Made by a program: the position numbers and the translations under genes. Source: Nonlabens xiamenensis (lineage in GTDB: Bacteria > Bacteroidota > Bacteroidia > Flavobacteriales > Flavobacteriaceae). From it: 64,000 nt of DNA. The notes beneath the pieces were generated by a model. The model saw nothing but the letters and a program-made list of their open reading frames with translations. It did not search any database and was not told the origin of the DNA. The stretch covers positions 806,001-870,000 of the forward strand of contig NZ_RMVE01000001.1 of NCBI RefSeq assembly GCF_003865345.1, in the 5' to 3' direction. This document shows positions 1-64,000 of this stretch, in pieces (the first letter of the stretch is position 1; every line of letters begins with the position of its first letter).

Positions 1-2186
1 AGAAGGCTCCCATGATTAGTGATGAGGTCTATAAGGTTATTCAGGATAATGCAGATCGCCTGAACTCTGCGATCATCTATAACCGTGATTTTGGATACGA
101 TTATTTTGGGTTTAAAACTTTGGAGCGTAGTTACCTGTTGAAAATCAACGGACAGATTGCAGAGCGGCCACAGCACATGTTGATGAGGGTTTCTGTAGGG
201 ATCCATATCGATGACCTGGATGCAGCCATTGAGACTTATGAACTGATGTCCAAAAAATTCTTTACTCACGCTACACCTACATTATTCAATTCAGGAACGC
301 CAAAACCTCAAATGTCTTCATGTTTCCTATTAACCATGAAGGATGATAGTATAGAAGGAATTTATGATACGTTGAAACAAACGGCCAAAATCTCCCAGAG
401 TGCAGGGGGAATAGGTTTATCTATCCACAACATCCGTGCAAGAGGTTCTTACATCGGTGGAACCAATGGAACTTCCAACGGAATTGTACCTATGTTAAAG
501 GTGTATAACGACACGGCCAGATATGTTGACCAAGGAGGTGGAAAGCGCAAAGGTTCTTTTGCGATTTATATGGAACCATGGCATGCAGATATTTTTGATT
601 TCCTTGAACTTAAAAAGAACCACGGGAAAGAAGAAATGCGTGCGCGCGACCTTTTCTATGCAATGTGGATGTCTGACTTGTTTATGAAGCGTGTAGAAGC
701 CAATGAGGATTGGACGTTGATGTGTCCCAATGAATGTCCTAACCTTTATGATGTACACGGAGAGGAGTTTGAAGCGCTTTACACCCAATATGAGCAAGAA
801 GGAAGAGGCCGTAAGACTATTAAAGCAAGAGAGTTGTGGGATAAGATCCTTGAGTCACAGATCGAAACGGGAACTCCTTATATGTTGTACAAGGATGCGG
901 CCAACCGCAAGTCCAACCAAAAGAACCTTGGAACGATTCGTTCTTCTAACCTCTGTACGGAGATCCTGGAATACACCTCTCCAGATGAGGTAGCGGTTTG
1001 TAACTTGGCTTCCATTGCATTGCCCATGTTTGTAAAAGATGGAGCTTTTGATCACAAGGCGCTTTACAAGGTAACCAAACGAGTGACCCGGAACTTGAAC
1101 AAGGTGATCGATAGAAACTTCTATCCAGTGAAAGAGGCTGAAAATTCCAATATGCGTCACCGACCAGTAGGATTGGGGATTCAGGGGTTAGCTGATGCTT
1201 TTATCATGTTAAGGCTGCCATTTACCAGTGATGAGGCCAAAAAACTTAACGGAGAAATTTTTGAAACCCTTTACTTTGCCGCTTGTGAAGCATCCATGGA
1301 AATGGCAATGGAAGAAGGGGCTTACTCTACCTTTGAAGGTTCGCCTATGTCTCAAGGTGAGTTCCAATTCAATATGTGGAACATCAAGGATGAGGAATTA
1401 AGTGGAAGATGGAATTGGGCCGATTTAAGGAAAAAGGTGATGGAACACGGTGTGCGTAACTCTTTGTTGGTAGCGCCTATGCCTACGGCTAGTACTTCCC
1501 AGATTCTGGGGAACAACGAGGCATTTGAGCCTTACACTTCTAATATCTATACGCGTAGAACCCTTTCTGGAGAGTTTATTGTGGTGAATAAGCATTTATT
1601 AAAAGATTTGGTAGATCTAGGGTTGTGGGATGATAGTCTTAAAAATGCCATTATGAGAAATAATGGTTCTATTCAGGCTATCGAAGGTATCCCAGAGGAT
1701 ATCAAAGAGTTGTATAAAACGGTTTGGGAAATGAAAATGAAAGATATCATTGACATGTCCAGACAACGCGGGTACTTTATTGATCAGTCACAATCCTTGA
1801 ACTTATTTATGGAAAATGTGACCACTTCAAAACTTACTTCAATGCACTTCTATGCTTGGAAGAGTGGCCTTAAAACGGGTATGTATTACTTGAGGACCAA
1901 GGCTGCAGTAGATGCGATTAAGTTTACCGTGACCAAGGAACGCAAATCAGCTCCAGAGGTAGTAAAAACAGCAGGAGCTCCACAGCAAACGGTGTTGCCT
2001 ACTTCGCTGGAAGTGGATGATAGCACGCCTGCAGCAGCCAAGGTCATGAATGAGACTCAGCCAATCGCCAATACGAATGTGATCACTGAAAATGACGAAA
2101 TGAGTGCCGAAGAGTATCGTCAGATACTCCAGCGTGCAAAAGATGCCGCAAGCAACGGCGATGACTGCGAGATGTGCGGCTCATAA
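1..2186 (+). CDS. nrdA: Ribonucleoside-diphosphate reductase, class I alpha subunit (5' partial)
   Basis: This is the catalytic large subunit of class I ribonucleotide reductase, which makes deoxyribonucleotides in the cytoplasm. The reading frame is open to the left edge: the codons before the methionine at position 12 read K-A-P, which fits the linker that normally follows the N-terminal ATP-cone. The ATP-cone and the true start are therefore outside the window and position 12 is an internal Met. Visible motifs are the SSC that carries the first redox cysteine (near residue 100 of the visible part), NLCTEIL (N-x-C-x-E radical site, near residue 315), AVCNLAS (second redox cysteine) and a C-terminal CEMC tail that passes electrons from thioredoxin. 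A thioredoxin gene lies 5.5 kb downstream. nrdB is not in the window and may lie upstream. A hairpin terminator follows. Confidence 0.97.
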
Positions 2187-2209
2187 ACCTTGCTTATTTA
2201 CTTGAACCG

Positions 2210-2239
2210 AAAAGCCTCATCAATCGATGGGGCTTTTTT
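2210..2239 (+). terminator. Rho-independent terminator of nrdA
   Basis: A stem of AAGCCTCATC against GATGGGGCTT with a short loop is followed by a run of six T. It starts about 25 bases after the nrdA stop codon. Confidence 0.8.
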
Positions 2240-2458
2240 ATGAACTGTCGCTGATGCGAAACCCCCTAATTAGAATTGGCGTGATTGTTAAATACCAGGC
2301 AATGGTAGTTAAGTAATTTAACGTTTGACGCCCTAAGCTTCAAAACCTCTTAATCTCAGGCTAAAATTGATATAAACCTATCATAATCAGTCGTTTCAAA
2401 CATGTTGTTCGTCGTATATTAGTAATGAAATTAATTATTAACCATAAAAGCTAATACA

Positions 2459-2905
2459 ATGAATTACACAAAAGAAGTTTCCAATAAATTAAACGATTTA
2501 CTTACCAAAAACTACGATGCTGAAGCTGGATATAAACTGGCCAAAGACAAGGTAGAAAGCAATAGGTTGCAGGATTTCTTTGAAAAGCAACAACAGGAGC
2601 GATATAACTTCGGTCATGAGCTGAAAAATGAAATCAGAAGCTATGGCGAAGAAGTAGATAAAGGAACAAGTGTAAAAGGTGACGCACACCGCACTTGGAT
2701 GAATATCAAATCGACATTTACTTATGATAATGAAGAAGCGATTCTAGAAGAAGCTATCAGAGGAGAAAAGTCCGCGGTAGAAGAGTACAATGAAATTTTG
2801 TCTGAGACAACATTGCCTCCATCTACTAAAAGTCTGCTAACCAAGCACCGTGATAACATTCAAGGTGCATTGAATAAAGTAAATGCGATGGAAGAGATTG
2901 CCTAA
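2459..2905 (+). CDS. PA2169-type four-helix-bundle protein (DUF2383)
   Basis: This 148-residue soluble protein is predicted to be all alpha-helical and is rich in charged residues. It looks like the PA2169/DUF2383 family, ferritin-like four-helix bundles that are common in Bacteroidota and Proteobacteria and have no firm biochemical role; several are linked to stress. Features that fit are the opening with a short helix (NKLNDLLTKNYDAEAGY), the segment HRTWMNIKS in the middle, and the EEAIRGEKSAVEEYNEIL helix. No signal peptide or membrane segment is visible. It stands alone between two terminators, so it is probably transcribed by itself. The family call is by recognition of the overall pattern. 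Confidence 0.85.
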   Translation: MNYTKEVSNKLNDLLTKNYDAEAGYKLAKDKVESNRLQDFFEKQQQERYNFGHELKNEIRSYGEEVDKGTSVKGDAHRTWMNIKSTFTYDNEEAILEEAIRGEKSAVEEYNEILSETTLPPSTKSLLTKHRDNIQGALNKVNAMEEIA

Positions 2906-2925
2906 GCAATATCCATTTCATAAGA

Positions 2926-2957
2926 AAAGCCTGATCCACTAGATCAGGCTTTTTTTA
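2926..2957 (+). terminator. Rho-independent terminator of the PA2169-type gene
   Basis: A perfect 11-bp stem (AAAGCCTGATC / GATCAGGCTTT, loop CACTA) is followed by a T run. Confidence 0.88.
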
Positions 2958-3196
2958 TTACAAAGGATTTAAAGCGACTTCTTTTCTTCTTTTTGTGGCG
3001 TTCAAATTAAAATAAGATCGGTGGTGGTAATACCCTGAATGTTGATAAAAACATTTTCCTGCGGCAGTAATTTGAGTTATATTTAAAATCTTGATTCTTC
3101 CAAAGAAATAAGATGTAGGTGGTTGTAATTCAATGATCTACGACTATTTTTTAAATTTCCTTGGAAGAGGTAATTTAGAGTAAAGCGGCTGACTGC

Positions 3197-6100
3197 ATGT
3201 ACCTGATATTTGATACTGAAACCACTGGACTTCCCAAGCGTTGGGACGCCCCAATTTCTGATGTGGACAATTGGCCTCGCGTTGTACAAATCGCTTGGCA
3301 GCTTCACGATAAGATGGGAAACCTGATCGAGGCCAAAGATTTTCTTATCCGACCTGATGGATTTGATATTCCCTATGATGCCGAGCGCATCCATGGAATT
3401 TCCACGGCATTGGCAGAAAAGGAAGGAATTGCCCTGGAAGAGATGTTGGAAGAATTCAACATCGCTTTAGGAAAGACCAAATTTGTGGTTGGACAGAACC
3501 TCAGGTTTGATCTCAACGTGACAGGAGCTGAATTTGAGCGAACTAAAACCGCCAACCGTTTACAGGAAATGCCAGTGTTGGATACCTGTACAGAGCATAC
3601 GGCGCAACTTTGTAAGATTCCGGGTGGTCGAGGTGGAAAATTCAAACTACCCACCCTTACAGAGTTACATGAATTCCTATTCAACGAGGCCTTTGGTGAA
3701 GCCCACAATGCCACGGCAGATGTAGAGGCCACGACACGCTGTTTCCTCGAATTGGTAAGACAACAGCAATATACCGCTGATCAATTGGGTGTGGAACCTG
3801 AATATTTTGTTCGCTTTCGCGAAAGCAATCCTATCACGATTGAACCAGTTGGTATCAACCACGTCAACCTTAAAAAAGCATCAGATCGATTAAAAACAGA
3901 TACTGAGCCTTCAATTACCAAGGAAGAAATTAAGGAGAACCTAGATGAACTCAGTGGCGCCACTTTTGCCCATTTACATAACCACAGTCAGTTTTCCATT
4001 CTACAATCCACAGCCAGTGTAAAAGATTTGGTCGATGCGGCCGCAGCTCAGGACATGCCTGCGGTGGCTATGACAGATCACGCCAATATGATGGGAGCCT
4101 TTCATTTTGTGAGGGCTGTCAATGCCTATAACAGCAGTCTTGCAGGTGATGAAGACCAACAGGGTAAACAACCCATGAAACCTATCATAGGTTGCGAATT
4201 TCAGGTGTGTGAAGATATGCACGATCGTACCCACAAAGACAATGGATACCAAATCGTCATACTGGCCAAGAACAAGAACGGTTATCACAATCTCGCCAAA
4301 ATGGCCAGTAAAGCCTATACAGATGGGTTTTACTACATGCCCAGGATTGATAAAAAATTAATTCAAGAATTCAAATCAGATCTTATTGTGCTCACCGGAA
4401 ATATGTACGGTGAGGTGCCTTCAAAGATTTTGAATATTGGGGAAAAGCAAGCTGAAGAAGCCTTGTTGTGGTGGAAAGAGCAGTTTGGGGATGATCTATA
4501 TGTGGAATTAATGCGCCACGGTCAGGAAGATGAAGATCGCGCCAATGAGGTGCTGATCCAACTGGCCAGAAAACACGATCTTCAACTGATCGCTACCAAT
4601 AATACCTATTACATCCATAAGGAGGATGCCAATGCGCATGACATCCTACTTTGTGTCAAGGATAACGAAAAACAATCAACGCCCATAGGAAGGGGAAGAG
4701 GCTATCGTTACGGACTTCCTAATCAGGAGTATTATTTTAAAAGCGCCCAGGAAATGAAGCAGCTCTTCAAAGACCTGCCTGAGGCCATATTGAATATCCA
4801 AGGGGTTCTGGACAAAATTGAAGCCTATGAATTGGCGCGAGATGTATTGCTACCGGCCTTTGATATTCCAGAGCAATTTGTGGATCCAAATGACGTGATT
4901 GAGGGTACCAAAAACGGCGAAAACGCTTATTTGAGACACCTGACTTATGAAGGGGCGAAAATCCGCTATGGTGAGGAGCTTTCTGAGGAAATCCGCGAGC
5001 GATTGGATTTTGAACTTGATGTCATCAAAAACACAGGTTATCCAGGTTATTTTCTCATTGTTTGGGATTTTATTAAAGCTGCCCGTGAGATGGATGTGGC
5101 CGTAGGACCTGGACGTGGGAGTGCGGCAGGAAGTGCAGTAGCCTATTGTTTGTGGATTACCAATGTGGATCCCATCCATTATGACTTACTTTTTGAGCGT
5201 TTTCTCAACCCTGACCGTGTCTCCATGCCTGATATTGATATTGATTTTGACGATGAAAATCGGTATAAAGTCATGGATTATGTGATCGATAAATATGGAG
5301 CCAACCAGGTAGCGCAGATAATCACTTACGGAACCATGGCGGCCAAATCCTCCATCAGGGACACAGCAAGAGCCTTGGACTTGCCTCTTCCAGATGCTGA
5401 TCGCGTGGCCAAACTGATTCCTGACTTTGCCAAATTAAAGAAGATTTTCGCTTTAAGCGAAAATGAGGTAGGGAGTAAATTCCGCGGTGACGATGCTGAT
5501 ATGGTCAGGGAATTGATGGCCCTTTCAGAAGGTGACGACCTGACCGCTGATACGATTCAAAAAGCCCGAATTCTTGAAGGTTCTGTGCGTAATACAGGAG
5601 TACATGCCTGCGGAGTCATCATTACACCGGATGATCTAACGAACTTTGTTCCTGTGGCCACCGCCAAGAATTCTGATCTCTACGTTACGCAATTTGACAA
5701 TGAGGTGGTGGAAAGTGCTGGCTTGCTTAAAATGGACTTCCTGGGTCTTAAAACGTTGAGTCAAATCAAGGATACGGTAGCCATTATCAAAGAGCGCCAC
5801 CATATTGAATTGGATATTGAAGCCATTCCCTTGGACGATCAAAAAACTTACGAGCTATTCCAACGCGGAGAGACCACAGGGATATTCCAATACGAAAGTG
5901 TAGGGATGCAGAAATATATGCGCGAACTCAAACCTACCCAATTTGCGGATTTGATCGCCATGAACGCACTCTATCGCCCTGGACCTCTGGAGTATATTCC
6001 AGAGTTTATTGATCGTAAACACGGCCGCAAGGAAATCTCCTATGACCTGGATGCTATGGAGGAATATCTACAGGAAACTTATGGGATCACCGTTTACCAG

Positions 6101-7549
6101 GAGCAGGTAATGCTATTATCACAGAAACTGGCTAATTTTTCCAAAGGTGATGCCGATGTTCTGCGAAAAGCGATGGGGAAAAAGCAAATGGCTACCCTTC
6201 AGAAGATGAAGCCTAAGTTCTTGGATGCAGGAGAGGCCAATGGGCATGATAGAACGATTTTAGAGAAGGTTTGGAAGGACTGGGAGGCATTTGCGTCTTA
6301 TGCTTTTAATAAATCGCATTCTACATGCTATGCGTGGATTGCCTATCAGACAGCCTATCTCAAAGCCAATTATCCGGCAGAGTTTATGGCCGCCACCCTG
6401 TCCAACAACATGAATAACATCAAGGATGTAACTAAATTCATGGATGAGTGCCGCAGGATGGGTCTGGATGTGCTAGGGCCAGATGTGAACGAATCCAACT
6501 ATAAATTTACCGTAAACCCCAAAGGAGCGGTACGATTTGGTATGGGAGCTGTTAAAGGTTTGGGGCATGCAGCGGTGATGACTATCATAGAAAACAGGAA
6601 AGATGGTCCCTACCAAAGTATTTTTGATATGGCCAAACGCATCGACTTAAGAGCTGCCAATAAGAAATCCTTTGAGGCATTGGCGTTGAGTGGTGGATTT
6701 GATGGTTTAGGAGGAGAAAACAGAGCGCAGTTCTTTCATGCGTCAGAAAATGGTCAGATCTTTCTCGAACAGGTGATCAAATATGCTCAGAAATTCCAAG
6801 AAAATGAAAACAGTGCGCAGGTGAGTTTGTTTGGTGAGGCTAGCGAGGTGCAGATTCCAGAACCTAAGTTACCAGACTGTGAAGATTGGGGTACTATGGA
6901 AAAACTCAAGCGCGAAAAGGAAGTCGTAGGCATTTATATATCTGGACATCCCCTGGATGATTATAAAAAAGAAATGGAGTTTTTCTGTAACTCCAATCTA
7001 TCTACGCTTAAAAATCTGGAACCTTTGGTCAATCGCGAACTCACTTTTTGCGGTGTAATTTCTGAGACAAGACATTTGGTTTCCAAACAAAACAAGCCTT
7101 GGGGTATGTTTACCCTAGAGGACTATGAAGAGAGTCATGAATTTAGGATGTTTGGAGAAGATTATTTGAAATTCAGACATTTTCTGGTACCCAATACCTT
7201 TATCCATTGTAAAATTAAGATACAACAGGGTTGGATTGATAAAAACACTGGTAAACCCAGGGATCCGCGAATCCTTTTTACAGCAATGGCCCAATTACAA
7301 GATGTGATGGCTACGGCAGCTAAAAAGCTTACGATAGAATTTCATGTCAACGAAGTCCTAGAAGAACGTATCGAGATGCTCAAAGAAGTTTTGGATCGAC
7401 ATGAAGGTGACCATCGATTACAATTCACCCTTAAAGATTTTGAGGAAAGAATTAGTATAGATATGTCTGCTAGGTTTCAAAAGGTCAATGTCAACAATGA
7501 ATTACTTCATTTTCTTGATAAACACGAGATCTCTTACGGAGTAAGTTGA
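3197..7549 (+). CDS. dnaE: DNA polymerase III alpha subunit with N-terminal proofreading exonuclease
   Basis: This 1450-residue protein is the replicative polymerase catalytic subunit. It has an extra N-terminal DEDDh exonuclease domain of about 200 residues: DTETTGLP at residues 6-13, GQNLRFDL near 95-102 and HNATADVEA near 172-180, so all acidic and histidine catalytic positions are present. A linker follows, then the PHP domain (HLHNHSQFS near 258, MTDHANMMGAF), the palm (GPGRGSAAGSAVAY near 636, PDIDIDFDDE near 678), NTGVHACGVII, and the C-terminal helix-hairpin and OB regions. The exonuclease fusion is common in Flavobacteria and would put polymerisation and proofreading in one chain. 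The palindrome GCTTTCGCGAAAGC encodes RFRES at about residues 206-210, exactly in the linker between the exonuclease and PHP domains. The start is the first Met and gives a complete exonuclease fold. Confidence 0.97.
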   Translation: MYLIFDTETTGLPKRWDAPISDVDNWPRVVQIAWQLHDKMGNLIEAKDFLIRPDGFDIPYDAERIHGISTALAEKEGIALEEMLEEFNIALGKTKFVVGQNLRFDLNVTGAEFERTKTANRLQEMPVLDTCTEHTAQLCKIPGGRGGKFKLPTLTELHEFLFNEAFGEAHNATADVEATTRCFLELVRQQQYTADQLGVEPEYFVRFRESNPITIEPVGINHVNLKKASDRLKTDTEPSITKEEIKENLDELSGATFAHLHNHSQFSILQSTASVKDLVDAAAAQDMPAVAMTDHANMMGAFHFVRAVNAYNSSLAGDEDQQGKQPMKPIIGCEFQVCEDMHDRTHKDNGYQIVILAKNKNGYHNLAKMASKAYTDGFYYMPRIDKKLIQEFKSDLIVLTGNMYGEVPSKILNIGEKQAEEALLWWKEQFGDDLYVELMRHGQEDEDRANEVLIQLARKHDLQLIATNNTYYIHKEDANAHDILLCVKDNEKQSTPIGRGRGYRYGLPNQEYYFKSAQEMKQLFKDLPEAILNIQGVLDKIEAYELARDVLLPAFDIPEQFVDPNDVIEGTKNGENAYLRHLTYEGAKIRYGEELSEEIRERLDFELDVIKNTGYPGYFLIVWDFIKAAREMDVAVGPGRGSAAGSAVAYCLWITNVDPIHYDLLFERFLNPDRVSMPDIDIDFDDENRYKVMDYVIDKYGANQVAQIITYGTMAAKSSIRDTARALDLPLPDADRVAKLIPDFAKLKKIFALSENEVGSKFRGDDADMVRELMALSEGDDLTADTIQKARILEGSVRNTGVHACGVIITPDDLTNFVPVATAKNSDLYVTQFDNEVVESAGLLKMDFLGLKTLSQIKDTVAIIKERHHIELDIEAIPLDDQKTYELFQRGETTGIFQYESVGMQKYMRELKPTQFADLIAMNALYRPGPLEYIPEFIDRKHGRKEISYDLDAMEEYLQETYGITVYQEQVMLLSQKLANFSKGDADVLRKAMGKKQMATLQKMKPKFLDAGEANGHDRTILEKVWKDWEAFASYAFNKSHSTCYAWIAYQTAYLKANYPAEFMAATLSNNMNNIKDVTKFMDECRRMGLDVLGPDVNESNYKFTVNPKGAVRFGMGAVKGLGHAAVMTIIENRKDGPYQSIFDMAKRIDLRAANKKSFEALALSGGFDGLGGENRAQFFHASENGQIFLEQVIKYAQKFQENENSAQVSLFGEASEVQIPEPKLPDCEDWGTMEKLKREKEVVGIYISGHPLDDYKKEMEFFCNSNLSTLKNLEPLVNRELTFCGVISETRHLVSKQNKPWGMFTLEDYEESHEFRMFGEDYLKFRHFLVPNTFIHCKIKIQQGWIDKNTGKPRDPRILFTAMAQLQDVMATAAKKLTIEFHVNEVLEERIEMLKEVLDRHEGDHRLQFTLKDFEERISIDMSARFQKVNVNNELLHFLDKHEISYGVS
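3812..3826. repeat. Palindrome copy inside dnaE (core 3814-3825)
   Basis: This is a 15 of 16 match to CGCTTTCGCGAAAGCG. It is read as R-F-R-E-S in the linker between the exonuclease and PHP domains. Confidence 0.9.
5446..5463. repeat. Variant palindrome inside dnaE
   Basis: The sequence TTTTCGCTTTAAGCGAAA forms an 8-bp inverted repeat around one base. It is read as F-A-L-S-E in the polymerase domain. The same variant is found intergenically at 63702-63718. Confidence 0.5.
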
Positions 7550-7600
7550 TACATTGACAGCTCACATAACATTATAAGTAAGTACAATATAGAGCTAAAG

Positions 7601-7628
7601 TTGCATGCTAGGATTTTGCTTAACTTTG
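7601..7628 (+). promoter_or_regulatory. Bacteroidota-type promoter of trxA
   Basis: TTG at 7601-7603 and TAACTTTG at 7621-7628 are separated by 17 bases. This matches the Bacteroidota sigma consensus TTG-N(17-23)-TAnnTTTG. The expected transcript start is about 20 bases before the trxA start codon. Confidence 0.75.
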
Positions 7629-7654
7629 TATTTCAATAATCAAATAAAAATATA

Positions 7655-7972
7655 ATGGCACTAGAAATAACTGACGCAAATTTTGAAGAAACTGTATTAA
7701 AAAGTGATAAACCTGTTATGGTCGACTTTTGGGCTGCCTGGTGTGGACCTTGTCGCATGGTAGGACCTATCATTGATGAGGTTTCTGAAGAATACACGGA
7801 TAAGGCTGTAGTGGGTAAGCTAGATGTTGATGCCAATCAAGAATTTGCCGCTAAATATGGCGTGCGTAACATTCCAACCGTATTGGTTTTCCAAAACGGA
7901 GAAGTGGTGGGTCGTCAGGTAGGTGTAGCTCCAAAGAATGCATATACTGACGCTCTAGACGCTCTATTGTAA
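7655..7972 (+). CDS. trxA: Thioredoxin
   Basis: This 105-residue protein is of normal thioredoxin length. The redox centre WCGPC is at residues 29-33 (Cys30 and Cys33). The cis-proline segment RNIPTVLVFQNG and the conserved DFWAAWCGPCR context are intact. It reduces protein disulfides in the cytoplasm and is a likely electron donor for the ribonucleotide reductase at the start of the window. It has its own promoter and terminator, so it is monocistronic. Confidence 0.97.
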   Translation: MALEITDANFEETVLKSDKPVMVDFWAAWCGPCRMVGPIIDEVSEEYTDKAVVGKLDVDANQEFAAKYGVRNIPTVLVFQNGEVVGRQVGVAPKNAYTDALDALL

Positions 7973-7998
7973 AGTACTACAACAACAATATAATGCCG

Positions 7999-8030
7999 AG
8001 CCTGTAATTATTGTTACAGGCTTTTTTTTT
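7999..8030 (+). terminator. Rho-independent terminator of trxA
   Basis: The stem AGCCTGTAA / TTACAGGCT with a 6-base loop is followed by nine or more T. Confidence 0.9.
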
Positions 8031-8197
8031 CAATTGACTTTCTTTTCTATTTCAATACAACACCGCTGAACCGGCCTGCCAGACTCAATTGGTGATATTT
8101 GAATGGCCACACACGCCAACTTTAACACTAGGCTCAGGTTTTTTAGCAAAAGTCTAAGTGGGCTGGTCCTTGTATTGGCGTAACTTGAAAAGAAAAA

Positions 8198-9196
8198 ATG
8201 AATCAGAGCATTATATTAAAACAACGACCTGAAGGAACACCTCAATCCACAGATTTTAAATTTGAAGATATTGACCAACCCACCCCAAAAGAAGGGGAGG
8301 TGTTGCTGAAAACAAGATTTGTTTCCGTTGATCCTTATCTACGAGGAAGAATGCGGGATGAGAAATCCTATATCGCGCCATTTGAAGTTGGCGCCCCCAT
8401 CGAGTCTGCTGTTGTTGCGGAAGTGGTTGAAAGTCGCCATAAAAACTACAAGAAAGGGGATCACCTCACGGGTATGCTAGCCTGGAAGAAATACCAAACT
8501 TCAGATGCCAATGGACTCAGGCTGGTAGATCCAGATCAGGCTCCTTTGAGTGCTTACTTAGGTATACTGGGAATGACAGGTCTTACGGCCTATTTTGGCC
8601 TGAACAAGATAGGTCAACCTAAAGAGGGAGAATGTTTACTTGTATCTGGAGCGGCTGGCGCTGTAGGCTCAGTGGTAGGTCAGATCGGAAAGATCAAAGG
8701 AATGAAAGTGATTGGCATCGCCGGCTCTGATGAAAAAATCACGCTGATACAAGAGAAGTTCGGTTTTGATGCGGGTATCAATTACAATAAAACTGATTCA
8801 CTTTCCAAAGCCATCAAACAATCGGCTCCTGACGGAATTGACGTGTATTTTGATAATGTTGGTAGTTATACTCTCGATGCGGCCATGAATAATATCAATC
8901 AGTTCGGAAGGGTCGTTAATTGTGGTGCTATTTCTTTATACAACGAAACAGAGGTACCCAAAGGCCCAAGACTGGAAACTACCCTAGTAAAGAAAAGTGT
9001 CAAAATGCAAGGCTTTATCGTCCGTAATTTTGAAGATGATTTTCCTGAGGGCATCCAGCAATTATCAAAGTGGATGAAGGAAGGCAAGCTCACCAATGAG
9101 GAAACTATTGTCCAGGGCTTTGATCAAATCCCGCAAGCATTTATTGATTTGTTTGACGGTAAAAATAAAGGGAAAATGGTGGTGGAGGTGGCATAG
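8198..9196 (+). CDS. NADP-dependent zinc-independent oxidoreductase, CurA/leukotriene B4 dehydrogenase type
   Basis: This 332-residue protein belongs to the medium-chain dehydrogenase/reductase superfamily without zinc. It fits the branch that contains bacterial curcumin/2-alkenal reductase CurA and mammalian leukotriene B4 12-hydroxydehydrogenase. Visible marks are VSVDPYLRGRM near residue 45, the GMTGLTAYFGL segment near 126, and the Rossmann motif VSGAAGAVGSVVGQIGK near 150-166, followed by DNVGSYTLDAAM. It probably reduces carbon-carbon double bonds of enones or alkenals with NADPH in the cytoplasm. The exact substrate cannot be read from the sequence. It stands alone between trxA and the DUF58 gene on the same strand. 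Confidence 0.88.
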   Translation: MNQSIILKQRPEGTPQSTDFKFEDIDQPTPKEGEVLLKTRFVSVDPYLRGRMRDEKSYIAPFEVGAPIESAVVAEVVESRHKNYKKGDHLTGMLAWKKYQTSDANGLRLVDPDQAPLSAYLGILGMTGLTAYFGLNKIGQPKEGECLLVSGAAGAVGSVVGQIGKIKGMKVIGIAGSDEKITLIQEKFGFDAGINYNKTDSLSKAIKQSAPDGIDVYFDNVGSYTLDAAMNNINQFGRVVNCGAISLYNETEVPKGPRLETTLVKKSVKMQGFIVRNFEDDFPEGIQQLSKWMKEGKLTNEETIVQGFDQIPQAFIDLFDGKNKGKMVVEVA

Positions 9197-9296
9197 TGCT
9201 CAACTACTATGGAATACGTCCTTCTCATTTTTGTCAGCCAAGGGAGCTGAACCGATTACAGCAAAGACATTGATGATAGCTATTGTCTGTTAAGTT

Positions 9297-9311
9297 CGCT
9301 TTCGCGAAAGC
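9297..9311. repeat. Palindrome copy between the CurA-like and DUF58 genes
   Basis: The exact core CTTTCGCGAAAG lies at 9299-9310 in intergenic DNA. It is preceded by TTAAGTT, which resembles the TTAAAGT in front of the palindrome in the longer elements. Confidence 0.9.
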
Positions 9312-9390
9312 AAAACACTATGACTCAAATACATTTCCTTAGTGATTACAGCTTCTTGTCAAGCTATAATTTTTATTATCTTCACTTCTT

Positions 9391-10320
9391 ATGGATTTGC
9401 AGCACGAACTCAATAAAACTACTGGTTTCAAAAATCTACAATTGTTGGCCAGCCAGGTGGTGGAGGGCTATATCAGTGGAATGCATAAATCCCCTTTCCA
9501 TGGTTTTAGCGCAGAATTTGCTGAGCACAAGATTTATAATCCAGGGGAGAGTACGCGTCATATAGACTGGAAGCTGTATGCCAAAACAGATAAGCTCTAT
9601 ACCAAGCGTTATGATGAGGAAACCAATTTGCGGTGTCATTTGATTTTAGACAACAGTCCATCCATGCACTACCCCAAGACAAAACAGCAAAGTCTGGGAA
9701 CATTGAACAAAATTGGATTTAGTGCACTGGCAGCAGCCTCCATCATGCACCTATTAAAAAAGCAGCGTGATGCAGTAGGTATGAGCATCTATTCCAATAG
9801 CTATGAGTACTACGCTCCAGATAAGGGGAGTGAAAGACACCATAATATGTTGTTGGACCAGTTGAATCAAATGGCATCACAATCACCGGAAGGCACTCAA
9901 ACCGATACCTTTAAATATTTACATGAAATTGCGGAAAACATCAAGCGCAGATCGTTGGTGCTTCTATTTACCGACATGTTCCAAAGCGACCGGCATGAAG
10001 ATGAGCTTTTTGAAGCCCTGCGTCACCTGAAATACAATAAGCACGACGTTGTTTTGTTCCATACTTTTGACGGAGACACAGAAGTGGAATTTAATTTTTC
10101 AAATCAACCTACTCGCTATACCGACGTTGAAACTGGTGAACATATCAACTTATATGCAGACAATATCCGGGAGGATTATCAAGAAGCGATCAGCGCTTAT
10201 TTTGACAGGTTAAGACTGCGTTGTGGGCAAAATAGGATCAAATATATGCCAGTAGATGTACGCAAGAGTTTTGATGTTGTCCTAACCACATTTCTATTGG
10301 AGAGGCAATTGTTTAAATAG
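9391..10320 (+). CDS. DUF58 domain protein (MoxR-associated, VWA-like)
   Basis: This 309-residue protein carries the DUF58 signature: GFSAEFAEHKIYNPGES near residue 50, then RHIDWKLYAKTDKLYTKRY, followed by a von Willebrand factor A-like fold that starts at LILDNSPSM, close to a MIDAS DxSxS motif. DUF58 proteins usually work with MoxR-type AAA ATPases in envelope stress or in assembly of metal enzymes. No MoxR gene is in the window, so this copy is a stand-alone member. No signal peptide or membrane helix is visible. A hairpin follows directly after the stop codon. Confidence 0.9.
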   Translation: MDLQHELNKTTGFKNLQLLASQVVEGYISGMHKSPFHGFSAEFAEHKIYNPGESTRHIDWKLYAKTDKLYTKRYDEETNLRCHLILDNSPSMHYPKTKQQSLGTLNKIGFSALAAASIMHLLKKQRDAVGMSIYSNSYEYYAPDKGSERHHNMLLDQLNQMASQSPEGTQTDTFKYLHEIAENIKRRSLVLLFTDMFQSDRHEDELFEALRHLKYNKHDVVLFHTFDGDTEVEFNFSNQPTRYTDVETGEHINLYADNIREDYQEAISAYFDRLRLRCGQNRIKYMPVDVRKSFDVVLTTFLLERQLFK

Positions 10321-10331
10321 TTGAAAAGATA

Positions 10332-10357
10332 AAGCCTAGCTTAAGGAGGCTAGGCTT
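10332..10357. terminator. Bidirectional hairpin between convergent genes
   Basis: A perfect 9-bp stem (AAGCCTAGC / GCTAGGCTT) lies between the DUF58 gene and the convergent small lipoprotein gene. The T run is poor on the plus strand and somewhat better on the minus strand. Confidence 0.6.
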
Positions 10358-10389
10358 CACTGACAGAAATTCAAATTCACATATAGGGA

Positions 10390-10626
10390 TTATGAATTAT
10401 CATCTGTCTTTACTTTCTCAACCTGACCGTCATCATCATATTTAATTTTGGTCTCGGAACCGTCTTCGTTCTCTATCTTGACTTTGTCTTCTTTAACTTT
10501 TACTTCATCTCCGTTTTCGATCATTTCGTTCACGGTTTCTTCTTGGGACTTTTCTTCATCCCTACAAGAGGTTAACGCTACTGCAAATAAGGCTACCAGC
10601 AATAGACTTTTCAATAAATGTTTCAT
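10390..10626 (-). CDS. Small charged lipoprotein
   Basis: This 78-residue protein has a signal peptide of about 20 residues ending in a lipobox (VALTSC, Cys21), followed by a mature part made almost only of acidic and lysine residues (EDKVKIENEDGSETKIKYDD). It is predicted to be a small lipid-anchored envelope protein. The alternating K-I/V-K and D-E pattern suggests a short beta-rich or disordered charged tail. I do not recognise a named family. A plausible promoter and a downstream hairpin support it as a real gene. Confidence 0.8.
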   Translation of the reverse strand: MKHLLKSLLLVALFAVALTSCRDEEKSQEETVNEMIENGDEVKVKEDKVKIENEDGSETKIKYDDDGQVEKVKTDDNS

Positions 10627-10647
10627 AAGGTTGTGATTTTAAGTCGC

Positions 10648-10677
10648 CTAAGGTAGCTGATTGTTTGTAAATAGCAA
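10648..10677 (-). promoter_or_regulatory. Likely promoter of the small lipoprotein gene
   Basis: On the minus strand TTG (10677-10675) is followed after 19 bases by TACCTTAG (10655-10648). This is one mismatch from TAnnTTTG. Confidence 0.45.
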
Positions 10678-10696
10678 GACTTTATACTCGATAAAC

Positions 10697-10724
10697 AAAA
10701 AAAGCCTGTCGACAGACAGGCTTT
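10697..10724 (-). terminator. Terminator of the susCDE-amylase operon
   Basis: A 10-bp stem (AAAGCCTGTC / GACAGGCTTT on either strand) is followed on the minus strand by a T run. It lies about 45 bases after the amylase stop codon. Confidence 0.85.
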
Positions 10725-10768
10725 GAAATTGACACTACGCTCGCCATCCTACTGCGAATGAAGGCTTT

Positions 10769-13504
10769 TTATTCTTTAATTAATTTTAGTGTTTGTACGC
10801 GATCCTTATCTGTGACCTGTAAAAAATAGAGTCCGCTGGATAATCCGTTAGTAGAAAAGCTGGTTCCCTCTGCAGAATAACTTTTTATCTTCTGACCTGC
10901 ACTATTAAACAAGATGATCTGATCTACAGGTTGCGACAACCTAAATACATCAGCAGTCGGATTCGGATACAGACGGATATCCAATGCATTGTTTCCTCCA
11001 ATCGCATCGTCAGTACTCAGCGGGTCATTCAGCGCCTGAGTAGTATATAACTTATATTCTCCAGGCTGGAGACTAATAGGTGAGCTGGTGTTGGTCACAT
11101 TGACCACACTATTGTTACCAAAATAATCGTACCAGACTCCAGTCTGTGAAAAGTTAGGGTCGACCGTTTGCGTACTTGTTGCAAAGTTTGCTACCACCAC
11201 GGCATCAAACTGGCTTCCATTGAGATTAATACGCTTAACCAGTCCCGATACATCCAGGCTGTTATTTCTACTATTGAAAGTGTCGGGATACAATGTTTTA
11301 AAATTGATCATGGTTGCTGTGGCCTCATACAAGTCAAGACGGTCTTGATCTGTATCATAGTTCAACGTCCACGGAATCGGTTTGCGACCTGTTCGACCAT
11401 TGAAATCTATATCGATCTCATAACCCAGCTCGCCGAATTGCCATAACATTTTCGGTCCGGGAATACTGTATAAAATGGCAGCGATTGCCTCCTGACGATC
11501 CAGTGCAACCGGCAAACTACGCACATCATGCGCCGGGTTGACATTGTTTCCAAATTGTAAGTTTTTATACATCAAACGTTGCTCATCGTGACTTTCTGCA
11601 TAAGCTACCAGATGCTGATCGTTATAATTGCGTGAGGTAAAGTAGGTACGGAAAACATCTGCATTGGTAGAATAACCCATGGAATTCTGGTTATAGGCAT
11701 CCGTCATTTTTCCCCATAGCATGAAACCTACATCGGCCAACACCTTTTCCTCGCTGTCCACGGCAAGGTGTTCCAAGATCATATAAATATCATTGCTGTT
11801 ATTGTTCCATATGGTTGAACGGTAATCGTTTAGAATATCTACACGGGATTGGTCGTAGGCATTCCAAGCGCCAACATTGCCTAAAGTGTTGTTTTGGGTA
11901 AAACCCTTGGACAGGTCAAACCTAAATCCATCCACTTTGTATTCGTCGATTAAAAACTGAAGTGTTTGCTTGACGTATTCTCTGGTCCATGGACTTTCAT
12001 GGTTCATGTCGTAACCTACATTGAAATCGTGTTTAGCGACTGGGTTCATATACGGATTATCGGCAGCAGGTCTGAAATTGGCGGCATCCCACCACATTTG
12101 GCACAAAGGACTTTGGCTAAAAGCGTGATTGTATACCACGTCAATAATCACGGCAATACCTTTAGAATGACACAGGTCGACCAATTCTTTAAATTTTTCT
12201 GGAGTTCCGTAAGCCTTGTCGATCGCACCGTGTAATTTTGGATTGTAACCCCAACTATCTGTTCCTTCAAACTCGTTGATAGGCATGAATTCAATTGCGT
12301 TTACGCCTAGATCGTCCAAATAATCTATTCGGTCGATGACTTGTTGATAACTGTCCTCTTCTGAAAAATCTCGTACCAAAAGTTCGTAAACCACAAGGTT
12401 TTCTTGGTCTGGGCGCACAAAATTATTGACCGTCCAGTTATACGGAGTTTTTTGGTAAGTGTATAAGGTTATATCACCCTCAGTTTCTCCGGTGGGATAA
12501 GCAGGAAGATTGGGATAGTTACCCGGTTTGATAAAAGGATCGCTATTTTCATCCAAAATAAGTTGGCTATAAGGATCGGCAACTTTGATTTCAAAATCTA
12601 CCAAGTACTGATACATAAATTCGGTATTGGCCGTGAACTCAGAGGCAGGAACGGTGATCCAAAAATAATCACCATCCTTATTCATTTGGTAAGCCGTGTC
12701 CAGATTCCAGTTGGTAAAGGATCCCACCAATACCACATCGTTTTTGAGTGGAGCAGCCAGTAGGAAGGTCACTGAACCATCTGCATTTTCATTGACGCCA
12801 TGCTTCAGTCCTGCGGGTCTTGGCACATTTTGGGTGACTCCAGGTACAAAAACGTCTATACTATCGCTCGCCGTATCTGTACCATTATTAGCCGAAACCA
12901 CGATTTCGTAGTTCCCTGAGGCGTTAAAAGAATAATTTGTCGAGATATTCATGGCGGTGGCTGTCGCCACAGCATTCCCATTAACACTGATGTTCAGAGC
13001 TGTGTTCTGTGAGCAATCACCGCTTATAGTAACCGAATCATTAATATTAAAAATGTCACCATCTTGAGGTGAGGTAATTGCCACGTTCAGTCCAGGCGGA
13101 AAAATATCCAAGAAAATATCAGGATTGGTTTGGGCCGTAGCACTGGAATTGCGGATCACCAGACATATTTCAGAAACTACATCACCTGGAGCCACACCAT
13201 AAAATTGCTCCACCGTCGTTCCCAGATCAAGTTGGTAAATGTTTCCGCCTACGTTGGTAAAGGCTGGGGCAGTTGTATTGTCATTAAAAGGGCCGTTGAC
13301 AATATTTTGCCAGCGGTTGCCATTCACTGTCACCCCTGTGTAAGCATAAAGGGTACCAGATACATTTTCTAGATCGGTACCAGTAGAATCAAAGGTGAGC
13401 ACAACCTGATCGGTCTGTGTAGGGGTGGACGGGCTGGTAGTGACTTGCGCTTTCGCGAAAGCGATACCACACAATGCCAAGACGGCCAGAATAAAATTTT
13501 TCAT
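10769..13504 (-). CDS. Secreted GH13 alpha-amylase with type IX sorting domain
   Basis: This enzyme hydrolyses alpha-1,4-glucans at the cell surface or outside. From the Met at 13504 it has 911 residues. An upstream in-frame Met at 13561 exists, but the codons between the two cover a terminator hairpin, and the later Met gives a proper signal peptide (MKNFILAVLALCGIAFAKAQ). After it come a starch-binding-like region, an Ig-like module (GDIFNINDSVTISG), a CBM48-like module (VVLVGSFTNWN), and the GH13 barrel with VIIDVVYNH, DGFRFDLSKG (nucleophile Asp near residue 529), MILEHL (acid/base Glu) and ESHDEQRL. The last 75 residues are a type A sorting domain for type IX secretion (LYPNPTADVFRL at its start). 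It is the last gene of the susCDE arm. The palindrome repeat encodes the AFAKA of the signal peptide. Confidence 0.95.
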   Translation of the reverse strand: MKNFILAVLALCGIAFAKAQVTTSPSTPTQTDQVVLTFDSTGTDLENVSGTLYAYTGVTVNGNRWQNIVNGPFNDNTTAPAFTNVGGNIYQLDLGTTVEQFYGVAPGDVVSEICLVIRNSSATAQTNPDIFLDIFPPGLNVAITSPQDGDIFNINDSVTISGDCSQNTALNISVNGNAVATATAMNISTNYSFNASGNYEIVVSANNGTDTASDSIDVFVPGVTQNVPRPAGLKHGVNENADGSVTFLLAAPLKNDVVLVGSFTNWNLDTAYQMNKDGDYFWITVPASEFTANTEFMYQYLVDFEIKVADPYSQLILDENSDPFIKPGNYPNLPAYPTGETEGDITLYTYQKTPYNWTVNNFVRPDQENLVVYELLVRDFSEEDSYQQVIDRIDYLDDLGVNAIEFMPINEFEGTDSWGYNPKLHGAIDKAYGTPEKFKELVDLCHSKGIAVIIDVVYNHAFSQSPLCQMWWDAANFRPAADNPYMNPVAKHDFNVGYDMNHESPWTREYVKQTLQFLIDEYKVDGFRFDLSKGFTQNNTLGNVGAWNAYDQSRVDILNDYRSTIWNNNSNDIYMILEHLAVDSEEKVLADVGFMLWGKMTDAYNQNSMGYSTNADVFRTYFTSRNYNDQHLVAYAESHDEQRLMYKNLQFGNNVNPAHDVRSLPVALDRQEAIAAILYSIPGPKMLWQFGELGYEIDIDFNGRTGRKPIPWTLNYDTDQDRLDLYEATATMINFKTLYPDTFNSRNNSLDVSGLVKRINLNGSQFDAVVVANFATSTQTVDPNFSQTGVWYDYFGNNSVVNVTNTSSPISLQPGEYKLYTTQALNDPLSTDDAIGGNNALDIRLYPNPTADVFRLSQPVDQIILFNSAGQKIKSYSAEGTSFSTNGLSSGLYFLQVTDKDRVQTLKLIKE
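13448..13463. repeat. Palindrome copy in the amylase signal peptide
   Basis: An exact 16-bp CGCTTTCGCGAAAGCG. It encodes A-F-A-K-A, the signal-peptidase recognition end of the signal peptide. Confidence 0.92.
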
Positions 13505-13522
13505 CAAGTAAGTATTATTAGA

Positions 13523-13550
13523 GCAAAAAAAAGGGCTGCGAACAGCCCTT
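13523..13550 (-). terminator. Intra-operon terminator between susE and amylase
   Basis: The perfect stem AAGGGCTG-CGAA-CAGCCCTT is followed on the minus strand by a run of at least eight T. It lies between the susE stop codon (13570) and the amylase start (13504), so it should lower amylase transcription relative to susCDE. Confidence 0.85.
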
Positions 13551-13569
13551 GATTTCATCATGTTTTAAT

Positions 13570-14676
13570 TTATATCGATGTTGCGGTGTAAGTATAAGCA
13601 CGCGGCTGACTTAGATCCAACTCAAAAAGATAGTTTCCAGGAGCTTGATCAAAGGAAATATCTGATGCGTTGAATTGCAGACCATTGGTTACGTCTGCAT
13701 CCGCACCAAAATTATTGGTTGGTGTTCCCCAATCATCATTGGCTCTAAACTTGAAGTTATCTTGAGTCATCATTACAGTAACTTCCCATTTTTTGCTAGC
13801 AGCGTTGTACGTCATATCTGTGTCAGGATCACTCCATCCGTTGGGAGTAGCTGCTCCAATGATCGCCCAACTGGTAGCTCTGGCAGACCAGGTACCGTCA
13901 TTGGTAGCTGGATCTCCATCAGGGTCAGTATTTACTGTAATGTAGTAATATCCTGGACCGGGCACAGTAAGGTTGGCACCACCCGCATCTAGTGTACCAT
14001 CGGCTCCATTATCTCCAAAATCTTCATCCCAATCCTGCTCTGGAGTAAACTTAAATTCAGGTGAGGCTACATCCATAAATATAAAGCCTTCAAATTCAGT
14101 GCTTCCAAACTCTACGGCTTCCAAGAAAGGGGTGTTGGCATCACCTGGAGACCAGTCGGCACCATACCCACTACTAGCGGCATAGTTACCTGGCACCCAT
14201 AGTCTAGGGCTTTCTGTAGTGTAAGAGGTAACGTTCAAGCTCAAGACATCTGTATATTGTGGCTCCATAGAAGCATCTGCCAAACTTGCTTTCACACGCA
14301 TGGCAACTACACCAGGTGTAAACGGTGTCAAACCTACAGAAGCAGCCACTTCATTTAAGCGCTCTACTGATAGGGCAGCGCTGGTTTCATTGGTAGAAGT
14401 TACAACCACGGGATTATCAAAATTGGACGCATCTGCAGAAGCTTGAACTTCATAAGTCACAGCAACAGGAGTGCTAAACTCCAAGTCGTTCCACAATAAA
14501 CGCTCAGCCAAATTGTCTTTGGTATCAAAGGTCAACACATAGGAAGCTGATGGGGTTGAACGGAATGTGAAGTCACTGGTAGGTTCTGTAGTGAACAACT
14601 CTTCATTATCGTCGTCACAGGAGATCATGGCGGTAATCGCCAAGAAGGACAACATTAGTATAGAAAACTTTTTCAT
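13570..14676 (-). CDS. susE: SusE-like outer-membrane starch-binding lipoprotein
   Basis: This 368-residue lipoprotein has a lipobox (TAMISC, Cys20) followed by DDDNEE, an acidic stretch typical of surface-exposed Bacteroidota lipoproteins. The N-terminal half looks like the SusE Ig-like domain (SASYVLTFDTKDN, then the strand AVTYEVQASADASNF). The C-terminal half contains two similar carbohydrate-binding modules: the WVPGNYAASSGYGADWSP unit and the WAIIGAATPNGWSDPDTDM unit, each followed by a repeat of the type (W/F)EVTVxMxxxxFKFRAN. It should hold starch or maltodextrin on the cell surface next to SusC and SusD. It lies 20 bases after susD and upstream of the intra-operon terminator. Confidence 0.92.
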   Translation of the reverse strand: MKKFSILMLSFLAITAMISCDDDNEELFTTEPTSDFTFRSTPSASYVLTFDTKDNLAERLLWNDLEFSTPVAVTYEVQASADASNFDNPVVVTSTNETSAALSVERLNEVAASVGLTPFTPGVVAMRVKASLADASMEPQYTDVLSLNVTSYTTESPRLWVPGNYAASSGYGADWSPGDANTPFLEAVEFGSTEFEGFIFMDVASPEFKFTPEQDWDEDFGDNGADGTLDAGGANLTVPGPGYYYITVNTDPDGDPATNDGTWSARATSWAIIGAATPNGWSDPDTDMTYNAASKKWEVTVMMTQDNFKFRANDDWGTPTNNFGADADVTNGLQFNASDISFDQAPGNYLFELDLSQPRAYTYTATSI

Positions 14677-14696
14677 TGTAATGATAGATTTATGAA

Positions 14697-16292
14697 TTAG
14701 TAACCAGGGTTCTGGCTAAGGTTTGGATTTTGATTTACTTCTTGAGCAGGGATAGGTAGCAATCTTCTAAAAGTGGCTGTGGTAGTTCCACTAGGAACAT
14801 TTCCTTTCCAGGCCCATACCTTACCGGAGGTAAATTTGTTGAAACGGATAAGATCTTGGCGTCTGTGGGTTTCCCAGTGTAACTCTCTGGCTCTTTCATC
14901 CAGAATAAAGTCAAGGGTTAACGCACCCGCTGTAATGTTACCACTCGTGTTACCGTAAGCTCTTTCTCTTAATGCGTTGACATAGCTCAATGCAGTAGCA
15001 TTGTTTCCTCCAGCTGCTCCTCTTAATGTAGCTTCTGCATACATCAAATAAGCATCAGCAAGGCGGAAAACTGGAAAATCAATATCTACAAAATCACCAT
15101 TAGGATCTTTTCCTGGCGTACCGTCGGTATTGAGGTTTTTAAACTTCTGAATGGCAAAACCATCTGTAAATGGACTTACTTCTCCGATTTCTTTGGTCTG
15201 TCCATCAGTATAGAAAGTTTCACGTTGATCATCTGAGTTTTCTTCATTAGGGAACAACTCTACAAATTGCGGTGTGGTACGTATACCACCCCATCCACCA
15301 TTGATACCAAATTGAGCCGCATTCATGCTACCTCCGACAGGAGCATGGGTCAAATAAGTGGTGCCACCGAAGGTTTGTGTGTTCAATCCATCAAAATTAA
15401 TGGTCCATATAAATTCGTTTTGTGCACCATTCTGATCATTATCAGCAAGGAATAAATAGCTATATGGTGCGTTAGGTATACTGTATCCGGCATTGATCAC
15501 TTTATTAACCTGCACCAGTGCATCATCGTATCTTGGTGTTCCAGTGTAAACCTCTGCATTCATATAGATTTTGGCAAGAAGCATCCAAAGAGCAGCACGG
15601 TCAGCACGACCGTATTCGTTGGCTCTTGCGTCCACCATTTGATCTTCAACCGCCAGAAGTTCGCTTTCTATGAAATCAAATAATTCAGCCCTAGAAATGG
15701 CAGGTGGTAGGTCGGCCAGACTTGAATTTTCGTCAGTAAAAGGCATGGTTCCAAAAAGATCCATTCCATGGTAGTAGGAGTATGCCCTGAGGAATCTCGC
15801 TTCTGCCCGGTACTCCATTACCTCTGCACGAACATCGGCTGGTACGTTGTATTGATCCAATTTGGCATCTGTACTTAACGAAATAAATTCATTACAAACG
15901 GCTATTTGATAATTAATCCTGGAAAACATGGCATTAATAAATTCATTACCATCATTCCACACATGACCGTGAAGGTCCTTGATAGTTCCGTCGTTCCATC
16001 CAATGATGGCCTCATCAGTAGTGAGTTCCTGCATATTCCAATACAATCTCAGGTAGTTAGAAAAACCACCGTCGATACCAGAAATATCAGCATTGCCATC
16101 TCCACCACTTTGACCACCGACTGCAAGGCCTGCGTAGGCTTTGGCAACGATGCCACGATAAGTAGCAGGGTCTTGAAAGATTTCCTCTTCTGTCAATTGG
16201 TTACCTTGTGGCTCCACAGTCAGTGCATCGTCACACGCTGTAAAAACAAGGGTTCCCAAAAATAACAGGATAATTGACTTGTATATTTTCAT
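14697..16292 (-). CDS. susD: SusD/RagB starch-binding lipoprotein
   Basis: This 531-residue outer-membrane lipoprotein is the lid of the SusC channel. It has a lipobox (VFTAC, Cys20) and then DDALTVEPQG, the usual start of a mature SusD. The helical TPR-like fold is seen in ATYRGIVAKAYAGL, YRAEARFLRAYSYY near residue 167 and LIRFNKFTSG near 485, and the C-terminus RRLLPIPAQEVNQNPNLSQN is a SusD hallmark. It is adjacent to susC (12 bases), with which it forms the transporter complex. Neighbouring amylases and maltose enzymes indicate maltodextrin as the ligand. Confidence 0.96.
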   Translation of the reverse strand: MKIYKSIILLFLGTLVFTACDDALTVEPQGNQLTEEEIFQDPATYRGIVAKAYAGLAVGGQSGGDGNADISGIDGGFSNYLRLYWNMQELTTDEAIIGWNDGTIKDLHGHVWNDGNEFINAMFSRINYQIAVCNEFISLSTDAKLDQYNVPADVRAEVMEYRAEARFLRAYSYYHGMDLFGTMPFTDENSSLADLPPAISRAELFDFIESELLAVEDQMVDARANEYGRADRAALWMLLAKIYMNAEVYTGTPRYDDALVQVNKVINAGYSIPNAPYSYLFLADNDQNGAQNEFIWTINFDGLNTQTFGGTTYLTHAPVGGSMNAAQFGINGGWGGIRTTPQFVELFPNEENSDDQRETFYTDGQTKEIGEVSPFTDGFAIQKFKNLNTDGTPGKDPNGDFVDIDFPVFRLADAYLMYAEATLRGAAGGNNATALSYVNALRERAYGNTSGNITAGALTLDFILDERARELHWETHRRQDLIRFNKFTSGKVWAWKGNVPSGTTTATFRRLLPIPAQEVNQNPNLSQNPGY

Positions 16293-16304
16293 GTTATTGC
16301 TTTT

Positions 16305-19193
16305 TTATTTGAATGTAAATCCTAGTCCAAAAATCACACCTCTATTACGAGGGAACAGGTTATTGTCTATTCCGTTAAATACTTCTGGATCTACCCCATC
16401 ATATTCAGTAATGGTAAATAGATTGGTTCCAGTTACGGAAGCCCTGATATCTACTGAGTCGCCAGGGAAATTGTATCCTAACGAAACGTTGTCCAGTTTA
16501 ACAAAATCAGCTTTTTGAACATAATAATCAGAAAACAGCTCCTGATTGCTGAATTGTGTATTATTGATATCTGATGGAGTATTTAGGTATAAAGGGTTTT
16601 GCGTATTTGTGGGGAATACACTAGCAAAGTTAGCTGCATTGGAAGCCACATTGTTATAATTGTATCCACCAGCGGCACCTCTAAATGTAAAGCTGAAATC
16701 TAGATTTTTATAGTTAAAATTAGATGTCAATCCAAAGTACACATCGTGATTGGCTTTTTTGTATCTCACGCGATCGGCCTCATTTATAATATTGTCTCCG
16801 TTGGTATCTACGTAAACGCCATCCAAAGGGTTTCCTTGTTCGTCATAAACCTGACGGAATACATGAAAAGCAGTAGGGTCAGAACCTACGGCCCATTCCT
16901 GGATCGTATTACCTACACCTCCTGAAATACCTCCTTGCGCAACTGGCGTATTAGCGGCTCCAGCAAGATCGGTAATCTCTATTTCCTGTACTGTAGCATT
17001 TCCGCTCAGCGTCCAATTGGTATTTTCCTGACGGATCACTTTAATGCTCAAACTGGATTCAATACCTCTACTAAGTGTAGAACCAGCATTCTGGAAACTT
17101 CCGTTTTCCAATCCACCAGCAGGTAGTGGTCCAAACAACAAAAGATCCTCTGTTTCTCTGTAAAAACCATCAACACTTCCGGTAATGCGGTTATCAAAGA
17201 ATCCAAGGTCAATACCTGCATTCCATTGACCTGTGGTCTCCCACTTCAAGTCAATAGAACCCTCAGGACGAATGGTAGTAACAAATTCATCACCAAACTG
17301 TACAGCTGCCTGAGGCTGTCCTGGAGTAAATACGGAAAGGAAAGCAAAGGAAACTGGTATGTCCTGTTGACCTGTTTCACCGTATCCTCCTCTTAGCTTC
17401 AATTGTGAAAGGAAACCACTATTCTGTACAAAGTCTGTGTTGGTAAGTTTCAAGGCAGCACTAGCTCCAAAGAAATCGGCCCATCTGTTATTTTCAGAGA
17501 ACCTTGAACTACCGTTGCGGGAATAGCTTCCAGATAATACCAATCTATCCATGATGTCAAATGATGTTCTGGCAAATCCAGTTACAATTACATTTTCGTC
17601 TACGGCAAGAGGAGCATTTTGAAATCCAGTACCTACTACAAAGTTTCTACCTCCAGATTGGCGAAGGAAATTTTGATAACTTCCACCCACGGTTACATCA
17701 AGCTCGGTGTCTAAAGATTCAAGCAACTTTTTGTACTCAAAGCGCCCGTCTAGCAGTTGATTTCTTCTAAAACCAAATCCAAAGTCACGTTGTGTTCCTA
17801 AAGAGCCAACTCCTGAATTAGCTTCCCTAAAGGAATAACTATCAAATTCATTGTAGTCGATACCAGCATTTCCATAGAATTTTAAACCGTCGATAGGCTT
17901 GATATTCACCACTGCGTTCAAATTAACTCTTGCCTGGCTATTGTCCAATTCAGAATCTAAACTGTTTAACAAGCCCAACGGGTTTCTAGGGGCATTAGGT
18001 TCAGCACCAACAGAATTGGTGTATTCAAAGAACCCACCGAAAGCACCTGTATTATTGAAAATAGGTTGGGTTGGGTCAAAAACAACTGCTGCGCCAACGG
18101 CACCTGCATCTGCATTTCTTATTTCTTCCTGAGCTAATTGAGAGGTCAGTGTGAACCTTAAGTCGCCGTCAAAGAAGTTTTGACGAACATTCAGTCCTAG
18201 AGTAGCTCTCTCGTAACCTGATTTCAACAAGGTTCCGTTTTCATTGGTATAACCCAAAGAAGCGCGTATCGAGGTGTTTTTAAAACCTTTTTCGGCTACT
18301 ACATTATGCATCGCACGAGTTGCATTTTGGTAGATTTCGTTTTGCCAGTCTGTGTTGGCATCTCCCAAAATGGAAGTATCAGCACCTTGTTCAGCGACGA
18401 GTTCTCTGAATTCATCAGCGGTAAGTACATCAGCATAGTTCTGTACTTTTTCAATCGCGTACTGTACATTGTAGCTCAGTTTGAGATCACTATTCAGTTT
18501 TGCCTTTTTCGTAGTAATCAAGATCACACCATTGGATGCTCTGTTACCATATATAGCAGTCGCACTTGCGTCCTTAAGAATGGTAAAAGATTCTATATCT
18601 GCTGGGTTGATACTGTTTAGACTTGCGTTTTGCTGATCTAAAGGAACACCATCTACCACATATAGGGCGTCCTGGTTTCCACCTAGGGTAGAACCTGGTC
18701 GAACTCTAATTGTAGGACCATCGCCTGGGCGTCCAGAGGCTGCGGTTACGGATACACCAGCCACCTTACCAGCGATCAATTGTCCTGGAGAGGTAATGGC
18801 ACCGTTGTTGAATTCTTCGTCATCCACCGTCGTTTGTGCCGCGGTTACATTTTCTTTTCTGGTACTACCATAACCGATGAGAACAATGGTATCCAACTCG
18901 GCGGTATCTGCCTCCAATTGGACATTGATCGTCGTACGACCATCTACAGCAACTTCTTGGGTCACATAACCTACATAGGAGAATACCAACACAGCATCAT
19001 CGGCCACATCGTTGAGTGTATAGTTCCCGTCAAAATCAGTGGACGTGGCATTGTTGGTACCCTTGACCTGCACGGTGGCTCCCAATGTTGGAAGGCCGTT
19101 GGGTTCTGTCACTGTACCAGTAATCACATTCTGTGCAAATGCAACCAGTGGAAGTATCAATAACAAGAGTGTTATTTGGATTTTTTGATTCAT
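16305..19193 (-). CDS. susC: SusC-type TonB-dependent maltodextrin transporter
   Basis: This 962-residue outer-membrane protein imports oligosaccharides with energy from TonB. It has a signal peptide (LLLLILPLVAFAQN), a carboxypeptidase-regulatory-like domain (GTVTEPNGLPTLGATVQVKG near residue 26), a TonB-box-like segment (DTIVLIGYGSTRKE near 102), a plug domain (RVRPGSTLGGNQDALYVVDG near 165, then SFTILKDASATAIYGNRAS) and a beta barrel that ends in FGLGFTFK with terminal aromatic residues. It is the first gene of the minus-strand arm of the starch locus, and its 5' side faces a LacI-type operator. Confidence 0.96.
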   Translation of the reverse strand: MNQKIQITLLLLILPLVAFAQNVITGTVTEPNGLPTLGATVQVKGTNNATSTDFDGNYTLNDVADDAVLVFSYVGYVTQEVAVDGRTTINVQLEADTAELDTIVLIGYGSTRKENVTAAQTTVDDEEFNNGAITSPGQLIAGKVAGVSVTAASGRPGDGPTIRVRPGSTLGGNQDALYVVDGVPLDQQNASLNSINPADIESFTILKDASATAIYGNRASNGVILITTKKAKLNSDLKLSYNVQYAIEKVQNYADVLTADEFRELVAEQGADTSILGDANTDWQNEIYQNATRAMHNVVAEKGFKNTSIRASLGYTNENGTLLKSGYERATLGLNVRQNFFDGDLRFTLTSQLAQEEIRNADAGAVGAAVVFDPTQPIFNNTGAFGGFFEYTNSVGAEPNAPRNPLGLLNSLDSELDNSQARVNLNAVVNIKPIDGLKFYGNAGIDYNEFDSYSFREANSGVGSLGTQRDFGFGFRRNQLLDGRFEYKKLLESLDTELDVTVGGSYQNFLRQSGGRNFVVGTGFQNAPLAVDENVIVTGFARTSFDIMDRLVLSGSYSRNGSSRFSENNRWADFFGASAALKLTNTDFVQNSGFLSQLKLRGGYGETGQQDIPVSFAFLSVFTPGQPQAAVQFGDEFVTTIRPEGSIDLKWETTGQWNAGIDLGFFDNRITGSVDGFYRETEDLLLFGPLPAGGLENGSFQNAGSTLSRGIESSLSIKVIRQENTNWTLSGNATVQEIEITDLAGAANTPVAQGGISGGVGNTIQEWAVGSDPTAFHVFRQVYDEQGNPLDGVYVDTNGDNIINEADRVRYKKANHDVYFGLTSNFNYKNLDFSFTFRGAAGGYNYNNVASNAANFASVFPTNTQNPLYLNTPSDINNTQFSNQELFSDYYVQKADFVKLDNVSLGYNFPGDSVDIRASVTGTNLFTITEYDGVDPEVFNGIDNNLFPRNRGVIFGLGFTFK

Positions 19194-19294
19194 TACTTGT
19201 TTTTAATTAATGATTTAGAAATAACTATCTTCTCACACGGCGGCTAAATTATGTAAACTAAATGTTAAGGAAAGGTAATCCTTACCACATTTTA

Positions 19295-19308
19295 CGAAAA
19301 CGTTTTCG
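19295..19308. promoter_or_regulatory. LacI-family operator between susC and the regulator gene
   Basis: The perfect 14-bp palindrome CGAAAACGTTTTCG has the central CG and AAACGTTT core bound by LacI/PurR-type proteins. It lies 102 bases before the susC start and 79 bases before the LacI-type gene, so it could control both. I found no second copy of the core in front of the permease operon. Confidence 0.75.
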
Positions 19309-19341
19309 ACTTTTTTTAGTAGAATTTTATCGGTATCTTCA

Positions 19342-19354
19342 CTTTCGCGAAAGC
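19342..19354. repeat. Palindrome copy upstream of the LacI-type gene
   Basis: The exact core CTTTCGCGAAAG is at 19342-19353, about 34 bases before the start codon. It is distinct from the nearby LacI operator. Confidence 0.88.
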
Positions 19355-19386
19355 GTCATCATCATTTCAAACCCCAAAGCAGATTC

Positions 19387-20406
19387 ATGCCTCAGAAGTT
19401 AACCCTCAAGAAAATAGCTACCGACTTAAAAGTCTCTATATCAACAGTTTCTAAGGCTTTACGGGACTCTCATGAAATCAGTGAGGAGACCCGTACTAAG
19501 ATAAAGGACTATGCCAAAAAGTTCAATTACAAGCCCAACAGCATTGCTCTGAGTCTCAAAAATCAGAAAACGAAAAAAATAGGAATCATCATTCCCGAAA
19601 TTGTTCATCATTTTTTTGCGACAGTTATTTCGGGAGTAGAGCGTGTGGCTAACGAAAAAGGTTATCAAGTCATTATTACACTTTCGGGAGAGAGTTTTGA
19701 TAAGGAAGTGGTGAATATGGAGATGCTGGCCAACGGTAGTATTGACGGATTTATCATGTCTCTATCCAAGGAAACCATGTCTAAACAGGATTTCCATCAC
19801 CTGAGGGAAGTAACTAATCAAGGTATGCCTATCGTGATGTTTGATCGGGTATCCAAAGACATTCAATGTGATCAGATCATCATTGACGACGTGTCAGCAA
19901 GCCATACCGCGACGGAATTCCTGTTGCGTAAAGGTTGCAAAAAGCTAGGGATCATCTCTACTGTAGACTATGTAAGTGTGGGAAGACTACGTACCCAGGG
20001 CTTCAGGGAAGCCTTGCAACAACGCATGTTTGAGATGGAAGAACATCAGGTGCTAAAAATAGAGGACGCCGAAAACTGCGATAATCTGATCGAAAATTTT
20101 CTAAAAGAAAATGAGTTTGACGGGATCGTGGCAGTAAACGAACTTTTTGCTGTGACCGCGAGTAAGGCTTTACAGCGCATGGGTAAAAAGATTCCGCAAG
20201 ATGTAGCAATCGTTGCTTTTACAGACGGAATGCTTTCTAAATACGCGAGTCCTACACTCACAACCATCAGCCAAAACGGGGAAGAAATGGGCGCGCTGGC
20301 GGCCAGCAAACTGATTGAAAAACTAGAAGCCGAGGATCATAAAGAGGAAAGTTACGAAACCGTTGTCGTAAAAACTTCACTTGTAGAGCGGGAATCAACT
20401 CCTTAA
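19387..20406 (+). CDS. LacI-family transcriptional regulator of maltose/starch use
   Basis: This 339-residue protein has an N-terminal helix-turn-helix (LKKIATDLKVSISTVSKALR at about residues 6-25) and a hinge helix with PNSIALSLKNQ, followed by a periplasmic-binding-protein-like effector domain that starts at KKIGIIIPEIVHHFFATVI. It should bind the CGAAAACGTTTTCG operator just upstream and respond to maltose or a derived sugar; the effector is an inference. Bacteroides use SusR for the same task, whereas marine Flavobacteria often have a LacI-type protein next to the maltose genes. It is divergent from susC, and the permease operon follows 124 bases downstream. Confidence 0.94.
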   Translation: MPQKLTLKKIATDLKVSISTVSKALRDSHEISEETRTKIKDYAKKFNYKPNSIALSLKNQKTKKIGIIIPEIVHHFFATVISGVERVANEKGYQVIITLSGESFDKEVVNMEMLANGSIDGFIMSLSKETMSKQDFHHLREVTNQGMPIVMFDRVSKDIQCDQIIIDDVSASHTATEFLLRKGCKKLGIISTVDYVSVGRLRTQGFREALQQRMFEMEEHQVLKIEDAENCDNLIENFLKENEFDGIVAVNELFAVTASKALQRMGKKIPQDVAIVAFTDGMLSKYASPTLTTISQNGEEMGALAASKLIEKLEAEDHKEESYETVVVKTSLVERESTP

Positions 20407-20412
20407 TTTTCT

Positions 20413-20420
20413 TAACTTTG
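20413..20420 (+). promoter_or_regulatory. Likely -7 box of the permease-phosphorylase operon
   Basis: TAACTTTG is a perfect match to the Bacteroidota -7 element TAnnTTTG. No TTG is present at 17-23 bases upstream, so the -33 side is weak, which would fit an activated promoter. It would give a leader of about 100 bases before the permease start. Confidence 0.45.
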
Positions 20421-20454
20421 TCTTATTCGATTGAACTTTTTATTCGGTCGTCTC

Positions 20455-20508
20455 ATCAAAACTTATCTTCTTCACACACTTAAGTTTTGATAAGTCATAA
20501 GGCTTATC
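20455..20508 (+). promoter_or_regulatory. Competing hairpins in the leader of the maltose operon
   Basis: ATCAAAACTTA (20455-20465) and TAAGTTTTGAT (20481-20491) form a perfect 11-bp inverted repeat. GATAAG (20489-20494) and CTTATC (20503-20508) form a second stem that shares three bases with the first, so the two exclude each other in part. GATAAGT (20489-20495) can also pair with ACTTATC (20461-20467). No T run follows. It could be an operator or a leader RNA switch; the function is not shown. Confidence 0.5.
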
Positions 20509-20529
20509 GTCATTAAATCTAATTACGAT

Positions 20530-22062
20530 ATGCAAAAGCCTAAGTTAGGTTTCTGGGACATCTGGAACATGAGTTTTGGATTCCTGGGTATTCAGTTTGG
20601 TTTTGCCCTGCAAAATGCAAACGTCTCTAGAATTTTTTCTACCCTAGATGCTCCAGTAGAGGATCTTGCCGTGTATTGGTTAGCTGCACCTTTAACGGGT
20701 TTGATCGTGCAACCCATCATTGGTTATTTCAGTGATAGAACCTGGACAAAGCTCGGTAGAAGGAGACCTTATTTCTTGGTCGGCGCCATTCTGTCTTCTT
20801 TGGCCTTGATCGCTATGCCCAATTCAAGTACATTATGGATGGCCATTGGGGTACTTTGGATTATGGACTCCAGTATTAATATATCCATGGAGCCTTTCCG
20901 TGCCTTTGTGGGGGATAACTTGCCTCAGCGTCAACGCGCTTTGGGTTTTGCTATGCAATCCTTTTTCATTGGGATAGGTGCCGTAGTTGGATCATTGCTT
21001 CCCTATATTTTCACCAACTGGTTGGGGATTAGCAACACCGCACCAGAAGGTGTAATTCCTGATTCTGTAACTTATTCATTTTATGCAGGAGCAGCAGTAT
21101 TTCTTACCGCAGTGCTTTGGACAGTTTTCAAATCAAAAGAGTATTCTCCGGCAGAAATGAAGGAATTTGAAAAATCTGAGCCTTCGCAAGCTGTTAAAAG
21201 AGATACTCCGGAAGATCTTCAAAAAAATATCAATTGGCAATTCATTAATGGAGCCATTATGTCCGTTGTGGGTGCTGCTGGTGTCGCGTGGGTTTATACA
21301 GGTGATTTAAAGAAGGATCTTTACATTTTGACTATCGGACTCATTGTCGCTGGAATATTGTTTATAGTGGTGGGTCTTTTAAGAAGGGCAAGTATCAAGA
21401 ATGGTTTTACCATCATCATTACCGATATGCAAAATATGCCCAAAACCATGAAGCAGCTGGCTATCGTTCAGTTTTTTTCATGGTTTGCACTTTTCTCGAT
21501 GTGGATTTATATGAATGACACAGTCACTGGCCACGTTTTTGGTTTCTTTGATAAAACCTCTCAAGAATATAATGACGCCGCAGATTGGGTTTCAGTCATG
21601 TTTGGTGTTTACAACGCTGTTGCAGCTGCGGTGGCCTTTCTCTTGCCAGTGGTGGCCAAAAGAACTTCCAATAAAGTAACCCACATGCTCGCGTTGATCC
21701 TAGGAGGTTTAGGCCTTATCTCAGTGTACTTTGTCAGTGATCGGATCGGATTAGTGATGAGTATGGTAGGTGTGGGTGTCGCTTGGGCAAGTATTTTATC
21801 CATTCCATATGCCATGTTATCAGGTTCTCTGCCTTCAAGTAAGATGGGCTATTATATGGGGGTATTTAACTTTTTCATAGTGATCCCTCAACTGGTTGCG
21901 GCCAGTATATTAGGGTACCTCGTCGGAACCGTTTTTAATGACCAGCCAGTATATGCGATGCTCATTGGCGGATGTGCCATGATTCTTGCCGGCGTACTGA
22001 CATTGAACGTGTCTACCGCAAGAAAAGTCGCTATCCCAGAAACAACAGTAAGACCGCAATAG
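20530..22062 (+). CDS. SLC45-like MFS sugar permease, probably for maltose
   Basis: This 510-residue inner-membrane protein has about twelve membrane segments. It carries the marks of the glycoside-pentoside-hexuronide/SLC45 branch of the major facilitator superfamily: the N-terminus FWDIWNMSFGFLGIQFGFAL, the loop GYFSDRTWTKLGRRRPYF near residue 64-81 (the D-R-x(n)-G-R-R-R-P motif), and WIMDSSINISMEPFRAFVGD near 117. Such permeases in Flavobacteria sit next to maltose phosphorylase and bring intact maltose into the cytoplasm. The phosphoglucomutase gene starts 2 bases after its stop codon, so they share one transcript. Confidence 0.93.
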   Translation: MQKPKLGFWDIWNMSFGFLGIQFGFALQNANVSRIFSTLDAPVEDLAVYWLAAPLTGLIVQPIIGYFSDRTWTKLGRRRPYFLVGAILSSLALIAMPNSSTLWMAIGVLWIMDSSINISMEPFRAFVGDNLPQRQRALGFAMQSFFIGIGAVVGSLLPYIFTNWLGISNTAPEGVIPDSVTYSFYAGAAVFLTAVLWTVFKSKEYSPAEMKEFEKSEPSQAVKRDTPEDLQKNINWQFINGAIMSVVGAAGVAWVYTGDLKKDLYILTIGLIVAGILFIVVGLLRRASIKNGFTIIITDMQNMPKTMKQLAIVQFFSWFALFSMWIYMNDTVTGHVFGFFDKTSQEYNDAADWVSVMFGVYNAVAAAVAFLLPVVAKRTSNKVTHMLALILGGLGLISVYFVSDRIGLVMSMVGVGVAWASILSIPYAMLSGSLPSSKMGYYMGVFNFFIVIPQLVAASILGYLVGTVFNDQPVYAMLIGGCAMILAGVLTLNVSTARKVAIPETTVRPQ

Positions 22063-22063
22063 C

Positions 22064-22726
22064 ATGAAGAAAAAAGCATTCATATTTGACCTGGATGGTG
22101 TTATCGTAGACACGGCAAAGTTTCATTTTGTCGCTTGGCAACGTTTGGCAGCTTCCTTGGACATCAACTTTACAGAAAAAGAAAACGAACAACTCAAAGG
22201 GGTTTCCCGTGTCAATTCTCTCAAGAAAATTTTGGAGTGGGGAGACAAACAAATTTCTGAGGATTTGTTTCAATCCAAAATGGCCCAGAAAAATCAAGAA
22301 TACCTTGAACTCATCAAAACCTTGAGTACAGACGATATTCTACCAGGTGTACACGATTTCCTTATCAAATTACGCCAATCTGGACAACCTATCGCTTTGG
22401 GTAGCGCTAGTAAAAATGCGCGTCCGATTCTGGAGAAACTGGGTATTATGAATCTCTTTGATGTGATCGTAGATGGTACCGATGTGACCAAAGCCAAACC
22501 AGATCCCGAAGTGTTCCTCAGCGCTTGTGGCCAATTGCAAATGCAAGCCAGTGAAAGCGTTGTATTTGAAGACAGCTTGGCTGGAATCCAAGCCGCCAAT
22601 TCGGCAGGGATGATCTCCATCGGATTGGGAGATCCCCAAATTTTAAAAGAGGCAGACGAGGTTTTCCAAACCTTTACCCAAATGCCCGAAGACTATATCA
22701 ACAGCCTATTAAATAAGAAGAAATGA
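22064..22726 (+). CDS. pgmB: Beta-phosphoglucomutase
   Basis: This 220-residue HAD-superfamily protein converts beta-glucose-1-phosphate to glucose-6-phosphate in the cytoplasm. The catalytic FDLDGVIVDT is at residues 8-17 (Asp9 nucleophile, Asp11 acid/base). The cap residues, the GSASKNARPIL segment near 112, KAKPDPEVFL near 144 and FEDSLAGIQAANSAGM near 167 are typical. It overlaps the maltose phosphorylase gene by 4 bases (ATGA), and the pair forms a two-step path from maltose to glucose-6-phosphate without ATP. Confidence 0.96.
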   Translation: MKKKAFIFDLDGVIVDTAKFHFVAWQRLAASLDINFTEKENEQLKGVSRVNSLKKILEWGDKQISEDLFQSKMAQKNQEYLELIKTLSTDDILPGVHDFLIKLRQSGQPIALGSASKNARPILEKLGIMNLFDVIVDGTDVTKAKPDPEVFLSACGQLQMQASESVVFEDSLAGIQAANSAGMISIGLGDPQILKEADEVFQTFTQMPEDYINSLLNKKK

Positions 22727-25026
22727 ATCAAGAATATATCATACCCCATCCATGGTCCATTATAGAAGAAGGATGGAAACCTTCCCTGGTAAAGTCCAGT
22801 GAAAGTCTGTTTTCTATTGGGAATGGAGCCATGGGACAACGCGCCAATTTTGAAGAAAAATACTCTGGTGAAACTTTTCAGGGTAGTTATGTGGCTGGTG
22901 TTTATTATCCAGATAAAACCCGTGTAGGTTGGTGGAAGAATGGGTATCCAGAATATTTTGCCAAAGTACTCAATGCACCCAATTTTATCGGTATCGATGT
23001 CTTTGTCAATGGGCAAGAATTGGATCTGGCCAACGTTCAGGAAGTCAGAGATTATCGCCGCGAACTCAACATGAAGGAAGGTTGGTATGAGCGTTCTTTT
23101 GTTGCGCAGATAAATGAAGAGCACGCCATCAAGGTGGTGGCCCGCCGTTTCCTTAGTTTGGAGATGGATGAACTGGCTGTCATTAATTATAAGGTTACTG
23201 CCGTTCAGGGCGATCTCGACATTTCTTTTGAACCTTATATTGATGCTGGAATCACCAATGAGGATTCTAACTGGGATGACGCCTTTTGGGAAGTAGAGGA
23301 ATTGGTTTCTGAAGATCACCAGGCCTTTATTCGTAGTCGTACCAATAAAACTAACTTTTATGTAGCGACTTTTATGCAATCCGAATTGTACAAGAATGGT
23401 GAGCATGTTCAATACGCTACCCATCTAGACCAAAACAATACGGTAGTCAGACACAAAGCAGGTGGGAAAATCGCTCAGGGCGAAAGTTTAACCTTACGCA
23501 AATATGCCGGTTATACCTCTAGCCTGAACCACGAGCATTTTGATTTGTTTCCCGCAGCCAAAAATTTAATGAAAAAGGCTACCGAACTCGGTTATGAAAG
23601 TTTACTCAAATTACAGGCTGATTCCTGGAACAAGATTTGGGCGATGGCTGACATCAAGATCGACGGTGATCTCAAAGCCCAGCAAGGAATAAGATTCAAT
23701 ATTTTCCAACTGAACCAAACTTATCTGGGGAAGGATTCTAGGCTCAATATCGGTCCGAAAGGATTTACTGGTGAGAAGTACGGAGGGTCTACCTACTGGG
23801 ATACCGAGGCGTATTGTATACCATTTTACATGGCGACCAAAGATCAAAAAGTCGCTCGTAATCTGCTCCAGTACCGCTACGAACAACTGGACAAAGCCAT
23901 TGAAAATGCCGAAAAACTAGGTTTTGAAAATGGGGCTGCGCTTTATCCCATGGTAACCATGAACGGAGAAGAATCTCATAATGAATGGGAGATTACTTTT
24001 GAAGAAATTCACCGTAATGGCGCAATGGTTTTTGCCATTTACAACTACGTAAGATACACGGGTGATTTCAGCTATATTCCAGAAATGGGATTGGAGGTAA
24101 TGATCGCTATCGCTAGATTCTGGCACCAGCGAGCCACCTACTCTCAACGTGCTAATCAATACATGATATTGGGCGTAACTGGTCCCAACGAATATGAAAA
24201 CAATGTAAACAATAACTGGTATACCAATTACCTGGCGCAATGGTGTATAAGATACACGCTTGAACAAATCAGCAAGGTCAAGGACGGCCATAAAACCGAT
24301 TATGAACGTGTCATGGCCAAAACCAAACTGACAGACAAGGAATTGGCCGGTTGGTTGGATGTGGCAGATCACATGTACATGCCGTATGATAAGGAGTTAG
24401 GAATCTACCTTCAACAGGATGGATTCCTGGACAAGGAAATCATTCCGGTAAGCGAGTTGTCCAAAAACAATCGACCGATCAACCAAAAATGGAGTTGGGA
24501 CAGAATCCTGCGCAGCTGTTACATCAAACAAGCTGATGTTCTGCAAGGTTTTTACTTTTTTGAAGATCATTTTTCTACCCAGGAACTTCAAAAGCATTTT
24601 GATTTTTACGAGCCATTGACCGTTCATGAGAGTTCGCTTTCTCCTTGCGTTCACAGCATTCAGGCGGCCAAATTGGACCGTATGGATCAGGCCTACGAAT
24701 TTTACCTGCGTACCTCACGACTGGACCTTGATGATTATAACAAGGAGGTAGAAGAAGGTTGTCATATCACCAGTATGGCAGGAACCTGGATGAGTATTGT
24801 AGAAGGTTTCGGAGGCTTACAAATCATTAATGACAAGCCCAGCTTTACTACCAGACTACCTGAGCAATGGGAAAGTTTTAGTTTTAAGATCAATTTCAGG
24901 AATCAGATCCTGAATGTGCAGGTCAACAAATCAGGTACCCAGGTGACACTGGAAGGTAAGCACCCCCAAGACGTGATCATCAATGGTGAATTACACAGTC
25001 TGGAACCTCAAATGGTAAACGCTTAA
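22723..25026 (+). CDS. GH65 maltose phosphorylase
   Basis: This 767-residue cytoplasmic enzyme of glycoside hydrolase family 65 splits maltose with phosphate into glucose and beta-glucose-1-phosphate. The catalytic motif NGEESHNEWEITFEEIHRNG (residues 414-433) contains the conserved glutamates, including the general acid. The phosphate-binding and lid regions such as GAMGQRANFEE near 36 and VHESSLSPCVHSI near 637 are intact, and the length is normal for the family. GH65 also contains trehalose and kojibiose phosphorylases. Here the amylases, permease and pgmB make maltose the best choice. It starts in a 4-base overlap with pgmB and is followed after 3 bases by a GH13 gene. Confidence 0.95.
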   Translation: MNQEYIIPHPWSIIEEGWKPSLVKSSESLFSIGNGAMGQRANFEEKYSGETFQGSYVAGVYYPDKTRVGWWKNGYPEYFAKVLNAPNFIGIDVFVNGQELDLANVQEVRDYRRELNMKEGWYERSFVAQINEEHAIKVVARRFLSLEMDELAVINYKVTAVQGDLDISFEPYIDAGITNEDSNWDDAFWEVEELVSEDHQAFIRSRTNKTNFYVATFMQSELYKNGEHVQYATHLDQNNTVVRHKAGGKIAQGESLTLRKYAGYTSSLNHEHFDLFPAAKNLMKKATELGYESLLKLQADSWNKIWAMADIKIDGDLKAQQGIRFNIFQLNQTYLGKDSRLNIGPKGFTGEKYGGSTYWDTEAYCIPFYMATKDQKVARNLLQYRYEQLDKAIENAEKLGFENGAALYPMVTMNGEESHNEWEITFEEIHRNGAMVFAIYNYVRYTGDFSYIPEMGLEVMIAIARFWHQRATYSQRANQYMILGVTGPNEYENNVNNNWYTNYLAQWCIRYTLEQISKVKDGHKTDYERVMAKTKLTDKELAGWLDVADHMYMPYDKELGIYLQQDGFLDKEIIPVSELSKNNRPINQKWSWDRILRSCYIKQADVLQGFYFFEDHFSTQELQKHFDFYEPLTVHESSLSPCVHSIQAAKLDRMDQAYEFYLRTSRLDLDDYNKEVEEGCHITSMAGTWMSIVEGFGGLQIINDKPSFTTRLPEQWESFSFKINFRNQILNVQVNKSGTQVTLEGKHPQDVIINGELHSLEPQMVNA

Positions 25027-25029
25027 ATT

Positions 25030-26907
25030 ATGAAGTATCTGGTAAGGCTTGTTGGGATTTGCTGTTGTTTCGCTTTCGCGAAAGCGGGATTTGCACAATC
25101 CATTGAACGTGTCGAACCTCCGTTTTGGTGGTCCGGAATGAAACATTCCCAGGTGGAATTGATGATATACGGTAAAGATATAGGCCGTGCTGCCAGCGTT
25201 TCGGCCGATTTGCCCGTGGTCAAGCTACGTAAAACAGAAAACCCGAACTATTTATTTGTGACCTTGGATACCAGCGATAAAGCTCCTGGTTCTTATGGGA
25301 TAAGTTTAAATAAGGGCGACAGCTATTTTGAATATGATTTTCATTTGCTTCAGCGACGTGCGGATTCTGAAAATAGAAGAGGGTTTGACAGCAGCGATAT
25401 CATTTATCTGTTGATGCCTGATCGTTTTGCCAATGGTGACCCCAGCAACGATAGCGATCCAGATCTGACTGAAAAAGCCAACCGAAAGATCAAGGGAGGA
25501 AGACATGGTGGCGATATTCAAGGTATCATCGACCATCTGGATTATATAGACGAGTTGGGTGCCACGGCCATTTGGAGTACACCATTATTAGAAGACAATG
25601 ATGCGGCCTATTCCTACCATACTTATGCCCAGAGCGATGTTTACCGCATCGATCCCAGGTACGGGACCAATGAAGATTACCAGCGTCTGGCCACCGAGTT
25701 GCATGAAAAAGACATGAAGTTGATCATGGATTATGTGACCAATCACTGGGGAGCGACCCACTGGATGATGCAGGACTTGTCCACCAAGACCTGGATTCAT
25801 CAATTTGATGATAACAAGGGCAAGGATTTTCCTGTGACTGGATATGCCAATTCTTCCTATCGCCAAACCTCCCAAATGGATCCTCACGCCAGCAAGCGCG
25901 ACCAGCGGTATGCTGAAAAGGGATGGTTTGTAAGTTCGATGCCAGATCTCAATCAAGAAGATCCGTTGGTGTTGAATTACCTCATTCAGAATGCAATTTG
26001 GTGGATAGAATTTGCAGACCTGGATGGGCTTAGGGTTGATACTTATTCTTATGGAGAAAAAGAAGGTACTGCAGCTTGGACCCAGACGATTATGGAGGAG
26101 TACCCCAACTTTAATATTGTGGCAGAGACCTGGTTGCTTGATCAGGCTCAAATTGCATTTTGGCAAAAGGATTCAAAAATTGCGGCCATACAGGATTTTA
26201 ATACCCATGTACCCAGTGTAATGGACTTTACACTTCATGAGGCCATCATGCATGCATTTAAGGAGAACCAACAAGGATGGGACAAAGGCGTTGTGCGTTT
26301 TTATGAAAACTTCGTCAATGATTTTCTCTATCCCAACCCGGACAATATTCTCGTTTTTGCTGGAAATCACGATACCAATCGCCTCAGTGGCAATGGCCTG
26401 TACGATGGCGATCTGGCCAGCTATAAATTGGCAATGACCTTAGTGATGACCACTAGGGGTATACCTCAAATTTATTATGGAGACGAAATTGGGATGGCGG
26501 GTAATCGTGATGCCAATGGCGACGGCGATATACGCAGAGATTTTCCAGGTGGATGGAAAGGAGACAAAGTCAATGCTTTTACCGAACCCACGGAGTACCA
26601 AAAAAGCTTTCAGGATTTCGCCAGGACATTGATGAATTATCGCAAAAATAGCCCGGTATTACATACAGGGAAGATGATTCAATACGTTCCTGAGAACAAT
26701 TGCTATGTGTACTTTAGAGAAAAAGGAGCAGAAAAAGTCATGGTCATCATCAATAACAATCCGCAGGAAGTGGTGTTAAATATGTCCAGATTTAAAGAGA
26801 ACATTCAAAACCGCAAGAATGGAAATGATATTTTGACTGATCAAAGCGTTCAATTGGATGGAAACATGAAGGTCTCTGGGAAAACCAGTATGGTGATCGA
26901 GTTTTGA
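25030..26907 (+). CDS. susA: Periplasmic GH13 cyclomaltodextrinase/neopullulanase-like amylase
   Basis: This 625-residue enzyme has a signal peptide (ending in CFAFAKAGFAQ), so it acts in the periplasm. The N-terminal domain (RVEPPFWWSGMKHSQVELMI) is the cyclomaltodextrinase N-terminal fold, and the C-terminal part after about residue 540 is the matching C-domain. The barrel shows LIMDYVTNHWG, DGLRVDTYSYGE (nucleophile Asp near 338), IVAETWLLD (acid/base Glu) and VFAGNHDTNRL, so all catalytic residues are present. Motifs fit SusA, the periplasmic neopullulanase that cuts imported maltodextrins; the susA label is by analogy. The palindrome repeat encodes part of its signal peptide. Confidence 0.93.
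   Translation: MKYLVRLVGICCCFAFAKAGFAQSIERVEPPFWWSGMKHSQVELMIYGKDIGRAASVSADLPVVKLRKTENPNYLFVTLDTSDKAPGSYGISLNKGDSYFEYDFHLLQRRADSENRRGFDSSDIIYLLMPDRFANGDPSNDSDPDLTEKANRKIKGGRHGGDIQGIIDHLDYIDELGATAIWSTPLLEDNDAAYSYHTYAQSDVYRIDPRYGTNEDYQRLATELHEKDMKLIMDYVTNHWGATHWMMQDLSTKTWIHQFDDNKGKDFPVTGYANSSYRQTSQMDPHASKRDQRYAEKGWFVSSMPDLNQEDPLVLNYLIQNAIWWIEFADLDGLRVDTYSYGEKEGTAAWTQTIMEEYPNFNIVAETWLLDQAQIAFWQKDSKIAAIQDFNTHVPSVMDFTLHEAIMHAFKENQQGWDKGVVRFYENFVNDFLYPNPDNILVFAGNHDTNRLSGNGLYDGDLASYKLAMTLVMTTRGIPQIYYGDEIGMAGNRDANGDGDIRRDFPGGWKGDKVNAFTEPTEYQKSFQDFARTLMNYRKNSPVLHTGKMIQYVPENNCYVYFREKGAEKVMVIINNNPQEVVLNMSRFKENIQNRKNGNDILTDQSVQLDGNMKVSGKTSMVIEF
25071..25086. repeat. Palindrome copy in the signal peptide of the cyclomaltodextrinase-like enzyme
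   Basis: An exact 16-bp CGCTTTCGCGAAAGCG. It is read as A-F-A-K-A in the C-terminal part of the signal peptide. Confidence 0.92.
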
Positions 26908-26911
26908 TCAA

Positions 26912-26941
26912 TTGATACTGGACTAAACTTCGGTAAATTTC
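26912..26941 (+). promoter_or_regulatory. Possible secondary promoter before the second GH13 gene
   Basis: TTG (26912-26914) and TAAATTTC (26934-26941) are 19 bases apart, one mismatch from the consensus. The 131-base gap here is the only sizeable break in the otherwise tight operon. Support is moderate. Confidence 0.35.
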
Positions 26942-26961
26942 CTGCTATAAATGCGTCAGAG

Positions 26962-26973
26962 ACTCGTACGAGT
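26962..26973. promoter_or_regulatory. 12-bp intergenic palindrome
   Basis: ACTCGTACGAGT is a perfect palindrome lying about 20 bases after the possible promoter. It could be an operator; no protein can be assigned. Confidence 0.3.
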
Positions 26974-27038
26974 AAACTTAGCTTGAGATTGACCTTGTCG
27001 TTCCAGACCGACTCATGCGCTGACAACAGGATGAATAA

Positions 27039-29408
27039 ATGAACAACACAAACATGAGAAAAATTTTATGTCTATTACCGCTACTGTTGCTTTATGCCTG
27101 TGGTTCAGATAAGGAGAAACAATCCCAATCAAAACCCAGTATTATACAGGCGATGACTACTCCCATTTATGCCTCCCAAGGAAAAAGCAGCTTTTTGGTC
27201 AGTGACTACCTCGTGCAAACGGATGCTTTAGACAGTATCACCTACGGTAAGGGAATCAAAGCTTCTGGACTTGAAAATGGAAATACGGATGCGAAGTCAT
27301 TTGAATTGGCTGAAGACGCACCGTATATCAGCTATCTTACGCTATGGACTGATGGAATACGCAATGATATACCAGTATACAAACCCACCGGAAAACAGAT
27401 TCGGATTGTTTACCCGGGCACAGCTTCAGATGTGGAGATCAAAGGCGAATTCACCAATTGGGTTAATCAACCACTCCTAGAAGAGAATGGTGAGTTGGTT
27501 TTTGAGACCAGCATTCCAGAAGGAAGTTTTCAATACCTGTTTTTGGAGAACGGACAGGAGGAAAATCTTAGCGGAACAGAGCCCCATACGGTATCTAATG
27601 GTATGGGCGGATTTAATAGAGTGGTAGAAAACAAAGCCAAAGGAATTCCTGCCCGCTTGAACCACGGAAAAATTACGGAAAGCGGATTTAGTTTTACCAC
27701 CACAGGTCCCCTAGAGCAGGTGGTGGTGCTTTACGAAAACCAATTGTTAGAAACTGTCAGAAACGGGAACACATACAACGTGCAGATTCCGAAAATACCG
27801 ATGGATGATCGGCTCAATAAAACCCAGCTCATCCGGGTATATGCCAGCGACCAATCTGGACGGACTAATGACTTGTTGATCCCAGTGCAGGACGGGCAAG
27901 TGGTAACCGATCCTGATCAACTGGCCCGTACAGATTTCCATACCCAGGTGTTGTATTTTATGATGGTGGATCGATTTCTGGATGCAGATCCAGCAAATAC
28001 GAAACCCGTGGATGATGCCGATATCCTGCCCAAAGCCAATTATATGGGCGGTGATCTGGCGGGTGTGCTACAAAAAATCAAAGATGGTTATTTTGAAGAT
28101 TTGGGAGTGAACAGCCTGTGGCTATCGCCAATTGTTCAAAATCCAAAAGGGGCCTATGGACTATGGCCTGAACCAAAGACTAAATTCAGCGGTTATCACG
28201 GATATTGGCCGATTTCAAGTACCAGAATCGACGATCGTCTGGGTGATCAAGAATTGCTGGAGGAACTTATCAACGAAGCACACAATCGGGATATGAATGT
28301 GATTCTGGATTATGTAGCCAATCACGTCCATGAAGAACATCCAGTATATAAAAATCACCCAGAATGGGCTACTGATCTCTATCTCGAAGATGGGAGTCTG
28401 AACACGGAACGTTGGGACGATCAGCGACTGACCACTTGGTTTGATACCTTTATGCCGACGTTGGATTTCTCCCAGCCAGAGGTGGTGGAAAAAATGACTG
28501 ACTCAGCCATGTATTGGATGAAGGAATATAAAATTGACGGTTTCCGCCACGATGCTACTAAACATGTACCTGAGGTATATTGGCGCACCCTGACCCAAAA
28601 GATCCGTCAGCAAACTAAGCGTTCTATCTATCAAATCGGTGAGACCTATGGGTCTTACGACCTGATACGCAGTTACGTGAATACTGGAATGCTGGATGCG
28701 CAGTTTGACTTTAACCATTACGATGCTGCTGTTTCCGCTTTCGCGAAAGCGGACCTGAATTACGGAAACTTGGTGGAAACCCTTCAAAAAGGCCTGAGCT
28801 ATTACGGCCACCATCACCTGATGGGGAATATTTCTGGAAATCAAGATCGGGCGAGGTTCATCAGTTATGCCAGTGGAGATGTGCGATTTGATGAAGATGC
28901 CAAAGCTGCCGGTTGGACCCGCGATATTCAAATGAGTGATCCCAGTGCGTACAACCGCTTAGGTATGTTGCAAGCCTATAATATGAGTATACCTGGTGTT
29001 CCTGTAATTTACTATGGCGATGAATACGGTGCGATAGGTGCCAACGATCCAGACAATAGACGTATGATGAGATTTGAAGGTCTGAGCGAGCAAGAAAAAG
29101 AACTGAAATCATTGATTCAATCATTAGTGAAATTGCGACGTGATTCCATGTCACTCTTGTACGGTACGACCGAAGTTATCGCAGAAGGCAATGGGATTTT
29201 GTCCATCAAGCGCAGATATTTTAACGAAGAGACCATCGTATATTTTAATGAAAACCGATTGATCATGAATGTCTTGGATAAAAATGAGCGTTTTAAACAG
29301 GCTGAAGTCAACCTGATCAATGCCCTTGAAAATGATACCCATGTCCAGGTGCGCGCTGGTAATTTTGCCATTATTCAAATGACCACTAAAACAGCAGAAA
29401 GCAAATGA
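27039..29408 (+). CDS. GH13 alpha-amylase lipoprotein
   Basis: This 789-residue protein has a lipobox (LLYAC) about 20 residues in, so it is an envelope-anchored glucanase. A second Met five codons later (27054) gives an equally good signal peptide. The N-terminal 290 residues contain a CBM48-like unit (VEIKGEFTNWVNQPLLEENG) and another Ig-like unit. The GH13 barrel follows: VILDYVANHVHEEH, DGFRHDATKHVPEVYW (nucleophile Asp), IYQIGETYGS (acid/base Glu) and NISGNQDRARF. The usual NHD of conserved region IV is NQD here, so the transition-state histidine is replaced by Gln. The palindrome repeat encodes SAFAKAD between regions III and IV. The GH97 gene overlaps its end by 4 bases. Confidence 0.92.
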   Translation: MNNTNMRKILCLLPLLLLYACGSDKEKQSQSKPSIIQAMTTPIYASQGKSSFLVSDYLVQTDALDSITYGKGIKASGLENGNTDAKSFELAEDAPYISYLTLWTDGIRNDIPVYKPTGKQIRIVYPGTASDVEIKGEFTNWVNQPLLEENGELVFETSIPEGSFQYLFLENGQEENLSGTEPHTVSNGMGGFNRVVENKAKGIPARLNHGKITESGFSFTTTGPLEQVVVLYENQLLETVRNGNTYNVQIPKIPMDDRLNKTQLIRVYASDQSGRTNDLLIPVQDGQVVTDPDQLARTDFHTQVLYFMMVDRFLDADPANTKPVDDADILPKANYMGGDLAGVLQKIKDGYFEDLGVNSLWLSPIVQNPKGAYGLWPEPKTKFSGYHGYWPISSTRIDDRLGDQELLEELINEAHNRDMNVILDYVANHVHEEHPVYKNHPEWATDLYLEDGSLNTERWDDQRLTTWFDTFMPTLDFSQPEVVEKMTDSAMYWMKEYKIDGFRHDATKHVPEVYWRTLTQKIRQQTKRSIYQIGETYGSYDLIRSYVNTGMLDAQFDFNHYDAAVSAFAKADLNYGNLVETLQKGLSYYGHHHLMGNISGNQDRARFISYASGDVRFDEDAKAAGWTRDIQMSDPSAYNRLGMLQAYNMSIPGVPVIYYGDEYGAIGANDPDNRRMMRFEGLSEQEKELKSLIQSLVKLRRDSMSLLYGTTEVIAEGNGILSIKRRYFNEETIVYFNENRLIMNVLDKNERFKQAEVNLINALENDTHVQVRAGNFAIIQMTTKTAESK
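28735..28752. repeat. Palindrome copy inside the GH13 lipoprotein gene
   Basis: An 18-bp perfect palindrome CCGCTTTCGCGAAAGCGG (core 28738-28749), read as A-F-A-K-A inside the catalytic domain. Confidence 0.92.
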
Positions 29409-31537
29409 TACCGAAGATGTTATGGGTCGCTTGTTGCGGATTATTGTTGTGGTCCTGTAAGCCCTCACAAATTCATGAAGAAATTGTCACCGAGCTGATG
29501 TCGCCCAACGGGCAACTGAAGTTGGAGGCCAATGTAGATACAAAGGGCCAAGCTTTTTATCGCGTATTGTATAAAAATGAAGTGGTGATCGATAGTTCCA
29601 AAATGTCTTTTGAATTAGAAGATGCAGCTCCATTAAAAACGGGCTTTCAAATTGTGAGTACCCATATCAGCACGGTAGATGAGACCTGGGAGCAGCCTTG
29701 GGGGGAAGATCAAAAAGTTCGCAACCACCACAATCAACTCATGCTTAAACTCAGAGAAAGTGGAGAAAAGCCGAGAGAACTGCATATAGTTTTCAGGCTC
29801 TTTGATGACGGCGTGGGATTCAGGTATGAATTTCCAGAACAACCACACTTGAAAGAGGTACTTATTGCTGATGAGTACACTGAGTTTAATTTGACAGAGG
29901 ATTACAAAACATTTTGGCAACCGGGTGATTGGGATACTTATGAACATCTCTATCAAGAGACAGCTTTGTCAACAATCAATGCGACTACCTTAAGGGATCA
30001 TCCCAATGTAGCCAGTACTTATATTCCTCATAATGCGGTAAATACACCGGTAACCATGGTGGGTAAAGATGGACTGCATTTGAGTTTTCACGAGGCGGCC
30101 CTTGTCGATTATGCAGGGATGACGCTAGCCGTGGATACAACCAATTATGATTTGACGAGTAAGTTGGTTGGGTCGGCCAATACCACTTATAAAGTAAAGC
30201 GGGAATTGCCTTTCCATACACCTTGGCGCAGTATTCAGATGACCGATAATGCTGCCGACTTAATTGCCTCACATTTGATCCTGAATCTCAACGAACCTAA
30301 TAAATTAGGCGATGTTTCTTGGTTCAAACCCATGAAGTACACCGGAGTCTGGTGGGAAATGCACCTGAATAAGAGCTCTTGGGATTATGGAATGACCCGG
30401 GATGAAAATAATCAGTGGATCGACTCAGGAAAAGCACACGGTCGCCATGGTGCTACTACCGCGCACGTCAAGGATATGATTGATTTTGCAGCAGACAATA
30501 ACCTGAAAGGTGTGCTGGTGGAAGGTTGGAACACGGGCTGGGAAAACTGGATTGGTTTTGAAGATCGGGAAGGTGTTTTTGATTTTGTGACGCCTTATCC
30601 AGACTACAATATCAAAGAAGTAGTGGCGTACGGTAAAGAAAAAGGAGTCGATATCATCATGCACCACGAGACCAGTGCGGCTACTGAGACCTATGAGAAA
30701 CAACAAGATACAGCCTACTCATTGATGAAGGAAATGGGTATGCATACCGTGAAGACCGGTTACGTGGGTAAAATTCTACCTAAAGGGGAGTATCACCACG
30801 GTCAATATATGGTCAACCAATATAACCAAGCGGTAGAAAAAGCTGCTGGGTATCAAGTGGCGATCAATGCCCATGAGCCCATCAAAGCTACTGGTTTAAG
30901 GCGTACCTATCCCAATACGATCTCGAGGGAAGGACTACGCGGCCAGGAATTTAATGCTTGGGCTACCGATGGAGGAAATCCGCCGGAACATTTGTCTATT
31001 GTAGCCTTTACCCGGATGCTGGCAGGCCCTATTGATTTTACTCCTGGAATCGTCAACATTAAGTTTGACGAATACAAAAAGGAGAACCAGGTCAACACCA
31101 CGCTTGCCCACCAACTGGCTTTATATGTGGCGATCTACAGTCCAATCCAAATGGCAGCTGATCTTCCCGAACATTACAACGCCAGGCCGGATGCCCTTCA
31201 ATTTATTAAGGAAGTGGGTATAGATTGGAAACAAACAAGGGTACTGGATGGAGCAGTAGGAGATCATGTGACCATCGCCAGAGAGGAAAAACTAACTGGT
31301 AATTGGTTCCTTGGAAGTATTACAGATGAACAAGCCAGAGAGGTCAAGGTGAATCTTGACTTTTTGGAAGAATCTGCCCAATACGAGGCTCGTATGTATC
31401 TGGATGCAGCAGATGCACATTGGGATGAAAACCCTACCGCCTTGACCACCGAGTTCAAAACGGTGACCAGCAAAGATGAATTATATTTGAATCTGGCTCC
31501 TGGAGGAGGAGCTGCAATAAGTTTTATTAAAAAATAA
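29405..31537 (+). CDS. susB: GH97 alpha-glucosidase (SusB-like) lipoprotein
   Basis: This 710-residue enzyme of glycoside hydrolase family 97 releases glucose from maltodextrin ends in the periplasm. A signal peptide ends in LLWSC (Cys18), so it is a lipoprotein. The GH97 N-terminal beta-domain (residues 25-290: VTELMSPNGQLKLEANVDTK at its start) is followed by the barrel with KYTGVWWEMHLNKSSW near 318, VEGWNTGWENWIGFED near 377, MHHETSAATETYEKQ near 419 and NAHEPIKATGLRRTYPN near 491, which hold the conserved glutamates of the inverting SusB type. The C-domain follows. The 4-base overlap with the previous GH13 gene and the 6-base gap to the next indicate one transcript. Confidence 0.94.
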   Translation: MIPKMLWVACCGLLLWSCKPSQIHEEIVTELMSPNGQLKLEANVDTKGQAFYRVLYKNEVVIDSSKMSFELEDAAPLKTGFQIVSTHISTVDETWEQPWGEDQKVRNHHNQLMLKLRESGEKPRELHIVFRLFDDGVGFRYEFPEQPHLKEVLIADEYTEFNLTEDYKTFWQPGDWDTYEHLYQETALSTINATTLRDHPNVASTYIPHNAVNTPVTMVGKDGLHLSFHEAALVDYAGMTLAVDTTNYDLTSKLVGSANTTYKVKRELPFHTPWRSIQMTDNAADLIASHLILNLNEPNKLGDVSWFKPMKYTGVWWEMHLNKSSWDYGMTRDENNQWIDSGKAHGRHGATTAHVKDMIDFAADNNLKGVLVEGWNTGWENWIGFEDREGVFDFVTPYPDYNIKEVVAYGKEKGVDIIMHHETSAATETYEKQQDTAYSLMKEMGMHTVKTGYVGKILPKGEYHHGQYMVNQYNQAVEKAAGYQVAINAHEPIKATGLRRTYPNTISREGLRGQEFNAWATDGGNPPEHLSIVAFTRMLAGPIDFTPGIVNIKFDEYKKENQVNTTLAHQLALYVAIYSPIQMAADLPEHYNARPDALQFIKEVGIDWKQTRVLDGAVGDHVTIAREEKLTGNWFLGSITDEQAREVKVNLDFLEESAQYEARMYLDAADAHWDENPTALTTEFKTVTSKDELYLNLAPGGGAAISFIKK

Positions 31538-31543
31538 TTTCTA

Positions 31544-32974
31544 ATGAATAAATATATTTTAGGATTCGTGTTGATGATAGCACTTTGGTCCTGCAAAGAA
31601 GAAAAAGAAGCAGAACCTGCAGTTAATGTTACAGAAGAGGAGGGCTATCGCCCCATCAAAGACTCAGATTTGGAAAATGCCGTGATCTATGAGGCCAACA
31701 TCCGACAGTACTCTCCGGAAGGAACCTTGGATGCCTTTACCAAGGACATTCCGCAATTAAAGGAGCTGGGAGTAAAAATAATTTGGGTAATGCCGGTATT
31801 CCCTATTTCTGAAAAAAATCGCAAGGCCAAGGGAGATTTGATGGTGGAGGATATCAAAGATCCTGAAGAAAGAAAGAAATACCTGGGTAGTTACTATGCG
31901 ATCGCTGATTATGAAGCGATCAATCCTGAATTTGGTACCATGGAAGACTTTAATGAATTGGTTCAAACCGCCCATGATAACGGAATGTTTGTCATTATGG
32001 ACTGGGTGGCCAATCATACAGGTTGGGATCACAAATGGATGGAAAAGCATCAAGAGTATTATACCAGAAATGCCGAAGGTGAAATTACTCACCCCATTGG
32101 GACAGATTGGACAGATACGGCAGATTTGGATTATGGAAATTTAGACTTGTGGGAAGACATGTCATCAGCCATGCTGTATTGGGTTAAAAAGCACGACATC
32201 GATGGTTTCAGATGTGATGTGGCCCATGAAGTGCCTACTGAATTTTGGGACTATGCAACCACACTGATTGAAAAGGAGAAGCCTGTCTTCATGCTGGCCG
32301 AAAGTGAGAAAAAGGATCTTTTCAAAAAATCCTTTGATATGGGATACAACTGGGAAGGTCATCATATCATGAATAATCTGGCTCAGGGAAAAGCATCCGT
32401 CGAGAAATGGGATGCCTATATGGAAAAGGTTGAAGAAGAATATGAAGAGGATGATATTTTAATGAACTTTATCACTAATCACGATGAGAATTCTTGGAAC
32501 GGCACTGTACAAGAGCGTATGGGTCAAGCCCACGAGTTAATGCTATCCATGTCTTACACTATTCCAGGTATGCCACTGATCTATTCAGGGCAAGAATACG
32601 GTTTAGATCACCGATTAAAATTTTTTGAAAAAGACTCCATTCCAAAGGAAAAAGGTAGGGTCTGGGAAGCGATGAAAAGATTAGGTCAGTTGAAAGCTGA
32701 GAACCCTGCGCTTCATGGAGGGAAAAATGCCGCCGCTTATAAACGCCTGAAAACATCTGATGATGAACATATCTATGCTTTTGAACGCTCTAAGGATGGC
32801 CACACAGTGTATTTTGTCGCCAATATTTCAGATGAAAAAAGATCTCCTGTCATTTACGGTATGAGTGGTGAAGTGAGGGTTGTAATGCAGCCAGGTCCTG
32901 CAACACTTACCGAGGAAATGGTACTTGATCTTCCACCATATCGTTATAGATTATTTGAAAAAATTGTGGATTAA
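31544..32974 (+). CDS. GH13 alpha-amylase lipoprotein (short type)
   Basis: This 476-residue protein is a compact amylase with a lipobox (ALWSC, Cys17). It has no obvious extra carbohydrate-binding module: the barrel begins right after the signal peptide region (NAVIYEANIRQYSPEGTLDA near residue 46). Motifs are FVIMDWVANHTGWDH, DGFRCDVAHEVPTEFWD (nucleophile Asp), FMLAESEKKDLF (acid/base Glu) and FITNHDENSW, so the catalytic set is complete. It is the last gene of the plus-strand maltose arm and is followed by a long inverted repeat that can end transcription. Confidence 0.94.
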   Translation: MNKYILGFVLMIALWSCKEEKEAEPAVNVTEEEGYRPIKDSDLENAVIYEANIRQYSPEGTLDAFTKDIPQLKELGVKIIWVMPVFPISEKNRKAKGDLMVEDIKDPEERKKYLGSYYAIADYEAINPEFGTMEDFNELVQTAHDNGMFVIMDWVANHTGWDHKWMEKHQEYYTRNAEGEITHPIGTDWTDTADLDYGNLDLWEDMSSAMLYWVKKHDIDGFRCDVAHEVPTEFWDYATTLIEKEKPVFMLAESEKKDLFKKSFDMGYNWEGHHIMNNLAQGKASVEKWDAYMEKVEEEYEEDDILMNFITNHDENSWNGTVQERMGQAHELMLSMSYTIPGMPLIYSGQEYGLDHRLKFFEKDSIPKEKGRVWEAMKRLGQLKAENPALHGGKNAAAYKRLKTSDDEHIYAFERSKDGHTVYFVANISDEKRSPVIYGMSGEVRVVMQPGPATLTEEMVLDLPPYRYRLFEKIVD

Positions 32975-32996
32975 AGGATATGGCTTAAAGATAAAG

Positions 32997-33131
32997 AGGC
33001 CGTCCAAAAAGTCCTTCAACAGTAATTTGGTGAGTCTGAGCTTGTCGAAGATATTTCTAACATTCATAAATTAGAAGCTTCGACAGGTTCAGCTTTTTAG
33101 GATATAATTTCTTTTAGGACGGCCTATTTTT
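32997..33131. repeat. Long nested inverted repeat between convergent genes
   Basis: Outer arms AGGCCGTCC (32997-33005) and GGACGGCCT (33117-33125) enclose inner arms CTGAGCTTGTCGAAG (33036-33050) and CTTCGACAGGTTCAG (33078-33092; 13 of 15 paired), and a third pairing TTCTAA/TTAGAA lies in the loop. T-rich sequence follows on the plus side. It lies between the last amylase and a convergent small gene, so it can act as a terminator. Its size and layered structure resemble a small mobile or dispersed repeat. Confidence 0.7.
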
Positions 33132-33315
33132 ATACCTGATCTGTGTCTTTTCTGTGCTTGAGCAAGCTAATTCCAGCAATAAAGAAAATTATTCCTAGAA
33201 TGATGCAAGGCCAAGTAGCGGCTCCCATAGCCATGGTGCCGAATACGCCTAGAACGCCCAGAATTAGTGCAATCGATCCACCTACAGCCATTATCACTCC
33301 TAATATCTTAATCAT
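33130..33315 (-). CDS. Small two-helix membrane protein
   Basis: This 61-residue protein consists of two membrane helices, with a glycine-rich first helix (VIMAVGGSIALILGVLGVFG) and a second (WPCIILGIIFFIAGISLL), followed by a short charged tail (KHRKDTDQV). I do not recognise a named family. A perfect TATATTTG -7 box lies about 25 bases before the start codon, which supports it as a real gene. It converges with the amylase gene across the long inverted repeat. Confidence 0.7.
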   Translation of the reverse strand: MIKILGVIMAVGGSIALILGVLGVFGTMAMGAATWPCIILGIIFFIAGISLLKHRKDTDQV

Positions 33316-33338
33316 AACAATTATTTTTAATAATGCGT

Positions 33339-33364
33339 CAAATATATTGAGGGTTTAAAAACAA
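33339..33364 (-). promoter_or_regulatory. Promoter of the small membrane protein gene
   Basis: On the minus strand TATATTTG (33346-33339) matches the -7 element. TTG (33364-33362) lies 15 bases upstream, slightly closer than usual. Confidence 0.5.
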
Positions 33365-33484
33365 TTTACTTAAAAATTTGGTAATAGTACATATATGGTC
33401 CGATAGGTACTATTGTGAATTAACAACGATGTACCCGATTTTAGAGGGGAAAGATGACTTTATCTATACACTAAAAGATGACTT

Positions 33485-33555
33485 ATCTGGAACTGTAGTT
33501 ACCACTGCGCTCTCTGGATAGCCGTGAATCTCTGGAGTTCGCTTTCGCGAAAGCG
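33485..33555 (+). repeat. Extended palindrome element, copy 1
   Basis: It ends in the 16-bp palindrome at 33540-33555 (core 33542-33553). The preceding bases TTACCACTGCGCTCTC, then CCGTGAATCTC and AGTTCGC, align with the in-gene copy (read on the minus strand) and with the copies at 37230 and 51571. Confidence 0.75.
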
Positions 33556-33721
33556 CCACACAAATAATGAATAGATTATATATAGGAGTACGGTCTATTT
33601 CGGGCTTTTTCTTTGAGGAGTTTTACTATCCACTAAAAAGCAGAAATCCTACAATTGATTCTTAAATTGCAATTTTGTGATCATTTTGAGATTAAATTCG
33701 CTTAAGTTCGTGACAGAATAA

Positions 33722-34459
33722 ATGATTTTGCACTCCGACAATCGTACAGACACCGCTATTCTCATCTTTGCCAACTCAGGTAAGGTAGATGCTGTGCATA
33801 AAGGTTTCGGTAAACAGGCCTCTGTATTCAAAATGCTGACTGAACTTACCATTGAAATGGTTCAGCAAACTGGTTTAGATTACGAATGGCATTCAGAGCG
33901 CCAACAGCGTGGACGGTCTTTTGGTGAGCGATTGGAATATTCCATCAACTCCCTTTTTGAAAAGGGATATCAACAGGTCATCGCCATCGGGAATGACACA
34001 CCTGAGTTAAGTGTTCAATTATTAAGGTCTGCAACACAAAATTTGCGCAAAGATCAAATGGTTATCGGCCCCAGCCTGGACGGCGGTTTTTATCTGCTGG
34101 GAATGTCAAAATCACATTTCCAAAGACTTCAATTACCAGATAATCATGAGTTGTCAAAGGCTGGTCAATCAAGTTTGTTTGAATCCTTGTCTTGGTGTTC
34201 GTCCCGGTTAAGCAAAGATTTGGATCAGTGTTTAAAACAATTGGACATCGAGACCTTATTGTTGGAACCCTTGTCCGATTTTGATTCGGTTAGTGATCTT
34301 AAAGATTTATTGTCAGCTGGACATCTACAGCCATGGCTGAACAAACTGATTACTCATCTCTTATTCTCAAGAGTCACAGCTTCTGGTGCGGTACAAATGG
34401 GCTTACTTTCCTTAAGCTATGGCTTAGCGCCTACTAGAGGCTCTCCGCAATCCTGCTAG
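33722..34459 (+). CDS. DUF2064 (TIGR04282-type) glycosyltransferase, arsenosugar-associated
   Basis: This 245-residue protein has the nucleotidyl/glycosyltransferase-A-like DUF2064 fold: the entry strand TAILIFANSGKVDAVHKGFG, the core IAIGNDTPELS near residue 94 (in place of the usual GxDxPxL) and VIGPSLDGGFYLLGM near 118. TIGR04282 members are found beside arsenosugar genes, and the ArsS and ArsM genes follow here, so it may add the glycosyl part of an arsenosugar. This is inference from context. After the segment DFDSVSDLKDLL the protein runs on for about 45 residues with a tail (LLSLSYGLAPTRGSPQSC) that does not look like the family end. The gap to the next gene is 129 bases. Confidence 0.85.
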   Translation: MILHSDNRTDTAILIFANSGKVDAVHKGFGKQASVFKMLTELTIEMVQQTGLDYEWHSERQQRGRSFGERLEYSINSLFEKGYQQVIAIGNDTPELSVQLLRSATQNLRKDQMVIGPSLDGGFYLLGMSKSHFQRLQLPDNHELSKAGQSSLFESLSWCSSRLSKDLDQCLKQLDIETLLLEPLSDFDSVSDLKDLLSAGHLQPWLNKLITHLLFSRVTASGAVQMGLLSLSYGLAPTRGSPQSC

Positions 34460-34588
34460 AGCAATCGGCCGCTATATTTACCTGAGTTTGGAGTAAAATC
34501 CTGCTGGGTATCATCATCATTTTATTTAAAATCCCTCCATATTCGATATGCTTTAACCTGCATTTCGATGTGGGTAAATCTTATTATT

Positions 34589-34924
34589 ATGCAAAAAACC
34601 TATTACGATCCCAAGGACTTAAAAAAATTCGGTGCTATTACCGAATGGAGCGAGGAATTGGGAGAAAAATTCTTTGACTATTACGGGAAAGTTTTTGAAG
34701 AAGGAGCTTTAAGTGCCAGAGAGAAATCCTTGATTGCACTGGCAGTTTCTCATGCAGTACACTGTCCTTATTGCATTGACGCTTATACCGGCGATGGTCT
34801 TAAACGTGGGATCACCAAGGAAGAAATGATGGAAGCCGTACACGTGGCAGGAGCGATCAAAGGTGGTGCTACCTTGGTACACGGTGTACAGATGATGAAT
34901 AAGGTCAACAAACTTGAGATGTAA
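34589..34924 (+). CDS. Arsenosugar-associated peroxidase-like protein (AhpD/CMD fold)
   Basis: From the Met at 34589 this is an 111-residue protein of the carboxymuconolactone decarboxylase/AhpD fold. An upstream Met at 34568 would add MWVNLII, which is hydrophobic and unlike the family. The active centre HCPYCIDAYT (Cys59 and Cys62) contains the AhpD-type CxxC, and the helix AREKSLIALAVSHAVH precedes it. The pattern fits the TIGR04030 peroxidase-like family that accompanies arsenosugar genes. A thiol role, for example handling a methylated or reactive arsenic species, is likely, but the reaction is not known to me. arsS follows after 94 bases. Confidence 0.86.
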   Translation: MQKTYYDPKDLKKFGAITEWSEELGEKFFDYYGKVFEEGALSAREKSLIALAVSHAVHCPYCIDAYTGDGLKRGITKEEMMEAVHVAGAIKGGATLVHGVQMMNKVNKLEM

Positions 34925-35018
34925 TTGTTCTTTCTGAAAACTGTACGGTCTTGATTATCGTACCTAAAAAAGCCTGGCTTTTTGCCGAACCTTTAACCTA
35001 TTAAAACCATACACCTTT

Positions 35019-36089
35019 ATGAGTGTAGCAGTAAATACTAAAAAATCCCTGAAGAAAAGGGAATCTGATTTAGCCGACATCAATAAGCAGTTGGCCGTAC
35101 TGAATGGCGAGCCATTTTCCAATGGTGAATTACCCTCTTTTGCCCATAAAATCAAGCAGATTGATGAGTTGCCTTTGCGACCCAACACACTTGAAATACT
35201 ACAAGTAAATGTAGGCTATATGTGTAATCAGGTTTGTGCGCACTGTCACGTAGATGCAGGACCTGACCGTAAGGAAATCATGACCAGGGAAACCATGGGG
35301 CAAATATTGGAAGTCATCAAAACAACTGGAGCGCACACCCTAGATCTGACAGGTGGAGCACCTGAAATGAACCCAGACTTCCGATGGTTTGTAGAAGAAG
35401 CAGCCAAGGCTGGTATCCAAGACTTTATCGTGCGATCCAACCTCACCATCATTCGAGCCAACCCTAAGTACCATGATCTACCCGACTTCTTTAAGAAACA
35501 CAATATCCACGTAGTGTCCTCCATGCCGCACTGGACAAGAGGTAAAACAGATAAGCAGCGTGGTGATGGCGTGTTTGATAAGTCAATCAAAGCACTACAG
35601 GAACTAAATGAGCGCGGATATGGGATGCCAGGTAGTGACTTAAGGCTGGATTTAGTGTATAATCCCAGTGGTGCCTACTTGCCAGGTGACCAAGCCAGTA
35701 TGGAAAAAGAGATGAAGACTGCTTTGATGGAAGATTTTGGTATTCATTTCCACCATCTTTTTGCCATCACTAACCTGCCAATCGCTAGATTTTTGGATTA
35801 TTTGGTAGCCAGCGAAAATTATGAAGACTATATGTACGCTTTGGTAGAGGCATATAACCCAGCGGCTGTCAAAAACGTGATGTGCCGGAATACCATTTCT
35901 GTTTCCTGGGATGGTTGGTTGTACGATTGCGACTTCAACCAAATGCTGGATTTGAAGGTCAATCACAAGATCCAACATATCAAAGACTATAATGAGGATT
36001 TACTTCAGGACAGAAATATCCAGATTTCACAGCATTGTTATGGTTGTACAGCCGGTGCTGGAAGCAGTTGTCAGGGCGTAGTTGCCTAA
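35019..36089 (+). CDS. arsS: Arsenosugar biosynthesis radical SAM protein ArsS
   Basis: This 356-residue radical SAM enzyme carries the iron-sulfur cluster motif CNQVCAHCH (Cys69, Cys73, Cys76) inside NVGYMCNQVCAHCHVDAGPD, then LDLTGGAPEMNP. Near the C-terminus is the family tail CYGCTAGAGSSCQG (Cys340, Cys343, Cys351). ArsS-type enzymes attach the 5'-deoxyadenosyl group of S-adenosylmethionine to dimethylated arsenic, the key step to arsenosugars described in cyanobacteria. Some relatives carry selenocysteine in the tail. This one ends in TAA with cysteines, so it is not a selenoprotein. A weak AAAAAGC/GCTTTTT hairpin lies just before the gene. It is followed after 82 bases by the methyltransferase gene. 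Confidence 0.94.
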   Translation: MSVAVNTKKSLKKRESDLADINKQLAVLNGEPFSNGELPSFAHKIKQIDELPLRPNTLEILQVNVGYMCNQVCAHCHVDAGPDRKEIMTRETMGQILEVIKTTGAHTLDLTGGAPEMNPDFRWFVEEAAKAGIQDFIVRSNLTIIRANPKYHDLPDFFKKHNIHVVSSMPHWTRGKTDKQRGDGVFDKSIKALQELNERGYGMPGSDLRLDLVYNPSGAYLPGDQASMEKEMKTALMEDFGIHFHHLFAITNLPIARFLDYLVASENYEDYMYALVEAYNPAAVKNVMCRNTISVSWDGWLYDCDFNQMLDLKVNHKIQHIKDYNEDLLQDRNIQISQHCYGCTAGAGSSCQGVVA

Positions 36090-36171
36090 AAAAGTAAACA
36101 GATTATTCTAAGACTTTTTAATTATTTATTACCAAAATCGCTTTCAATCAAAAGCCGTAAAAAAATATCAG

Positions 36172-37140
36172 ATGAGTTACTTAAGCGCTACTGAAGAATT
36201 GTATAGAGATGCAGCCTTGATCCCAGATGTGGGATTGTGCTGTACTACCAATCCGGTATGGGAATTGCCTGGATTGAAGATCCCAAAGATCATGCAGGAA
36301 ATGAACTATGGTTGCGGATCCACCGTACATGCCCGCGACCTGACCAATAGTCCGCGTATCTTGTACGTAGGTGTAGGTGGTGGTATGGAACTACTCCAAT
36401 TTTCCTATTTCTCCCGACAGCAGTCTGGTGTGGTAGGCGTTGATGTGGTTCCTGAAATGCTGGAGGCTTCCCGAAAAAACTTTAAGATCGCCGAAGAGCA
36501 AAACGATTGGTTCCACAGTGATTTTATCGAATTACACCAGGGCGACGCCTTAAATTTACCTGTAGAGGATAATTCCATAGATGTAGCTGCCCAAAACTGC
36601 CTGTTCAATATTTTTAAGGAAGAGGATCTCAAAAAAGCCATTGAAGAGATGTACAGGGTGCTTAAACCCCATGGTCGATTAGTCATGAGCGATCCTACCT
36701 GTGAGCAAGAAATGAATCAAACACTGCGAGAAGATGATAGACTCAGAGCGCTTTGTTTAAGTGGGTCACTGCCTATCGATCAATATATCAAGGCACTTAC
36801 AGATGTAGGTTTTGGTACCATTGAAGTAAGAGCCAGAAAGCCATATCGCATTTTGGATCCTAAGCATTATCCTACCGACGAACTAATTTACATAGAGTCC
36901 ATCGAGGTAGCGGCCATCAAAGATCCCATGCCTGAAGACGGGCCCTGTATTTTCACTGGAAAAGCTGCCATTTATTATGGGGAAGACCGCCAATTTGATG
37001 ACGGAAAGGGTCACGTGTTGTTGCAAAATCAGCCGCTGGCAATTTGTGACAAAACCGCCCAGGCTTTAAGTGACCTAAATAGGGATGACATCTTTATTAG
37101 CGACAGCACTTATCATTATGACGGTGGCGGTTGTTGCTAA
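36172..37140 (+). CDS. arsM: Arsenosugar biosynthesis methyltransferase ArsM
   Basis: This 322-residue SAM-dependent methyltransferase has the SAM loop ILYVGVGGGMELLQF at residues 63-77 and acidic VVGVDVVPEM after it. Conserved cysteines suited to arsenite binding are Cys23-Cys24 (VGLCCTTNPVW), Cys48 (MNYGCGST), Cys143 and Cys177, and the protein ends in GGGCC (Cys321-Cys322). It should methylate As(III) to dimethylarsenic species used by ArsS. The C-terminal domain after about residue 225 belongs to the arsenosugar-type branch rather than to plain ArsM. The double-cysteine C-terminus is notable and may be a second metal-handling site; this is inference. Confidence 0.93.
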   Translation: MSYLSATEELYRDAALIPDVGLCCTTNPVWELPGLKIPKIMQEMNYGCGSTVHARDLTNSPRILYVGVGGGMELLQFSYFSRQQSGVVGVDVVPEMLEASRKNFKIAEEQNDWFHSDFIELHQGDALNLPVEDNSIDVAAQNCLFNIFKEEDLKKAIEEMYRVLKPHGRLVMSDPTCEQEMNQTLREDDRLRALCLSGSLPIDQYIKALTDVGFGTIEVRARKPYRILDPKHYPTDELIYIESIEVAAIKDPMPEDGPCIFTGKAAIYYGEDRQFDDGKGHVLLQNQPLAICDKTAQALSDLNRDDIFISDSTYHYDGGGCC

Positions 37141-37229
37141 CCAAGGGGGAAAAACAAAGCGATTGAATTACACAGCTATGGAAACATGCGGCTGGTAAGC
37201 ATCGGGTGAATTGCCTGAAAAATGGCAGT

Positions 37230-37318
37230 CCACCAGGCTGACATCGTTTGGTGTACTGGCTTTGTGGCTGCGCTCACCCGTTGCCTGTGAAGTTTTTAAA
37301 GTCGCTTTCGCGAAAGCG
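37230..37318 (+). repeat. Extended palindrome element, copy 2
   Basis: It lies in the 300-base gap between arsM and the second susC and ends in the exact 16-bp palindrome at 37303-37318. CTTTGTGGCTGCGCTCACCC followed by CTGTGAAG and TTAAAGTCGC aligns with the other copies, unit by unit. Nothing else is recognisable in the gap (37141-37440). Confidence 0.8.
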
Positions 37319-37440
37319 ATCCAATGACCATACTATCTATTAACCATATCATCTCATTCATATAACAATAAGTCCTTGTGACAATGAATCAACCTGAGGA
37401 GTTGCTTTAAGGATCAAAAAATCAATACCCTAACAATTTT

Positions 37441-40400
37441 ATGAAAAAAATTATTCTTGTTTTGTTATTGCTGTGCAGTCTTGCTGGCATAGGGCAAACA
37501 ACTTTGACTGGCCGAGTCACTGATTCGGCTGGAGAGCCACTGGCCTTTGTCAGTGTTTTGGAACAAGGTACTGGCAATGGAACCACCACAGATACCAACG
37601 GAAATTTTGAACTCCAAGTCGACGGAGAAAGTGTATTGCTGTTTTCCTTTGTAGGCTACGAAACCCAGCGTCTGCTGTACGATGGCAGTGAATATCTCAA
37701 TGTGGTGCTGCAGGAAGGAGAAGCCCTAGATGAGGTGGTAGTCACTGCACTGGGAGTCAAACGTCGGGAGCGGGAATTGGGCTATGCGGTTCAAACCTTG
37801 GAAGAGGACCAGATTCAAGAGGTTAAAGCTGTGAATTTGATTGATAATCTGGCAGGTAAGATAGCTGGTGTTAGCGTGACCCAGGGGGCTACCGGTGTAG
37901 GTTCTAGTTCAAAAATAACCATTAGAGGAGAAGCCAGCTTTTCTAATAATAATCCGCTGTTTATCGTCGATGGTACACCGGTCAATAACAATTCGGTTTT
38001 TAATTTTACCAACGAGGCGGCTGCTGGTTTTCAGGAAATTGATTTTGGAAACGGTGCCTCCGAAATTAACCAAGATGATATCGCCAGCGTTTCTGTCTTA
38101 AAAGGTCCGGCCGCTGCCGCTCTTTATGGAACAAGGGCTTCAAATGGAGTTATTATAATAGAGACCAAAAATGGAAAATCGCAGCAGGGACTCGGTATCA
38201 GCTATAATACCAGTTTTTTTGTAGATACTGCTTTTCAACTACCACAATTTCAGAACGAATACGGACAGGGTAACAGCGGTGAGTTTGAGTTTGTAGATGG
38301 TCTCGGTGGAGGAATCAATGATAATATCACCTATTCCTGGGGACCCAGATTGGATCAGGGAATTTTGATTCCGCAATTTGACAGTCCGGTACTATTGCCG
38401 GATGGAAGCCAGGTTCGTGGAGGTGATACCTCATTGTACAATGGTCTGGACATTACACCCACAGCCTTTAGAAGCCATCCTGATAATTTGAAGAACTTCT
38501 ACGAGACAGGTTACACTGCTATCAACAATATAGCCGTGAGTAATGGTTTTGACCAAGGTAACTATCGACTCAGTTTTACTGATCTGCGTAGTGAAAGTAT
38601 TATTCCGGGTGTGGATCTGGACCGACAGACCGTCGCAGCCAAACTTCAATTCCAGCCTTTAACTTCTACTCAGATTAATGCTTCCATCAATTACGTGAAC
38701 AGTGAATCAGGCAACCGACCTTCCAATGGTTATGGTAGTGAAAACGTTAATTATTCTCTAGTGGCTTGGGGACCCAGATCGCTGGATATTGGTAATTTGA
38801 GGTCATACTGGCAACCTGGTTTGGAAGGGGTTCAACAGTATTCTTTTAATTACACCTTTTTTGACAATCCATATTTTATTCTATTGGAAAACCGGAATAG
38901 CTTTACCAGAGACCGTCTATTCGGAAATTTATCGCTGCAACAGGAGCTGACTCCTGATCTTAAATTGAGCATTCGTTCTGGAATGGATTACAGCAATGAA
39001 AAAAGAAGATTTCTAAGGAATTATTCTACCAATAGGTTCAGAAATGGCGCCTATGCAGAACATGATGTGTTTTATAGAGAGATCAATACAGATGTGTTGC
39101 TTACTTACCAAAAACAGTGGAGTAAATGGAGCCTAAATGCTAATGCTGGTGGAAATCGATTTTCCCAAAACGCATCCACGACACAGGTGCAGACCACTAG
39201 TCTGGCCCAACCTGGTATTTTCTCTATTAACAACGCTGCGAGTCCGCTGGAAAGTTTTGGCTTCAGGAGCAGAAAACGTATCAATAGTTTGTATGCGTTT
39301 GCCAAATTAGGGTATGAAGAAATGATCTACCTGGATGTGACCGCCAGGAACGATTGGTCCAGTGCATTAGCGACACCCTTTTCTGCAGACAATACGTCGT
39401 TCTTTTATCCATCCGTATCAGCCAGTCTGATCTTGAATAAATTGGTCAGCCTGCCAGAAGTAATAGATTTTGCCAAATTGCGCACGAGCTATGCTCAGGT
39501 AGGAAACGACACAGATCCTTATCAAACACAAGGAACTTTTATTGCTCAGACCACGGTAAACTCACAACCCACCTTTTCTAATCAGGATTTTATTCCCAAC
39601 CAAAACCTGCGTCCTGAGCGTACCTCAAGTACAGAGCTAGGTTTTGATTTACGCATGTTTAACCAGCGCTTGGGTATTGATTTTACCTATTACAATGCCT
39701 TGACCAAAGACCAGATCCTTTCATTACCTATAGGTATAGCTTCAGGTTATAGTCAGCAGGTCGTCAATGCCGGTGCCGTGCGTAATCAAGGAATGGAAGT
39801 CATTTTGAATGCAGTTCCTGTGCGCAGAGGTGATTTTGAATGGAATACTACCATCAATTTTGCCAGCAATCGGGCGGTGGTGGAAGATCTCCCGCAGGAA
39901 GAGGGCAGGCTCACCCTGGCTTATTCCAGAGTTTATGATAGCCAGGACCAAACTGTTTGGCATCAGGTAGAAGAAGGAGGAAGAATAGGCGACCTATATG
40001 GTACAGGGTACTTGCGCAATGAGGAGGGAGAATACGTGTTGACACCAGAAGGTAGATTCATTGCGGATCCCAATTTGAAAAAATTAGGGAATTACAATGC
40101 AGATTTCACCATGGGCTTCAACAATTCGTTTCGCTATAAAAATTGGGATGCTTCATTTTTGTTAGACTGGAGACAAGGTGGTATTCTGGTGTCCAGAACT
40201 TTAGCCCTGGCTGCTGTTGGCGGTCAACTGGAAGAAACGGCTTTTAGACCGGAAGAAGGGATTATTGCTGATGGAGTTATTAATACTGGTTCACCAGAAA
40301 ACCCTGTTTATGTCCAAAATACTGTTCCAGTGAGCGCTGAGAGCTACTACAGGCAGTTTTATGATAGAAACCATGAAGAGCACAATGTTTATGATGCCAG

Positions 40401-40650
40401 TTTTCTCAAGCTTAGACAATTCGCCATCGGCTATAACTTTAAATTGAATGAGAACGCACTAGGCTTGTTCCAGCGTGGTGCTGACCTAAGGGTAGCTCTA
40501 ATCGGGCGAAATCTATTTGCCTTCAGCGAGATCCCGCATTTTGATCCTGAACAACTGGCTGTTCAAGGACAGGGATTTGTGAATGGCGTGGAAGATATGT
40601 CCTATGCTTCAACCCGCAGTTTAGGGATCAAAGCCGGAATCTCATTTTAA
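37441..40650 (+). CDS. SusC/RagA-type TonB-dependent receptor of the arsenosugar region
   Basis: This 1069-residue outer-membrane transporter has a signal peptide (ILVLLLLCSLAGIGQT), a carboxypeptidase-regulatory-like domain (GRVTDSAGEPLAFVSVLEQG near residue 24), the TonB-box-like ALDEVVVTALGVKRRERE near 97, a plug (KITIRGEASFSNNNPLFIVDG near 158) and a barrel that ends in LGIKAGISF. It forms a pair with the SusD-like gene 12 bases downstream. Its substrate cannot be read from the sequence. No glycosidase gene accompanies it, and neighbours are arsenic-sugar enzymes and a sodium symporter, so a small molecule such as a nucleoside, sugar phosphate or organoarsenical is as likely as a glycan (inference). 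Confidence 0.93.
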   Translation: MKKIILVLLLLCSLAGIGQTTLTGRVTDSAGEPLAFVSVLEQGTGNGTTTDTNGNFELQVDGESVLLFSFVGYETQRLLYDGSEYLNVVLQEGEALDEVVVTALGVKRRERELGYAVQTLEEDQIQEVKAVNLIDNLAGKIAGVSVTQGATGVGSSSKITIRGEASFSNNNPLFIVDGTPVNNNSVFNFTNEAAAGFQEIDFGNGASEINQDDIASVSVLKGPAAAALYGTRASNGVIIIETKNGKSQQGLGISYNTSFFVDTAFQLPQFQNEYGQGNSGEFEFVDGLGGGINDNITYSWGPRLDQGILIPQFDSPVLLPDGSQVRGGDTSLYNGLDITPTAFRSHPDNLKNFYETGYTAINNIAVSNGFDQGNYRLSFTDLRSESIIPGVDLDRQTVAAKLQFQPLTSTQINASINYVNSESGNRPSNGYGSENVNYSLVAWGPRSLDIGNLRSYWQPGLEGVQQYSFNYTFFDNPYFILLENRNSFTRDRLFGNLSLQQELTPDLKLSIRSGMDYSNEKRRFLRNYSTNRFRNGAYAEHDVFYREINTDVLLTYQKQWSKWSLNANAGGNRFSQNASTTQVQTTSLAQPGIFSINNAASPLESFGFRSRKRINSLYAFAKLGYEEMIYLDVTARNDWSSALATPFSADNTSFFYPSVSASLILNKLVSLPEVIDFAKLRTSYAQVGNDTDPYQTQGTFIAQTTVNSQPTFSNQDFIPNQNLRPERTSSTELGFDLRMFNQRLGIDFTYYNALTKDQILSLPIGIASGYSQQVVNAGAVRNQGMEVILNAVPVRRGDFEWNTTINFASNRAVVEDLPQEEGRLTLAYSRVYDSQDQTVWHQVEEGGRIGDLYGTGYLRNEEGEYVLTPEGRFIADPNLKKLGNYNADFTMGFNNSFRYKNWDASFLLDWRQGGILVSRTLALAAVGGQLEETAFRPEEGIIADGVINTGSPENPVYVQNTVPVSAESYYRQFYDRNHEEHNVYDASFLKLRQFAIGYNFKLNENALGLFQRGADLRVALIGRNLFAFSEIPHFDPEQLAVQGQGFVNGVEDMSYASTRSLGIKAGISF

Positions 40651-40662
40651 AACATCACACCC

Positions 40663-42114
40663 ATGAAAAATATTAACATCAACATATACATTGCCACCTT
40701 CTTCGGGTTATTTTTCTTTTCCTGTACAGCAGATTTTGAACAGATAAATACCAATCCCAATGCGCCTGTAAACGTGCAGCCTAGCTTGCTGTTACGTCAG
40801 GTTATTTATAACTATGGAGAGGAAATGTCTTATGAGGGATTTGTGGCTGGCGGCTTGTTGAGTCAACATATGACTGCCTTGGACTTTAATCTTTTTGACC
40901 GCCATGCCCTCAAGAGTCCACAGCTGGGCGGGAATCCGTGGTCAGTGTTTTACCGCAACCTTCGCGATAATGAAATCATCATTAACCAGTCTAGAGAGGT
41001 TCCTGCCTTTGCTGTCTATGAGGGGCCTGCCTTGATATTTAAAGCTTATATGGCTGCAACACTAACTGATCTTTATGGTGATATACCTTATAGCGAAGCT
41101 TTTAAGGGAACAGAAGGTACGGTAGAACCTATGTATGACCTCCAGGAAGATATCTATCTGGGACCAGAGGGTGTGTTGGATTTGTTGGATCAGGGTATCG
41201 CAGCTATTCAAAATTATTCCGGTAGCATTGCCTTGGAAGGAGATGTTCTATTTGATGGTAATCTGGATGCCTGGATCCGTATGGCCAATAGCTTGAAAAT
41301 TAAAGCCTTGGTGCGAATTGGTCTGCGTGAAAATAGAAGTGGCGAACTTCAGCAACTTTTTGACGACCAGAACTATATCCAATACAATGCAGATCAGGCG
41401 GTTTTTGAGTTTGCTGCTACAGAACCCAATAATTTCAGGATGGCAAGATTGCGTGCAGGTGACTTCAATAATTTTGTCATGAGTGAAACCATGGAAGAGA
41501 TCTTGGAAGACCTCAGTGATCCCAGGATTGATGTATTATTTCGTCCTCGGACCAATAATTCAAATGGAGATGACTATGAAGGGCTGCTGAATGGAATTGA
41601 TGCCTCTTCTACTTCTATCACTCTAGCGGACTATTCCTTGGCAGGAACGATTTTCCGGGAGGATACTGGCCAGTTAAAAGCCAATTATATGACCGCCTGG
41701 GAAACCAATTTCTTGCTGGCCGAAGCGGCCCAACGAGGATGGATCAATGCTCCTGCCCAGGATTTATACGAATTAGCGGTCACTCAAGCTTTTGCTTATT
41801 GGAATACAGCGCTACCCTCTGATTACTTGTCTAATGAAGCTGCGTTTGGCGGGAATGGTGCAGATCCCATTGAGCAAATCATTACCCAGAAATGGTTGGC
41901 CAGTGTGATCAATGGATACGAAGGCTGGATAGAGTATAGACGAACAGGATTTCCACAGTTGAAAACGATTTCAGCCAGTTTAAACAATAATTTAATTCCC
42001 GTCAGGATGCCATATCCGGCAGAGGAGGCTAGCCTGAACGCTGAAAACTATAATCAAGCCGCCGCCGCCACGAATGACAACGATATCAATGTGCCTGTAT
42101 GGTGGGATGAATAA
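40663..42114 (+). CDS. SusD/RagB-type lipoprotein of the arsenosugar region
   Basis: This 483-residue protein has a lipobox (FFFSC, Cys21) and the start TADFEQINTNPNAP that is typical of the SusD-like_2 branch. The helical fold shows AYMAATLTDLYGDIPYSEAF near residue 126 and TQKWLASVINGYEGWIEYRR near 406. The C-terminus ends in NDINVPVWWDE, also typical. It should cap the SusC-type channel in front of it. The symporter gene follows after 59 bases, so outer- and inner-membrane uptake appear to be coupled in one gene set. Confidence 0.93.
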   Translation: MKNININIYIATFFGLFFFSCTADFEQINTNPNAPVNVQPSLLLRQVIYNYGEEMSYEGFVAGGLLSQHMTALDFNLFDRHALKSPQLGGNPWSVFYRNLRDNEIIINQSREVPAFAVYEGPALIFKAYMAATLTDLYGDIPYSEAFKGTEGTVEPMYDLQEDIYLGPEGVLDLLDQGIAAIQNYSGSIALEGDVLFDGNLDAWIRMANSLKIKALVRIGLRENRSGELQQLFDDQNYIQYNADQAVFEFAATEPNNFRMARLRAGDFNNFVMSETMEEILEDLSDPRIDVLFRPRTNNSNGDDYEGLLNGIDASSTSITLADYSLAGTIFREDTGQLKANYMTAWETNFLLAEAAQRGWINAPAQDLYELAVTQAFAYWNTALPSDYLSNEAAFGGNGADPIEQIITQKWLASVINGYEGWIEYRRTGFPQLKTISASLNNNLIPVRMPYPAEEASLNAENYNQAAAATNDNDINVPVWWDE

Positions 42115-42173
42115 ATCATCAGGACAAGGATGAACGATATAAAACAAAACGCTAACCTATTTCACAACCCATC

Positions 42174-43529
42174 TTGACCGATATTTTTTCCATATCTGCG
42201 ATCCAGTGGTTCTTGGTGATCAGCACAAGTGTGGTGTTTTTCGCTCTGGCTCCTTATGCCAAGGATGCAGCCACGTTTTTTAAAGCTCAGCACAAAGGCA
42301 AACAACCCAATATGTGGATGCTTACCGGAAGCTTGATCATTTCCTGGATTTTTGCCAAAAGCATCACTAATGCTGCCAACCTTGGACTCGAATTTGGCTT
42401 GGTGGGAGGCGTGGCCTATGCCGGTTATTATTTATCCTTTGCCGTGGCAGGCATCCTTATCTATCAACTGCGCACAAAAGGTGGTTATACCAGTATCCAC
42501 CACTTTTTAACCCATCGTTATGGCAAACAAGCCATGATGCTGTTCTCAGTGTTAATAAGCCTGAGATTATTCAATGAAGTTTGGTCCAATACCATGGTGA
42601 TCGGTACTTATTTTGGAGATACGGGCAGTACGCCATACTATATAGCCATTATTTTGTTTACTTTACTTACACTGGCTTATACTTTAAAAGGTGGTCTAAG
42701 TAGTTCTATTTTTACCGATGTCATACAGATGTTGTTGTTTGCTGTGTTGTTGGTGGTCATCCTGAGCATTTTGTTTACGAATGAAACTGCACAGATCGAG
42801 CAAGTTTGGGATGCTGGTACTTGGTCGATGTCTACTGGACTCAATCTTTTCTTTGCCGCCCTTTTACAAAGCTTTAGCTATCCTTTTCACGATCCCGTAT
42901 TGACCGATAGAGGTTTTATAAGTTCGCCCAAAATCACAAGGAGCAGTTTCCTGTGGGCATCCTTTCTGGGAGCAATTTGTATCATCCTTTTCAGTTTGGT
43001 TGGAGTTTTTGCACAGCAGGCGGGTCTCGAAGGTCAGGCCGCTGTAGAGGTAGCCAAAAAACTAGGTGCGATATTGTTGCTGGTGATCAACTTTATTATG
43101 GTCACCAGTGCTGCCAGTACTTTGGATAGTACTTTTTCCAGTTTTTCCAAATTGATCAGTATTGATTTGGGATGGAACAAGTCGATCAGCTTTGGTCGGT
43201 GGATGATGGTGACTGTTGCTGTTATAGGTACTATCCCAGTATTTTTGGATGCAGAGATTCTGAGCGCCACTACGATTAGCGGTACGATGGTGATTGGCTT
43301 GACTCCAGTATTTCTGTTGTGGAAATGGAAAATGCCTCGCATCAGTTATTTCCTTTCGGTAGCTTGCGGATTATTATTTGGTTTGCTACTCGTTTTTGAG
43401 GTATTCCCAAAATCCTGGATCTTGACTGAAGGTTCTTACGCCAGCCTTTTGTGGATCAATATATACGGTCTTATGGCTAGTTTTCTGTTATTTTTGACGC
43501 CCTTATGGATAAGAAAATTCTCGATTTAG
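42174..43529 (+). CDS. Sodium:solute symporter (SSF family)
   Basis: This 451-residue inner-membrane protein has about 12-13 membrane segments and belongs to the sodium:solute symporter family. Marks are MWMLTGSLIISWIFAKSITN near residue 44, GYYLSFAVAGILIYQLRTKG near 83, HHFLTHRYGKQAMML near 105 and the SAASTLDSTFSSFSKL segment near 310 that holds conserved sodium-site serines/threonines. The start codon is TTG at 42174. No ATG in frame is nearby, and the protein begins correctly with a membrane helix. The metallophosphoesterase gene overlaps its end by 25 bases. The substrate is not known, and the neighbours suggest a compound that passes the SusCD-type pair. Confidence 0.9.
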   Translation: MTDIFSISAIQWFLVISTSVVFFALAPYAKDAATFFKAQHKGKQPNMWMLTGSLIISWIFAKSITNAANLGLEFGLVGGVAYAGYYLSFAVAGILIYQLRTKGGYTSIHHFLTHRYGKQAMMLFSVLISLRLFNEVWSNTMVIGTYFGDTGSTPYYIAIILFTLLTLAYTLKGGLSSSIFTDVIQMLLFAVLLVVILSILFTNETAQIEQVWDAGTWSMSTGLNLFFAALLQSFSYPFHDPVLTDRGFISSPKITRSSFLWASFLGAICIILFSLVGVFAQQAGLEGQAAVEVAKKLGAILLLVINFIMVTSAASTLDSTFSSFSKLISIDLGWNKSISFGRWMMVTVAVIGTIPVFLDAEILSATTISGTMVIGLTPVFLLWKWKMPRISYFLSVACGLLFGLLLVFEVFPKSWILTEGSYASLLWINIYGLMASFLLFLTPLWIRKFSI

Positions 43530-44431
43530 GGACAAAAAATGGCAAGATGCTCATTTTTGGAGGTGTGTACAGCAACCTTCAAGCACTGGATGCTGTGATG
43601 CAACTGGCCCAAGCGCAAGATATCGCTCCTCAAAATTGCATTTGTACCGGTGACATCATCGGTTATTGCGGTCAGCCTCGGGAGAGTTTAGAGCGTATGA
43701 TGCGCTGGGGTGCCTACAGTATTCTGGGCAATGTAGAAATACAGTTGCGGGATGATGAAGAGGATTGTGGCTGTGATTTCAGTGCTGGGTCTCGTTGTGA
43801 CGGATTCAGTGAGGTCTGGTACGCTTTCGCGAAAGCGACTTTAGGAGCTTCACGACCTTTGGGAGAGCAGAGCGGTAAAGCGACTTTAGGAGCTTCACGC
43901 CCAGCGCGAGAGGGTAAAGCTCAACAATATCTGGATACCCAGTATGAAGCCTATTTTCACCAATTACCCGATCATATTCAATTTACCTACGCTGGCAAAA
44001 GCATAGGCGTAGTCCATGGTTCTACAGAAAATGTTTCTGAATTTATATTTGCCTCCAGTTCCTGGGAAGCCAAGCAACCCAGTTTTGAGGCATTAGGAGT
44101 AGAAGTAATTCTGGCCGGACATTGCGGTTTGCCATTTGCAGATAAAAAAAATGGAATGTATTGGCTGAATCCTGGGGTGATTGGTATGCCAGCAAATGAC
44201 GGAAGCACACAGACCTGGGCGATGATTTTGGATGATGCCAATGGTTTTTCTTACGAATTTATCCGTGTTCCCTATGATTATTTGACCGCCATGGAACAGA
44301 TGAAAAAACATCATTTGCCCATGGAATATGCCAAAACACTAGAAACAGGTATTTGGGACAATATGGAAATTCTGCCTGATGAGGAAAGACAGCATTTTAC
44401 AGATTTGCATGCTGTAAAAGGCGAGAACTAA
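43505..44431 (+). CDS. Metallophosphoesterase-like protein with altered metal site and an in-frame repeat insertion
   Basis: This 308-residue protein has the calcineurin-like phosphoesterase layout: first motif FGGVYSNLQAL at 18-28, CTGDIIGY at 47-54, GNVE at 75-78, VVHGSTEN at 169-176, LAGHCGLPF near 207 and WLNPGVIGMP near 223. The first motif has G-x-Y in place of the metal-binding D-x-H, so the usual two-metal site is incomplete. A cysteine set CGC-x7-C (Cys88, Cys90, Cys98) follows the GN motif. Residues 107-138 are encoded by an inverted copy of the extended palindrome element and hold a 15-residue tandem duplication (KATLGASRP twice). The start overlaps the symporter by 25 bases; the Met at residue 15 (43547) is an alternative. 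A role in phosphorylated arsenosugar or nucleotide handling is inference. Confidence 0.86.
   Translation: MDKKILDLGTKNGKMLIFGGVYSNLQALDAVMQLAQAQDIAPQNCICTGDIIGYCGQPRESLERMMRWGAYSILGNVEIQLRDDEEDCGCDFSAGSRCDGFSEVWYAFAKATLGASRPLGEQSGKATLGASRPAREGKAQQYLDTQYEAYFHQLPDHIQFTYAGKSIGVVHGSTENVSEFIFASSSWEAKQPSFEALGVEVILAGHCGLPFADKKNGMYWLNPGVIGMPANDGSTQTWAMILDDANGFSYEFIRVPYDYLTAMEQMKKHHLPMEYAKTLETGIWDNMEILPDEERQHFTDLHAVKGEN
43822..43918 (-). repeat. Extended palindrome element inserted in a coding sequence
   Basis: The palindrome at 43822-43837 is followed by two direct copies of a 23-base block (AAAGCGACTTTAGGAGCTTC plus ACG, at 43832-43854 and 43877-43899), spaced 45 bases apart. Read on the minus strand it is GTCGTGAAGCTCCTAAAGTCGC before the palindrome, 3 mismatches in 35 bases against the intergenic copy at 51624-51658. 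The frame stays open. Confidence 0.85.
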
Positions 44432-44522
44432 GGGTTGAAATCGTTAAGCTGGCTACCGGCGTCGACCAAGAACCTTAGCCTGAACTTCTGAATTCCTTTA
44501 TCTTTACTTCCAAATAATTCTT

Positions 44523-44693
44523 ATGATTCCCAAATGGTTCTGGAAGCTGTTGATCAGTATGTGTGTGATTTGTTTGTGCATCATCGGTTACAAAATCGCG
44601 GCTGGTGAAAGGAATCGTGCTTTTATCTGGTATTCTTTTCTTTTTCTGATGGCGATCTGGTTTGCCATAAGACAGCAGCGAAATGCTTCTTGA
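44523..44693 (+). CDS. Small two-helix membrane protein
   Basis: A 56-codon ORF starts with MIPKWFWKLL and contains two hydrophobic helices (LISMCVICLCIIGYKIAAG and FIWYSFLFLMAIWFAI), ending in a basic tail RQQRNAS. It sits in the 330-base gap between the metallophosphoesterase and App1-like genes on the same strand. A TATCTTTA box, one mismatch from TAnnTTTG, lies about 20 bases before the start. I do not recognise a family. The hydrophobic pattern and basic end make a real small membrane protein likely. Confidence 0.6.
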   Translation: MIPKWFWKLLISMCVICLCIIGYKIAAGERNRAFIWYSFLFLMAIWFAIRQQRNAS

Positions 44694-44764
44694 TCAAGTG
44701 GTCAGTATTGGGCTTTTTTTTCTTTTGTGATGGAATCATGAGCTAAAACTCCTATTTTCACGTC

Positions 44765-45793
44765 ATGGCAATATTTGAACGTGATCCCTGGATTCTTGAT
44801 GTTTATCGCACCTATAGTGGTCCGCGTCATTTATACGTCCGCGGTCGTGCGTTAGAGGATCAACCCTTAAAACATTTTGAACAGCAAACGCTTTACCAAA
44901 CTTTACGCAACACCTGGCGCACCTTTGCTACGGATGAGATACGCAGTGCCTTGGTGGTGCTTACGTTGCCCAACGGTAAAAAATTTGAGACCAAAGCTGA
45001 CCACGAGGGTTATTTTCTATTTGACCTAAAAACAGATTTTGATCTATATGATTTGATCGATGACGAGGGCTATCTTTCTATTTCCGTAGCCTTTGATGAA
45101 GATAATGCCGCTTTCGCGAAAGCGAAACAACAAAAAAGGCTGAAGATCAATAAATTTCCGGGAGAAACCTTGATACCACCCATAGATGCGGGATTTGGCG
45201 TAATTAGCGATATTGATGACACCATCATGCATACCGGTGTGACCAGTTTTTTAAAACTGCGTGTGGCTTTCAATACCTTCTTTAAAAATTATGACCGCCG
45301 CCTGCCGCTCAAAGGAGCTGCCAGTTTTTACCAACTCCTACATCGTGGGGCTTCCTCAAAAGCACAGAATCCAATGTTCTATTTGAGCAATAGTCCCTGG
45401 AACCTGTATAAATATTTAGAAAAATTTCTCGATTTTCACGGTTTTCCCAAAGGCCCGATCTTGTTAAGGGACTTTCCAACTCCTTGGGACCGCACGCCCA
45501 AATTAAAGAGGCCACACAAGGAACACGAGTTGCTAAATATTCTAAAGCACTATCCGAATATGAAATTTATTCTGATAGGGGATTCGGGTGAGCACGACGC
45601 CGATTACTATATCAACGTGGCGCAACAGTATCCAGAGCGAATTTTGGCGATTTATCTGCGCAGCGTCAATCACCGCAGAAAGATGCTGCGGGTTCAATCC
45701 AAAGCAAATAATTTTGATATCTGCCCCATGCTACTGGTCAAAGAATCCAAGGAAGCTGTAGCCCATGCCAGGTCCATGGGATGGATTGTCTGA
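44765..45793 (+). CDS. App1-like phosphatidate phosphatase (DUF2183)
   Basis: This 342-residue protein has the HAD-like catalytic motif ISDIDDTIMHTG near residue 147-158 (D-x-D-x-T), then MFYLSNSPWNLYKYLEKFLDFHG, GPILLRDFPTPWD and FILIGDSGEHDADYY, as in the C-terminal domain of yeast App1 and its bacterial relatives. It probably removes phosphate from phosphatidate or a similar lipid. The N-terminal 140 residues (beta-sheet-rich, with GPRHLYVRGRALEDQPLKHF) are specific to this bacterial type. No signal peptide is visible. The palindrome repeat encodes NAAFAKAKQQKR at about residues 114-125, just before the catalytic domain. Confidence 0.9.
   Translation: MAIFERDPWILDVYRTYSGPRHLYVRGRALEDQPLKHFEQQTLYQTLRNTWRTFATDEIRSALVVLTLPNGKKFETKADHEGYFLFDLKTDFDLYDLIDDEGYLSISVAFDEDNAAFAKAKQQKRLKINKFPGETLIPPIDAGFGVISDIDDTIMHTGVTSFLKLRVAFNTFFKNYDRRLPLKGAASFYQLLHRGASSKAQNPMFYLSNSPWNLYKYLEKFLDFHGFPKGPILLRDFPTPWDRTPKLKRPHKEHELLNILKHYPNMKFILIGDSGEHDADYYINVAQQYPERILAIYLRSVNHRRKMLRVQSKANNFDICPMLLVKESKEAVAHARSMGWIV
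45109..45124. repeat. Palindrome copy inside the App1-like gene
   Basis: An exact 16-bp CGCTTTCGCGAAAGCG (core 45111-45122), read as A-F-A-K-A between the N-terminal and catalytic domains. Confidence 0.92.
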
Positions 45794-45848
45794 TCTTTCA
45801 ATTCCCTAAATTATTGATAAAGAGGTGGAGCTTAGTCCAGCACGTTTT

Positions 45849-45856
45849 TATATTTG
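45849..45856 (+). promoter_or_regulatory. -7 box of the TspO-like gene
   Basis: TATATTTG matches TAnnTTTG exactly and lies 5 bases before the ATG at 45861, which would give a leaderless transcript. No TTG is seen at the usual distance upstream. Confidence 0.45.
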
Positions 45857-45860
45857 ATTG

Positions 45861-46691
45861 ATGTCGAATAAAACTATCTCCATTTTAAATTTATTAAGCG
45901 TTATCATTCTAATCGCATGGAACGCATATGCCAGCAACGGAAACTACAATGGGAAAACAGTAGGTGAGCTCAGCGCAGAATACAATAATCTGTTTACTCC
46001 CGCTTCTTATGCTTTTTCCATTTGGGGATTGATTTTTCTAATGCTGCTGGTATTTGGGATTTATGGTGTTTACACAGCTTTTTCTAAGGGCCAACAATCC
46101 AAGACAAAGAGTTATCGCACCGATGTTGTAAAAACCACGAGCCCCTGGTTCCTGGCGGCCAATGTTTTCTGTACGCTTTGGGTAGTGCTTTGGTTAGATG
46201 AGCATATTGCGGCCTCAGTCATATTTATGTGCGGAATTCTGTTTTGTCTGTTGATGTGCGTGCGATTGTTGGATATGGAAATTTGGGATGCTCCCTTTCC
46301 CATCATTGCTTTTGTGTGGTGGCCATTATGTTTGTATGCTGGGTGGATCAGTGTGGCCCTTATCGCCAACATAGCTGCATTTCTCAACGGAATCTTTGAG
46401 ATCCACATATCCACTCAAATCATTACCACCGCTGTCATGATATTTGTCGCGTTTGCCTTGAATATGGCTATATTATATTTCAGAAATATGCGGGAATATG
46501 CCATGGTATGCGTTTGGGCCTTGGTTGCGATCGGTGTACGACATTATAATGGGCCAGTCAATTATCTCGGCATTTTGGCTTTTGCCCTAGCGTTGTTTTT
46601 ACTGATAGCTGTGGTTTATCACGGCAGCCAGCATATGGATACCCATCCACTGATCAAATTTAAACAATGGCGATCGACTAAAAACTTATGA
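45861..46691 (+). CDS. TspO/MBR-like membrane protein
   Basis: This 276-residue inner-membrane protein has about seven hydrophobic helices and is rich in tryptophan. The ATG at 45861 is preferred to the TTG three bases earlier. Segments such as YNNLFTPASYAFSIWGLIF near residue 44-62 and WFLAANVFCTLWVVLWLDEH near 96 have the pattern of tryptophan-rich sensory (TspO/MBR-like) proteins, but it is longer than the 160-residue classical TspO, so the assignment is to the broader superfamily. The role is unknown; the classical members bind tetrapyrroles. It overlaps the convergent flavoprotein gene by 14 bases. Confidence 0.75.
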   Translation: MSNKTISILNLLSVIILIAWNAYASNGNYNGKTVGELSAEYNNLFTPASYAFSIWGLIFLMLLVFGIYGVYTAFSKGQQSKTKSYRTDVVKTTSPWFLAANVFCTLWVVLWLDEHIAASVIFMCGILFCLLMCVRLLDMEIWDAPFPIIAFVWWPLCLYAGWISVALIANIAAFLNGIFEIHISTQIITTAVMIFVAFALNMAILYFRNMREYAMVCVWALVAIGVRHYNGPVNYLGILAFALALFLLIAVVYHGSQHMDTHPLIKFKQWRSTKNL

Positions 46692-48015
46692 TATCGTTGC
46701 CCCAACTGGGATAAGTAAATATAGTATCCTGTAAGGCATCCATTGTCATTCTTGCTTTCATCGCTATCGCAAACATATTGATTTGCTCGCTTGCACCATG
46801 GCCAACAATATGGGCCCCAAGAATCAAATCGCTGGATTTTTCCACCACCAATTTATATGCATAGAAGTTGGCATTGATGCGTTTGTTATTGAACCAGGCG
46901 CTCGCATCTTTTTGAATTATCTGGTAATCTTTTCCTTGCTCCTTGGCTTGTTGCTCAGTCAGACCTATTCCTGCACAGTTGGGAAGCGTGAATACAACAC
47001 TGGGGATGGCTGGGATATCCAATTCACGCGGATTCTTGGTAATGTTGTCTGCAACCACTTTGGCCTCCCTGCTGCTCAATGGCGTAAGAGGTAGGCTTTT
47101 GCTGGATACGTCTCCGCAGGCATAAAAATGGTCCTGGGTGGTGCTTTGAAGGTATTTATTAACCACCACGCCCTTTTTATCGGTGACCACGCCAGCGTTT
47201 TCCAATTGAAGACTACTGATGGAAGGGACTCTTCCTGCGGTATTAAATACTTTATCAGCGGTAATTTGATGCATCCCATCGTCCATCGCATAATGGACGG
47301 TTAATCGATCTCCATTTTCCTCTAGGCTAGAAACTTGGGCGTTTTTGATGATTTCTATCCCCAGTTCTTCAGAGGCCCGCTCGACAAAACTGGCGGTAAA
47401 AGCTTCAAACGGACCCAACAACTGATCCGATTTTTCTAAAATGTATACTTTACTGCCGGCTCTGGCCAGCATGTGACCGAATTCCATTCCTATGTATCCG
47501 CCACCGACGAACACTACTTTTTCTGGTGCCTTTGTCAATTGGAAAAAATCATCAGATGTGAGCAAATGAGAGGCGCCTGGGATTCCCAAGGGCAGTGTTG
47601 TCATTCCTGTGGCGATCACAAAAATATCAGATTGGATTTTCTGGTCCTCGAGTACGATGTGGTGACTATCCACAAAATGAGCCTCACCGTGAAAGCAGGT
47701 GATTCCTTCTTTTTTTAAGGCTTCTTCTGTGTTATTAGGGATGTCATCCACATATCGATGTGCATACCTGTGGGCGGCATGGAAATCCAGAGTGATGTCT
47801 CCTTGTATGCCATCACCTTGCATGTCCTGAGCCAATTGAAGGGCTTCGGTAGAGGCCAACATCAATTTTTTAGGATCGCAGCCGCGTTGGGAGCAAGTAC
47901 CACCATAAGCCCGGTTATCAATTATGGCCACTGACTTTCCAGCCTTGGCACATTGTTTAGCGACCAATTTTCCAGCCGTTCCAGTGCCGAACACAAACAC
48001 ATCAAATTTTTTCAT
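46678..48015 (-). CDS. FAD-dependent pyridine nucleotide-disulfide oxidoreductase
   Basis: This 445-residue flavoprotein belongs to the glutathione reductase/dihydrolipoamide dehydrogenase class. It has an FAD Rossmann motif (VFGTGTAGKLVAK near residue 8), a redox-active pair GGTCSQRGCDPKK (Cys41 and Cys46), an NAD(P) motif VVFVGGGYIGMEFGHMLARAGSKV near 167, and FAD-binding YACGDVSSK near 302. The C-terminal end, where glutathione reductases have HPTxxE, reads TYPSWGNDI, so the catalytic His-Glu pair of classical members is missing. The substrate is therefore open. It is not LpdA, which would need that pair. It converges with the TspO-like gene. Confidence 0.9.
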   Translation of the reverse strand: MKKFDVFVFGTGTAGKLVAKQCAKAGKSVAIIDNRAYGGTCSQRGCDPKKLMLASTEALQLAQDMQGDGIQGDITLDFHAAHRYAHRYVDDIPNNTEEALKKEGITCFHGEAHFVDSHHIVLEDQKIQSDIFVIATGMTTLPLGIPGASHLLTSDDFFQLTKAPEKVVFVGGGYIGMEFGHMLARAGSKVYILEKSDQLLGPFEAFTASFVERASEELGIEIIKNAQVSSLEENGDRLTVHYAMDDGMHQITADKVFNTAGRVPSISSLQLENAGVVTDKKGVVVNKYLQSTTQDHFYACGDVSSKSLPLTPLSSREAKVVADNITKNPRELDIPAIPSVVFTLPNCAGIGLTEQQAKEQGKDYQIIQKDASAWFNNKRINANFYAYKLVVEKSSDLILGAHIVGHGASEQINMFAIAMKARMTMDALQDTIFTYPSWGNDIISF

Positions 48016-48069
48016 ACCACAAGATATAAAGTAGATCCAGCCCTAGCTATTAAAGAATTCTCAATATTG

Positions 48070-48100
48070 TTGAAGAGGCTGGAAGCAGCACTTATATTTG
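48070..48100 (+). promoter_or_regulatory. Bacteroidota-type promoter of mfd
   Basis: TTG (48070-48072) and TATATTTG (48093-48100) are 20 bases apart, a perfect match to the consensus. The mfd ATG is only 11 bases after the -7 box, so the transcript should be leaderless or nearly so. Confidence 0.8.
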
Positions 48101-48110
48101 CGGATTAATT

Positions 48111-51100
48111 ATGGCTTTTACAAGTATACTCAACCAATATCGCAAGCAGTCACAAACACAACAGCTTCAATCACTTGCATCGCAAGATCAGGGAAGATAT
48201 ACAATTAGTGGACTACAGGGAAGCGCGATATCCATAATATTAAAAATCCTTTTTGAAACGTCAGAAAATCCATTTTTGATCATCGCCAACGATAAAGAAG
48301 AAGCTGCCTTCTATCTGAACGATCTCGAACGTATGATCGGAGAGGATCGGGTGTTGTTTTATCCGGGCAGTTACAGGCGACCCTATCAAATAGAAGAAAC
48401 CGATAATGCCAATGTACTCCTGCGCGCTGAGGTGCTCAATCGCATTAATTCACGACGTAAACCTGCAGTAATTGTTTCCTATCCAGATGCATTATTTGAA
48501 AAAGTAGTGACCCGCAAAGAACTGGAAAAAAACACCTTGAAAATTGCCGTGGGCGATCAGATTTCAATCGATTTTGCCAATGAAGTACTCTTTGAATACA
48601 AGTTCAAAAGGGTAGATTTTGTAACAGAACCAGGTGAGTTTTCGCTGCGTGGTGGAATTTTGGATGTGTTTTCCTTCTCCAATGATGAGCCTTATCGTAT
48701 TGAGTTTTTTGGCAATGAGATTGATTCAATCAGGATCTTTGATGTAGAGACCCAACTTTCCAGTACACAGATCAAGAAAATATCCATCATCCCTAATGTG
48801 GAACACAAAAAATCTGAAGAGAGCAGGGAGAGTTTTTTACAATATGTTTCAAGTAAGACAATGGTCTTTTCCATGAACATGGACCTGCTCTTGGGTAGGT
48901 TGGATGCGCTTTTCGCGAAAGCGGAACAAGCCTACAACGAATTGCAGGGAGAAGTAAGACAATTATTGCCAGGAGAAATTTTTTGTGATGCCAGTCTCAT
49001 CAAACAACAACTGCAAAACTTTCAATATTTTGAGTTCGCCGCCGGATCTACCGATTTGGGCTTTCATACGTCACCACAACCTTCATTTAATAAGCAGTTT
49101 GACTTGCTCATTGAAAACCTGAAGGAAAATCAAGAAAACGGCTATACCAATTACCTGTTCTGTGGTACCGACCAGCAAGCCAAGCGTTTTCAGGACATTT
49201 TTGAGGACATGCAAGCTGATGTACAATACGAGACAGTGGTCATGCCGATTTATCGTGGTTTTCTGGATCATGACCTTAAGATTGCTTGTTATACAGATCA
49301 TCAGATTTTTGATCGCTACCATAAATTTCACCTCAAGAATGGTTATGCGAAAAAACAGGCCATTACGCTTAAAGAATTAAATACGCTTGAAATCGGTGAT
49401 TATGTAACCCATATAGATCACGGGATTGGAAAATTTGGAGGACTGCAAAAAATTGATGTCAACGGTCAAAAGCAGGAGGCCATCAAATTGGTTTACGGCG
49501 AGCGCGATATTCTTTACGTTTCCATCCACTCTTTACATAAAATTACCAGGTATAGTAGTAAGGATGGCAAACCGCCTAAAGTGTATAAACTGGGAAGTCC
49601 TGCCTGGAAAAAGTTGAAGGCTAAAACTAAAAAGAAGGTGAAGGAAATCGCCTTTGATCTGATCCAGCTTTATGCAAAAAGAAGGGCGAAAAAAGGTTTC
49701 CAATACGCTCCAGACGGATATCTACAAAATGAACTGGAGGCCAGTTTTATTTATGAAGACACCCCTGATCAGAGTGCCGCTACTGATGATGTAAAAAAAG
49801 ACATGGAAAGCGATCGTCCGATGGATAGACTCGTGTGTGGTGACGTTGGTTTTGGAAAGACCGAAGTAGCCATCAGGGCGGCGTTTAAAGCAGCGGTCAA
49901 TGGGAAACAAGTCGCTGTGCTGGTTCCAACGACCATATTGGCATTCCAACATGCCAAAACCTTTAAGGAACGTCTAGCCGACTTACCGGTAAAGGTAGAT
50001 TACCTCAACCGTTTCCGAACTGCCAAGGAGCGCAGAACCGTACTTGACGGTCTGGAAGACGGCAGTATTGACATAGTCATTGGTACCCACCAACTGGTGA
50101 ATAAGGCGGTTAAATTCAAGGATCTGGGTTTATTGATTATTGATGAAGAACAAAAATTTGGTGTAGCGGTAAAGGATAAACTCAAGACCTTAAAGGAAAA
50201 CATTGACACCCTTACTTTGACAGCTACTCCTATTCCTCGTACTCTCCAATTTTCGCTAATGGCAGCCAGGGACCTAAGTGTGATCAAAACACCACCACCT
50301 AACCGTCATCCTGTAGAAACCAAGGTGGTGCGTTTTAACGAAGAAATCATACGTGATGCGATAAGCTATGAAATTTCTCGTGGAGGTCAGGTTTTCTTTG
50401 TCCACAACCGTATTGAAAACATCAAGGAAGTAGCGGGTATGATACAGCGCAGTGTACCAGATGCCAAAATAGGCATAGGGCACGGGCAAATGGAAGGTAA
50501 AAAGCTGGAAGAACTGATGCTGGCTTTCATTAATGGAGAATTTGATGTTTTGGTTTCAACTACCATTATCGAAAGTGGGCTGGATGTTCCTAACGCCAAT
50601 ACGATCTTTATCAACAATGCCAATAATTTTGGATTATCAGACCTACACCAGATGCGCGGTAGGGTAGGACGCAGTAACAAAAAAGCCTTTTGCTATTTCA
50701 TCACACCACCTTACGAGGTCATGACCGAAGATGCCCGAAAACGTATTCAGGCGCTGGAAATGTTTTCAGAATTGGGCAGCGGATTCAACATTGCGATGAA
50801 AGATCTGGAAATTCGTGGTTCAGGAGATATTTTGGGAGGGGAACAGAGTGGCTTTATCAACGAAATAGGATTTGATACCTATCAAAAAATATTGAGTGAA
50901 GCTATCAATGAATTAAAAGAAAACGAATTTTCGGAATTATACGAGCAAAAGGAAGAAGACAAAAAGCACGTGAGCGATGTGAGTATAGATTCTGATTTTG
51001 AGTTGTTGTTTCCAGACGATTATATCAATTCAATCACAGAGCGATTGGCCTTGTATTCCAAACTTAACGAAGTGGAGGATGAAAAAGGTCTAGAGGCTTA

Positions 51101-51455
51101 CCGTAAGGAGCTGGAAGATCGTTTTGGACCCTTGCCAGAGGAAGCAGAGCAATTGCTGACCAGCGTTCAGGTGAAGTGGCTGGCAGCAAGGCTGGGACTT
51201 GAAAAAGTGGTGATGAAACAGGGTAAGTTTGTAGGATATTTTGTTTCTGACCAGCAGAGCGGATTCTATCAATCCCCTGTGTTTATGAATATCATTAAAG
51301 CGGTGCAGAACAATCCTAAGCTTTTGCAAATGAAGGAAAAGCAAACCAGGGCTGGCCTGAGATTGTTGTTGACGGTCAACAATGCTCGATCGGTGGATCG
51401 GGTACTTCAAGTCCTGGAATTGATTGCGCCTAAAAAAGTCCAACCGGCAGAATGA
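48111..51455 (+). CDS. mfd: Transcription-repair coupling factor
   Basis: This 1114-residue protein removes RNA polymerase stalled at DNA damage and recruits UvrA. The N-terminal UvrB-like region (LRGGILDVFSFSNDEPYRIE near residue 182) is followed by the RNA-polymerase-interaction domain (EIGDYVTHIDHGIGKFGGLQ near 427), Walker A VCGDVGFGKTEVAIRAAF near 578, LLIIDEEQKFGV near 675, TATPIPRTLQFS near 704 and the helicase C-terminal QMRGRVGRSNKKAF near 848, then the TRCF C-terminal domain. All motor motifs are intact. A near copy of the palindrome encodes ALFAKAEQ near residues 264-271 in the N-terminal part. Confidence 0.97.
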   Translation: MAFTSILNQYRKQSQTQQLQSLASQDQGRYTISGLQGSAISIILKILFETSENPFLIIANDKEEAAFYLNDLERMIGEDRVLFYPGSYRRPYQIEETDNANVLLRAEVLNRINSRRKPAVIVSYPDALFEKVVTRKELEKNTLKIAVGDQISIDFANEVLFEYKFKRVDFVTEPGEFSLRGGILDVFSFSNDEPYRIEFFGNEIDSIRIFDVETQLSSTQIKKISIIPNVEHKKSEESRESFLQYVSSKTMVFSMNMDLLLGRLDALFAKAEQAYNELQGEVRQLLPGEIFCDASLIKQQLQNFQYFEFAAGSTDLGFHTSPQPSFNKQFDLLIENLKENQENGYTNYLFCGTDQQAKRFQDIFEDMQADVQYETVVMPIYRGFLDHDLKIACYTDHQIFDRYHKFHLKNGYAKKQAITLKELNTLEIGDYVTHIDHGIGKFGGLQKIDVNGQKQEAIKLVYGERDILYVSIHSLHKITRYSSKDGKPPKVYKLGSPAWKKLKAKTKKKVKEIAFDLIQLYAKRRAKKGFQYAPDGYLQNELEASFIYEDTPDQSAATDDVKKDMESDRPMDRLVCGDVGFGKTEVAIRAAFKAAVNGKQVAVLVPTTILAFQHAKTFKERLADLPVKVDYLNRFRTAKERRTVLDGLEDGSIDIVIGTHQLVNKAVKFKDLGLLIIDEEQKFGVAVKDKLKTLKENIDTLTLTATPIPRTLQFSLMAARDLSVIKTPPPNRHPVETKVVRFNEEIIRDAISYEISRGGQVFFVHNRIENIKEVAGMIQRSVPDAKIGIGHGQMEGKKLEELMLAFINGEFDVLVSTTIIESGLDVPNANTIFINNANNFGLSDLHQMRGRVGRSNKKAFCYFITPPYEVMTEDARKRIQALEMFSELGSGFNIAMKDLEIRGSGDILGGEQSGFINEIGFDTYQKILSEAINELKENEFSELYEQKEEDKKHVSDVSIDSDFELLFPDDYINSITERLALYSKLNEVEDEKGLEAYRKELEDRFGPLPEEAEQLLTSVQVKWLAARLGLEKVVMKQGKFVGYFVSDQQSGFYQSPVFMNIIKAVQNNPKLLQMKEKQTRAGLRLLLTVNNARSVDRVLQVLELIAPKKVQPAE
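48907..48923. repeat. Near palindrome copy inside mfd
   Basis: CGCTTTTCGCGAAAGCG differs from the 16-bp palindrome by one extra T. The insertion is compensated by its surroundings and encodes L-F-A-K-A. Confidence 0.6.
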
Positions 51456-51570
51456 TAAAAGTAAATGCAATGAGTTGTAGATATCCCTTATCCTTCCGCA
51501 AATAGTTTTCTAGATGATCGCCGGCGATACGGAAAGACTTCCCCCTACAATTGGATTGAGTTGTTATTTC

Positions 51571-51658
51571 TCCCGTTGGTTGTGAATACCTCAGGTTCGT
51601 TGTGCCGCTGGGCTCTCCCGTTTGTCGTGATCCTCTTAAAGTCGCTTTCGCGAAAGCG
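51571..51658 (+). repeat. Extended palindrome element, copy 3 (two 45-nt units)
   Basis: Two related units start at 51571 and 51616 (TCCCGTTGGTTGTGA and TCCCGTTTGTCGTGA), exactly 45 bases apart, and the second ends in the exact 16-bp palindrome at 51643-51658. The same two-unit layout and 45-base period are seen in the in-gene copy at 43822-43918. It fills most of the 205-base gap after mfd and ends 3 bases from the stop codon of the next, minus-strand gene. Confidence 0.85.
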
Positions 51659-51661
51659 GAA

Positions 51662-52099
51662 TTAAGCTAACCATTGGGTCCAAGGTAACCTGGAAAGCAC
51701 TACGATTAAAGCGAGGCTATAGAAAATGGCCAACATTTTAAATTTTCCCTGACTCACCCTTTTCTTTTTATGTTTAGAGTAACCGATGGTCAGCAGAGCT
51801 ACGGCTATGATCATCATTAACGGATGTTCTAGAATCAGCAACCGTACAGCCGGAATTCCCATGGCACCCTCAACGTCCCATCTAGCTAAATTACTGGGTG
51901 TTACATATAATGCGATTCCTAGTAGTAGTTGGATATGAGTGACGATCAGGCCTACTAAAGCCAGACTAAAGTCTTTATTTCCAAATTCTTTTTTACCGAA
52001 ATAACCTATCAGTGAATTGATCGTTGCGATCGTAAGAACGATGAGTAGTAAATAGGCCCATCCGGAGTGCGCTTTCAAAACAATAGTTTCTATTGACAT
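51662..52099 (-). CDS. Four-helix membrane protein with conserved histidines
   Basis: This 145-residue protein has four hydrophobic helices with histidines inside or at the ends of them (KAHSGWAYLLLIV, LIVTHIQLLLGIALYV, LILEHPLMMIIAVALL). This pattern resembles cytochrome b-type small membrane proteins that bind haem with histidine pairs, and relatives in Flavobacteria are often labelled cytochrome B. The haem role is inferred from the histidines only. It has its own promoter, which overlaps the terminator of the upstream TonB-receptor gene. Confidence 0.78.
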   Translation of the reverse strand: MSIETIVLKAHSGWAYLLLIVLTIATINSLIGYFGKKEFGNKDFSLALVGLIVTHIQLLLGIALYVTPSNLARWDVEGAMGIPAVRLLILEHPLMMIIAVALLTIGYSKHKKKRVSQGKFKMLAIFYSLALIVVLSRLPWTQWLA

Positions 52100-52115
52100 A
52101 AAAAAGTATTTGATT

Positions 52116-52148
52116 CAAAAATACTCTAAAATCAAAAACCCTGCTCAA
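52116..52148 (-). promoter_or_regulatory. Promoter overlapping the TonB-receptor terminator
   Basis: On the minus strand TTG (52148-52146) and TATTTTTG (52123-52116) are 22 bases apart, a full match to the consensus. The TTG lies inside the terminator stem, so the two signals are nested. Confidence 0.65.
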
Positions 52149-52163
52149 AAGTTGAGCAGGGTT
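52134..52163 (-). terminator. Terminator of the Oar-like receptor gene
   Basis: A perfect 12-bp stem (AACCCTGCTCAA / TTGAGCAGGGTT) with a 3-base loop is followed on the minus strand by five T. Confidence 0.88.
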
Positions 52164-52187
52164 CTAGAATTTTTTTGAAGGTTTAGC

Positions 52188-55100
52188 TTAGTTAAAGATA
52201 TATCTAAGACCGACCTGCATTTGCCATCTTGAAGAACGTGTACCACCGTCATCTACTACTTCTATGCTATCATTGGTAAATGAAGGATTAAAGGTAAATT
52301 CTGGATCTGGACCTCCTTGCTCGGTAGTGATTAATCCTACCTCTCCAAAGTTGGGTACAAAAGTGCGCTCTCCCCAATCTTTATTCAAGAAGTTGGCTAC
52401 GTTGAATAGATCCAAGGATAATTGTAGCGTATTCCTTTTATCTTTATTGGCTCCAGTATAAATGGAGAAGTCCTGTAGCACTTTCAAATCAATGCTGTGA
52501 TTCCAGCTTGCACGGCTACCATTTCTCTCAGCATATTCACCTCTACGCTCGCTCAGGTAGTCATTATTCTCGATAAATGCATCCAAAGCTTCCCATTGCT
52601 GTTGGGCAGTAAAGATGGTGGCACCAGTGTCATCATCAAGAATTGGAACCAGATTAATTTCAGATTGGTTTCTCGGGATATAAATCAAGGCGTTGTCTCT
52701 TGAGTCATCACCTAACAAATCACGTCCCTCATTATAGATATAGGAGATACGCTGACCATTTTGACCTGTATAGAACAGTCCAAAACTAGTACGGATATTA
52801 TCATTCCAATTGATTTCGTAAGTAGCGTTGGCAGTCACGCGGTGACCGGTTGCAAATAGATCATTACCGTTTCTGGCCGTGTTTTTACCATTAACGGTTA
52901 CCACATTTCTCCACTGGCTACTGTTTTGAGAAGACGTACCTTCAAAAACCGACTTACCATTACCATAGGTATAGGCTACCTGCCCGCCAAAACCATTCTT
53001 GACTGGCTTGGTAAGACTGAAAGTCGCATTGTAAGACCAACCCTCATTGGTGTTAGTTCCTAAGTAGATATTACTGTATGTGTTGTCAATTCTATCTCTG
53101 TTCCAGTACAATCTGTCATCAGCGCCATTCAGGCTACCTTGTGGTCCAACTGTATTCAGATTTTCGTAAGTAACATTATTCAATGTTTCATTATAAAGGA
53201 AATCTGCCGAAGCAATCAATCCCCAAAGTTTCAATTTTTGATCGATTCCCAAGTTGTACTTCATTACTTGAGGTAGTTTAAATTCGGGAGCAAACAAGTC
53301 GATTTGACCTCCTAGTTGACCGCTGCCTGGAGCAGCGCCATTTCCGATAGGTTGGTTGTTTGGATCTCCTACAAAGAACACCTCGTCATTGTCAAAATCT
53401 CTTTCATCAACTCCACCTACAGAAACACCATTGTTGTTATAGGTACCACCTGGCCATACCAACGGAATTCTAGAGGTAAATACACCCATTCCTCCACGGA
53501 TTTGTGTGCTGTTGTCTCCGTTGACATCCCAGTTAAATCCAACTCGAGGTGCAACATGGATTTGACTTTTGATTTCCTTTCCAACTCTTGCTCCTTGAAG
53601 ATCTTTTCCTGCTGCTTCTAGCAAGGCTACAGTTCTAGTATTGAAGTCTTCATTCACTGTTCCTGTAGAGAAGAAAGGAACATCAAATCTTACGCCGTAT
53701 GTCAATTTGAAGTTTTCAGTTAAATTCCAGGCATCCTGCGCATAGAGGCCTAACTGTGAATATTCAAAGGCAGCTGCAGCTGCCTGAATGTCGTCACCAC
53801 CTACACCTGCTGGATCCAACAGTGAATAACTATAATCATAAGCATCGGCTGCTACATCATCGCTAGGATCTGCATTTAAATAAGTATTAAAGTCGGCAAG
53901 ACTCAAGAATTGGTATTGTCCAAAGTTTTGACGTACAAATACGTTACGTACGTCAAAATATTCAAAGTTCCCACCAATGGTGATATTATGAGCACCTTTC
54001 TGAATATCAAAGTTGTTGGTCACGGTCAATACAGATTGTTCCAAGAGGTTGGCCGTAGAAAAAGCTTCTGAACCAAAAGTAATGCTACTGTTTTGGCCAT
54101 CATCGATACTTACTCTGGGGAAAGGATTTCCTATAGGATCACGGTCATCATTCACTGTGGTATAACCAATGATCAAGTTGTTGGACAAGTTTCCTCCGTT
54201 GGTAGCTCTCCACTCAAAGGTAGTTGAGTTGGTTTCTGATGGAAAGAATATACCTGCATTTGCAAAATTGATGTTAGCCCTGTTACTGAGGCTAGGCGAG
54301 TTGGATTCCCCACGTACATAATTGTGCTTTAAAGTAAAGCTGTGCTTATCATTAAGGTTATAGTCCAGTCTGGCTAAGAATTTGTCAGAGACCAAGGTCT
54401 GGGTTCCGTCCTCAAAATTTCCAGGATCATAACCAAATGTGTCGATCAAGCCTTGTCTTAAGGTATTGAGCTCTGCTACTGTAGAGTTTCCAGTGTATCC
54501 ATCGGCATCAAAAAAGCGCGGTGTTTCCTCATCTTGTCTTTCATAATTGACAAAAAAGAACAATTTATCTTTGATAATAGGGCCGCCCACACGTACACCG
54601 TAAAGTTGAGCACTGAATTCATCCAGTTTTTCTCTGTCCTCTACGTCAAAAGCTCCTGGAGTTTTTCCGGCCAGATCTTCATTTCTGTAGTATCCATAAA
54701 CACTTCCAGAAAATTCATTAGTTCCTGATCTGGTGATAGCATTGATTGCACCACCGGCAAAACCAGATTGACGTACATCAAAGGGAGCTAGGTTTACGGA
54801 AAAAGATTCAATCGCGTCCAGGGAGATTGGATTAACGCCGATTTGTCCCCCATTGGTACCTGTTGACGATAGTCCAAACACATCATTGTTAACAGTTCCA
54901 TCCACGTAAAAGGAGTTGTACCTGTTGTTTTGTCCGCCAAGAGAGATCGCGCCATCCTCACTTACGTCAGCTTGCGGAGTTTTTCTCAATAAATCCGAGA
55001 TATTTCTGGTTGTGGTAGGAAGTGTGTTGATCTCACGGGTAGAGATATTGGTTTCAGTTCCAGTTTTTCCAGAATCAAAAATCCCATCCCTGACAGCATT

Positions 55101-55463
55101 AATGACTACCTGATCCAGAGCGTTGGCCTCATCAGCCATGGTTAAAGAAATGTTTTGGGACTCTCCCAGTTGAAGGTTGATGCCCTCCAAAACTTCTGTT
55201 TTTTTCCCTACATAGGAAATAGTAATGGTGTAGGGACCTCCAGCTCTCAAGTTATTGATACGGTAATACCCGTCAATATCGGTCGAACTTCCATAATTGG
55301 TGCCTGTAGGGTTGTGTACCGCTTGGATAGTGGCACCCAACAGGGGCTCATTTTCGGCCTCAAGGATACGACCGTTGATGCTTGAGGTGGTAACCTGCGC
55401 GCCAACTGCCATCGTACTCAGGAAAAGTCCGAGTGCAAATAGAAATTTCATGGTTCTGTTCAT
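52188..55463 (-). CDS. Oar-like TonB-dependent outer-membrane protein
   Basis: From the ATG at 55463 this is a 1091-residue protein. A TTG ten codons upstream overlaps the -7 box and is rejected; an ATG at 55451 is a further alternative. The signal peptide (MKFLFALGLFLSTMAVGAQ) is followed by a carboxypeptidase-regulatory-like domain (INGRILEAENEPLLGATIQA) and a plug of the Oar type (TNISTREINTLPTTTRNISDLL near residue 138, then GGQNNRYNSFYVDGTVNNDVFG), with the FAGGAINAITRSGTNEFSG strand that is typical of Oar/FrrB-type barrels. The end is RWQMQVGLRYIFN with a terminal aromatic pattern. Oar proteins are outer-membrane transporters or adhesion-related; the substrate is unknown. It is not followed by a SusD gene. 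Confidence 0.92.
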   Translation of the reverse strand: MNRTMKFLFALGLFLSTMAVGAQVTTSSINGRILEAENEPLLGATIQAVHNPTGTNYGSSTDIDGYYRINNLRAGGPYTITISYVGKKTEVLEGINLQLGESQNISLTMADEANALDQVVINAVRDGIFDSGKTGTETNISTREINTLPTTTRNISDLLRKTPQADVSEDGAISLGGQNNRYNSFYVDGTVNNDVFGLSSTGTNGGQIGVNPISLDAIESFSVNLAPFDVRQSGFAGGAINAITRSGTNEFSGSVYGYYRNEDLAGKTPGAFDVEDREKLDEFSAQLYGVRVGGPIIKDKLFFFVNYERQDEETPRFFDADGYTGNSTVAELNTLRQGLIDTFGYDPGNFEDGTQTLVSDKFLARLDYNLNDKHSFTLKHNYVRGESNSPSLSNRANINFANAGIFFPSETNSTTFEWRATNGGNLSNNLIIGYTTVNDDRDPIGNPFPRVSIDDGQNSSITFGSEAFSTANLLEQSVLTVTNNFDIQKGAHNITIGGNFEYFDVRNVFVRQNFGQYQFLSLADFNTYLNADPSDDVAADAYDYSYSLLDPAGVGGDDIQAAAAAFEYSQLGLYAQDAWNLTENFKLTYGVRFDVPFFSTGTVNEDFNTRTVALLEAAGKDLQGARVGKEIKSQIHVAPRVGFNWDVNGDNSTQIRGGMGVFTSRIPLVWPGGTYNNNGVSVGGVDERDFDNDEVFFVGDPNNQPIGNGAAPGSGQLGGQIDLFAPEFKLPQVMKYNLGIDQKLKLWGLIASADFLYNETLNNVTYENLNTVGPQGSLNGADDRLYWNRDRIDNTYSNIYLGTNTNEGWSYNATFSLTKPVKNGFGGQVAYTYGNGKSVFEGTSSQNSSQWRNVVTVNGKNTARNGNDLFATGHRVTANATYEINWNDNIRTSFGLFYTGQNGQRISYIYNEGRDLLGDDSRDNALIYIPRNQSEINLVPILDDDTGATIFTAQQQWEALDAFIENNDYLSERRGEYAERNGSRASWNHSIDLKVLQDFSIYTGANKDKRNTLQLSLDLFNVANFLNKDWGERTFVPNFGEVGLITTEQGGPDPEFTFNPSFTNDSIEVVDDGGTRSSRWQMQVGLRYIFN

Positions 55464-55490
55464 GTCAGAAAAAGTTATAGTTTGATTTTG

Positions 55491-55498
55491 CAAAAATA
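55491..55498 (-). promoter_or_regulatory. -7 box of the Oar-like receptor gene
   Basis: On the minus strand TATTTTTG matches TAnnTTTG, about 28 bases before the chosen ATG. A TTG at normal spacing is not seen. Confidence 0.45.
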
Positions 55499-55583
55499 CA
55501 GCCCAAATCAGCTTTTCTATATTAAGCCAATATTAAGATATACAATTGTTATCAACGCTATCTATCTGAACAACAGAGCCTTG

Positions 55584-57218
55584 TTATTTTTTGGAATAAA
55601 AACGTTGTAAAAGTTGGTCTGTACTGGCGTCATGATCGGTAGAACTCACATGTTCAATGTCGTGTAGAATAACGTCGGCAAGCACCTTTCCTAATTCCAC
55701 TCCCCATTGATCATAGCTATAGATATTCCATATCACTCCCTCGGTAAAAATCTTGTGTTCATACATGGCTACCAGTTTACCTAGACTGCGCGGTGTTAAT
55801 TCGTCAATTAAGATGGTGGTCGTAGGTTTGTTGCCCTCAAAAACTTTAAAAGGAACCAGTGTTTCAATTTCTTCGCCTGATTTACCTGATCTTATCAAGT
55901 CTTCATGAGCTTCAGCAGCCGTCTTGCCAAACATCAAAGCCTTGGTTTGAGCAAAAAAGTTGGCCATGAGCTTGTTGTGGTGGTCTGGATGGTCATATTT
56001 CGCTTTAGCGAAAGCGATAAAATGAGCAGGAATCAATTTAGTTCCTTGATGAATTAATTGAAAAAAGGCGTGTTGCGAATTTGTCCCTGGTTCTCCCCAA
56101 ACAATATTTCCAGTTTGGTAGTCTACACGATCACCATTGCGATCTACGCTTTTGCCATTACTTTCCATAATCGCTTGCTGTAGATAAGCGGGTAACCTGT
56201 GGAGATATTGGGTGTAAGGGATGACGGCCTCACTCTCTGCGCCATAAAAATTGTTGTACCATATGGTGAGCAACGCCAGTTGGACTGGAATATTACGGTC
56301 AAAGGATGTGTTTTTGAAATGAGCATCCATACTCGCTGCTCCATCCAATAAGGCTTGAAAATTTGATGTACCTACACCTAAGGCAATGGACATTCCAACA
56401 GTACTCCACAAAGAAAATCTACCACCTACCCAATTGAACATAGGGAAAATATTCTCTCTATCAATACCAAATTCAACAGCACGATCAATATTACTGCTTA
56501 CAGCAATAAAATGTTGAGGAACTGCATCTCTCCCCAATCGATCTATAAACCAATTGCGGATTGTAGTGGCATTAGTTAATGTTTCCTGAGTTCCAAACGA
56601 TTTTGAAACAATCACAAACAAGGTGGTTTCAGGATTGATTTTTTTCAATACTTCTTCCACGTGGTCTCCTTCTACATTGGATACAAAGTGGAGCTCCATA
56701 TCGTTTTTATAAGCCTGCAATGCCTCGTAAACCATTACTGGTCCTAAGTCACTACCGCCGATGCCTATGTTGACCACCGTATCAAAAGTTTCTCCTTTGT
56801 AGGTGGTTGCGCTGCCTTTGTGAACAGCATCCACAAATCCAAACATCTTTTGTTTACTGAGCTCTGCTTCTTTGACTTTTTCTTTTACAGCAGTTGGTGC
56901 GGTGTCTTGGTCTGTACGTAGAGCGGTGTGTAGAACGGCACGATCCTCTGTCGCGTTGATGCGTTCCCCTCCAAAATAACTTTGGATAGCCTGATCTAAT
57001 CCGCACTCTTCTGCCAATGCATTCAAAGCAGCGCTGATTTCTGGAGTAATTAGATTCTTTGACAGATCTACAAAAAAGTCTTCATGGCTGATGCAAAATT
57101 CTTTGCCGCGTTCAGGATGGTGGATGAAGGCATCTCTCAGTTGGAATTCCTTCATATCTTGGAATAACTCGTGCAGCCTTTGCCAAGCATTTGTGGATGT
57201 TGGATTTATATTTTTCAT
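55584..57218 (-). CDS. pgi: Glucose-6-phosphate isomerase
   Basis: This 544-residue enzyme interconverts glucose-6-phosphate and fructose-6-phosphate. Marks are VVNIGIGGSDLGPVMVYEAL near residue 148, SKSFGTQETLTNATTIRNW near 204, WVGGRFSLWSTVGMSIAL near 262, and the C-terminal YDQWGVELGK motif near 504. Length and motifs are normal. It lies 15 bases after the M23 peptidase gene and is probably cotranscribed with it. It is the entry into glycolysis for the glucose-6-phosphate produced by the maltose locus. A variant palindrome encodes IAFAKAKYDHP near residue 400. Confidence 0.97.
   Translation of the reverse strand: MKNINPTSTNAWQRLHELFQDMKEFQLRDAFIHHPERGKEFCISHEDFFVDLSKNLITPEISAALNALAEECGLDQAIQSYFGGERINATEDRAVLHTALRTDQDTAPTAVKEKVKEAELSKQKMFGFVDAVHKGSATTYKGETFDTVVNIGIGGSDLGPVMVYEALQAYKNDMELHFVSNVEGDHVEEVLKKINPETTLFVIVSKSFGTQETLTNATTIRNWFIDRLGRDAVPQHFIAVSSNIDRAVEFGIDRENIFPMFNWVGGRFSLWSTVGMSIALGVGTSNFQALLDGAASMDAHFKNTSFDRNIPVQLALLTIWYNNFYGAESEAVIPYTQYLHRLPAYLQQAIMESNGKSVDRNGDRVDYQTGNIVWGEPGTNSQHAFFQLIHQGTKLIPAHFIAFAKAKYDHPDHHNKLMANFFAQTKALMFGKTAAEAHEDLIRSGKSGEEIETLVPFKVFEGNKPTTTILIDELTPRSLGKLVAMYEHKIFTEGVIWNIYSYDQWGVELGKVLADVILHDIEHVSSTDHDASTDQLLQRFYSKK
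56001..56016. repeat. Variant palindrome inside pgi
   Basis: CGCTTTAGCGAAAGCG differs from the 16-bp palindrome at one base. On the minus strand it is read as A-F-A-K-A, as in other genes. Confidence 0.7.
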
Positions 57219-57233
57219 AGTCTTGTACTGATT

Positions 57234-58493
57234 CTAAAGTATTGGATCTGCCTTGGCTTCCTTAAAGGGTAAGAGATCAATCTCCTCCTTAAGTGGAGCG
57301 ATAAAGTCCATATAGACTTCCATTTGATCCTGAGGGAGTGGGTCAGCGCTGGGTAGATTTTGTCGATAAGGATCTACTTGTACGCCATTCACCCAAAAAC
57401 GATAACACACGTGTGGGCCTGTTGCCAAACCTGTACTGCCCACAGTTCCTATGACCTGACCCTGTTTGACATGTTGTCCTACCTTCACTTTTCTTTTGGT
57501 CATGTGCAGGTATTGGGTGGAATAGGTACCGTTGTGCTTGATTTTTACATAATTCCCATTTCCGCCTGTATATCCTGATTTGGTGACTACCCCATTGGCT
57601 GTTGCAACGATAGGTGTGCCATATGCAGCGGCATAATCGGTTCCTTTGTGCGCTTTCCATCGTTTTTGGACAGGGTGGAATCTGCGTTTGGTAAAGCGGG
57701 AGGATATTCTTGAATAATTAACCGGCGCCTTGAGGAAAAAACTGCGCAGGGTTTTTCCATTTTCGTCGTAAAAGTCACTGGTACCCTTGATGCTGTCAGT
57801 GACGTAATCAAAGGCATAGAAAGGCGTGTCATCGGTTTCAAAAACGGCTACCTCAATGGCTTCTATCCCTGCATAAATACTATCATTGATGTATCTTTCC
57901 TGATAGATCATCTTGAATCGGTCACCTTTCTGAAGTTTGAAAAAGTCAATAGACCATTGGTAAACATCAGAGAGTTTGGCGATCGCACTTTGACCCAAAC
58001 CTTCATCTGCCATGGCTTGCGATAGCGAACTTTCAATAATTCCGCTGGCTGTTTTTCTTTTGAAAGAAATAGGATGTTTATCTCGATAGGCGGCAAGGCT
58101 GTCCGTTAGTTTTACCACTATGTAATCCAGTTTACTGGGTTCATAAATAAAAGCCTCTGGTGTGTGTATGCTGTCCTTGCGCTTGAGGATTTTAAAAGGT
58201 TTCCCGGCCTGAATGCGTCTTAGATCATAGATTTCATTCAGCGTATTTGCTGTGTGAAAAGAGCTTTGCCCTTCCACCAAGTGATCTTTTATCAAATCGT
58301 CAAAAGTGTCACCACTGTGAACCGTATCCTTAAAAACCTCATATTCATTGAGGTCAAAGCCATACTTCATTACTGGTTCTACAATTTCTGGCTCTGTGAC
58401 GGCTAGTTCCTGTTCCGTCTCAACGATTTTATCGTTTTTACAGGAAGCAAGCATCAATGTCACGGCTAGGCTGGCGATAAAGATTTTTTTCAT
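57234..58493 (-). CDS. M23 peptidoglycan DD-metallopeptidase lipoprotein
   Basis: This 419-residue envelope protein has a lipobox (LMLASC, Cys18). The N-terminal 260 residues contain an OapA/LysM-like region (HTANTLNEIYDLRRIQAGKPF near residue 79) and a beta-rich domain. The M23 core follows: WKAHKGTDYAAAYGTPIVAT near residue 279 (zinc ligands His and Asp), STQYLHMTKRKVKVGQHVKQ near 321, GTVGSTGLATGPHVCYRFWV near 349. The usual HxH of the third motif is H-V-C, so one histidine is replaced by cysteine, a variant I have seen as typical of Flavobacteria. It should cut peptide cross-links in the cell wall. It lies between the tryptophan dioxygenase (3-base gap) and pgi. Confidence 0.93.
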   Translation of the reverse strand: MKKIFIASLAVTLMLASCKNDKIVETEQELAVTEPEIVEPVMKYGFDLNEYEVFKDTVHSGDTFDDLIKDHLVEGQSSFHTANTLNEIYDLRRIQAGKPFKILKRKDSIHTPEAFIYEPSKLDYIVVKLTDSLAAYRDKHPISFKRKTASGIIESSLSQAMADEGLGQSAIAKLSDVYQWSIDFFKLQKGDRFKMIYQERYINDSIYAGIEAIEVAVFETDDTPFYAFDYVTDSIKGTSDFYDENGKTLRSFFLKAPVNYSRISSRFTKRRFHPVQKRWKAHKGTDYAAAYGTPIVATANGVVTKSGYTGGNGNYVKIKHNGTYSTQYLHMTKRKVKVGQHVKQGQVIGTVGSTGLATGPHVCYRFWVNGVQVDPYRQNLPSADPLPQDQMEVYMDFIAPLKEEIDLLPFKEAKADPIL

Positions 58494-58496
58494 TTC

Positions 58497-59489
58497 CTAT
58501 TTTGTGTTTAATACATGATCTACCCACTGCTTTCCCCAGTTTTCATGTTCTTCAGAACTCCAAAGACTTGGGAAAAAGGATATTTTTTGAAAGCTGGGCG
58601 GTAAAAATTCCTTCCAGTTTGTTCCTCCTGTTGCCTGAACTGCTTTTCCTTCCTTCCTTAGGTACCGGTGGGCGGCACCCATATGCATCAACAACCAGTT
58701 GATATTGACATTTTGATCTAATGTCCGCAAAGCAGTTCTCAAATTTTCTGTTTGTTCTTCTTTGGGAAGATTCAGATAACGCTGATTCAGATTCGTTGAT
58801 TGCACTTGATGCGCAATTCTTAAAAACCTTGGCGTATATCTTTTTTCAAACTGTTTCAGGGTCAGTGTTTTTTCTCCTGTGTGCATATCAATGCCACCTT
58901 TCTTCCAGTAAATCTGAGCAAAATAATCTTCTATGGAAAAGGCATTTGATAATTCAGGTTGATGGTTTTCGCTTTCGCGAAAGCGAGAACGCTTTGAAGC
59001 ATGAACCAGGTTTTCCAGATCGGTACTGTAAAATTCAATCATTCTGAATTGTGCGCTCTGAAATCCACTGGCGGGTAACAAAGACATACGGAATTTCAAG
59101 AATTGCTCTCGCTCCATTCCTTTGATCATCACTTCAAAGGAGTTGATCAATACATTAAAATACCGATTGATACGCTTGACCTTTTCCTCAAAAAAAGCAG
59201 CAGTCAGGTGTTCGTTTTCAATGATCTGAAGTTGCTCGTGGATGATCAGCTTAAAGTAGAGCTCTGTTATTTGATGGTAACCGATGAAGATCATTTCATC
59301 GGGAAATTCTGTCGATGGTACCTGCAAACTCAACAAGGTATCCAGTCGTATATAGTCCCAGTAGGTGGTATAGGTGTCATAGAGCAATCCGTCCAGGTAG
59401 GACAACATATCTTGACCAGAGTGTTTGAACTTATCTTCCAGTAGAGAGATGCGCTCGGCTATTTCTGGACTTATTTCTTTGGACATCAT
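58497..59489 (-). CDS. kynA: Tryptophan 2,3-dioxygenase
   Basis: From the ATG at 59489 this is a 330-residue haem dioxygenase that opens the indole ring of tryptophan to N-formylkynurenine. An in-frame TTG at 59537 lies on the promoter's -33 box and is rejected; a second ATG directly follows the first (59486). Conserved parts are DEMIFIGYHQITELYFKLII near residue 65-84, QFLKFRMSLLPASGFQSAQFR near 128 and the haem-pocket stretch WLLMHMGAAHRYLRKEGKAV near 280 with ATGGTNW after it. It is a single-chain cytoplasmic enzyme and begins the kynurenine branch of the aromatic cluster. The palindrome repeat encodes SRFRESENHQ near residue 170. Confidence 0.95.
   Translation of the reverse strand: MMSKEISPEIAERISLLEDKFKHSGQDMLSYLDGLLYDTYTTYWDYIRLDTLLSLQVPSTEFPDEMIFIGYHQITELYFKLIIHEQLQIIENEHLTAAFFEEKVKRINRYFNVLINSFEVMIKGMEREQFLKFRMSLLPASGFQSAQFRMIEFYSTDLENLVHASKRSRFRESENHQPELSNAFSIEDYFAQIYWKKGGIDMHTGEKTLTLKQFEKRYTPRFLRIAHQVQSTNLNQRYLNLPKEEQTENLRTALRTLDQNVNINWLLMHMGAAHRYLRKEGKAVQATGGTNWKEFLPPSFQKISFFPSLWSSEEHENWGKQWVDHVLNTK
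58970..58985. repeat. Palindrome copy inside the tryptophan dioxygenase gene
   Basis: An exact 16-bp CGCTTTCGCGAAAGCG (core 58972-58983). On the coding strand it is read as R-F-R-E-S. Confidence 0.92.
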
Positions 59490-59506
59490 TAAGTTTTGGA
59501 ATGTGG

Positions 59507-59537
59507 CAAAAATACTAATACCCAGCGAGTCTGTCAA
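59507..59537 (-). promoter_or_regulatory. Bacteroidota-type promoter of the tryptophan dioxygenase gene
   Basis: On the minus strand TTG (59537-59535) and TATTTTTG (59514-59507) are 20 bases apart, a perfect consensus. It decides the start of the gene, because the TTG would otherwise be read as a start codon. Confidence 0.8.
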
Positions 59538-59622
59538 TACTTTTTTAAGATTGTCTTAACGTATTAACACTATTTATCAGAGCCGAGGATATATGTTTCC
59601 AAAGTGAACTATTTTAAACCGT

Positions 59623-60417
59623 TCAATCTACCTGAATCTTGAAAGAGTGCTTCAGGCCTTTAAAAGCATCCAGGTCCGCAGTTAAGGACCCTACGGCAAG
59701 TTTTGCCTGTATTCTCAAAGGAATTTTATTGTCATCCTTAGAAATCCAAACGGTAAGACTTTCTTCTTCCCTGAAAACTCTTCCAGATTGTACATAGGGC
59801 CTGAATTGCAAGGCTTTTACCTTGCCAAATTTGGTTTTGATCGTCTCTTCCCCTAAGTATTTTAACTTAAAATCAAAGTTCTCCTTATCAAAAAACATAG
59901 GCAATTTGAATTCGTCGCCTTTTTCAAGTGACTCGATGTCCACGATATTGCGTAAGTGATAAAAAGCGCTGACCATGTCTTGGGTATTCGGTTGAATACT
60001 TTCTGTGGTTTTTTTCTTGTGCTTCTTGTCGTGAACCAGGGCAGTTCCCGCTTCATGATCAAAATCGATTTGAATGTCCTTGGTATGGCCGCCTTCATCA
60101 ATCTTTCTGATGAACCTGTAAGGCTTTACCGTTTCCCGATCAATGTAAGTCTCATATTTGTCATCTACTTCAAAAAACAGATGAAGTAAGCCCGTAGATT
60201 TACCCGTTCCTTTGATGTGGTAGACAGGTTTCCCTTTTAATCTGGATTTGTTCACCTTCAGTTCTGCATAACTCGCATTAAACATGCCGTAATGGATGCG
60301 AAATTTAAACCACTCTCCCTCTTCAAATGCCTGTTGCTCATTATCAGTAATCGTACCTGGAGTAAAGGCTGTGGTCGTTGCAAAAACTGCTAGCAATAAT
60401 AGTAATGTCTTTTTCAT
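59623..60417 (-). CDS. DUF3108 envelope protein
   Basis: This 264-residue protein has a signal peptide (LLLLLAVFATTTAFT). The mature part is beta-rich and matches the DUF3108 pattern: GEWFKFRIHYGMFNASYAEL near residue 34, YHIKGTGKSTGLLHLFFEVD near 71, KYETYIDRETVKPYRF near 92 and LPMFFDKENFDFKLKYLG near 167. DUF3108 proteins are periplasmic beta proteins of unknown function. It sits between hppD and the tryptophan dioxygenase on the same strand, without an obvious biochemical link to them. Confidence 0.88.
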   Translation of the reverse strand: MKKTLLLLLAVFATTTAFTPGTITDNEQQAFEEGEWFKFRIHYGMFNASYAELKVNKSRLKGKPVYHIKGTGKSTGLLHLFFEVDDKYETYIDRETVKPYRFIRKIDEGGHTKDIQIDFDHEAGTALVHDKKHKKKTTESIQPNTQDMVSAFYHLRNIVDIESLEKGDEFKLPMFFDKENFDFKLKYLGEETIKTKFGKVKALQFRPYVQSGRVFREEESLTVWISKDDNKIPLRIQAKLAVGSLTADLDAFKGLKHSFKIQVD

Positions 60418-60434
60418 ATCTTAAAACCGTAATA

Positions 60435-60452
60435 CGTGAAATAGGTTTCACG
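60435..60452. promoter_or_regulatory. Short hairpin between hppD and the DUF3108 gene
   Basis: A perfect 7-bp stem (CGTGAAA / TTTCACG) with a 4-base loop lies 18 bases before the DUF3108 start. There is no T run, so it could be an operator or an RNA processing site. Confidence 0.35.
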
Positions 60453-60504
60453 CTATACCAATTACAAAGTCCATTCCATAATTATTTAACAAGTCAATGA
60501 AACC

Positions 60505-61668
60505 CTAAAGCGTGCCTCTTAAAGCTTGTTCTCTTTCTATGGCTTCAAATAAGGCTTTAAAGTTACCAACACCAAAGGATTGTGCACCCTTGCGCTGGAT
60601 TACCTCAATAAACATAGTAGGTCGATCCACGATGGTCTTTGTAAATAATTGTAGAAGGTATCCTTCCTCGTCTCGGTCAATTAAGATACCATGCTTTTTG
60701 AGCACCTCTACGTCCTCGTCAATGTCGCCCACACGCTCCAGCAGGTCGTCGTAATATTCATCTGGTACGTATAGGAATTCGACTCCTCGTGACCGCATTG
60801 CACTCACCGTAGCTACTATATCATCCGTCGCTACTGCAATATGTTGTACACCTGGGCCATTATAGAAGTCTAAATACTCTTCGATTTGAGATTTCTTTTT
60901 TCCTTCAGCCGGCTCGTTGATGGGAAATTTGACCCTGCCGTTACCGTTACTCATCACTTTGCTCATCAAGGCAGTGTACTCGGTAGAAATATCATCATCG
61001 GCAAAGGAGATAATTTGGGCGAAGCCCATTACCTCACCATAAAACTTACACCATGTATTCATTTCATCCCAACCTACGTTCCCCACCATGTGGTCAATAA
61101 ACTTAAGACCTACTGGCTCAGGGTTGTAGTGAGACTCCCATTTTTTGAACCCGGGTAGAAAAGTACCTTGATAATTCTTGCGTTCAACGAAAATATGAAC
61201 GGTCTCCCCATAAGTATAGATACCAGATCGCACTACTTCACCGTGTTCATCGGTTTCCACTGTGGGTGTCATGAAAGGTTTTGCACCTCGTTTTCTTGTT
61301 TCCTCAAAGGCCTTTCGGGCATCTTCTACCCAAAGAGCAACTACCTTAACCCCATCACCATGCTCTTCAATATGCCGATTGATTTCACCGCCTTTTTGAA
61401 GGGGAGAGGTGAGAACAAGACGAATTTTTCCCTGCCTTAACACATAAGATACCCGGTCTTTTTTACCAGTTTCCAGTCCGGCATAAGCTTCGGATTGGAA
61501 ACCAAAGGCAGTTTTGTAAAAATGGGCGCTTTGTTTTGCATTACCGACATAAAGCTCTACATAATCCGTTCCCAAAAGCGGAAGAAAGTCTTCTGCCTCG
61601 GTAAACATTTTTTTTAAGGAGTACTCTGTATTTTTAAGGTCTTTGAGGTTTTTTATTTCTGCTGGCAT
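60505..61668 (-). CDS. hppD: 4-hydroxyphenylpyruvate dioxygenase
   Basis: From the Met at 61668 (MPAEIKNLKDLKN) this is a 387-residue enzyme. An in-frame start 20 codons upstream would add residues unlike the family and is not used. It converts 4-hydroxyphenylpyruvate to homogentisate. The iron ligands are recognisable: the His in LKFIDHMVGNV near residue 183, the His in VQHIAVATDDI near 269 and the Glu in TMFIEVIQRKG near 350. The two VOC domains are complete. hmgA lies upstream in the same orientation, so tyrosine breakdown from 4-hydroxyphenylpyruvate to maleylacetoacetate is encoded here; a fumarylacetoacetase gene is not in the window. Confidence 0.96.
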   Translation of the reverse strand: MPAEIKNLKDLKNTEYSLKKMFTEAEDFLPLLGTDYVELYVGNAKQSAHFYKTAFGFQSEAYAGLETGKKDRVSYVLRQGKIRLVLTSPLQKGGEINRHIEEHGDGVKVVALWVEDARKAFEETRKRGAKPFMTPTVETDEHGEVVRSGIYTYGETVHIFVERKNYQGTFLPGFKKWESHYNPEPVGLKFIDHMVGNVGWDEMNTWCKFYGEVMGFAQIISFADDDISTEYTALMSKVMSNGNGRVKFPINEPAEGKKKSQIEEYLDFYNGPGVQHIAVATDDIVATVSAMRSRGVEFLYVPDEYYDDLLERVGDIDEDVEVLKKHGILIDRDEEGYLLQLFTKTIVDRPTMFIEVIQRKGAQSFGVGNFKALFEAIEREQALRGTL

Positions 61669-61776
61669 GATGTTATTTTTAATTAAGGCAATGGATTTTT
61701 TACATGTGATAGCTGGACTAGTTACCACATGGCTCTCAAGTGAGGTGAAATGTCCATTCGCTGAATATACATCATT

Positions 61777-62385
61777 CTATATACTATCTATTGGAACTTC
61801 TTCTATTTCAATGATCGGCTCTTTCATCATCTCCAAAGAGTCTTGGTCATCTTCCATATATTCCCAGTCATCATCAGTGGTTTCATAGAGGTCTTCTGTG
61901 GCCCCATCGTCATAATCGTCGTAAGCTCGATCTTGGAAATCCTTAAGATCAAACTTCCCATCCAAGGCTTGAGAAAAAACAGCGCCAAAGAAAATTAGCA
62001 TGATCAACCAAAATAACACTGTCACTCCGGATAGAGCAGCACCTATAATTCCGATAATCTTACCCGCATTTACACTTTTATATGTATTGCGGCTGTAGCG
62101 TTCAGGGTCTGAACGATAAATTCTTATGGCCTTATTAGCCATTACCCAGGCGATGATGCTTCCCACCAAGGTCAAAATTGATAGCAGGCCATAACAAATG
62201 CAACCAATCAGGTATAGCACTAATGATATGATGGCTATAGTGAGCGCGGCCGGGTCGTTAACCAATTTTTCTCCTTCGTAGTCATAACGATAGGAGCGCT
62301 GGCCTGTTGGTGATCCGGGTTGTTGTTGCCCAGAATTAGTGTAATTGGGGTTGTTTTCTTGCACGCAGTATGAATTAGATTGCAA
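61777..62385 (-). CDS. Three-helix membrane protein with acidic tail (DUF4190/CCC-motif type)
   Basis: This 202-residue protein starts with TTG at 62385, since no ATG is available in frame before the first membrane helix. A Q/P/G-rich N-terminus (SGQQQPGSPTGQ) is followed by hydrophobic helices (LTIAIISLVLYLIGCICYGL, ILTLVGSIIAWVMANKAI and IIGIIGAALSGVTVLFWLIM), then a long acidic tail with many Asp, Glu and Tyr (DRAYDDYDDGATEDLYETT). The segment YKSVNAGKIIGIIG between helices resembles the CCC-motif/DUF4190 membrane proteins of Flavobacteria. The function is unknown. It starts 14 bases after hmgA and precedes hppD, so it is in the aromatic operon. Confidence 0.75.
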   Translation of the reverse strand: MQSNSYCVQENNPNYTNSGQQQPGSPTGQRSYRYDYEGEKLVNDPAALTIAIISLVLYLIGCICYGLLSILTLVGSIIAWVMANKAIRIYRSDPERYSRNTYKSVNAGKIIGIIGAALSGVTVLFWLIMLIFFGAVFSQALDGKFDLKDFQDRAYDDYDDGATEDLYETTDDDWEYMEDDQDSLEMMKEPIIEIEEVPIDSI

Positions 62386-62399
62386 TAATACTGATTTTG

Positions 62400-63557
62400 T
62401 TATTCCAACCAGCTCTTGTGGTAACTTTCGTCGGCGATAGACAAAGCTTCTTTTGTAAGCATCAGTGGCTTGAAGGTATCGACCATGACGGCTAGTTCTT
62501 CTGTTTCTTTTTTACCCAGACTGCGTTCTACTGCGCCTGGATGTGGTCCATGGGGTATGCCAGCTGGATGTAAACTGATGTGACCTGGGGCAATATCATT
62601 GCGACTCATGAAGTCCCCATCTACATAATACAAGACTTCATCACTGTCGATATTGCTGTGGTTGTATGGCGCGGGTATTCCATCTGGATGGTAATCGTAT
62701 AATCGAGGGACAAAACTGCATACCACAAAGGCGTCTGTTTCAAAGGTTTGATGTACTGGTGGCGGTTGATGTATTCTACCGGTGATCGGTTCAAAATCGT
62801 GAATGGAAAATGCATAAGGATAATTGTAACCATCATAACCTACCACATCAAAAGGATGGGTGGCATAGATCATCTCGAACATATCATCCTGTTTTTTGAT
62901 CTTCATCAGGAAATCGCCTTTTTCATCGTGGGTTTCTAAACTTTCAGGTCTCCTTAAATCCCTTTCACAAAAGGGTGCATGTTCCAATAACTGGCCAAAC
63001 CAATTTCTATAACGTTTTGGGGTGTAAATAGGTCGCCTGCTCTCTACAATAAACAAGCGGTTGTCCTCCGTATCAAAGTCAATTTGGTAAATAATACCTC
63101 TCGGAATTAACAGATAATCTCCGTATTTGAACGTAAGATTCCCCAAATGTGTTTTCAGGGTTCCAGTGCCCTTATGTACAAATAGCAATTCATCCGCGTC
63201 ACTATTTTTATAAAAATAATCGGTAATGGATTGTTGGGGTGCAGCGAGAATGATGGCAACATCGCTATTGACCAAAATAGTTTTGCGGCTATCCAAATAA
63301 TCTGCTTCAGGTTGAATATCAAAACCTCTCAATTTGTAGGATTTGATGTGGTTTTCCAGCGCAATTTCAGGTTTAAGGCTGTATTGATGGCGTATCTCCT
63401 TCACCTGTGTGGGGCGGTGTTCATGATACGAATTGGTAGACATTCCATCAAAACCGATGGTGCCAAACAATTGCTCAGAATACAAGCTACCATCTGGCTT
63501 GCGAAATTGGGTATGTCTTTTGGGAGGTATCTTCCCCAATTGGTGATAAAATGGCAT
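62400..63557 (-). CDS. hmgA: Homogentisate 1,2-dioxygenase
   Basis: This 385-residue cupin-fold enzyme opens the ring of homogentisate to maleylacetoacetate. Recognisable parts are YHQLGKIPPKRHTQFRKPDG at the start, LYSEQLFGTIGFDGMSTNSY near residue 26, FKYGDYLLIPRGIIYQIDF near 143, APYNHSNIDSDEVLYYVDG near 296 and HPAGIPHGPHPGAVE near 331, the last two holding the iron-binding His and acidic residues. The length is shorter than the 440 residues of the human enzyme but normal for Bacteroidota. It is the first gene of the tyrosine-degradation set on the minus strand. Confidence 0.95.
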   Translation of the reverse strand: MPFYHQLGKIPPKRHTQFRKPDGSLYSEQLFGTIGFDGMSTNSYHEHRPTQVKEIRHQYSLKPEIALENHIKSYKLRGFDIQPEADYLDSRKTILVNSDVAIILAAPQQSITDYFYKNSDADELLFVHKGTGTLKTHLGNLTFKYGDYLLIPRGIIYQIDFDTEDNRLFIVESRRPIYTPKRYRNWFGQLLEHAPFCERDLRRPESLETHDEKGDFLMKIKKQDDMFEMIYATHPFDVVGYDGYNYPYAFSIHDFEPITGRIHQPPPVHQTFETDAFVVCSFVPRLYDYHPDGIPAPYNHSNIDSDEVLYYVDGDFMSRNDIAPGHISLHPAGIPHGPHPGAVERSLGKKETEELAVMVDTFKPLMLTKEALSIADESYHKSWLE

Positions 63558-63701
63558 GGACTGTCAACTTTGGTCTAAATTTCGGAAATTTCTGGCACCA
63601 TTCCATGTGAATTCATGTTTTTTTATGGAGGACCATTATCTTAAAAGCAGATGCTCTTTCTATCCTTTAAGGTTTTTGAAATCACAAGAAACATTGACAC
63701 T

Positions 63702-63718
63702 TTTCGCTTTAAGCGAAA
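63702..63718. repeat. Variant palindrome in the gap before hmgA
   Basis: TTTCGCTTTAAGCGAAA forms an 8-bp inverted repeat. It is the same variant as that at 5446-5463 in dnaE. The rest of the gap 63558-63745 shows nothing recognisable. Confidence 0.5.
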
Positions 63719-63745
63719 TAGTACACTGCAGAATAAAGCCGGAGT

Positions 63746-64000
63746 CTAAAAACGATATCCCAATTGCACAAAGAATTGCCCGTCATCCTGTTGCGGACTG
63801 AAGCTGTATTTCAATTTAATAGGTCCCAAAAAGGTCTCGATGCCATATCCCAAGGCATATCCGACATACTGCGCCTGGGTAAACCAGTCCCTGCGCTCAA
63901 AAAGGTCATCACTCACGTTGGCCAGATTAAAACCAAAACTTAGGTGGTTTTTTTTGAAAATCTCATAGTCGATCTCAGCCCCTGCATTGAGCATCGTATC
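63746..64000 (-). CDS. C-terminal end of an outer-membrane barrel protein (5' partial)
   Basis: The reading frame stays open to the right edge (the bases beyond the Met at 63994 read D-T), so the gene begins outside the window. The visible 84 residues consist of beta strands: LSFGFNLANVSD, AQYVGYALGYGIETFLGPIK, LKYSFSPQQDDG and FFVQLGYRF. This pattern, with the GPIKLKYSFSP strand and a terminal Phe, fits the last strands of a BamA/TamA-type barrel, as in the C-terminal part of the patatin-like phospholipases of Flavobacteria. The full protein cannot be judged from this piece. Confidence 0.75.
   Translation of the reverse strand, partial: DTMLNAGAEIDYEIFKKNHLSFGFNLANVSDDLFERRDWFTQAQYVGYALGYGIETFLGPIKLKYSFSPQQDDGQFFVQLGYRF

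Follow-up and report, generated by a model that had tools for sequence, protein, structure and literature searches.

Short repeated DNA appears to lengthen proteins in flavobacteria, in many unrelated genes. In the window analyzed here, a stretch of 64,000 nucleotides from the Nonlabens xiamenensis genome (the source genome), such DNA lies in frame within the gene for a calcineurin-like phosphoesterase. We consider it fairly probable that the repeat system has two layers, an iterated palindrome and a 45-base module inserted into palindromes.

The insert in the phosphoesterase gene

The features of the invaded gene, in window coordinates, were as follows.

43505 to 44431, plus strand: calcineurin-like phosphoesterase gene (Metallophos_2), invaded; open reading frame of 308 residues, Pfam PF12850, 21 homologues
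43822 to 43837, no strand: 16-base palindrome CGCTTTCGCGAAAGCG; its 14-base core codes AFAKA and is ancestral here in the genus
43838 to 43882, plus strand: first inserted unit, 45 bases, TLGASRPLGEQSGKA; placed by sequence comparison, homologue alignment and profile
43883 to 43921, plus strand: second, partial unit, 39 bases, TLGASRPAREGKA; placed by sequence comparison and homologue alignment, ends approximate

The product matched PF12850 with an E value of 7.3e-8 (33 bits; cut-off, 27) and was aligned with 21 homologues, namely 17 from genomes of the same genus, 2 from other genera, and those of Dokdonia sinensis and an uncultured Marixanthomonas. It carried 28 extra residues (112-139; TLGASRPLGEQSGKA TLGASRPAREGKA) encoded by the 84 bases of 43838-43921, which comprise the 45-base unit followed by a partial repeat of 39 bases. 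Because the alignment gap is 30 columns, the insert boundaries could shift by about 2 residues. The preliminary description had predicted that the insertion would be missing from most homologues, and all 21 (17 in the genus and 4 outside it) lacked the 28 residues; the flanks joined cleanly in these homologues, and in those from the genus the native protein ran from AFAKA straight on to N-L. Judged from this alignment, the insertion is genuine. It is not a chance match: allowing up to 3 mismatches, a 23-base motif matched 3 times, versus 0 in 100 shuffles, and the body-only profile described below matched this site with an E value of 3.8e-7.

Several further claims of the preliminary description held. 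The frame was maintained through the insert, so that the 308-residue gene stays open; KATLGASRP was indeed coded twice; and 43822-43920 was confirmed as a copy, in inverted orientation, of an element whose other window copies are intergenic (33499-33556, 37259-37318 and 51556-51658). The duplicated unit was not unique to the phosphoesterase, since 51556-51658 also consisted of two diverged units with a 45-base spacing.

The predicted structure of the phosphoesterase, from a 3-row alignment, had a mean pLDDT of 50.5, with values of about 24 to 31 near the insert, and was uninformative on the loop. Phosphoesterases of this kind are expected to carry a DxH metal motif. Because GGVYSN stands at the position of that motif, both in the 43505-44431 product and in its homologues, the family may be catalytically unusual. 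A further palindrome coding AFAKA was located at window positions 45110-45123, within an APP1-like gene (44765-45793); it was present at the same residue in 4 of the relatives' orthologues that were read, 3 of them with the exact sequence and the other with a single mismatch.

Palindromes at sites without the insert

The 14-base core GCTTTCGCGAAAGC was found at the corresponding codons, coding AFAKA, in the genus homologues of the phosphoesterase, exactly in 15 of 17 and with one mismatch in the other 2, all of them without the insert. Homologues from outside the genus had PYAQSK or PYAQKK at this site and aligned without a gap. Since the palindromes of the genus were insert-free and the outgroup was ungapped, the alignment indicates that the palindrome arose at this site without a change in length and that the module joined later, in one lineage. 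Arrival of palindrome and tail as one unit was ruled out by the same insert-free homologues. AFAKA, previously thought to have come with the insertion, was thus already in place, and the inserted residues had to be corrected from 107-138 to about 112-139.

The gene for a CusA-type pump provided a second case. The searched part of this gene measured 873 bp in genome G017 versus 828 bp in four alleles that were 96-98% identical (G009, the source genome, G020 and G002). At the site, the palindrome was exact in G009, the source genome and G002 and had one mismatch in G020, and G017 had 45 additional bases inside the palindrome. Among 30 rows compared (29 of 30 loci, with L217 left out, plus L164), the insert occurred in 2, those of G017 and G233, the G233 allele being clearly diverged; further matches lacking loci were assessed from the match table. 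Insert-free rows from a further four genomes of the genus had the exact palindrome (G014, G010, G005 and G015), and five in the genus were without it (G019, G006, G022, G016 and G018). The palindrome-first order is thereby shown, at the level of sequence comparison, in two genes, the phosphoesterase and CusA, with net gains of 84 and 45 bases, respectively.

The 61-base element

In five other copies from the genus, the element was 61 or 62 bases long, with the form CGCTTTCGCGAAA(T/G)CGAGC...GCGGTAAAGCG, i.e., the palindrome opened by 45 bases. Model R1, built from the window units, matched five other members of the genus with E values of 1.7e-8 to 9.6e-12; these matches overturned the suggestion, from a simple tail pattern, that the element was confined to the source genome. 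Model R2 was built from nine copies and includes the palindrome, so its matches are biased towards palindromes. A body-only profile, from whose training both the palindrome and all window sequence were excluded, was scanned against 871 kb. It matched the phosphoesterase site with an E value of 3.8e-7 and recovered 3 of the 4 window sites, two of them with weak E values, missing the site at 37304; one match was without a palindrome (E = 0.6). The intergenic copies in the window were as follows.

33499 to 33556, minus strand: element copy with palindrome at 33540-33555; body-only profile E = 0.0035
37259 to 37318, minus strand: palindrome-containing element copy, located upstream of the gene at 37441; body-only profile, no match at E ≤ 1
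51556 to 51658, minus strand: pair of diverged units with a single palindrome; body-only profile E = 0.017 and 0.027

The consensus element ends in CGCTTT and AAAGCG, which are short inverted repeats. Neither GTAG nor CGTC was present at the consensus ends; GTAG occurred internally in some copies, e.g., L134. No consistent hairpin was seen in six copies, whose fold z-scores relative to shuffles were -0.03, -2.09, 0.00, -0.23, 0.56 and 0.07; in 5 of the 6, the single-strand fold did not outperform shuffled sequence. RNA structure was rejected as the conserved feature on such weak scores.

One gene that occurred in three genomes (L139, L157 and L158) had a weak R1 match in which the palindrome coded AFAKANF followed by FKEIHASA- or FKEVHASA-like residues; this is probably native sequence. 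In three arrays of genome G234 (L175, L187 and L189), about 21 additional bases of the CCTGCCTGCC type were present, and those in L175 and L187 kept the frame; the arrangement looks like the entry of one repeat into another.

Insertions inside other genes

Element places were counted where R1 or R2 matched at E ≤ 1e-7; weaker matches were dropped, tandem arrays were entered without their second halves, and each place was entered once. A place was taken to be inside a gene when the element was spanned by an open frame of 140 codons or more that extended at least 20 codons beyond it in both directions. By this rule, 15 of 36 places were in open frames, representing 14 distinct genes (CusA twice). 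Frames with family matches above cut-off were the following.

CTP synthase (L184), 830.5 bits
TIGR01777 oxidoreductase (L176), 260 bits
TIGR04283 glycosyltransferase (L187), 237.6 bits
Glycosyltransferase 2 domain (L180)
Class-III aminotransferase (L167), element between two domains
BatA N-terminus (L175)
Sortilin-Vps10 (L163)
DUF2147 (L179)
PagL (L200)
AcrB-type pump, CusA-type (L134, with a further copy at L164)

The L196 frame had a family match below cut-off only, and the L138 and L168 frames matched no Pfam family. The element was read in the AFAK frame at 9 of the 15 intragenic places, in the LSR frame at 5 and in the opposite orientation at 1. At L137, L165, L166 and L171, one and the same small gene terminated within the element; the remaining places had no spanning frame.

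Distribution of the palindrome and the element

Each of the 23 genomes of the genus contained 288 to 857 copies of GCTTTCGCGAAAGC, and the reversed control sequence had 0 copies in each. In a draw of 397 Flavobacteriaceae genomes, 80 had at least one copy, and more than 19 copies were found only in the source genus, G234 (408 copies) and G250 (857 copies), the other sampled genera having 19 or fewer. In a 464-kb sample of the source genome, frames of 100 codons or more contained 60 of the 76 palindromes, and 32 of these were in the AFAK frame; coding shares obtained with this rule were 0.905 and 0.922. Four palindrome-poor genomes (G145, G259, G122 and G131) had small palindrome clusters with a 933-base spacing that recurred across four genera, and these clusters are probably a shared mobile island.

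The 61-base element (palindrome plus 45 bases) was more restricted, with R2 matches in 12 of the 397 Flavobacteriaceae genomes and 11 of 237 genera. With 13 candidates scored per genome in this draw, and 150 for G234 and G250, the copy numbers are minimum values; at E ≤ 1e-3, R2 matched at least 21 times in G234 and at least 10 times in G250, tandem parts included. In a draw across the phylum, the element was present in 2 of 395 genomes, the source genome and G220, both Flavobacteriaceae. Searches of phages and plasmids by distant blastn, and of IMG/VR with one exact pattern, gave no match. Tandem growth was evident in the phosphoesterase, at 51556-51658 and in arrays of G220 and G234.

Proposed mechanism and alternatives

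In the first layer of the proposed system, a highly iterated palindrome of 14 to 16 bases would enter genes without altering their length, and in the second, a 45-base module would join inside the palindrome, between CGCTTTCGCG and AAAGCG, to form the 61-base element. Insertion into a gene would add 15 residues and leave the protein still readable, since 45 is divisible by three and stops are largely absent from four of the six consensus frames. The module would then repeat in tandem, as in the phosphoesterase (45 + 39). Copying from palindrome to palindrome might proceed by template switching or gene conversion, with the palindrome providing homology and the module having no transposase of its own. 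Local copying fits the source genome, since 4 of its 5 element places lay within 18.2 kb (only 3 of 2,000,000 random draws were so clustered); purely local copying fits poorly with G234, since its copies were not clustered (P = 0.24). Partial matches with E values of 1.8e-4 to 8.8e-4, mostly of the palindrome alone, were left out of the source-genome places. Also counting against copying between palindromes are the palindrome bias of R2 and the outcome of the body-only profile, which recovered three of the four window sites and had one match (E = 0.6) away from any palindrome. We suggest only tentatively that the genome-wide palindrome may be a landing pad for the 45-base module, which would be copied without its own transposase, place 15-residue in-frame blocks across the proteome and later grow in tandem. 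If so, the iterated palindrome would amount to a distributed system of safe insertion sites within genes.

A non-autonomous mobile element of the MITE or REP type, about 61 bases long, could instead be moved by a transposase acting in trans with the palindrome as its target. The constant length, the short inverted repeats at the consensus ends, the occurrence of near-identical copies in different genes and across 11 genera, and the clear insertion into empty sites in the phosphoesterase and CusA would all agree with this. However, the 6-base inverted end repeats are themselves palindrome sequence, as is the sole duplication at the CusA junction (AAA or AAAgCG), and the consensus end has no GTAG or CGTC, although GTAG lies inside some copies; we regard such an element as rather unlikely.

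It is more doubtful still that the inserted residues were retained as useful, for example as a linker or binding segment, with the repeat merely their source. The open frames and the lack of stops in the invaded genes would be expected if they were, but unrelated proteins use different frames and both orientations (9 AFAK, 5 LSR and 1 reverse among 15), and the element is rarer in genes than the coding share would give (15 of 36 versus about 0.9, the latter from the source-genome sample). Least credible of all is that the 28 residues belonged to the family from early on and were lost in the relatives, or that they are an assembly artefact. The analysis covered a single genome of the species, which would leave room for this; however, none of the 21 homologues in and outside the genus had the residues, and an independent gene in another genome (CusA in G017) had gained exactly 45 bases. 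The two-layer system of palindrome and module is our preferred reading.

Comparison with known systems

Repeats that invade proteins have mainly been described in Rickettsia and Wolbachia, obligately intracellular bacteria in which reduced selection offers an easy explanation. The flavobacterial insertions are in ordinary genes, including that of CTP synthase, of bacteria with genomes of 3 to 4 Mb, and close CusA alleles (96-98% identical) exist with and without the insert. Because ordinary genes are invaded and such allele pairs are available, both the movement of the repeat and the tolerance or use of the added block by the protein become testable. In the titles and abstract openings of the open-licence literature, no description of an in-frame palindrome or repeat insertion in Flavobacteria was found.

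The excerpts of PMC10969869 and PMC3767692 describe Rickettsia palindromic elements (RPE) and those of Wolbachia (WPE) as short repeats lying in frame, in several frames, in many unrelated protein genes and also between genes, and an excerpt of PMC3767692 gives RPE lengths of 100 to 150 bp. The preliminary description had likened the insert to the protein-invading elements of Rickettsia, and the likeness stood as regards in-frame placement in unrelated genes (15 of 36 places, 14 genes) together with intergenic copies. It failed as regards length, hairpin and origin: unlike RPE, the flavobacterial element has 61 or 62 bases, of which 45 are net gain at a pre-existing palindrome, forms no consistent hairpin and is hosted by Flavobacteriaceae; the comparison was with published descriptions of RPE. 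With a pre-existing palindrome, a much shorter length and folds that did not beat shuffled sequence in five of the six copies, the element works like RPE but is at most a putative member.

GTAG- and CGTC-tagged REP elements are described in the excerpts of PMC3733652 as small palindrome-based repeats, some of them intragenic, with CGTC repeats reported from Bacteroidetes. The flavobacterial element is likewise a small palindrome-based repeat with some copies in genes, but its consensus ends are CGCTTT and AAAGCG, with no GTAG or CGTC. HIP1 of cyanobacteria, in the excerpts of PMC4390886, is a short palindrome with hundreds of copies in coding and noncoding DNA; the text of that paper had no match for "Bacteroid" or "Flavobacter". 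Like HIP1, the palindrome core has a copy number beyond chance (288 to 857 in all 23 genomes of the genus, versus 0 for the reversed control). Unlike HIP1 (GCGATCGC), the flavobacterial palindrome has another sequence and, in addition, hosts a secondary module.
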